Shown in pieces: positions 1 to 22,220 of a DNA stretch of 22,220 nucleotides. Under the pieces are notes generated by a model. That model was given only the letters and a program-made list of their open reading frames with translations, was not told where the DNA came from and made no database searches. A program made the position numbers and the translations under genes. Every line of letters begins with the position of its first letter. Within the stretch, counting starts at the first letter, position 1. The DNA is from a virus. The stretch lies in the IMG/VR virus record IMGVR_UViG_3300046520_000332, positions 1 through 22,220 of that record; one strand, written 5' to 3'.

Positions 1-741
1 TGCGACGTGGTGAGCGACATCGGCGCCGAGACGGTCGACCAGTTGGCCGAGCTGGCCACCGACCTTGGCGTTCCACACCGGCCAGGTGCTGTAGCGTTTG
101 CGGTAGGCCATGGCGTAGTTCGCCCAGGCCTTGAAGGTTTTGCAGGACTGGTCTTTGGGGCCCGGCATGTCGGCGGGAATCTCGACGCGGGGACCGTCAG
201 TGCGATCAACCACCAGCACCAGGTTGCGGGCCGGCTTGTCCGGGCCGTCTTGCAAGTCCTGACTGGTATCCTGACTGGTACCCTGATGATTGGTATCCTG
301 ATTTGTCGGAGATTTTTCCGACCCTTGCTCGGATTTTTCTCCGACCTTGCTCGGATTTTTTTCCGAGGTAGATCGGATTTTTTTCCGACCCTTGTTCGCT
401 GGTGGGGTCGGATATTTTTCCGACCCATCAAGCTTCTGGTTCCACTCGATCGCCTTCTCGGTCAGGCGGAACAGCGTGATGTTCGAGGTGCTGGAAAGCT
501 CAATCAAACCCGCCTCTTCCAAGGCCTTCAGCATGCGGTAAGCAGTGTCTGGCTTGTCAGTGAGCAGCGGCAGCTCCTCAGTGATCTTGGCCTTACTCAG
601 CGCGAAGAAGATCCCGTCGTCAGTCTTGATTGGCTTTGTCCAGCTCGGGCAGCCGTAGACGAAGGCGAACAGCAGGGCTTGCTGAGAATTCAGCCCCCAC
701 TCCAACGCCTTCACCTGATTGATCGTGACGGTGAATTGCAT
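1..741 (-). CDS. Phage O-like replication initiator, partial (C-terminus off the window)
   Basis: This is the likely replication initiator of the phage, by analogy with lambda O. 247 residues are visible, starting MQFTVTINQVKALEWG; the gene runs off the left edge. Residues 1 to about 105 look like a winged-helix DNA-binding domain (ends RLTEKAIEWNQK). Residues about 106-165 are a low-complexity Ser/Glu/Lys/Gln linker encoded by DNA repeats, and a second folded part follows (TFKAWANYAMAYRKRY, about 200-215). The start ATG lies one base after the rha stop, so translation is probably coupled. It is the last visible gene of the leftward PR operon. The origin-like iterons inside its linker strongly support an initiator role. 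I recognise the architecture rather than a named family, so the exact family is uncertain. Confidence 0.75.
   Translation of the reverse strand, partial: MQFTVTINQVKALEWGLNSQQALLFAFVYGCPSWTKPIKTDDGIFFALSKAKITEELPLLTDKPDTAYRMLKALEEAGLIELSSTSNITLFRLTEKAIEWNQKLDGSEKYPTPPANKGRKKIRSTSEKNPSKVGEKSEQGSEKSPTNQDTNHQGTSQDTSQDLQDGPDKPARNLVLVVDRTDGPRVEIPADMPGPKDQSCKTFKAWANYAMAYRKRYSTWPVWNAKVGGQLGQLVDRLGADVAHHVA
258..304. repeat. Short direct repeats next to the iterons
   Basis: Degenerate direct repeats of a CCTGACTGGTAT-type unit occur at 258-269, 270-281 and 282-296 (the last with a 3-bp insertion), with a partial copy at 297-304. They encode a Gln/Asp/Thr/Ser-rich peptide in the O-like linker. They directly adjoin the iteron array, so they may belong to the origin or may simply be protein-linker slippage repeats. 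Confidence 0.6.
305..424. repeat. Five palindromic iterons, candidate phage replication origin
   Basis: Five 18-bp imperfect palindromes of the form nTCGGA-n6-TCCGAn lie at 305-322, 328-345, 350-367, 372-389 and 407-424. An example is GTCGGAGATTTTTCCGAC. Starts are spaced 23, 22, 22 and 35 bp apart, close to whole helical turns for the first four. The centre is always T-rich on the plus strand. They sit inside the linker of the O-like gene, as the lambda origin sits inside O. The function as initiator-binding iterons is inferred. Confidence 0.72.
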
Positions 742-742
742 A

Positions 743-1555
743 TCAGGCCTTCCCGACCAGTTTGGCCAATTCAGGGAAACGATCCACGTACCAGTGAGGC
801 TGTGTCTCGCGGGGGCATTGAGGACTGGTGAGGTTCTTGCCGTAGGCCAGACCCTTCTCAGTCACCGACCAGAAGTCGACCATTTCTTGCTTTGAGTTCT
901 TGCGCTGGAGCTGCTTGAGGAAACCATGGGCCGCCAGCAGTTTGTTAAAGGCTGGTGCGGACGTGCGCAGGTCGAAGTCTTTGATGAGAGCAGTAACGGC
1001 CTTGGTCGGCATGGAGGTGCCGCCAGTTGCATCGGGCGCAGCGTCGACGGCGTAACCAGGCAGGAACTTGGCATCTAGTCCATTGTTGGCGGCGATCTTT
1101 GCCAGCATCATCATCTTGCTTGACGGTGCCGGTTTCAGGAGGCGATCGAAGCACTCCAGAATGGCGAGCTCGCCGACAATCTTTGAGTTGTTGGCGGGAA
1201 GAGCGGCTTGTGCTGCGACAACACGCTCGAGCTCTTGCCAGCGATCCACAAGCTTCGATGTGAACTCCGGCGAGAGCTGAGCGACGATTACGTAGCTGTC
1301 ACGCTCGCAGATGTTGTAGATACGGGTGGCGCGCGCGCGACCAAGTTTGTCCCTGGACCATTCATCCTCAGATTGAGGATGGACCAACCCGCTAGCGGCC
1401 AAGTCCTCAATGGTGCGCTTTACGTTGTCGTGGCGCTTGCCGGTGACATTCGCGATTTCGCGGGAAGACATCGTGCTGCGCGACACGTTTTCAGAATTCG
1501 AAAAACGTGTCGCGACATGGTTCGGGGTATTGCTTGAATTGGGTTGGCTCTGCAT
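743..1555 (-). CDS. rha: Rha-family phage regulatory protein
   Basis: A 270-aa protein. Residues 29-110 match the Rha regulatory domain, with SSREIANVTGKRHDNVKRTI near the start and a segment around YVIVAQLSPEF leading into a WQELE helix. Residues 125-270 form a second domain of the kind found at the C-terminus of phage antirepressors, ending in a segment around SPQCPRETQPHWY. Rha proteins are phage regulators whose expression interferes with growth in some hosts; the exact target here is unknown. ATG 1555 is preferred over ATG 1567 because GAGG sits 6 nt upstream of it while the upstream ATG has no ribosome site. The gene lies between the cII-position gene and the O-like gene, whose start abuts its stop. 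Confidence 0.85.
   Translation of the reverse strand: MQSQPNSSNTPNHVATRFSNSENVSRSTMSSREIANVTGKRHDNVKRTIEDLAASGLVHPQSEDEWSRDKLGRARATRIYNICERDSYVIVAQLSPEFTSKLVDRWQELERVVAAQAALPANNSKIVGELAILECFDRLLKPAPSSKMMMLAKIAANNGLDAKFLPGYAVDAAPDATGGTSMPTKAVTALIKDFDLRTSAPAFNKLLAAHGFLKQLQRKNSKQEMVDFWSVTEKGLAYGKNLTSPQCPRETQPHWYVDRFPELAKLVGKA
1480..1513. repeat. Palindrome inside the rha 5' coding region
   Basis: Arms GCGACACGTTTT (1480-1491) and AAAACGTGTCGC (1502-1513) are perfect inverted repeats around a 10-bp spacer that contains GAATTC. The site falls in codons about 15-25 of rha. It could be an operator for rha or another regulator, or an mRNA hairpin; nothing decides this. Confidence 0.5.
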
Positions 1556-1584
1556 AATCCGCCTCATTGAGTGGTATCGAATTA

Positions 1585-1609
1585 GCCGGGGCGCAATCCC
1601 GGCTTTTTT
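1585..1609 (+). terminator. Intrinsic terminator-like hairpin between rha and the cII-position gene
   Basis: GCCGGG (1585-1590) pairs with CCCGGC (1598-1603), followed by TTTTTT on the plus strand. Its T-run orientation would stop rightward (antisense) transcription. On the minus strand, where the genes lie, the hairpin is followed only by TAATT, so it could act as a leaky tR1-like attenuator before rha. Confidence 0.6.
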
Positions 1610-1620
1610 GTGCCTGGGTT

Positions 1621-2241
1621 TTAGGCGATAGATTTCAAACTAGGGCGATGCTTCGCCAGAAGCGACTCGGCCTTCCGGCCCAGCTCCCCTGCCCGCGCTT
1701 CTACTTGGCGGCACTGAGTCACGAAAGCCGGCAGATGCGGCAGATCGGCTTCGCACATCACTTGGTCATCGAACACTTCGCTGCCGGTGTCGATGACGTC
1801 ACCGAGTGCCCGGATCAGCGCGCCAAAGCTCTTGTTCGCGCATTGTTCGCTCTGCATTTGGCGGGCACCCGTCAAGCCGTGGCGGCCCGCCAGCTCGTTG
1901 ATGCAGTGATCGCGAAATTCAGGCTCCAGGGCATTCACCCAAGACTCTTCAAGCCACGACGGCATTTCCTGGTCGCCGGTCAGCCAGCGCTGAACACGCT
2001 TGAGCCAGCGACCGGTCGCTTTCACAAATTCGCTTACATCGTTCTGGCGGGCCAATTCGTCGAAGTCAGGCACCTTGGCCAGCTCGATCTTCAAGGCCGG
2101 AACGCGCAGGTAAATTTCCCGGCTCAGTGCTTGGGCGAAATCGTCCTGGCTCAAGCTGGTGCGGGCGATCTGGTTTTGAGCATGAGCGACCAGCACCTGG
2201 TCACGGGTTTGAACGCTGTGTCTTGAACTGGACGTATTCAT
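1621..2241 (-). CDS. Hypothetical phage protein in the cII/ydaT position
   Basis: A 206-aa soluble, mostly helical protein that I do not recognise as a named family. It is downstream of the cro-like gene in the PR operon, where lambda-like phages carry cII or, in YdaS/YdaT-type regions, ydaT. A central Trp-rich stretch (WLKRVQRWLTGDQEMPSWLEE) and a C-terminal helical region rich in Glu, Ala and Leu are visible. ATG 2241 is chosen because GAGAG lies 6 nt upstream; the in-frame ATG at 2271 has no ribosome site. A regulatory or replication-accessory role is inferred from position only. Confidence 0.7.
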   Translation of the reverse strand: MNTSSSRHSVQTRDQVLVAHAQNQIARTSLSQDDFAQALSREIYLRVPALKIELAKVPDFDELARQNDVSEFVKATGRWLKRVQRWLTGDQEMPSWLEESWVNALEPEFRDHCINELAGRHGLTGARQMQSEQCANKSFGALIRALGDVIDTGSEVFDDQVMCEADLPHLPAFVTQCRQVEARAGELGRKAESLLAKHRPSLKSIA

Positions 2242-2312
2242 GGGGCTCTCTCGTTCGTATTCTGGGTTCATGCCAAATCGCTACTACTGATCAGGGACGC
2301 ATCCATGACCGA

Positions 2313-2549
2313 CTATTCAGAACTGCAAGGCGAGATAACCGCCCTTTGCTGCTTTGTGGCTGCCTTGGCATCCACACTTCCTTGTCTTCTCAGCTCAGGC
2401 TTTGGCCTGCGTTTGAATCGAAGGCCAATCAACTGCGTTGTCAGTTGAGCCAAGAAGCTCTTCGTGGCTTCGAGCAGGCGACGATCTCGCTCAGATCGAA
2501 GCGGGGTTAGGCGGCGGATTTCTTCGGGTTTGCTTCCAGCAGCAGCCAA
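2313..2549 (-). CDS. Doubtful small ORF between cro-like gene and cII-position gene
   Basis: A basic 78-residue reading frame fills most of the gap downstream of the cro-like gene. It can start only at a TTG (2549) that lies inside the cro-like gene, and no clear ribosome site precedes it. The product (Arg/Lys/Gln-rich, no recognised motif) is not identified. The stretch 2242-2506 may instead be an untranslated leader. Confidence 0.25.
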   Translation of the reverse strand: MAAAGSKPEEIRRLTPLRSERDRRLLEATKSFLAQLTTQLIGLRFKRRPKPELRRQGSVDAKAATKQQRAVISPCSSE

Positions 2550-2746
2550 GACGCTTCGAAGGGCTTGCCATTGGCCGATGCCAACGCAGCAATTCTCTCG
2601 GCGTAACGCGTTTCGCCGGTGTATTCAGTGCGCGGCAAACAGTCGGCAGTCAGCCATTTGTAAACAGCTCGCGGAGACTTCCCGCACGCCAGGGCAACCA
2701 CCGGAACGCCGCCGGCGTCATCAATCGATTTCTTGAGCGGGCTCAT
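2507..2746 (-). CDS. Cro/YdaS-like DNA-binding regulator
   Basis: A 79-aa protein, MSPLKKSIDDAGGVPVVALA and onward. A helix-turn-helix spans about residues 13-33 (VPVVALACGKSPRAVYKWL), of the YdaS/Cro type common in Pseudomonas prophages. It is divergent from the cI-type repressor and starts just past the PR promoter, which is the cro position. GGAGG lies 4 nt before the ATG. Expected role: an early repressor that binds the same operators and turns down cI and later the early promoters (known for Cro; inferred here). Confidence 0.85.
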   Translation of the reverse strand: MSPLKKSIDDAGGVPVVALACGKSPRAVYKWLTADCLPRTEYTGETRYAERIAALASANGKPFEASWLLLEANPKKSAA

Positions 2747-2758
2747 GTGGCCTCCGGG

Positions 2759-2836
2759 TTAAATATGAACTTACAGTACATATTATGTCGGAACTGAAAG
2801 TACATGCAAGGCCATGCGATATTGAACCTATGGTTC
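2759..2836. promoter_or_regulatory. OR-like operator region with PRM and PR
   Basis: Three copies of a 13-bp palindrome of consensus GAACynnnrGTnC are present: GAACTTACAGTAC (2767-2779), GAACTGAAAGTAC (2791-2803) and GAACCTATGGTTC (2824-2836). A leftward PR candidate has -35 TTGCAT (plus-strand 2804-2809), a 16-bp spacer and -10 CATAAT (2782-2787); the middle operator fills its spacer. A rightward PRM candidate has TTAAAT (2759-2764), 16 bp and TATTAT (2781-2786), with the first operator in its spacer. The third operator is centred on the cI start codon. Promoters are read by eye; the operators are supported by the matching sites at PL. Confidence 0.8.
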
Positions 2837-3684
2837 AAATAGAAGAGATACGCGCCGCGTTTGCCTCCCGCCTCAAAAAATCACTTGCCGAGAAAGGCAT
2901 TGATCAATGGGGGGCGGGTGCTCGGCTGGCGGAAATGACGAAAGTCACCCCAAAGGCTGCCAGCAAATGGCTCAATGGGGAGTCGATACCTGGCGCAGCA
3001 AAAATGCAGGCGATTGCCGAAAACCTCGGCGTCAAGATCGAATGGCTGCAACATGGTTCTGGCGAAGGACCTGGTCTGCTGGTTGATCAGGTTGTTGTTG
3101 GCGAATCCTCGACTGCCGCTGACAAGCTCCGCCAAATGCTCGCGGGCAAATCATTGGGCGAAGACCGCCTCCAGAAGCTGCTGGCTGTCGCTGAGGGCAG
3201 CGAGCCTGAGGGTGCCGTCGAAGTGCTGGTGAGCGATGCCTATCGTCCTGGCAAGGTCGGCGACGAGGTGTGGATCGCGCACTACGACGTACGCGGCGCG
3301 CTTGGTGGCGGCGAGGTTGCCCACGACTTTCCTGAGATGCTGCAGGATGTACGCGTCAGCCCCTCCCAACTCCGCTCTATGGGCGTTGAGTTCAAGGAGC
3401 ACTATCACCTGAAGGTGATCACTGGTTGGGGCCAGTCGATGACGCCAACGATCAAGCATGGCGACCCGTGCCTAGTGGACATCAGCATCAAGGACTTCAT
3501 CGGCGACGGGATTTATTATTTCTCGTACCAGGGCTTTCAGTACATCAAGCGCCTGCAGATGAAGGGAAAAGACAAATTCAAGATGATCTCGGACAACCGA
3601 AAGCATAAGGCCGAGGACATCTTCATCGACGAGACCTACATCCAGGCGCGCGTACTGTTTGTGTGGAATGGAAATTTGGTTTAG
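2830..3684 (+). CDS. CI-type repressor (XRE HTH plus S24/LexA-like domain)
   Basis: A 284-aa lysogeny repressor. An XRE-type HTH lies at about residues 24-50 (WGAGARLAEM, then TPKAASKWLNGES), and an S24 peptidase-like domain at about 145-284. The catalytic-type Ser is S203 in GWGQSMTPTIKHGD and the Lys is K240 in QYIKRLQ. The usual Ala-Gly cleavage pair is not obvious; the hinge reads RGALGGGEVAHDF. RecA-stimulated self-cleavage is therefore likely by family but not proven. ATG 2830 fits the HTH start better than ATG 2785, which would add 15 unlike residues; the ribosome site is weak either way. The start codon lies in the third operator, suggesting autoregulation. A small gene follows 2 nt after its stop. 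Confidence 0.92.
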   Translation: MVQIEEIRAAFASRLKKSLAEKGIDQWGAGARLAEMTKVTPKAASKWLNGESIPGAAKMQAIAENLGVKIEWLQHGSGEGPGLLVDQVVVGESSTAADKLRQMLAGKSLGEDRLQKLLAVAEGSEPEGAVEVLVSDAYRPGKVGDEVWIAHYDVRGALGGGEVAHDFPEMLQDVRVSPSQLRSMGVEFKEHYHLKVITGWGQSMTPTIKHGDPCLVDISIKDFIGDGIYYFSYQGFQYIKRLQMKGKDKFKMISDNRKHKAEDIFIDETYIQARVLFVWNGNLV

Positions 3685-3686
3685 CC

Positions 3687-3938
3687 ATGCCCCTCACCAA
3701 GCCCAACCAAGACCTCCGCCGCGACTTGAAACAAGCTGCCTCCCTGCTCAAGTGGTCAGGCGTGGATCTACTTCAGGCTGCCCGAAAGCTTTCGGAGGCA
3801 GGCCAAGAAGACGATGCCCAAGAGTTGCTGAAGATCGCCATGAGTTTTCAGGAAGTTGAGGACAAGCTGGCGGGGTATGCGGAAGAGGTGAAGGCGGGAA
3901 AGATTTTGCGGGAAAGCTGGAACCGAAAGCTCGAGTAA
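3687..3938 (+). CDS. Small hypothetical protein coupled to cI
   Basis: An 83-aa, charged, probably all-helical protein (core LKQAASLLKWSGVDLLQAAR) with no recognised family. ATG 3687 follows the repressor stop by two bases, so it is probably translated from the cI mRNA and made in lysogens. An in-frame ATG at 3663 inside cI would add 8 residues. It resembles no antitoxin or HTH that I can name. Its position between cI and the kinase module makes an immunity-linked role possible. Confidence 0.6.
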   Translation: MPLTKPNQDLRRDLKQAASLLKWSGVDLLQAARKLSEAGQEDDAQELLKIAMSFQEVEDKLAGYAEEVKAGKILRESWNRKLE

Positions 3939-3991
3939 TAAATAAAATAATCAATCATTCTAAATTAAGCTATCAGATGGGGCCGAATTTC

Positions 3992-4804
3992 ATGACCGTC
4001 GAAAACGAAGAGCCGAGTGGCGAAAAAATTGGCAGTCCTACTGAGAACCTGGAACCGGTTCGGCCGCCAATGTTTCAAAGACAGCTATTTCCTATCGCTG
4101 TAATGACTACCTACCCCAATGACCAAGGCTCAGCCGATCTCGGCATGATTGGCCTTGCAGCGAACGGCAAAGATTACGCCATCAAAACAGTGCTTGATGG
4201 AAATGGAATGATTCCCGCTTCCGAAGCTTTTTGCTACCAGCTGGCACGACATATATTAATTGGAACACCAGACTTCGATGTAATTGAACTTCACGATGGA
4301 TCTCACGCGTTTGGATCTGCGTGGGAAGGCGGCGTACAAACGCTAAAAAACAAAACCGAGATATTGCGCGTCCTATCGGGCGAAATCCCAATAGTCGGCT
4401 TAAAGTCTTTTTTCAGTAAAGTTTATGCACTCGATCTTTTCGTAAACAATGTCGACCGACACTTTGGAAACTATATATTCAGGCCAAGCTACAGCGGAAA
4501 AATCGGATTAGCATTTGATTTTAGTCGGGCGTGGTTTGCATTCAATCCGTTCGGATATGAAGCCACAGAGGATTGCAATACTTTTGCGGGTATCAATGCA
4601 ATCCGCTATTACGATCAATACGACCGGTCTGAAGCCGAAAAATGTCTTGACAAAATAGAAAACTTGACGGTTGACGATGTAAATACTATTATTTCAAACT
4701 TTCCAGAAGCGTGGATGTCTGAAGAAGATCGCCAGGGGTTCTTGAATTGGTGGGCGTCACACGCCAGAAAGGAACGCATTGAATTTCTTAAGGGAATACT
4801 TTAA
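3992..4804 (+). CDS. HipA-like serine/threonine kinase
   Basis: A 270-aa protein with the active-site landmarks of HipA-fold kinases. These are the ATP-site Lys in DYAIK (K65), a Glu in ASEAF, the catalytic loop VNNVDRHFGN (D155, N160) and the metal-site Asp in AFDFS (D176). It lacks the N-terminal subdomain of classical HipA and has no HipB-type HTH partner next door. The following gene is DUF3037-like, a pairing I recall for short HipA-like kinases. ATG 3992 is preferred because GGGG lies 9 nt upstream; ATG 3977 has no ribosome site. The gene is much richer in A+T than its neighbours, which suggests recent acquisition. It sits where lambda has rexAB. A toxin, exclusion or defence role is inferred. 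Confidence 0.82.
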   Translation: MTVENEEPSGEKIGSPTENLEPVRPPMFQRQLFPIAVMTTYPNDQGSADLGMIGLAANGKDYAIKTVLDGNGMIPASEAFCYQLARHILIGTPDFDVIELHDGSHAFGSAWEGGVQTLKNKTEILRVLSGEIPIVGLKSFFSKVYALDLFVNNVDRHFGNYIFRPSYSGKIGLAFDFSRAWFAFNPFGYEATEDCNTFAGINAIRYYDQYDRSEAEKCLDKIENLTVDDVNTIISNFPEAWMSEEDRQGFLNWWASHARKERIEFLKGIL

Positions 4805-4806
4805 TC

Positions 4807-5634
4807 ATGATCACATATGATTACTCTCTTATAAAATATATGCCGAGCAAAAAGCGCGGAGAAATAGTTAATATCGGAGTTATTGTATTCAACAAGTCCG
4901 GTATTGACTCGCGACTGCTCAGTGGCGCTGCCAAATTGCGCCTCCTCGATGGGGAGTCTTCTATTGATGATATTTCAGAATTTGAATTTCTTCTCGAAGA
5001 AGCAAAAAAAATATGCGCTAGTACTGACGAAATAGTAAAATTCCTTGGCATGTTTAAATGTGCTTTTACATTAAGCGCGAAAGCAAAATTTTCGATTGAT
5101 CACGAAGGCCAATACGAAGCTCAGTTAACAAGATTATTTAACGATCTAGTGAAGCCGTTTAGCGTTAGAGAAACAGTAAGAAAATCTTCTAGGATTCAAA
5201 CATTAGTAAAGCATAAGTTTGAGTCGCTTAATTTACTGGCAAAGAGCGCAGAAGAGCTAAGCTACCACAAGGTGGTACAGAATTATAACTTCAGTGACAA
5301 GTCAGGTTTTTCGGCGGATTTTCTTCTGAAAAACGGGAAATTCCATATCAGCGAAGTTATTGACTATAACGTCAACGACTTATCTGCAAAATTTAAAGAA
5401 ACCACGCTTAAGGTTATGACCTTCATGGAAGGTAAAAAGCACCTCGGGCAAGATTCTGGATGTTACTTTGTCTATTCAGCCTCCGGCTCTATAGAAAAAG
5501 ACATTCAGTCGCACTTGAATCTTGCAGAAGATTACAGCAGTTCAATCTTCAATATCGCATCAAAGCAGGAAGAAAAGTCTTACTTTGATCTTATGTCTAA
5601 GCTTGCAGGTGTAGAGGCGCCAATTTTCCATTGA
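4807..5634 (+). CDS. DUF3037-like protein, partner of the HipA-like kinase
   Basis: A 275-aa protein. Residues 1-50 carry the DUF3037 hallmark: a Tyr-rich start (YDYSLIKYMPSKKRGE) then VNIGVIVFN. DUF3037 members are uncharacterised and often adjoin HipA-like kinases. The C-terminal half (about 175-250: ADFLLKNGKFHISEVIDYNV, later GCYFVYSASG) looks like a separate alpha/beta domain and could be nuclease-like, but no catalytic set is secure. It starts 2 nt after the kinase stop, so the two are co-translated. It is equally AT-rich. A terminator follows 3 nt after its stop, which closes the module as one unit. Whether it is antitoxin, adaptor or substrate of the kinase is unknown. Confidence 0.75.
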   Translation: MITYDYSLIKYMPSKKRGEIVNIGVIVFNKSGIDSRLLSGAAKLRLLDGESSIDDISEFEFLLEEAKKICASTDEIVKFLGMFKCAFTLSAKAKFSIDHEGQYEAQLTRLFNDLVKPFSVRETVRKSSRIQTLVKHKFESLNLLAKSAEELSYHKVVQNYNFSDKSGFSADFLLKNGKFHISEVIDYNVNDLSAKFKETTLKVMTFMEGKKHLGQDSGCYFVYSASGSIEKDIQSHLNLAEDYSSSIFNIASKQEEKSYFDLMSKLAGVEAPIFH

Positions 5635-5637
5635 GTT

Positions 5638-5664
5638 AAGCCCGGCCTAGCGCCGGGCTTCTTG
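5638..5664 (+). terminator. Intrinsic terminator after the kinase/DUF3037 module
   Basis: AAGCCCGGC (5638-5646) and GCCGGGCTT (5652-5660) form a 9-bp stem with a 5-nt loop, followed by a short CTTGT tail. It ends the cI-to-DUF3037 transcript and separates it from the converging gene at 5678-5899. Confidence 0.75.
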
Positions 5665-5677
5665 TATCTGCCTTTTC

Positions 5678-5899
5678 CTACCCTGCTCCGTTCATGCACT
5701 CTGCGGTGCTGGCAAGCAGTGCGCCGGCCTGCTGTACAAGCCTCCTCCACTCATCGCTGGTGATGAGATCGGCACGCTCCATGGCATCAGCACGCCTTAG
5801 CAGTCCGAAGTACTTTTCTTCTGCGTCTATTTGGTTTTCAGTCAGCACGTAAATCTCGCGCCAGGCTGTCATGGCCAGTCTTCGCTGTGCCTCTCTCAT
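5678..5899 (-). CDS. Small hypothetical protein
   Basis: A 73-aa, mostly helical, acidic/basic mixed protein (around LVQQAGALLASTAE near the C-terminus). I do not recognise a family. AGGGG lies 5 nt before ATG 5899. It converges on the module terminator and diverges from the zinc-ribbon gene, so it must have its own promoter in 5900-6034. This suggests lysogen-expressed cargo. Confidence 0.6.
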   Translation of the reverse strand: MREAQRRLAMTAWREIYVLTENQIDAEEKYFGLLRRADAMERADLITSDEWRRLVQQAGALLASTAECMNGAG

Positions 5900-6034
5900 T
5901 GGAGCCCCTAATGGTGATCTATGGGAGTAGAGGTCAGGTTACTGGGTCCGTTCAGAATGATGGCACTCTGAGCGACCAATGGTGGCCGTGCGCCACGAAT
6001 GGTAGAGTTCGGACTAAATTTTGGGAGGCAACCA

Positions 6035-6610
6035 ATGAAGGGATTCGGTACGTTTGCGATGATCGTCGGCGTCTGCTGGCTGGTATTCGCTCTAGGTATG
6101 GATGTTTCCGTGGCAACGGGCTCGGGTGGCCGGGTGAACAATCTAGGCCTCATGGCTGACCGCCAGGTTCACACTATCGTCGGCGCCATGATTACACTGG
6201 CAGGCTTGCTGATGGTTCTGCTGGGCGGGAAAGTCGCTACCACACCTGCACGCACTGAGACCGAGACTCGCCCCTGCCCTTTGTGTGCTGAGACCATCAA
6301 AATGGCAGCGGTGAAGTGCAAACACTGCGGTGCAGAAGTTGAAGCGGTAGCAGTCCCTCGCCTCAAAAACGGCTGGGTAGCAACAACCACATGCCGAGAC
6401 GTAGAAGAGCAGGAGCGCACGATTGATGCCATTGCCGCGATCGGTCTGCCGGTAGTTTCTATGATGGGTCTCGCCGTTGGTGCCGGCCCCTTTGAAACAA
6501 AGGACGAAGCCAAGGCTGCCCTGAAGCAGATGCGGGACGGGCCGAGGCTATACAGCGAAATCGTTTATAGGGATTCGGTCAGCGGCAAGTATCACCCGAT
6601 TACAGACTGA
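6035..6610 (+). CDS. Membrane protein with zinc ribbon and SPOR-like tail
   Basis: A 191-aa protein. Two transmembrane segments are visible, about residues 4-21 and 46-64. A CxxC-x10-CxxC zinc ribbon follows (C81, C84, C95, C98; CPLCAETIKMAAVKCKHCG). The C-terminus has a SPOR-like stretch (about 115-172, with GPFETKDEAKAALKQMRDG). SPOR domains bind peptidoglycan in the periplasm, but the predicted topology would put both ribbon and tail in the cytoplasm, so the resemblance may be only structural. GGGAGG lies 6 nt before ATG 6035; the longer frame from 5999 lacks this. It stands alone between two leftward genes and ends at its own terminator, as lysogenic-conversion genes do. Confidence 0.75.
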   Translation: MKGFGTFAMIVGVCWLVFALGMDVSVATGSGGRVNNLGLMADRQVHTIVGAMITLAGLLMVLLGGKVATTPARTETETRPCPLCAETIKMAAVKCKHCGAEVEAVAVPRLKNGWVATTTCRDVEEQERTIDAIAAIGLPVVSMMGLAVGAGPFETKDEAKAALKQMRDGPRLYSEIVYRDSVSGKYHPITD

Positions 6611-6620
6611 GAAATCCAGG

Positions 6621-6646
6621 AAGCCCGCCTCAGCGCGGGCTTTTTT
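6621..6646 (+). terminator. Intrinsic terminator after the zinc-ribbon gene
   Basis: AAGCCCGC (6621-6628) pairs with GCGGGC (6635-6640) plus the first Ts, followed by TTTTTT (6641-6646). It is a standard strong rightward terminator located 10 nt after the stop. It also lies just beyond the stop of the converging DUF1654 gene. Confidence 0.85.
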
Positions 6647-6653
6647 GCGGCTA

Positions 6654-6968
6654 TCAGAAAGGCACCGCCTCCACCTCTGGCTCTTCCTCGACTGATGCAG
6701 GGCGCTCATCATCCTCGGATGGTTCCCAGCGCAGCGTGATCGACTCGTCATCATCATGAAACATCATGTCGATGCCGTCGGCTTCCGACAGCGCGCCTAA
6801 TATCTCTGACCACTCCCTCTCCCCATCCGTATCAAGCCGATGGATCCTCACTTCGCGCCTTTCCTGGGCGATCGGGTGATTGATCATCGACGACACCCGC
6901 AGAACAAGCCGCTCCATGGGATTCATCGGGTTGATGCCTGAGTCGTTCTTTTTGCTCTGCTGCGCCAT
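6654..6968 (-). CDS. DUF1654-type protein
   Basis: A 104-aa protein. The core, about residues 18-80 (MERLVLRVSSMINHPIAQER, then VRIHRLDTDGEREWSEIL and ITLRW), matches my recollection of DUF1654, a small family of unknown function common in Pseudomonas and its prophages. The tail is very acidic. ATG 6968 has a near-perfect AAGGAGGTG ribosome site 5 nt upstream and is preferred to the upstream in-frame ATG. Its promoter candidate (TTTACG, 17 bp, TATGCT) has a repressor operator inside the spacer. It is therefore probably repressed in the lysogen and induced early, divergently from PL. Confidence 0.8.
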   Translation of the reverse strand: MAQQSKKNDSGINPMNPMERLVLRVSSMINHPIAQERREVRIHRLDTDGEREWSEILGALSEADGIDMMFHDDDESITLRWEPSEDDERPASVEEEPEVEAVPF

Positions 6969-7016
6969 AAACACCTCCTTAGCAAATGCTGTACATGCAT
7001 CCAGTATTCAATGGCG

Positions 7017-7141
7017 AGCATAGCGAACCTTTAGTTCAGCGTAAATCCCATCTCGACGGACGATTTTTGAACCTGAAAATGAACCGGATGAAAATTATGT
7101 ACTTTTGGTACTTGACGCAATGTGAACCTGTAGTTCATATT
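7017..7141. promoter_or_regulatory. OL-like operator region with PL and the DUF1654 promoter
   Basis: Three sites of the OR palindrome family are present: GAACCTTTAGTTC (7025-7037), GTACTTTTGGTAC (7099-7111) and GAACCTGTAGTTC (7124-7136). PL candidate: -35 TTGACG (7112-7117), 18-bp spacer holding the last operator, -10 CATATT (7136-7141). The middle operator abuts the -35. The leftward DUF1654 promoter candidate has -35 TTTACG (plus-strand 7040-7045), 17 bp and -10 TATGCT (7017-7022), with the first operator in the spacer. Site spacing (7105 to 7130, 25 bp) matches OR (24 bp). Confidence 0.82.
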
Positions 7142-7190
7142 TGCTCCATCGCAGCCACACAACCACTGCGAAGGGCCTCAACAGACCCGC

Positions 7191-7248
7191 CGCTCTTTAA
7201 CAGCCTGGAAACTTCGCGGATCGATCCCCGGCAACGGGCACAGCGCGA
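7191..7248 (+). promoter_or_regulatory. nut-like antitermination site (boxA plus GNRA hairpin)
   Basis: CGCTCTTTAACA at 7191-7202 equals the consensus boxA bound by NusB/NusE. Downstream, CCCG-GCAA-CGGG (7227-7238) is a hairpin with a GNRA tetraloop, like boxB folds. It is enclosed by TTCGCG (7213-7218) and CGCGAA (7243-7248). It lies about 45 nt into the expected PL transcript, as nutL does. The boxA-to-hairpin gap (24 nt) is longer than in lambda, so a put-like or unusual complex is possible. Confidence 0.68.
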
Positions 7249-7475
7249 AACATAAATTTCGATCTCCATGCAGGCTCTGGAACCTGCCGGACTCCCCTCA
7301 TGGGAGGACGCCAAACCATGCAAGCCAGCCGGCGAAGAACACCGAACACGAAATGTGTGACGCCGGCCAGGTGGGGAAACCGAGGCGACGAGCATGGGGC
7401 GGATAGCAATACGGAATTTTTCACTGATGCACCTGGGCGACCGGGTGCATTGGGAAAACAACCGAGGAAGCGGAA
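7249..7475 (+). other. PL leader with three further hairpins, no convincing gene
   Basis: Hairpins are GCAGG/CCTGC (7270-7274 with 7283-7287), CTCCC/GGGAG (7292-7296 with 7302-7306), only 4 nt apart, and ATGCACC/GGTGCAT (7427-7433 with 7444-7450). The last is just upstream of the next gene's ribosome site. An Arg-rich frame from ATG 7318 (MQASRRRTPNTK) has GGAGG upstream but runs into the next gene, so it is only a weak candidate for an N-like protein. Confidence 0.5.
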
Positions 7476-8018
7476 ATGCTCAACATCAACGAAGCCGAAC
7501 TTAAAAAATCAATCGTGGCGAATGTCGCCGACCAGTTGCTGCGAGAGGACGAAGATCTCTCTGAGTTGGTCGCGAAAGAGGTAAAGAAACGCATCGACAA
7601 AATCTTCGATGAGCGCGTTTCTTTGCAGATCCAGAATGCGATCGACGAAACCATAAACGGTTCATTCGAGCGTGAGTATCGCCGCGTCAACACTTGGGGC
7701 GATGCTGAAGGCCCTTCGACCACGATCCGCAAAGAGCTGGAGAAGACGGTCAGCGCCTACTGGTCTACCAATGTTGAGCCGCGCACCGGAAAGCCATCCT
7801 CCAGCACTTACAGCACGGTAACCCGCGCCGAGTATCTGATGACTCAGATTTGTGCAGAAGACTTCACGGCGGCGCTGAAGCAGAGCGCCGCAAACGTGAC
7901 GGGTGCGCTGAAAGACGGCTTGCGCAATCAGCTTGCCCAGCAAATGGACAACATGCTGAACAGTCTTTTCCAGATCAAAAGCCTGCAAGACCAAGGCAAG
8001 GTCGAAAAACCTTACTGA
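7476..8018 (+). CDS. Hypothetical phage protein, first gene of the PL operon
   Basis: A 180-aa soluble protein, helical at the N-terminus (EVKKRIDKIFDERV) with a central Tyr/Thr/Ser-rich segment and a helical C-terminus (LRNQLAQQMDNMLNSLF). I recall such proteins at this place in Pseudomonas phages but know no function. GAGGA lies 7 nt before ATG 7476, and a leader hairpin lies just upstream. As first gene of the antiterminated transcript it could be an early regulator or host-takeover factor; it has no Arg-rich motif that would make it an N homologue. Confidence 0.75.
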   Translation: MLNINEAELKKSIVANVADQLLREDEDLSELVAKEVKKRIDKIFDERVSLQIQNAIDETINGSFEREYRRVNTWGDAEGPSTTIRKELEKTVSAYWSTNVEPRTGKPSSSTYSTVTRAEYLMTQICAEDFTAALKQSAANVTGALKDGLRNQLAQQMDNMLNSLFQIKSLQDQGKVEKPY

Positions 8019-8599
8019 ACCATCCTCCTGCGCATTTACAGAGTGCGCAGCGGGATGCGGATGCACGCCCAGGCTGATGGGCAGGTTTGAAAACTAACAG
8101 TTCCGAGAGTGAGCGCTGACCGGCTAAGTACTATTTTATGCCCGCGCGGTACCGGCTCGTAATAACTGGCATTGCGGTAGCCGAAAGGCGCTGACCGCGG
8201 CATGACTCCCAACCCGGAGATCAGCGCCGGGCATCTGCATCACCCATTCTCATAGGTGGCCACTGCCTGCCCAGTGAGCGAACAGTAGGAGCTACCGCCA
8301 TGAAGTAGCCGAACGATCCACCTGTGTGGCGCAGCAAGCCTGAAGGCTGCGCCCAACACCCATACAGGCAGCGGACAGTAGGTCGTCTATGTCACCGCGC
8401 ATCGGCCGGATATCCGGTAGGCCACCCCATCGCACCAGGACAACTTGATGCTGCAAACCCAGGCCGTCGCCAGTAGCGGGCCTGGGCACCCTTCCCGACC
8501 AAACCCGCATGCACTCCCCTCCGCGCCCAACGGCAACAAGCGGAACGGATGAGTGCAGCCGAGTTTTGTTGGATCAACACCGCCGATCTGGAGGCGACC
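8019..8599 (+). other. Structured non-coding stretch in the PL operon
   Basis: No credible gene is seen here; frames on both strands lack ribosome sites. Strong hairpins are present. GCGGT-A-GCC-GAAA-GGC-GCTG-ACCGC lies at 8174-8198 with a GAAA tetraloop. The alternative stem GGCGCTGA (8187-8194) with TCAGCGCC (8221-8228) shares bases with it. GGCGCAGC/GCTGCGCC lies at 8328-8353, the palindrome CCGGATATCCGG at about 8406-8417, and CCCAGGCC/GGCCTGGG at 8458-8486. None has a T-run, so these are not intrinsic terminators. A processed leader, a structured RNA or a regulatory RNA is possible. Confidence 0.5.
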
Positions 8600-8848
8600 A
8601 TGGCAACGAGCTATGCAGACAGCGCACAGGCCCGTGATTGGGATAGGCGCTACGACGCTTGGGGTCGCGAGAAGAAATCGCGACCTGAAGAGTTCCACGA
8701 TTACGAAGCTGCCGAGCAGATTCGCACCAAAGCGCTGATCGCTCAGGAAGCGCGCTTGCTGGAAGAGCGCAAAAGCCTCAAGCGACGAATCGGTCTGGCC
8801 ATGGCGAAAATGGAAATGGTCTGTCCACCGAAGGGAGTATCCGCATGA
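8600..8848 (+). CDS. Small hypothetical protein
   Basis: An 82-aa, charged, helical protein (LIAQEARLLEERKSLKRRIG near the C-terminus suggests a coiled coil). ATG 8600 has GGAGG 5 nt upstream and is preferred over ATG 8549. It begins a chain of five small genes joined by 4-nt overlaps. The family is not recognised. Confidence 0.7.
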   Translation: MATSYADSAQARDWDRRYDAWGREKKSRPEEFHDYEAAEQIRTKALIAQEARLLEERKSLKRRIGLAMAKMEMVCPPKGVSA

Positions 8849-9078
8849 GCATTGGACAGCGTGATCACCAGACGGCGGTCACTTGGATCGAGGGCGAGAT
8901 CAACAACCTGATCCGCGATATCGGCAAGCCAAACGCAAGCGCCGCCGCAACGTCATCCATCACCCTGGCCTACATGCTTCGCGCCATCGACGATGATGAG
9001 CATCGGCATTACCGGGCGCGGATCGATCAAATTTACACCTCCTACAACGAGTCGATCAGGAAAGGAGTCGCAGCGTGA
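8845..9078 (+). CDS. Small hypothetical protein
   Basis: A 77-aa helical protein (VTWIEGEINNLIRDIGKPNA, later AYMLRAIDDDEHRHYRARI). It starts at an ATGA overlap with the upstream gene, so it is translationally coupled. The family is not recognised. The conserved look (balanced codon use, well-formed helices) and coupling make it a real gene. Confidence 0.7.
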   Translation: MSIGQRDHQTAVTWIEGEINNLIRDIGKPNASAAATSSITLAYMLRAIDDDEHRHYRARIDQIYTSYNESIRKGVAA

Positions 9079-9209
9079 TCATCATCGCCCGCAACGCCAA
9101 AGCAATGACCGAAGCCCTGCAACGACAGGGCTTTTTGTTGGTCTCCGATCTCCCAAAACGCATCAGTATTCAATCTCGGCGCGGCATGCTGGTTGTGAGG
9201 CTGACATGA
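9075..9209 (+). CDS. Very small hypothetical protein (44 aa)
   Basis: GTG start in a GTGA overlap with the upstream stop; stop TGA 9207-9209 overlaps the next ATG. The product begins MIIIARNAKAMTEALQRQGF and is basic and soluble. Function is unknown. Support comes from the two 4-nt overlaps and the AAAGGAG before the start. Confidence 0.55.
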   Translation: MIIIARNAKAMTEALQRQGFLLVSDLPKRISIQSRRGMLVVRLT

Positions 9210-9325
9210 AAATCGTCTTCTGGGTCATGGCCGGGCTTTTGACCGTCGCTGTCTTCCAGTACGGCATGTTCAAAGAAACCGGTGAACCACGGCAGATCCC
9301 TTCACTGCAGCAGATTTTGCGGTGA
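9206..9325 (+). CDS. Very small single-pass membrane protein (39 aa)
   Basis: Starts at an ATGA overlap. Residues 3-19 (IVFWVMAGLLTVAVFQY) form one transmembrane helix, followed by a short polar tail. Function is unknown; small early membrane peptides of this kind are common in phages. Support comes from overlap coupling at both ends. Confidence 0.55.
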   Translation: MKIVFWVMAGLLTVAVFQYGMFKETGEPRQIPSLQQILR

Positions 9326-9438
9326 CAAGCCGTCAGTGGGCGCGCCGCGTGCTGATCTGGCGCGGTTCGTTTTCGGCAATTGGCGTCCTCACTTTTCTGA
9401 TGCTGCTCGGCGCACTCGCTGACCGCGTCACTCAATAA
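9322..9438 (+). CDS. Very small single-pass membrane protein (38 aa)
   Basis: GTG start in a GTGA overlap. A basic N-terminus (RQWARRVLIWRG) is followed by a hydrophobic helix (about residues 16-33, FSAIGVLTFLMLLGALA), giving N-in topology by the positive-inside rule. It is the last member of the overlap chain. Function is unknown; it could act together with the preceding membrane peptide. Confidence 0.5.
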   Translation: MTSRQWARRVLIWRGSFSAIGVLTFLMLLGALADRVTQ

Positions 9439-9484
9439 CTCAACGTAGGCGCCCCGACAGACCGGGTGGCGCGGGAGTACAAGC

Positions 9485-10561
9485 ATGTCCGCATCTACCG
9501 AACTGGCCGCTGTGCCGCCAAAGGAAACCGCCCTGGCGGTGTACAGCGCTGCGAATGGGCTCGACCCATGGTTGAGCCAGATCCGCGCCGAAGTCGACAA
9601 ATTCCTTTCAGTGCTTCCGGACCTTGCCACCGACAAAGGCCGCAAGGCGTTCGCTTCAATGGCGCATAAAGTCGCCAAGTCCAAAACGGCGCTGGATGCC
9701 GTGGGCAAGGAGCTGTCGGCACAACAGAAAGAAGTCCCGAAGCGCATCGACGCCGAGCGCAAGCGCGTGTGGGACACGCTTGAGGCATGGCAGAAAGAAG
9801 TGCGCAAGCCGCTGGACGACTGGCAGGAAGCTGAAGACCGGAGGATTGCAGATATCAAGTGTGACATCGCCAAGATAGCGGCGCTTGCCGTGGACCTTGA
9901 CGGCATCACTGCAGAGGACCTTTCCGAAAGGATCGCACGTGTCGATGCTGTCGCCATCGCAGACAAGTGGGCAGAGTTCCAGGTTGACGCAGCGCTGGCC
10001 AAGGAGTCGGCGCTGACCACTCTGCGCAGTGCGCTGAGCGCCCGCCAGCAGTACGAAGCAGATCAAGCAGAACTGGCCCAGCGCCGCGCTGACGACGAAG
10101 CCAGGGCGCAGCGCGAGCGAGAGGAGCATATCCGAAAGGAAGCATCGGAGAAGGCGCAGCGGGAAGCCGACGAGGCCGCCCAGCGTGAGCGTGAGCAGGC
10201 TGAGCAACGCGAAATGCACCTCAAACAGCAGGCTGAACAGGCCGAACAAGCCGCGAAACAGGCAAAGGCGGATCAGGAAGCGGCTGAACAGCGTGCCGAG
10301 CAGGAAAAGAGAGATTCGGCGGCCCGCGCTGAGCAGGCAGCTGAAGACGCTCGACAGGCCGAGATTCAGCGTCAGGCCGATGCCGAAGCAGAAATCAAAC
10401 GCCAGGCCGCCGCCCGCGAGGCGGATGTCGAACACCGGCGCGCCATCAACCGGTCGGCCGTTGAAGCGTTCATTGCCGGGGGCATGACCGACGCCTGTGC
10501 CAAGCAGGCAATCACGCTGATCGCCAGCGGCAAGATCCCCGCAATCGCCATCACCTATTGA
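9485..10561 (+). CDS. Large coiled-coil phage protein
   Basis: A 358-aa protein. Residues 1-185 look folded and helical (a repeating KRIDAERKRVWDTLEAWQKE segment). Residues about 186-330 are an Ala/Glu/Gln/Arg-rich coiled coil of the kind often mis-annotated as TolA-like. The C-terminus (about 335-358) is a small helical cap (AKQAITLIASGKIPAIAITY). GGGAG lies 7 nt before ATG 9485. Genes of this architecture often precede phage recombinases, which fits the Sak4-like gene 160 nt downstream. A role in recombination or DNA handling is inferred from context only. Confidence 0.75.
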   Translation: MSASTELAAVPPKETALAVYSAANGLDPWLSQIRAEVDKFLSVLPDLATDKGRKAFASMAHKVAKSKTALDAVGKELSAQQKEVPKRIDAERKRVWDTLEAWQKEVRKPLDDWQEAEDRRIADIKCDIAKIAALAVDLDGITAEDLSERIARVDAVAIADKWAEFQVDAALAKESALTTLRSALSARQQYEADQAELAQRRADDEARAQREREEHIRKEASEKAQREADEAAQREREQAEQREMHLKQQAEQAEQAAKQAKADQEAAEQRAEQEKRDSAARAEQAAEDARQAEIQRQADAEAEIKRQAAAREADVEHRRAINRSAVEAFIAGGMTDACAKQAITLIASGKIPAIAITY

Positions 10562-10569
10562 GGTGTCGC

Positions 10570-10713
10570 ATGAGCTCACCCCGCATGACCGCCCAACTCG
10601 ACTGGGCAACGGTAGGAGCGTTCTCGCCGGAGCAGTTCACTGGCGATCAGCGCAAAGAATACGAAGAAGAAGCCTCCCGCATTGAGCGGGAATGGGACAA
10701 CCAACCGAGGTAA
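10570..10713 (+). CDS. Small acidic hypothetical protein (47 aa)
   Basis: Starts at ATG 10570, with GAGGTG 6 nt upstream, and stops 7 nt before the ATPase start. The product begins MSSPRMTAQLDWATVGAFSP and has an acidic helix (KEYEEEASRIEREWD). No family is recognised. It is tightly packed between the coiled-coil and ATPase genes, and its own end carries the ribosome site of the ATPase gene. Confidence 0.6.
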   Translation: MSSPRMTAQLDWATVGAFSPEQFTGDQRKEYEEEASRIEREWDNQPR

Positions 10714-10720
10714 CGCCACC

Positions 10721-11587
10721 ATGTTCAAGAAAGCCGAACGCAAGCAGGCCAAGCTACGGCTGGCACTTGCCGGGCCATCTGGATCAGGAAAAACCTACTC
10801 CGCTCTGCTGCTCGCCATGGGCTTGGGCGGTCGAATCGCGGTGATAGACACGGAGCACGGCAGCGCCTCTCTGTACGCTGACATCGCGGACTTCGACACG
10901 CTCGAACTACATGCGCCCTATTCGCCTGAACGCTACGTTGACGCGATCACCGCGGCCGAGCAGGCCGGTTACAGCGTGCTGATCATCGACAGCTACTCGC
11001 ATGAGTGGACAGGATCCGGCGGGTGCCTTGAGGCGAACGAGAAGCTCGCTCACCAGAAATTCAAGGGCAACACCTGGGCAGCCTGGAACGAGACCACTCC
11101 GCGCCACAGAAAGCTGACGGACAAGATCCTCACCAGTTCGCTGCACATCATCTGCACCATGCGGAGCAAGACCGAGACCGTCCAGGGAGAGGGAAAGAAA
11201 ATCCTCAAGCTGGGCATGAAGTCAGAGCAGCGCGACGGCACAGATTACGAGTTCACCGTGGTACTGGATCTTACCCACGACGGGCACACCGCAATGGCAA
11301 GCAAGGACCGGACGAAGCTCTTCGAAGAGCCAGAACTGATCACTGAAGACACCGGTCGGCGGCTGCTGGCTTGGCTCAACTCAGGAATTAGTCCCGAAGT
11401 GCGCGCCAAGGAGCTGCTGGTGGATGCGCTGGCGGACATTGCTTCAGCCAAGGACATGACCTCACTTCAATTCGCGTTCAACGCAGCCAAGGCGATCGCT
11501 GTCGGATTCGACGACCTGATCACCCAAGTAGTAGCCGCGAAGGACAAACGCAAATCCGATCTTGATCCCGAAAGGAGAACAGCATGA
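10721..11587 (+). CDS. Sak4-like/AAA_24 RecA-fold ATPase, probable recombinase
   Basis: A 288-aa protein. Walker A is GPSGSGKT at residues 18-25 and Walker B is VLIID at 86-90, with a RecA-like core to about 220 and a helical C-terminus. Phage proteins of this type (AAA_24, Sak4-like) are small RecA-like ATPases that promote single-strand annealing, usually with a phage SSB. ATG 10721 is chosen because it begins the conserved N-terminus and has GAGG 10 nt upstream. It overlaps the next gene by ATGA. No exonuclease or SSB is recognisable nearby, so it may use host partners. Confidence 0.82.
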   Translation: MFKKAERKQAKLRLALAGPSGSGKTYSALLLAMGLGGRIAVIDTEHGSASLYADIADFDTLELHAPYSPERYVDAITAAEQAGYSVLIIDSYSHEWTGSGGCLEANEKLAHQKFKGNTWAAWNETTPRHRKLTDKILTSSLHIICTMRSKTETVQGEGKKILKLGMKSEQRDGTDYEFTVVLDLTHDGHTAMASKDRTKLFEEPELITEDTGRRLLAWLNSGISPEVRAKELLVDALADIASAKDMTSLQFAFNAAKAIAVGFDDLITQVVAAKDKRKSDLDPERRTA

Positions 11588-12018
11588 ACGCCGCCGAACT
11601 CCAGCAAGCCATCAGCCAGTTCGAAGCCTCCGGCGGCCAAGTTCATGTCATCGCCGATTCCATAAGGGCCTATCCAGACCCTTTCAGTGTTGCGGTACCG
11701 CCAATTGATCCTGAACTGGTCGACGCGATTCGCGGTTACACCGAACTCGGCGTCTGCGCCGCCGCCAAGGCCCTGGGCAAATCCACTCGAACCATCAACT
11801 ACATCGCCGCGCTGTACGGCATCAAGTTCGTCACGACCACGGCGGCCACTCTGGAAGAACGGCGCAAGGAAGAAGCGAAGCTGGTGCCGCGTATCCGGCG
11901 GATGGCCAAGGCCAACATGAGCCAGATGGCGATCGCCGAGCAACTCGGCATTGGTCGCATCGTTCTGCGCCGCATTGCCCGTTACCACGGCATCACCCTC
12001 AACTCCCGAGCATCCTGA
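11584..12018 (+). CDS. HTH protein, paralogue of the next gene
   Basis: A 144-aa protein starting in an ATGA overlap with the ATPase gene. An N-terminal segment contains FEASGGQVHVI. Two HTH-like segments follow, about 60-80 (ELGVCAAAKALGKSTRTINY) and 105-130 (MSQMAIAEQLGIGRIVLRRI). The next gene shares the N-terminal SGGQ segment and a C-terminal HTH, so the two are paralogues. A DNA-binding regulatory role is inferred. It may act with the recombination genes or regulate late steps of the PL operon. Confidence 0.7.
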   Translation: MNAAELQQAISQFEASGGQVHVIADSIRAYPDPFSVAVPPIDPELVDAIRGYTELGVCAAAKALGKSTRTINYIAALYGIKFVTTTAATLEERRKEEAKLVPRIRRMAKANMSQMAIAEQLGIGRIVLRRIARYHGITLNSRAS

Positions 12019-12019
12019 T

Positions 12020-12376
12020 ATGGACCCCGCAATCGAAGAAGCAGCCAAGCGGCAAAGTGGACTGGAGGCGGCGAAAGCTGCCTTCTTCTCATCTGGGGGT
12101 CAGGCTCAACTGATCCCGATAGGTGTCGGCAAGGACAGCCCTGGTATCGCTCAAGTACCGAAGCCGGCATACGGCTACCGGAACATCGAGGCGACGAAGA
12201 GCAAGCGCGGCCGGATCATCAGCGATGAGGAAAAGGCCGCTCTGGCCGCTCAGTTGATGGAATGCAAAGCCGCCGGAATGAGTCGCTACAAGGCCAGCAA
12301 GCACCTCGGCATCAGCGAAACGCTGTGCCGACGGCTGATCGCCGATTACTCGCTCGACTTCCCGGCATCAGCATGA
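12020..12376 (+). CDS. HTH protein, paralogue of the previous gene
   Basis: A 118-aa protein starting one base after the previous stop. It has the SGGQ segment (AAFFSSGGQAQLIPIG, about residues 21-36), a basic linker and a C-terminal HTH (AAGMSRYKASKHLGISETLC). Compared with its neighbour it lacks the first HTH. Its stop overlaps an ATG (12373) whose frame leads into the 63-bp repeat. The function is probably DNA binding. Confidence 0.7.
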   Translation: MDPAIEEAAKRQSGLEAAKAAFFSSGGQAQLIPIGVGKDSPGIAQVPKPAYGYRNIEATKSKRGRIISDEEKAALAAQLMECKAAGMSRYKASKHLGISETLCRRLIADYSLDFPASA

Positions 12377-12400
12377 AACGAATGAACAACCAGGTGCGCC

Positions 12401-12463
12401 AGCGCCGACGACAGACATGGCTGGATCTACCGGCCCACGGAATTGAAGAGGCAGGCCATGGCC
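12401..12463 (+). repeat. 63-bp direct repeat, copy 1 (leader of small gene)
   Basis: This copy matches 13157-13219 at 62 of 63 positions, ending in the ribosome site and the ATGGCC start of the downstream gene. In the downstream gene's frame it reads SADDRHGWIYRPTELKRQAM. Here an in-frame TGA at 12383 blocks further extension upstream. Confidence 0.9.
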
Positions 12464-12787
12464 AAAGACAATGCGCAAATCCAGCGGGACAAGCGCGCCA
12501 AGGAGAAAGCCCTGCTGGACCGGATCGGCGCCGAGAAGCGTTCGTTGATTGTTTCGAAAGCGCTTGATGACGCGCTTCAGATTCTAGGCCAGCGCCATGG
12601 CTTCGAAGAATGGCAGGAGACAGTGTCGACGTTCCTGATCAAATTGGCGTCGGTACCTGTCGAAGAGTCAGCCAGATTTGCCATCATGTCGCGACCTGAA
12701 ATCGTCATTACAGAAAAGCAGTCGCGACAGCTTGAAGAGTTTGCCAGGACTGGTATCGAAGGAATTGGAAGCAGCTCACCTCTGTAA
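12458..12787 (+). CDS. Hypothetical phage protein, paralogue A
   Basis: A 109-aa protein. A basic helical start (QRDKRAKEKALLDRIGAEKR) is followed by a region sharing HGF-x3-QE, an AR pair and P-x-EI-x2-EK with the gene at 13214-13594. The two are therefore diverged paralogues although their 63-bp leaders are almost identical. ATG 12458 has GAGG about 6 nt upstream inside the repeat. A longer form using the open frame upstream (from about 12386) would need a non-standard start or a frameshift from ATG 12373. Its last 211 bp are antisense to another frame. Confidence 0.68.
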   Translation: MAKDNAQIQRDKRAKEKALLDRIGAEKRSLIVSKALDDALQILGQRHGFEEWQETVSTFLIKLASVPVEESARFAIMSRPEIVITEKQSRQLEEFARTGIEGIGSSSPL

Positions 12788-13044
12788 CGGAGCACACTCA
12801 GTACGCTACGGCGATCTATGTTTCTGCTTCCTACGGGCACCATGAATATGCCACCGCCCTCATTGAACTGCCCGTTTTCAATCAGCGCTCTGAGATCGGC
12901 TTCAGTGGCCTCGTGAAAAATTCTGTCCTCAGGGTTAAAGGTGTAGATGTACTGCCCTTTTTTTGACCCCATCTTGAATTTATATGGGTGACAGATAAGT
13001 CCCTTTCTGTTTATCCCAATCACGTCTTCCAGCACTTCAAGCAT
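12577..13044 (-). CDS. Hypothetical protein antisense to paralogue A
   Basis: A 155-aa frame. Residues 1-86, which lie in otherwise empty DNA, look like a real protein (CHPYKFKMGSKKGQYIYTFN, then FMVPVGSRN). Residues 87-155 lie antisense to paralogue A and look less natural. GGGGGG lies 5 nt before ATG 13044. The family is unknown. It is inserted between the two copies of the 63-bp repeat and points against the PL operon, as cargo would. The C-terminal extent is doubtful. Confidence 0.5.
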   Translation of the reverse strand: MLEVLEDVIGINRKGLICHPYKFKMGSKKGQYIYTFNPEDRIFHEATEADLRALIENGQFNEGGGIFMVPVGSRNIDRRSVLSVLRYRGELLPIPSIPVLANSSSCRDCFSVMTISGRDMMANLADSSTGTDANLIRNVDTVSCHSSKPWRWPRI

Positions 13045-13156
13045 ACGATCCCCCCGTAAAAACCGGCACTTGCTGGGTATCAGTAATAGCTCACCGAAAT
13101 CATAAACACCACCTTACTGTCGCAGCCGCTCACAGAGAGTGGCACCTGACTGGACT

Positions 13157-13219
13157 AGCGCCGACGACAGACATGGCTGGATCTACCGGCCCACGGAATT
13201 GAAGAGGCAGGCTATGGCC
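13157..13219 (+). repeat. 63-bp direct repeat, copy 2 (leader of small gene)
   Basis: The second copy of the leader at 12401-12463 (62/63 identical, C to T at 13213). It supplies the ribosome site and start of the gene at 13214. The same peptide SADDRHGWIYRPTELKRQAM is encoded in frame upstream of the ATG, and here a GTG at 13139 keeps that frame open. Confidence 0.9.
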
Positions 13220-13594
13220 GAGGAACAGCAGGAGCCGACGGCGGAAGCCATCAAACAGCGCAAGAAGCGCGAGAAGGCAGCAGCAAAGGACGCTGCATTG
13301 GGCGTCGAGAAGTTTACGGTTGAAGTGGCCGGGGTGTTCAAGCCAGACCTCAAGCGCCTGATGAAAGAACACGGGTTCAACAATCAGCAAGAGGTGTATC
13401 AGAACCTACTGCGCAACGTGATCGCCGCCGACTTCGAAACCGCCGCCCGGATGCTGCACTGTGTCACGACACCTTATGAGATACCGGAAAAGGTGTCGCG
13501 AGCATTTTACGAAAGCAGCAGGTCAGAACTCGCCGCAGATCCGGGGGACGAGATCATTCAGCCAGCCGCCGGAGATTCAGTGCCGCTCCATTGA
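13214..13594 (+). CDS. Hypothetical phage protein, paralogue B
   Basis: A 126-aa protein with a Lys/Glu-rich start (KQRKKREKAAAKDAALGVEK), a middle segment (LKRLMKEHGFNNQQEVYQNL) like that of paralogue A, and an acidic Pro-containing tail. GAGG lies 6 nt before ATG 13214, within the repeat; GTG 13139 in the same frame is an alternative start adding 25 residues. Function is unknown. The pattern resembles small Arc/MetJ-style or other DNA-binding adaptors, but I see no clear motif. Its 3' end overlaps the converging gene by 41 bp. Confidence 0.68.
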   Translation: MAEEQQEPTAEAIKQRKKREKAAAKDAALGVEKFTVEVAGVFKPDLKRLMKEHGFNNQQEVYQNLLRNVIAADFETAARMLHCVTTPYEIPEKVSRAFYESSRSELAADPGDEIIQPAAGDSVPLH

Positions 13595-14135
13595 TTAATA
13601 TGCGAGTGGCGATTAGGGACTCCCATGCGGCATGGGCTGCTTGAGTGTCAATAAGATTGTGCGCGAGCTCCATCTGCTGAGCTGAATACTCCAACATGCT
13701 GCGAATTTGCAGTACGTATTCAACCATCTTGGCATCTGGAAGATTGAGTATATCCACTGCCATGAAGGATCTTTCCATGCTTCGAACGCGCTCCAAGTGC
13801 ATCGGGCTTCTATTGTTTGGCGATGCATTCAAATAAAGCTGATTTACCTCTATGCCCGCAACTTCCGCCATTTTTACCAGGGCAGCCAATGCCACTTTTT
13901 TCTTGTTTTTTTCTTCCAAGCCATCACGCCGCATTTGAGAGTTGGCAATGAAGATAGCTGCACCAACTCCGGTTAGTGAAGCGGCTGCTTGCACCCAATC
14001 CCCTCCCTTGAGTTCCATGCCGTAATACTTGCAGATGCCCACGACCATCCACAGCAGCGACGTTCCGAGCAATGCAATCCAAACGCTCAGCAGCGTCATT
14101 CCTGCAAATAGTGCTCCCCGTTCCTTTAGCTTCAC
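13554..14135 (-). CDS. Two-pass membrane protein with helical cytoplasmic domain
   Basis: A 193-aa protein. Hydrophobic segments lie at about residues 8-34 (LFAGMTLLSVWIALLGTSLL) and 46-66 (WVQAAASLTGVGAAIFIANS). A helical C-terminal domain of about 125 residues follows. GTG 14135 has AGAAGGG 7 nt upstream. The gene opposes the PL operon and is richer in A+T than its neighbours, which suggests a moron with its own promoter. Superinfection exclusion is a usual role for such genes, but nothing in the sequence proves it. Confidence 0.68.
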   Translation of the reverse strand: MKLKERGALFAGMTLLSVWIALLGTSLLWMVVGICKYYGMELKGGDWVQAAASLTGVGAAIFIANSQMRRDGLEEKNKKKVALAALVKMAEVAGIEVNQLYLNASPNNRSPMHLERVRSMERSFMAVDILNLPDAKMVEYVLQIRSMLEYSAQQMELAHNLIDTQAAHAAWESLIATRILINGAALNLRRLAE

Positions 14136-14233
14136 CGGCTAACCCTTCTTTGACTAAAGCTGTCATCAAATACCACTCGTACTCAAATTGCCACCACCGG
14201 TCACGGAGGGCGGCGCCTGCATTGGAGAACACC

Positions 14234-14584
14234 ATGGATCTGAAAGTCAGGGCGCTTTACCAATGTGGGTCGTGCCGCGAAATTCACGACGATGAAGATG
14301 GCGCTATGGAGTGCTGCCGACCAGACATCATCGAACTCTATGAATGCCCAATCTGCAAGAAGCACCTCGAGGACGAAGACGATGCACTAACTTGCTGCGG
14401 CGTTGACGCCATCAAATGCCCCTCCTGCTACCGAGACTACGCCTCGATTTCGCTTTCGTTTCAGGCGATCAAAATTGCCGGCCACTGCACCACCTGCAAT
14501 CCGATGTTCACCATTGACCAACAGATCGCTATCCAGGATCAGCACTATCAGAAAACTGGCAAACGCGAACACTTGCACGACTGA
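14234..14584 (+). CDS. Cysteine-rich zinc-binding protein with internal repeats
   Basis: A 116-aa protein. Two tandem units share the form Y-x-C-x2-C-x(12)-CC (YQCGSCREIHDDEDGAMECC and YECPICKKHLEDEDDALTCC). A third, diverged unit follows (CPSC, later CTTC). Zinc binding by the CxxC and CC pairs is a strong inference. GGAGA lies 6-7 nt before ATG 14234. Function is unknown. Phage zinc proteins of this size are often transcription or host-takeover factors. Confidence 0.75.
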   Translation: MDLKVRALYQCGSCREIHDDEDGAMECCRPDIIELYECPICKKHLEDEDDALTCCGVDAIKCPSCYRDYASISLSFQAIKIAGHCTTCNPMFTIDQQIAIQDQHYQKTGKREHLHD

Positions 14585-14593
14585 GGAAAAAAC

Positions 14594-14824
14594 ATGACCC
14601 CACAGTTCGAAAGCCCCAACGGGCTATGGCGGCGACTGGGCTACGCGGTTGAGCGTGGCCCGCGCGGCGAACGGACAATCCGCCGGCCTGACGGCTCAAC
14701 GGTAACCATCGATACCGAGCATGGTCACCACACAGGCGAAGTTTCCGCGGCCAAAAAAGAGCTCGCACGCCTACCGCACGGAGAAGGTGAATGCCGGGCT
14801 GCACAGCTCGACATTTTCATCTGA
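14594..14824 (+). CDS. Small hypothetical protein
   Basis: A 76-aa protein beginning MTPQFESPNGLWRRLGYAVE, with a His-rich centre (DTEHGHHTGE) and a C-terminus LDIFI. GAGG lies about 7 nt before the ATG and 9 nt after the previous stop, so it is in the same operon. No family is recognised. Its end overlaps a converging small gene by 54 bp. Confidence 0.65.
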   Translation: MTPQFESPNGLWRRLGYAVERGPRGERTIRRPDGSTVTIDTEHGHHTGEVSAAKKELARLPHGEGECRAAQLDIFI

Positions 14825-14977
14825 GCCGTAGGCAAAATCACGCCACTGCGCGAGATCAGCAATAAGGCGAAGTCCTGCGCGAGCATCCGTCTCCAGCCTA
14901 TCCGGCGGAAGGCTGAGCAGCCGCACGACCTCTTCCCCGATCAGTCTTATCGCCATTTCATCCGTTTTCGCACTCAT
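14771..14977 (-). CDS. Small hypothetical protein, leftward
   Basis: A 68-aa helical protein (MSAKTDEMAIRLIGEEVVRL, then DARAGLRLIADLAQW). ATG 14977 has GGTGG 6 nt upstream and is preferred over the ATGs at about 15016. It converges on the preceding gene with a 54-bp overlap. The family is unknown, possibly a small moron. Confidence 0.5.
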   Translation of the reverse strand: MSAKTDEMAIRLIGEEVVRLLSLPPDRLETDARAGLRLIADLAQWRDFAYGSDENVELCSPAFTFSVR

Positions 14978-15054
14978 CGCAACCACCGTTAGGTTTTGCT
15001 GAGTACAAATCATCATCCCTATTTACGAATCACGCCAGCCGGCGAGGATCCCCT

Positions 15055-16860
15055 ATGTCCGCAGAACAGAAATTACCCCAGTTCATCAACCGCCAGCCAA
15101 GCATGGGCCTGCCATTCGAAAAAGAACTGGTGGTGGACCTGTTTGCGGGCGGCGGCGGCGCCAGCACTGGTATCGCACGGGCATACCGGGAGCCGGATGT
15201 CGCGGTAAACCACAACCCGATCGCCCTGGCCGTGCATCGCGCCAACCACCCGCAGACGGCGCACTATGTTGCGGACGTGTTCGAGGTCGACCCTGTCCTC
15301 GCCACCGGCGGCCAGCCGGTCGGAATTCTCTGGGCATCGCCAGACTGCCGCCACCACAGCAAGGCCAAGGGCGGTGCGCCGCGTGATCGCAAGGTTCGGG
15401 GGCTCGCATGGGTTGTTGTCCGCTGGGCGCACGCAACCCGGCCGCGCCTGATGTTCCTGGAGAACGTCGAAGAGTTCTGCGACTGGGGACCAGTTGACGA
15501 GGAAGGCCAGCCAATCAAGGCCGAGCGCGGTCGCACCTTCAAATCGTTTATTGCCGCGCTCAGCACCGGGCTACCGGCCGATCACCCCGACATGCCGGAG
15601 ATTCTTGAGTCGATCGGTGAGTTCGTTCCAGTGGAGGCGCTTGTTCGCGGTTTAGGCTACAACGTCGAATGGCGCGAACGCATCGCGGCAAACGCAAACG
15701 CCCCGACAATTCGGAAGCGTCTGTACCTGGTAGCGCGCAGCGACGGAAAGCCGATTGTCTGGCCAGCACCCACGCGCCACAAAGTGCCGACGGCGAAGCA
15801 GCAGCCTTGGCGCACCGCTGCCGAGTGCATCGACTGGAGCAACCTCGGCCGCACGATCTTCCGTGACAAGCCGATGGCACTGAACACCATGCGCCGCGTG
15901 GCCAAGGGCTGCTGGCGGCACGTGCTCACCAGCGCCAAGCCTTTCATTGTCCCGATGCGCGGAACGTCCGAATCGCACACCAGCACCCACGGCACCGACG
16001 AGGCACTGTCGACCATCAGCGCCGGCGGCACGCACCACGCACTGGTACAACCGGTAGCTGCGCCGTTCCTCACCGAGTGTGCCAACGGCTCGTCGCAGCG
16101 CAACTTCAGCGCACAGGAGCCGCTCCGCACTCAGGTTGCCCAGGTGAAGGGTGGGCACTTCGCGCTGGCCGCGGCGAACATGGTGACTTTGCGGAAAGGC
16201 TCAGTTGGAGCAGAAGTGACGGACCCGCTCAACGTGGTGGCCACCAGCACTGGGCACCACGCGGTATCCGCTGCGTTCTTCGAACAGGCGAATGGCGGGT
16301 ATTACAAAGGTGATGGCCGTTCGGCCTACGACCCCATCTCCACCATCTGCCAGTCCGGTGCCAACCAGCGGTTGGTGAATGCCTACCTGGTGAAGTACTA
16401 CGGCAACGAGAAGGACGGCATATCGCTCACCGAGCCGATGCACACCCTGCCGACGAAGGACCGGGTCGCACTGGTTGAGGTGGTGCAGGTGCCGGACACC
16501 CTGACGCCGGAGCAATTGGAAGGCGCCCGCCGTTGCGCCGCGTTCATGCATGAGCATCTACCCGAGCACTTCAAAGACCCGGCTGATCTGGTCATGGTCG
16601 GTGGCCATGTGCTGGTCGACATCACCTTGCGCATGTTGCAGCCACCTGAGCTGAAGGCAGCCCAGGGCTTCGACAAGGACTACATCATCGATCGCGGTCG
16701 CTTCGTCGACCCTGTCACCGGTGCCGAAGAGTGGCGAGACATCAACAAGACGGACCAGGTGCGGCTAATTGGCAACAGCGTCTGTCCGGACGAAGCTGAA
16801 GCTTTGGTCAGTGCCAACGCTGCCGAAATCATCGAGCTTTATCAGCGCCTCGCGGCCTGA
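15055..16860 (+). CDS. DNA (cytosine-5) methyltransferase
   Basis: A 601-aa C5-methyltransferase that transfers methyl groups from S-adenosylmethionine to cytosine in phage DNA. Motif I is VVDLFAGGGGASTGI (residues 26-40), motif IV is ASPDCRHHSKAKG with the catalytic Cys at C98, motif VI is LENVEEF (135-141), motif VIII is IRKRLYLV (219-226), and motif X is LIGNSVCP (571-578). The PDC order, instead of PC, is usual in a branch of phage enzymes. The long middle (about 230-560) holds the target-recognition region. GAGG lies about 7 nt before the ATG. No cognate nuclease is adjacent, so it is an orphan enzyme, probably protecting phage DNA from host restriction. The target sequence cannot be read from the protein. 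Confidence 0.92.
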   Translation: MSAEQKLPQFINRQPSMGLPFEKELVVDLFAGGGGASTGIARAYREPDVAVNHNPIALAVHRANHPQTAHYVADVFEVDPVLATGGQPVGILWASPDCRHHSKAKGGAPRDRKVRGLAWVVVRWAHATRPRLMFLENVEEFCDWGPVDEEGQPIKAERGRTFKSFIAALSTGLPADHPDMPEILESIGEFVPVEALVRGLGYNVEWRERIAANANAPTIRKRLYLVARSDGKPIVWPAPTRHKVPTAKQQPWRTAAECIDWSNLGRTIFRDKPMALNTMRRVAKGCWRHVLTSAKPFIVPMRGTSESHTSTHGTDEALSTISAGGTHHALVQPVAAPFLTECANGSSQRNFSAQEPLRTQVAQVKGGHFALAAANMVTLRKGSVGAEVTDPLNVVATSTGHHAVSAAFFEQANGGYYKGDGRSAYDPISTICQSGANQRLVNAYLVKYYGNEKDGISLTEPMHTLPTKDRVALVEVVQVPDTLTPEQLEGARRCAAFMHEHLPEHFKDPADLVMVGGHVLVDITLRMLQPPELKAAQGFDKDYIIDRGRFVDPVTGAEEWRDINKTDQVRLIGNSVCPDEAEALVSANAAEIIELYQRLAA

Positions 16861-16965
16861 TCAAACCCAGCCCGTTCGTGTGAGCGCGTCGATCAGTCGG
16901 ACGAAAGTAGCGACTAGACGCAGTAGCGCCGTAAGAAATTTAAGCCAGTGAATCAAGCCTTTCAT
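16861..16965 (-). CDS. Candidate 34-aa amphipathic peptide gene
   Basis: A leftward frame, MKGLIHWLKFLTALLRLVAT and onward, begins at ATG 16965 and stops one base before the methyltransferase end. The peptide is a single amphipathic, basic helix of the kind seen in small membrane toxins. Upstream are a perfect -10 TATAAT (plus-strand 17010-17015) and an 8-bp hairpin with a 3-nt loop in the expected 5' leader (16988-17006). The ribosome site is weak (GGAG 10 nt upstream). Confidence 0.35.
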   Translation of the reverse strand: MKGLIHWLKFLTALLRLVATFVRLIDALTRTGWV

Positions 16966-16987
16966 TGAGAGAAGTCTCCACAAAACG

Positions 16988-17015
16988 AGAGAGACGTTGT
17001 CCCTCTACCATTATA
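16988..17015 (-). promoter_or_regulatory. Leftward -10 TATAAT and leader hairpin
   Basis: On the minus strand TATAAT (17015 down to 17010) is followed by a hairpin AGAGGGAC-aac-GTCTCTCT (17006 down to 16988, one G-U pair). No good -35 is seen at 16-18 bp. It would drive the 34-aa peptide frame with a leader of about 38 nt. Confidence 0.35.
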
Positions 17016-17079
17016 TGTGTCTTCAAGAATCCCCCTCCTCCCTCCGCCGCCCCGGGCATGCCCCGGCATAGGACGCCCC

Positions 17080-17868
17080 ATGCCCACTGAAAACACACCG
17101 GCACGCACGTTCATCGTGCTGAGCCTGAAGCACACCCACCGCCGACATAAAGCAATCACGCTTTGGCGGTCAGATGACAGTGGCTACTGCTGGATGCTGA
17201 GCAGCACCGGCCATTACGAAGAAGCTCGAGTGCTTGAGCACCTTGGCTACTACAACAGCGGCTGCTCAAACATCGCGGTCCCTGCTGACTTGGTGGAGCG
17301 GCTTTCCTGTGAAGTTGAGTACGACACCAAGGAGTTTGGGATTTGCCTACCAAACAACGCCGACACTTGGGCCCAGCTGCTGGCCAGCGTGATTCGCCCA
17401 ACTGATTACGAGCCGAAACCGGAATACCGCGGCTGCCGTTATTCGGAAAACAGCATGTGGATGAAACGTAAACGCTGCGAGCACGTCAACCAGGCAATCC
17501 GCATCATCGCCGACCACGGCCGCCGGTTCTTCTACAGCCAGACAGTGAATCGCTACGCCAGCATGGAGGTCGACGTCCGCGGCAAGATCTGGTTTATCGA
17601 CGACTACAGCGGCAAGCGCGTGTTCACGCACGAAACGTTGTGGGGCGGCCGGTGGAAGGGCTTCAGTCATGGCGGCACGCTGAAGGATCTGATCAAAGAA
17701 TTCCGGGATTACATCTGCACGGGTGAGCCGTTGCACCGCGGTTACCTCGGGCCCGAACGCTTCGACGAGAGCAACATTTGGGGTTACGACGAGGCAGGTA
17801 TGAAGGCTGTGCGCGAGCAGGCCGGCGCCCTTCCCGTCTTCCGGCAGTCAGTCTCGGAGGCCGCATGA
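17080..17868 (+). CDS. Hypothetical phage protein, 262 aa
   Basis: A soluble alpha/beta protein. Recognisable pieces are an N-terminal segment with HTHRRHKAITLWRSDDSGYC, a central segment with several Cys and Trp residues, and a C-terminal part (VDVRGKIWFIDDYSGKRVFT, then LKDLIKEFRDYI). I recall such genes in Pseudomonas prophages between the methyltransferase and the integrase but know no function. ATG 17080 has AGGA 8-9 nt upstream; the longer Pro-rich extension from 17017 looks untranslated. It overlaps the next gene by ATGA. Confidence 0.72.
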   Translation: MPTENTPARTFIVLSLKHTHRRHKAITLWRSDDSGYCWMLSSTGHYEEARVLEHLGYYNSGCSNIAVPADLVERLSCEVEYDTKEFGICLPNNADTWAQLLASVIRPTDYEPKPEYRGCRYSENSMWMKRKRCEHVNQAIRIIADHGRRFFYSQTVNRYASMEVDVRGKIWFIDDYSGKRVFTHETLWGGRWKGFSHGGTLKDLIKEFRDYICTGEPLHRGYLGPERFDESNIWGYDEAGMKAVREQAGALPVFRQSVSEAA

Positions 17869-17987
17869 TCAATCTCTTTGTGGCGCCTGGTGGACAAGTA
17901 GCTTTACCCGCCCGCACAGCCAGCAACTTGATATCGACCGCACTCAGCGAACCCGTACCAGAGCACCATGTCGGTCGTCGAAATTGA
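17865..17987 (+). CDS. Very small hypothetical protein (40 aa)
   Basis: Starts at an ATGA overlap and ends 5 nt before the converging gene's stop. The product begins MINLFVAPGGQVALPARTAS; no motif is recognised. Coupling is its main support. Confidence 0.5.
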   Translation: MINLFVAPGGQVALPARTASNLISTALSEPVPEHHVGRRN

Positions 17988-17992
17988 CCAGC

Positions 17993-18565
17993 CTAGTTGG
18001 TCATTCGCGCAATTTCTTTGAGTTTGGAAAACCCCGAAGTTTGTGTCAGCCGCCCCATTACTTGAATACTTTTGACAACGCGATCTATTGGATCACCCGG
18101 ATTAAAAAAATAATTTTCCTCTTCGACGCGTTTAATTATCTCGCGACGCTTCTCTTGGTATTTCTCGTCGCTTGCGTCAAGCTGACATAGCATTTCCTGA
18201 GCGGCAACGGCTTTTGCGTTTATATTCACCATAAAATTCGAGCGCATATCAGTCCTCGCCTCGCTAATTTCCGAGCAGGCAAGGAAAAATCTGTTGAAGT
18301 GACTTAGATCATCCGTGGATAAATCAGAAACAAACAAATGCTTGTTAATTTCCCAATTTTTTGCTCCTTGAATATTACCCATAAATCTGTCAAACGAGTT
18401 CCGCTGCAACACCTCCAAAATAACCTGTTCAGCATGACGAATATCCATTATTAAAATTATCGCTGCACTTCTACGCTTATCTTGTTGCTGAAGAAAAAAT
18501 ACAACCAAGGCGACAAGCCCAACAACTACCGTAACAACGCCATTGATCCACTGACCTGAGTCCAT
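17993..18565 (-). CDS. Single-pass membrane protein with helical cytoplasmic domain
   Basis: A 190-aa protein. One transmembrane helix lies at about residues 8-26 (NGVVTVVVGLVALVVFFLQ). A long helical cytoplasmic part follows, with a charged segment (KYQEKRREIIKRVEEENYFF). The DNA is AT-rich compared with its flanks and the gene opposes the PL operon, so it looks like an acquired moron. ATG 18565 gives a compact N-terminus with GGTGA 4 nt upstream. ATG 18616 has a better GGAGGG but only 3 nt away and would add 17 residues. Superinfection exclusion or defence is plausible but unproven. Confidence 0.65.
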   Translation of the reverse strand: MDSGQWINGVVTVVVGLVALVVFFLQQQDKRRSAAIILIMDIRHAEQVILEVLQRNSFDRFMGNIQGAKNWEINKHLFVSDLSTDDLSHFNRFFLACSEISEARTDMRSNFMVNINAKAVAAQEMLCQLDASDEKYQEKRREIIKRVEEENYFFNPGDPIDRVVKSIQVMGRLTQTSGFSKLKEIARMTN

Positions 18566-18676
18566 ATCTTCACCAATAGTTTTATAAACAAACCGCCTTC
18601 TTATGTATCTTGTCATAACCCTCCGAGAAAAACCTCCCCCTTCAAAGTCAGCCGCTATAACGGCAAGGACGAAGTC

Positions 18677-18829
18677 ATGCCTGAAGAAACTGTTTTGATC
18701 CAGCCGCTGCCGGTCGAACGCGACACCGATGGCTGGTGGCCCCACCCCGACTACACGGGCAAACGGCACTTTTACTTCGGTTACCCCGCTCAATCCCCAG
18801 AGCAGCGAAAAGAACTTCGAAACCTTTAA
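18677..18829 (+). CDS. Small hypothetical protein (50 aa)
   Basis: ATG 18677 has AAGGA 7 nt upstream. The product is rich in aromatic residues (a DTDGWWPHPDYTGKRHFYFG segment) and has a helical end (SPEQRKELRNL). No family is recognised. It resumes rightward gene order after the leftward membrane gene and precedes the DUF4224 gene by 37 nt. Confidence 0.6.
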   Translation: MPEETVLIQPLPVERDTDGWWPHPDYTGKRHFYFGYPAQSPEQRKELRNL

Positions 18830-18866
18830 CCACCTTCTGCCGCCACGCGCGGCATGGAGCATCATC

Positions 18867-19109
18867 ATGGAAACCGAAATTCTCTCAGACGAAGAACTGG
18901 CGGAACTCACCGGCTACAAGGCCAGGGCCTACCAGCGGCGCTGGTTGGTGGATCGCCACTGGGTATTCGTCGAAAGCCGCGGTAAGCGCCCGCTCGTTGG
19001 CCGGATGTACGCCCGCATGAAACTCGGCATGATCTCGCCCACCATCACCGACCCCAACCCTCCGCCGGCGGCGCCGGCATGGACGCCTGATTTCTCTCGA
19101 GTGAACTGA
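18867..19109 (+). CDS. DUF4224 protein in the excisionase position
   Basis: An 80-aa protein. Residues 5-45 (LSDEELAELTGYKARAYQRR, then WLVDRHWVFVES and VGRMYARMKLG) match my recollection of DUF4224, a small winged-helix-like domain often found immediately before phage integrases. A directionality factor (Xis-like) role is inferred from family context. GGAG lies 8 nt before ATG 18867. It is separated from int by one base, so the two are coupled. Confidence 0.78.
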   Translation: METEILSDEELAELTGYKARAYQRRWLVDRHWVFVESRGKRPLVGRMYARMKLGMISPTITDPNPPPAAPAWTPDFSRVN

Positions 19110-19110
19110 T

Positions 19111-20160
19111 ATGCGCCCCCGCAAGACCGAGCATCACCACCTCCCCCCGCGGATGTATCAACGCTCACGAAAACGCAAAAATGGCTCCGTTTGGACCGCC
19201 TATTACTACCGCGACCTGTTGGGCAAGGACATTCCACTCGGCAAGGACCTTGATAAAGCCAGGATCAAATGGGCGGAACTCGAGGCCAAGGAAAAGCCTC
19301 TCGACTTGCGCACCATGAAGGGCATCTTCGACCGATACATCCGCGACATCGTCTCGAAGAAGGCGCCGCGGACTCAAAGAGACAACATGTCGGAGATCAA
19401 GCAGCTCCGGCCAATGTTCGATAGCGCCCCGATCGACTCGATAACCCCAGCAACGATTGCCGGGTACCGGGATGCGCGAACCGCCAAGGTTCGGGCGAAC
19501 CGGGAGATCGCCACCCTCTCCCACGTGTTCAACATTGCCCGGGAGTGGGGACTGACGACCAAGGAAAACCCGTGCCAGGGCGTGCGCAAAAACAAGGAAA
19601 CGCCGCGGGATTACTACGCAAACGATGTGGTTTGGGATGCTGTTTACAGGAAGGCAACTCAAGAGCTAAAAGATGCGATGGACCTGGCCTACCTGACCGG
19701 GCAGCGGCCGGCAGATGTCCTGGTTATGCGGAAGGATGATGCAGAGGGGGGATATTTGGGGGTGCAGCAGAACAAGACGCACAAGAAGCTGCGTATTCAG
19801 ATGACCACTGACGGTAAGGCGAATAGCCTGGGCCGGCTGATCGCCGAAATAACCGAGCGCAACGCCCGGCATGTCTCGAACTACCTGATTGTGAGCCAGC
19901 ACGGTAAACGGATGACCGCTACGATGCTGCGTAAGCGCTGGGACATCGCGCGCGAGAAAGCGAAGTTGGCGGCGATCGAGATCGGCGACGACCTGCTGGC
20001 GGCGAAGATTGGTGGGTTTCAGTTCAGGGACATCCGGCCGAAAGCTGCGTCTGAAATCATTGATGTCGGCGAGGCAAGTTTGCTGCTGGGCCACACCAAA
20101 GGCGACATCACCGAGCGGGTTTACCGTCGGATCGGTGCCATCGCCAAACCATCAAAATAG
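19111..20160 (+). CDS. int: Tyrosine integrase
   Basis: A 349-aa site-specific recombinase. The N-terminal arm-binding and core-binding regions cover about residues 1-165 and the catalytic domain 166-349. Catalytic residues visible are R199 in LTGQRPADVL, the hairpin Lys near 222-226 (QNKTHKK), R309 in FRDIRPKAAS, H328 in LLGHT and the nucleophile Y338 in ERVYRR. The His of the usual HxxR box is replaced by Arg (R306), which is common in a subfamily of phage integrases. It lies 116 bp from the tRNA-Ser fragment that marks the attachment site. It is coupled to the DUF4224 gene. It integrates and, with a directionality factor, excises the prophage. Confidence 0.93.
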   Translation: MRPRKTEHHHLPPRMYQRSRKRKNGSVWTAYYYRDLLGKDIPLGKDLDKARIKWAELEAKEKPLDLRTMKGIFDRYIRDIVSKKAPRTQRDNMSEIKQLRPMFDSAPIDSITPATIAGYRDARTAKVRANREIATLSHVFNIAREWGLTTKENPCQGVRKNKETPRDYYANDVVWDAVYRKATQELKDAMDLAYLTGQRPADVLVMRKDDAEGGYLGVQQNKTHKKLRIQMTTDGKANSLGRLIAEITERNARHVSNYLIVSQHGKRMTATMLRKRWDIAREKAKLAAIEIGDDLLAAKIGGFQFRDIRPKAASEIIDVGEASLLLGHTKGDITERVYRRIGAIAKPSK

Positions 20161-20282
20161 CCTGAAAATCCGTTCCATAACTCGAAGCAGGCCCCTTGTA
20201 GAATGCGGTCTGTAGAGGTGCTGAAAAATGAAAGTAATGGAACGGAAAATCGCTACAAGCAGCAGCCCGTTTACGTCGATAT
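20161..20282. promoter_or_regulatory. Phage arm of attR with inverted repeats
   Basis: No gene is seen. Two interleaved inverted repeats are present: CCGTTCCAT (20170-20178) with ATGGAACGG (20237-20245), and CTTGTAG (20195-20201) with CTACAAG (20253-20259). Such repeats beside an attachment core are typical of integrase or directionality-factor binding, but this is inferred from position. Confidence 0.45.
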
Positions 20283-20344
20283 AGCGGTCTTGAAAACCGT
20301 CGACTTTAACAGGTCCATGAGTTCGAATCCCATCGCCTCCGCCA
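20283..20344 (+). pseudogene. tRNA-Ser(UGA) 3' fragment, attR core
   Basis: The sequence holds the anticodon arm (GCGGT-CTTGAAA-ACCGT, anticodon TGA), a long variable arm, a T arm around TTCGAAT, the acceptor strand CGCCTCC and GCCA. No matching 5' half (GGAGGCG and a D arm) lies upstream, so this is not a working gene. It is the 3' part displaced by integration. The intact tRNA should be at the other end of the prophage. The T stem has an A-C mismatch (ATGAG with CCCAT), so the fragment has begun to decay. Confidence 0.82.
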
Positions 20345-20352
20345 TATTTGAT

Positions 20353-20389
20353 ACGACAAAGCCCTGATTATTCAGGGCTTTGTCGTTTC
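20353..20389 (+). terminator. Intrinsic terminator after the tRNA fragment
   Basis: ACGACAAAGCCCTGA (20353-20367) and TCAGGGCTTTGTCGT (20372-20386) form a perfect 15-bp stem with a 4-nt loop, followed by TT and CT. It is the kind of terminator that follows a tRNA gene and would also stop read-through from int. Confidence 0.85.
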
Positions 20390-20508
20390 TGGGGTTTGGA
20401 AAAATCTGCCAGCCCACACTTCAGCCCACACCCTGGATGAAGTACTTTTTTTCGACCAGCGGTCAATTTTTCGGATGCTAAATTGCTGCTGCACTCCTGC
20501 CGTACTGA
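20390..20508. other. Host intergenic stretch with a 10-bp tandem repeat
   Basis: No gene is seen. CAGCCCACAC occurs twice 12 bp apart (20411-20420 and 20423-20432). It could be a protein-binding site or a phage-integration scar. Confidence 0.3.
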
Positions 20509-20688
20509 TTAAGACGCAGAAGCTGCAGGAAGATCTTGGACAAAAGTAACGATCTTGATTTCGTCCTCAGCAGGACCAACTATATTCGGTCACGACGTTG
20601 AGTAGTCCCATGCCGCCCCTTTAACAGACTGCAAGGCTGCTTGTGGATCAAACCGATGCTGTGCGGAACGTTGATGACGCGACTCCCT
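20509..20688 (-). pseudogene. Possible coding remnant with internal stop
   Basis: Read leftward, one frame gives a protein-like string ending in EDEIKIVTFVQDLPAASAS and a TAA at 20509-20511. It is interrupted by a TGA after about 25 residues (FDPQAALQSVKGAAWDYSTS before the stop). No start is seen and the frame opens at the neighbouring palindrome. It looks like the decayed 3' end of a small host gene. The identity is not recognised. Confidence 0.35.
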
Positions 20689-20689
20689 C

Positions 20690-20740
20690 TCACATGTTTA
20701 GTGTCGATCACACATTTTGTGATCGACGCTAAACATGTGA
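20690..20740. repeat. Long near-perfect palindrome
   Basis: Two 23-bp arms (20690-20712 and 20718-20740) pair along their whole length with one G-U wobble and a 5-nt loop; the outer ends read TCACATG and CATGTGA. There is no T-run on either strand. It lies 43 bp beyond the permease stop, so it may stabilise or end that mRNA. It may also be a repeated extragenic element. Confidence 0.75.
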
Positions 20741-20783
20741 AAGCGCTTGCCCGCGAGGAGCTAGCCCAGGCGCTGAAGATGAA

Positions 20784-22220
20784 TCAATCGACTACCGCCT
20801 CTTCTTTCAACCGCTTGGTCTTAACGGCATCAGTCGAGACAGGCTTGGCGTCTGCCGCTTTCAAGTCCTTGCTAAACGTCCCGTCGTTCTCGCCCTTGAA
20901 GAAGTTCTTGCCGTAAATCAGCAGGCACAACACCACGCCAATGGCGAATGCCCAGCTCGCGCCCTTGATGGCTAACATTGCGCCGATCACACCAGCGATG
21001 CCGAGGTCGCGCTGGCTGCGGGCTTCCAGAATCCCAAGACGCACGCTCACGTAGCCCTGAATCAATAGCGTCAGCGACAACGCTACACCCAGAATCGGCT
21101 GCACCAGCGTCACCACTGGCAGGAGCAGTAAACCGGTATTGGTGCCCCAGCGGAACGACCCAACGCCGCCGATGATCGACTTCATCGCCTTTGGTCCGCC
21201 CTTAAAGCGCTCGATTACCACCACCAGCATCGCCGCCCACTTCGGCCCGCACATCGCCACGTCCGGACCAAAGATGCTCATGAAAGCGTTACGCGCGCCA
21301 AAGATCAGGTGCGCTCGATCCGGGTTGTAATCGACAATTTCGTCAGTGCGGACTTTTTCCGCTTCATCCAGCAGCGATTTCGCACTCAACACATCGCCAA
21401 AGACGATGATGTACACCGCCAACATGGTCGGCAGCGCCGAGATGAACATCGACAACGGGGGCATACCCAGACCAAACACCGTGTAGTTGCTCCACAACCC
21501 GGCAAAGTCAGGTTTGCTGATGCCCCACTGGATAGTTGGCCATGGCGCTTCGCCGAACAGCGGCGCAATCACTACCGCCAGCAGGATGATCGGCAGAATC
21601 CCGAGTTTGGCGAAATTCCACCAGAACCGGTTGCGCTGCTTCAGCTCGTTGAAGTGCTGGGAGAAGATCAAATAGAACGCCAGGCCGACGGCAATCGAGA
21701 TGGTCCACGGCAGCACGTTGAACTTGCCGCCGACCTGAAACACTGCAATCACCGCACTCAATCCTGCGCCGACGATGATCCCTGACTTGATCGCGGGCGG
21801 CACGTATTCGACTACCTTCTTCGCCATGCCGGTGGCACCCAGCGCAATCGAGAACACCCCGAGCATCAGCTGGAAGGCAATCAAGGCGTGGACACGCTCC
21901 GGGCCCATGGGGAATTGCGCGCAGTAGGCCATCAACAATGGAACAGCCGGCGTAATCCAACCCGGTACGGTCGGATCGCCCAGCAGATGGTGCGTGAGGT
22001 ACAGCAGGCCGTTGAGCATCACCACCGCCAGCGCGACCTCGAACGGCATGCCAAGCAGCTCAGTCATCAGCGGGATGGCAGCCAGATCGACGGCGCACAT
22101 CAGCAAACCCTGGAGGTAGTCCGGCATCTCAAACTTGTAGTGAATGAACGGCAAACGCACCTTGAACGGGCCGAGAGGAATGTACGGGCTTTCGCGCCCC
22201 GCTTGTGGGAGATCGGACAT
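20784..22220 (-). CDS. Host multi-pass permease, NCS2/SulP-like
   Basis: A 478-aa integral membrane protein with about 12 hydrophobic segments (for example AIPLMTELLGMPFEVALAVV and FNVLPWTISIAVGLAFYLIF). The start is exactly at the window edge, so it cannot be excluded that translation begins further upstream. A loop with a DPTVPGWITPAVPLLMAY signature recalls nucleobase or anion permeases of the NCS2/SulP superfamily. It may belong to a DUF3360-type uncharacterised family (from memory, unchecked). The C-terminal 35 residues are a charged cytoplasmic tail. The substrate is unknown. It is host chromosome beyond attR. Confidence 0.8.
   Translation of the reverse strand: MSDLPQAGRESPYIPLGPFKVRLPFIHYKFEMPDYLQGLLMCAVDLAAIPLMTELLGMPFEVALAVVMLNGLLYLTHHLLGDPTVPGWITPAVPLLMAYCAQFPMGPERVHALIAFQLMLGVFSIALGATGMAKKVVEYVPPAIKSGIIVGAGLSAVIAVFQVGGKFNVLPWTISIAVGLAFYLIFSQHFNELKQRNRFWWNFAKLGILPIILLAVVIAPLFGEAPWPTIQWGISKPDFAGLWSNYTVFGLGMPPLSMFISALPTMLAVYIIVFGDVLSAKSLLDEAEKVRTDEIVDYNPDRAHLIFGARNAFMSIFGPDVAMCGPKWAAMLVVVIERFKGGPKAMKSIIGGVGSFRWGTNTGLLLLPVVTLVQPILGVALSLTLLIQGYVSVRLGILEARSQRDLGIAGVIGAMLAIKGASWAFAIGVVLCLLIYGKNFFKGENDGTFSKDLKAADAKPVSTDAVKTKRLKEEAVVD

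Follow-up and report, generated by a model that had tools for sequence, protein, structure and literature searches.

A palindromic iteron array inside an O-like initiator gene as the probable replication origin of temperate phages, and the reuse of its DNA-binding domain in putative origin-directed HNH nucleases

The stretch of DNA analysed here, hereafter the window, comprises 22,220 bases of a virus record from IMG/VR, and its first gene (positions 1–741, minus strand; the 3′ end is cut by the window edge) encodes an O-like replication initiator whose full-length close relatives measure 323–326 aa. A Pfam search with this protein returned no specific family; its PHROG matches comprise phrog_11527 (E 1e-144), phrog_428 (E 3e-8), phrog_391 (E 5e-8), and phrog_678 (E 4e-5), the last three of which are O-like or replication initiation families, and sequence homology to O-like initiators was thus found. 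The homologues are annotated as replication protein or primosomal protein, and the gene has loaders or helicases as neighbours. Note that in the F116 record (NC_006552; locus L087, 6001–7017) the initiator gene is annotated merely as two short fragments, F116p31 and F116p32, which masks the homology. Directly upstream of the initiator lies a pRha/anti-repressor-like gene (743–1567, minus strand; PF09669, E 6e-11, and phrog_63). Elsewhere in the window, a HipA-like kinase (PF20613, just below the cut-off) followed by a DUF3037 gene occupies positions 3977–5634, between repressor and integrase, and a C5-cytosine DNA methylase gene of the prophage is found at 15055–16860.

Residues 1–105 of the initiator (427–741, minus strand) form a predicted winged helix-turn-helix (wHTH) DNA-binding domain, hereafter the N-domain, for which the AlphaFold2 model (pLDDT 90, pTM 0.83) displays a winged helix. 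The nearest PDB fold to this model is 4pt7, 'Structure of initiator' (E 8.5e-4, TM 0.57, rmsd 5.2), with generic wHTH matches close behind, and a PDB search by sequence gave generic matches only; 4pt7 is listed among the S. aureus RepA_N proteins (PMC7145576). The predicted recognition helix (residues 64–76; 514–552, minus strand) was delimited from the model helix, the conserved columns, and covariation: D65 and T66 are invariant, R69 is nearly invariant, and Y68 varies with the iteron described below. At the other end of the gene, positions 1–256 (minus strand) encode the rest of the linker and the start of the C-terminal domain (C-domain), a part that is common to O proteins having other N-domains.

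Between these two parts lie exactly five TCGGA-N6-TCCGA palindromes, all within positions 306–423, with zero further copies in the window. Each of them is exact, as the original prediction of five palindromes inside an O-like gene had claimed: TCGGAGATTTTTCCGA (306–321), TCGGATTTTTCTCCGA (329–344), TCGGATTTTTTTCCGA at both 351–366 and 373–388, and TCGGATATTTTTCCGA (408–423), the first being the closest to the candidate unwinding repeats and the last to the N-domain code, with start-to-start distances of 23, 22, 22, and 35 bp. Dinucleotide-preserving shuffles of the window gave a mean of 0.01 palindromes and a maximum of 1. Counted from the gene start, the palindromes begin at offsets 318, 353, 375, 397, and 420, that is, in reading frames 0, 2, 0, 1, and 0; since they occupy all three frames, they do not encode a repeated peptide. 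In addition, no more than 3 copies ever arose in 200,000 synonymous recodings of this peptide, nor more than 4 when its own codons were permuted 100,000 times; the placement in three frames combined with the recodings shows that selection acts on the DNA. These iterons had been called unfamiliar, which holds for their sequence and not for their palindromic form, given that inverted repeats are also found in lambda, whose 19-bp iterons are imperfect ones (PMC7466680), and in RepA_N systems, where they flank a poly-A tract (PMC7145576). As any DNA palindrome could fold into an RNA hairpin, the repeats might instead act as short mRNA hairpins controlling translation or stability; with stems of only 5 bp, a helical phasing of two turns, an exact sequence kept between phyla beyond what pairing would require, and arms that change with the recognition helix, this explanation can hardly be the right one.

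A second element adjoins the array. On the coding strand, the iterons are followed immediately on their 3′ side by 12/15-bp direct repeats (RRTACYART; 257–305, minus strand) that are conserved at the DNA level. The core TACYAR occurs 494 times in the 80 nt past the last iteron (236 genes) versus 5 times in a control stretch, and when the same residues are compared, T precedes in 479 of 496 cases at the repeats versus 21 of 163 elsewhere in these genes. This sharply different codon choice for the same residues shows that the RRTACYART repeats are a DNA-level element, and we consider them a candidate unwinding element, namely the region that would melt. The AT content beside the iterons is modest, about 57% locally versus 30–40% beyond. 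At the same place, CF63a-type origins carry different 12-bp repeats (CAGAGATTACTT).

Using homologues drawn from phage records, IMG/VR, and bacterial genomes, we found at least two perfect iterons in the gene linker, just behind the N-domain, in 264 of 279 N-domain loci, a count that overstates independence, as the window and its relatives belong mostly to one pseudomonad clade. The lambda logic that had been proposed for this locus, with the origin inside O, is borne out. Elsewhere in 1.63 Mb, no iteron was found. The reverse test, which started from the DNA pattern alone in IMG/VR, gave the same picture: all 80 stretches with two neighbouring copies fall in O genes, 74 of them encode the N-domain with sites 250–600 nt from the gene start, and in the other 6 a gene of this kind is truncated where the locus ends. 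Searching prophages that share the N-domain for the iteron consensus found the pairing in three phyla (Pseudomonadota, Bacteroidota, and Fusobacteriota, the Sebaldella record included), and it holds at about 35–46% N-domain identity in phages of Flavobacterium, Psychrobacter, Mannheimia, and Pseudoalteromonas. The favoured geometry among the relatives is a 6-bp spacer with spacings of 22, 23, or 35 bp; relatives from Parabacteroides and Leptotrichia display altered or partly degenerate sites. Homologues without the repeats, which the original prediction had named as evidence against itself, are accounted for as HNH-fused proteins that are not initiators, as genes in which both the recognition helix and the palindromes have changed, or as loci with degenerate or altered copies. 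A wHTH domain and an array within an early operon would also suit operators for the autoregulation of this gene, whether by the initiator itself or by a different phage regulator, and autoregulation could coexist with origin function. As an explanation instead of an origin, operators seem very improbable to us, since the sites are always in the gene, 250–600 nt from its start and never at a promoter, a second conserved DNA element lies behind them, and the protein belongs to a replication-initiation family whose genes adjoin loaders or helicases.

Comparison of related phages indicates how these parts are exchanged. F116 and CF63a/Atpa001 have almost identical C-domains and unrelated N-domains, and CF63a/Atpa001 carry other palindromic repeats with a 23-bp spacing at the same place as the F116 iterons; PseuP_222 has a third N-domain together with GTGCA/TGCAC repeats at 22–23 bp. 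Since a swap of the N-domain brings a swap of the iterons, the DNA-binding domain and the iterons move together. On a finer scale, four genes (L118, L121, L124, and L345) have K68 instead of Y68, and their iteron arms read CGTGA, AGGGA, or CGGGA with a spacer that is still 6 bp. As this covariation represents at most two events, and the tree allows one, it is suggestive only. A strict code of one residue to one base was considered and rejected, because TCGGA arms persist with N68 and the change to K68 may have arisen only once.

Altogether, the five palindromes are very probably the iterons of a phage replication origin, bound by the N-domain of the initiator. This reading relies on five exact sites where 0.01 is expected and on DNA-level selection across three frames, on the other palindromic repeats that N-domain swaps bring, and on the wHTH model whose nearest PDB match is an initiator; the two-way coupling of protein and iterons (264 of 279 loci and all 80 iteron pairs) likewise supports the candidate origin of the original prediction. 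In the mechanism that we infer, the iterons occupy the linker-coding part of the initiator gene, and the N-terminal winged-helix domain would bind every palindrome, probably in dimeric form, with each half-site receiving one recognition helix. The occupied array, phased at two helical turns, would then melt the adjacent coding-strand repeats (257–305), and the C-domain would recruit the helicase loader, which the next gene encodes. The whole set of N-domain, iterons, and downstream repeats would travel between phages as one module.

Four of the N-domain homologues that lack iterons proved to be fusions with an HNH nuclease. When the HNH part served as query, 47 chimera loci of this kind emerged from IMG/VR, which add to three bacterial loci (chimera loci: L294–L340, L204, L250, L259, and L281). 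The HNH part behind the TCGGA-type domain matches PF01844 (E about 1e-11), and its function is assigned from Pfam matches and conserved motifs. In every case the chimera gene is directly upstream of an O gene, with a 4-nt overlap in nearly all, and sits between the position of the pRha/anti-repressor-like gene and O. The O gene next to the 47 viral and 3 bacterial chimeras has a GTGCA-type N-domain and a C-domain resembling that of the window. An iteron cluster was found in 0 of 23 whole virus records with a chimera (one isolated chance match) versus 22 of 22 with an ordinary O gene. Among 400 genomes of Pseudomonas, the genus of L250, 33 contain an iteron array and 7 a chimera-type HNH match; of these seven, G001 and G003 are the genomes of L250 and L281, four others were read, and G216 (81% identical) was left out. 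A single origin of the chimeras was not supported: many label changes are required on the N-domain tree, and well-supported branches force at least three of these, a pattern that suggests repeated capture or conversion.

The slot upstream of O also holds other combinations. In L543 (1251–2066), a CF63a-type O is preceded by a TCGGA-domain chimera, and L544 has a chimera with an internal domain deletion upstream of a GTGCA-type O, like L335. A GTGCA-like domain fused to HNH lies upstream of a third O type in L341 (2752–3246) and in L542 (1889–2380). In L541 (1578–1997) the HNH is zinc-ribbon-like and the O that follows it is of the TCGGA type, and L539 (2255–2698) carries an HNH gene in the same slot whose domain type is unlike that of the neighbouring O. 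In BcepMigl, the HNH domain resembles the third O type (E 3e-8) and lies upstream of yet another O. In none of L541, L542, L543, L544, and BcepMigl does the nuclease domain match the origin type of its neighbour. A separate arrangement occurs in phage P27 (L537, 2144–3226), where an in-frame HNH domain interrupts the central part of an initiator whose gene immediately precedes that of a DnaB-like helicase.

The chimeras are probably origin-directed nucleases, and the likeliest reading would be a nuclease aimed at rival origins. The autonomous pair of domain and site would have allowed rival phages to reuse the N-domain by fusing it to an HNH nuclease, and the fusion would bind and, as we infer, cut a TCGGA origin while sparing the carrier's own, different origin. 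Inert recombination debris of O genes is a highly unlikely explanation: some copies are indeed broken (L335, L305), whereas dN/dS is 0.067 for the DNA-binding domain and about 0.07 for the HNH part (purifying selection), the recognition helix is retained, the HNH residues are invariant, and the overlap with O persists in nearly all loci. Copies with a decayed look comprise L335 and L544, with an internal deletion of the DNA-binding domain, and L305, in which the catalytic His of HNH is replaced. We hold tentatively, and with some doubt, that the chimeras could be homing or co-conversion genes, whose cut in a resident TCGGA origin would be repaired by copying in both the HNH gene and the alternative origin module. 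Indeed, the chimera begins at the exact position expected for the start of a TCGGA-type O gene, and both share the flanking C-domain, so that an iteron cut could be repaired with the replacing cassette; this account is nevertheless compatible with a weapon and needs identical biochemistry. Returning to nucleases aimed at rival origins, we lean towards a wider proposal in which temperate phages wage origin warfare from the position just before O: it would be occupied by an HNH nuclease with an interchangeable initiator-type domain that never matches the neighbour's origin, and with this nuclease phages would cut or convert rival origin types. If true, origin warfare would account for the frequent swapping of origin modules.

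An earlier description of these iterons or of the HNH chimeras was not found in the open literature, and the original F116 genome paper may mention them. Compared with known systems, the window resembles lambda O and ori-lambda, in which interrupted inverted-repeat iterons lie in the middle of the initiator gene with the unwinding tract beside them, and in which the N-domain binds and the C-domain serves the helicase loader (PMC7466680), as proposed here with modules that swap. The features of the lambda O type seen here are repeats, presumably bound, located in the gene between the N- and C-domains, their inverted form, and their helical phasing. Unlike in lambda, the iteron sequence is unrelated, the adjacent tract consists of 12/15-bp repeats and is not strongly AT-rich, and the helicase partner differs between relatives. 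The second resemblance is to the RepA_N initiators of plasmids and PLE satellites (pSK41, pTZ2162, and PLE RepA), which provide the nearest PDB fold to the N-domain and in which inverted-repeat iterons converge on a poly-A tract and a conserved N-domain is joined to a variable C-domain (PMC7145576), as here. PF06970 (RepA_N) was absent both from the window domain's family matches at E ≤ 1 and from the 25 families listed for 38 members; by this profile the window initiator is not a member, its iterons are RepA_N-like, and its predicted fold may be. Moreover, the PLE origin lies outside repA, unlike the one proposed here, and the hosts here are mainly Gram-negative. What is new is a TCGGA iteron origin within the known lambda O/RepA_N kind, which gives F116-like phages, and many further temperate phages with unannotated initiators, a precise origin that can be tested, and whose natural changes in domain and iterons could expose a recognition code.

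The HNH chimera is likewise new within the origin-directed nucleases, of which ICP1 Odn is a nuclease with a captured initiator DNA-binding domain, used by a lytic phage against a satellite (PMC8263062), and to which recurrent RepA_N-T5orf172 nucleases have been added (PMC10448857). Like Odn, the chimeras join an initiator DNA-binding domain to a nuclease, occur in carriers without a matching origin, so that the carrier's own origin is not the target, and are predicted to bind and cut rival iterons. They differ from Odn by having HNH for T5orf172 and an O-type wHTH for RepA_N, by opposing temperate phage to temperate phage, and by lying in one operon with the carrier's own O gene. Origin-directed nucleases would thus be extended from one arms race between a lytic phage and a satellite to temperate phages with different building blocks, and it becomes testable whether phages exchange their replication genes as modules because their origins come under attack.

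Follow-up and report, generated by a model that had tools for sequence, protein, structure and literature searches.

The two adjacent genes at 3992..4804 and 4807..5634 of the 22,220-bp virus record analysed here (the window) very probably constitute a toxin-antitoxin-like anti-phage system of the HipAD type (PDC-M66), carried as exchangeable cargo of the rex slot, in which a DUF3037 protein restrains a HipA-like kinase that stops growth upon infection. The system type itself (PDC-M66, DS-6/HipAD) is already known, not new, and what our analysis adds to it is the recurrent position in the rex slot. In the window and its homologues we observe both genes, the catalytic residues, the HipA fold, universal coupling of the pair, its recurrent place behind repressors and the exchange of cargo, while the kinase dependence and the toxin-antitoxin logic of the mechanism are most likely by analogy with characterized relatives.

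Open reading frames and profile matches show that the record contains the left portion of a prophage of Pseudomonas type, in which an antirepressor (Rha), a CII-like activator, a cro-like gene and cI are followed by rightward genes leading to the integrase; scanning the window for tRNAs and Rfam families gave no hits. The cI-type repressor (2785..3684, plus strand; phrog_4) combines an HTH with an S24 peptidase domain (Pfam HTH_3, 36.7 bits; Peptidase_S24, 51.1 bits). The region between cro and cI contains operator-like repeats (2762..2805), a palindrome at 2762-2784 and a second, half-matching copy at 2791-2805, 24 bp apart. As the latter lies inside the long cI ORF that begins at 2785, the true start of cI is probably the ATG at 2830. 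Located 3' of cI on the same strand are a small ORF with a PHROGs match to phrog_6388 (3690..3938), the kinase gene and the DUF3037 gene, both intact and with only 2 bp between the stop of the former and the start of the latter, and an intrinsic-terminator-like hairpin (5638..5660) that closes the unit. Its stem of 9 pairs, 7 of them G-C, is the longest found, and such hairpins are no rarer in shuffled sequence. The GC content drops to 44.8% in the kinase gene and 38.5% in the DUF3037 gene, against 56.1% in cI and 55.8% in the window as a whole. The initial annotation, which had described an AT-rich, tightly coupled pair between cI and a terminator, is borne out in these points, except that it had not mentioned the intervening phrog_6388 ORF. 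Its claim that a HipB-type antitoxin is missing also holds: ORFs, Pfam and PHROGs reveal cI as the sole HTH gene from cI to the terminator, with no HipB-like gene in the operon. A search directly 5' of the kinase (3938-3992) for a promoter-like site or operator of its own found none; as no consensus promoter precedes the kinase, which is a weak ground in Pseudomonas, the pair and cI probably share one transcript in the lysogen, of which cI is likely to be the first gene.

The kinase start at 3992 agrees with the 80%-identical homologue from locus L002, the earliest possible ATG being at 3977. The 270-aa product scores 25.8 bits against Pfam HipA_2, slightly below the cut-off of 27, and 44 of 46 aligned kinase homologues match this family at E<=0.01. 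An AlphaFold2 model (pLDDT 91.5, pTM 0.85) has its best structure matches in CtkA, HipT, HipA and PI4-kinase, and contains the kinase core only, the N-subdomain 1 of HipA being absent. Across 44-46 kinase sequences there is no variation at K65, E78, D148, N153, D155, R156, N160 and D176 (numbering from the start at 3992). Given this invariance and the match of the model to HipA-fold kinases, the earlier assignment of K65, D155, N160 and D176 as intact catalytic residues of a short HipA-fold kinase is correct.

The 275-aa partner, the predicted antitoxin or sensor of the predicted toxin/effector kinase, matches Pfam DUF3037 over about its first 70 residues with 37.9 bits (cut-off 22.6). Its model displays two well-formed domains whose mutual orientation is uncertain (pLDDT 89.6, pTM 0.55), the second of which (about residues 128-270) folds separately from the DUF3037 domain, in agreement with the extra C-terminal domain that had been noticed before. 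The top structure matches of this domain are weak (E 0.01-0.05) and mostly restriction-endonuclease-like, namely PspGI, Cdn1, XisH-like, Can2 and FAAP24. All 45 sequences have an acidic residue at position 171 (D/E171), in the second strand of the core, and 39 of them retain E183, with a hydrophobic residue in place of the lysine of the ExK motif. A restriction-endonuclease-like core devoid of this lysine suggests that the C-terminal domain is probably non-cleaving, and it possibly binds DNA, as far as such weak structure matches can indicate.

The profiles PDC-M66A/B, which PADLOC lists as a phage defence candidate, recover both proteins in the same order (E = 6e-4 for the kinase and 2e-8 for the DUF3037 protein), with the label of the kinase taken alone being ambiguous, since it scores only 17 bits against PDC-M66A and slightly better against PDC-M03A. 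Three features that define HipAD/PDC-M66/DS-6 are present, namely a HipA-fold kinase with intact catalytic residues, an adjacent co-directional DUF3037 gene and the absence of a HipB-type antitoxin; judged by its sequence, the window pair is best classed as a divergent new member of this known type. Brenes and Laub 2025 (cited in PMC13092281) identified the DS-6 system, now called HipAD, in prophages of E. coli. Mutation of a catalytic residue abolishes its defence, and its kinase and DUF3037 protein are predicted to form a complex, with a contact between DS-6B and DNA predicted by AlphaFold3 (DeWeirdt et al., PMC13092281). Compared by description, DS-6 shares with the window pair a HipA-family kinase followed by DUF3037 without HipB, and a prophage setting, the E. 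coli relatives lying directly behind cI. It differs in that the window kinase shares just 28-29% identity with its E. coli counterparts, the host is Pseudomonas, and DS-6B is said to carry a DUF1829 domain behind DUF3037 (PMC13092281), which Pfam did not detect at E up to 10 in the window copy and 46 homologues, E. coli included (n=47). A separate search for DUF1829 proteins returned nothing, and the control genomes were likewise empty. A HipA-like/DUF3037 pair at Retron-Sda1 defends against Bas51; deletion of its kinase abolishes defence, deletion of its DUF3037 gene is toxic and the retron parts are dispensable (PMC12548924). This is the same two-gene pair, including a C-terminal region of the DUF3037 protein past the Pfam domain, but at Retron-Sda1 it forms part of a retron operon, whereas no such operon is seen in the window. 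The window pair shares with HipBA and HipBST a HipA-fold kinase toxin. It is distinguished from HipBA by the lack of a hipB HTH gene directly upstream and by a kinase of 270 aa without the N-terminal HipA subdomain, as against about 440 aa in full-length HipA, and from HipBST by having two genes rather than three (hipB, hipS, hipT) and no HTH partner; further, its inhibitor gene lies downstream of the kinase and theirs upstream.

As a protein search of annotated phage records yielded no relative, we drew homologues from three sources, namely IMG/VR, GTDB genomes and plasmids. Wherever the kinase reaches 200 aa or more (72 loci, representing 52 clusters at 90% kinase identity), a same-strand DUF3037 gene lies 3' of it, at a gap of -93 to +12 bp. 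Thus, the linkage in other genomes, whose absence the initial annotation had named in advance as a refutation, is found throughout. Three remote loci (L091, L092, L094) display a DUF3037 match with no kinase detected. This strict coupling, together with several plasmid-borne copies and the toxicity of the DUF3037 deletion in relatives (PMC12548924), would also suit a prophage addiction module, in which a toxin kinase and a labile DUF3037 antitoxin kill cells that lose the prophage and phage defence is a by-product. We consider this improbable, as the protection conferred by the relatives is real and kinase-dependent, and the spot behind cI is where exclusion genes such as lambda rexAB and RexABpp reside, not a typical addiction locus.

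The pair is a cassette between repressor and phage backbone that has repeatedly been joined to unrelated repressors, as indicated by four observations: 1) The pair of the window aligns with L002 and L103 at 73-75% identity on the DNA level, starting near 4058 and reaching 5630 and 5595 respectively, while the flanks are not shared. 2) Phage SC_8_H2H8_2017 (L006) shares cI and the small phrog_6388 ORF with the window at the DNA level up to 3930, and then encodes a BRCT-domain protein (6735-7256) instead, itself a possible exclusion gene. 3) Identity of L105 with the window resumes at 5639, in the terminator, at 83%. 4) Kinase and cI identities to the window are decoupled, being 80% and 45% in L002, and 47-48% and 16% in L065 and L066. 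The phrog_6388 ORF belongs to the backbone, outside the module, and the hairpin at 5638-5660 marks where the exchangeable cassette ends on the right. Simple co-inheritance of the pair with cI was considered and rejected, the kinase and cI identities being uncorrelated (L002, L065). Another conceivable role is in regulating lysogeny, whereby cI expression or phage induction would be tuned by the kinase or by the DUF3037 protein through its DNA-binding-like C-terminal domain, akin to what has been proposed for lambda RexA at PRM. The place within the cI transcript, the potential of a restriction-endonuclease-like fold without the ExK lysine to bind DNA, and the DNA contact predicted for DS-6B by AlphaFold3 (PMC13092281) would accord with such a role. 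It is nevertheless quite unlikely, as the pair moves between cI genes as unrelated as those of L065 and L066, and as copies in L011, L012 and L018 lie outside prophage repressor loci, directly adjoining type I restriction-modification genes. Among Pseudomonas phages, VW-6S (L007, 6663-8324) and D14O (L008, 6543-7366) carry other, unassigned genes, with no Pfam match, in the slot behind cI.

A co-directional S24 repressor gene ends <=700 bp upstream of the pair in 22 of the 52 clusters, often at a distance of 3-150 bp. Among the purely viral clusters the count is 17 of 31, as opposed to 2 of 304 for the same placement among other genes of the viral loci, a comparison that is rough because the slot is occupied by the pair itself, though the excess is nonetheless very large. 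Further clusters (L045, L052, L060, L013, L085) have a non-S24 HTH repressor in that place. All five Pseudomonas genomes that carry a relative, out of 400 searched, have cI upstream of it. The order in E. coli lambdoid prophages is ren-P-O-cro | cI-kinase-DUF3037-kil-gam-bet-exo-int, so that the pair there occupies the rexAB locus itself, between cI and kil-gam-bet-exo; among 5,426 complete genomes of E. coli, 24 combine cI with this lambdoid variant of the pair, and a Klebsiella phage-plasmid has the order cI-kinase-DUF3037 too. The rexAB-like place proposed initially is thus well founded. RexABpp of the P. putida prophage P1 is a validated RexAB-type defence pair in a cI operon (PMC12894663). 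The window pair shares with it and with lambda rexAB, whose function is exclusion, the same place in the repressor transcript, but there is no sequence or domain relation, RexB being a membrane effector as against a kinase pair in the window; searches of Pfam, NCBIfam and PHROGs returned no RexA- or RexB-like match. No paper in the literature searched describes the rex slot as a place where HipAD regularly occurs; the main HipAD paper lay beyond that search, so the observation is possibly known already.

The PDC-M66 match and the published defence by relatives (PMC13092281, PMC12548924) argue, by analogy, for the reading as a defence system that the initial annotation had offered, and by the same analogy the window copy is presumably active. 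In the mechanism we favor for this HipAD-type pair, it would probably be expressed together with cI in the lysogen, presumably from the cI promoter, and the DUF3037 protein would bind and restrain the HipA-like kinase, plausibly by direct inhibition. Infection by another phage may then lift this restraint, upon which the freed kinase would phosphorylate a host or phage protein and growth would halt ahead of phage release. Of the two modes suggested initially, such abortive infection fits better, whereas superinfection exclusion in the strict sense of a block to entry is unsupported. It is very unlikely that the kinase merely serves lysogenic conversion, acting for instance on host physiology or persistence with no part in defence, since the constant DUF3037 partner and the defence data of the relatives speak against this and no secretion signal was seen on inspection of the sequence by eye, even though Helicobacter CtkA is among the closest fold matches and HipA is a persistence kinase.

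A recently described kinase defence is hereby tied to the classical rexAB locus, with the module recurring behind diverse repressors in Pseudomonas and enterobacterial prophages. This yields a simple search rule for exclusion genes, namely inspecting the cargo from cI to the next backbone gene, and with a tractable kinase at hand the old question of rex-slot gene function becomes open to experiment. More speculatively, and with somewhat less confidence than doubt, the rex slot could be a general hotspot of swappable exclusion cargo in unrelated temperate phages, with HipAD among its commonest occupants and lambda rexAB as one case of a widespread architecture, and the restriction-endonuclease-like C-terminal domain of the DUF3037 protein could be the infection sensor of HipAD.

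Three further genes of the window deserve mention. A 601-aa cytosine-methyltransferase-like protein (15055-16860, plus strand; DrmMII/MTase_II profiles), for which no restriction partner is seen in the window, is probably an orphan methyltransferase. An AT-rich ORF of 305 aa (17993-18910, minus strand; about 40% GC) with no Pfam or PADLOC match adjoins the integrase as a second cargo-like gene. Behind the integrase, a permease-like ORF (20784-22220, minus strand) runs past the end of the window, and this region is probably host chromosome flanking the prophage.
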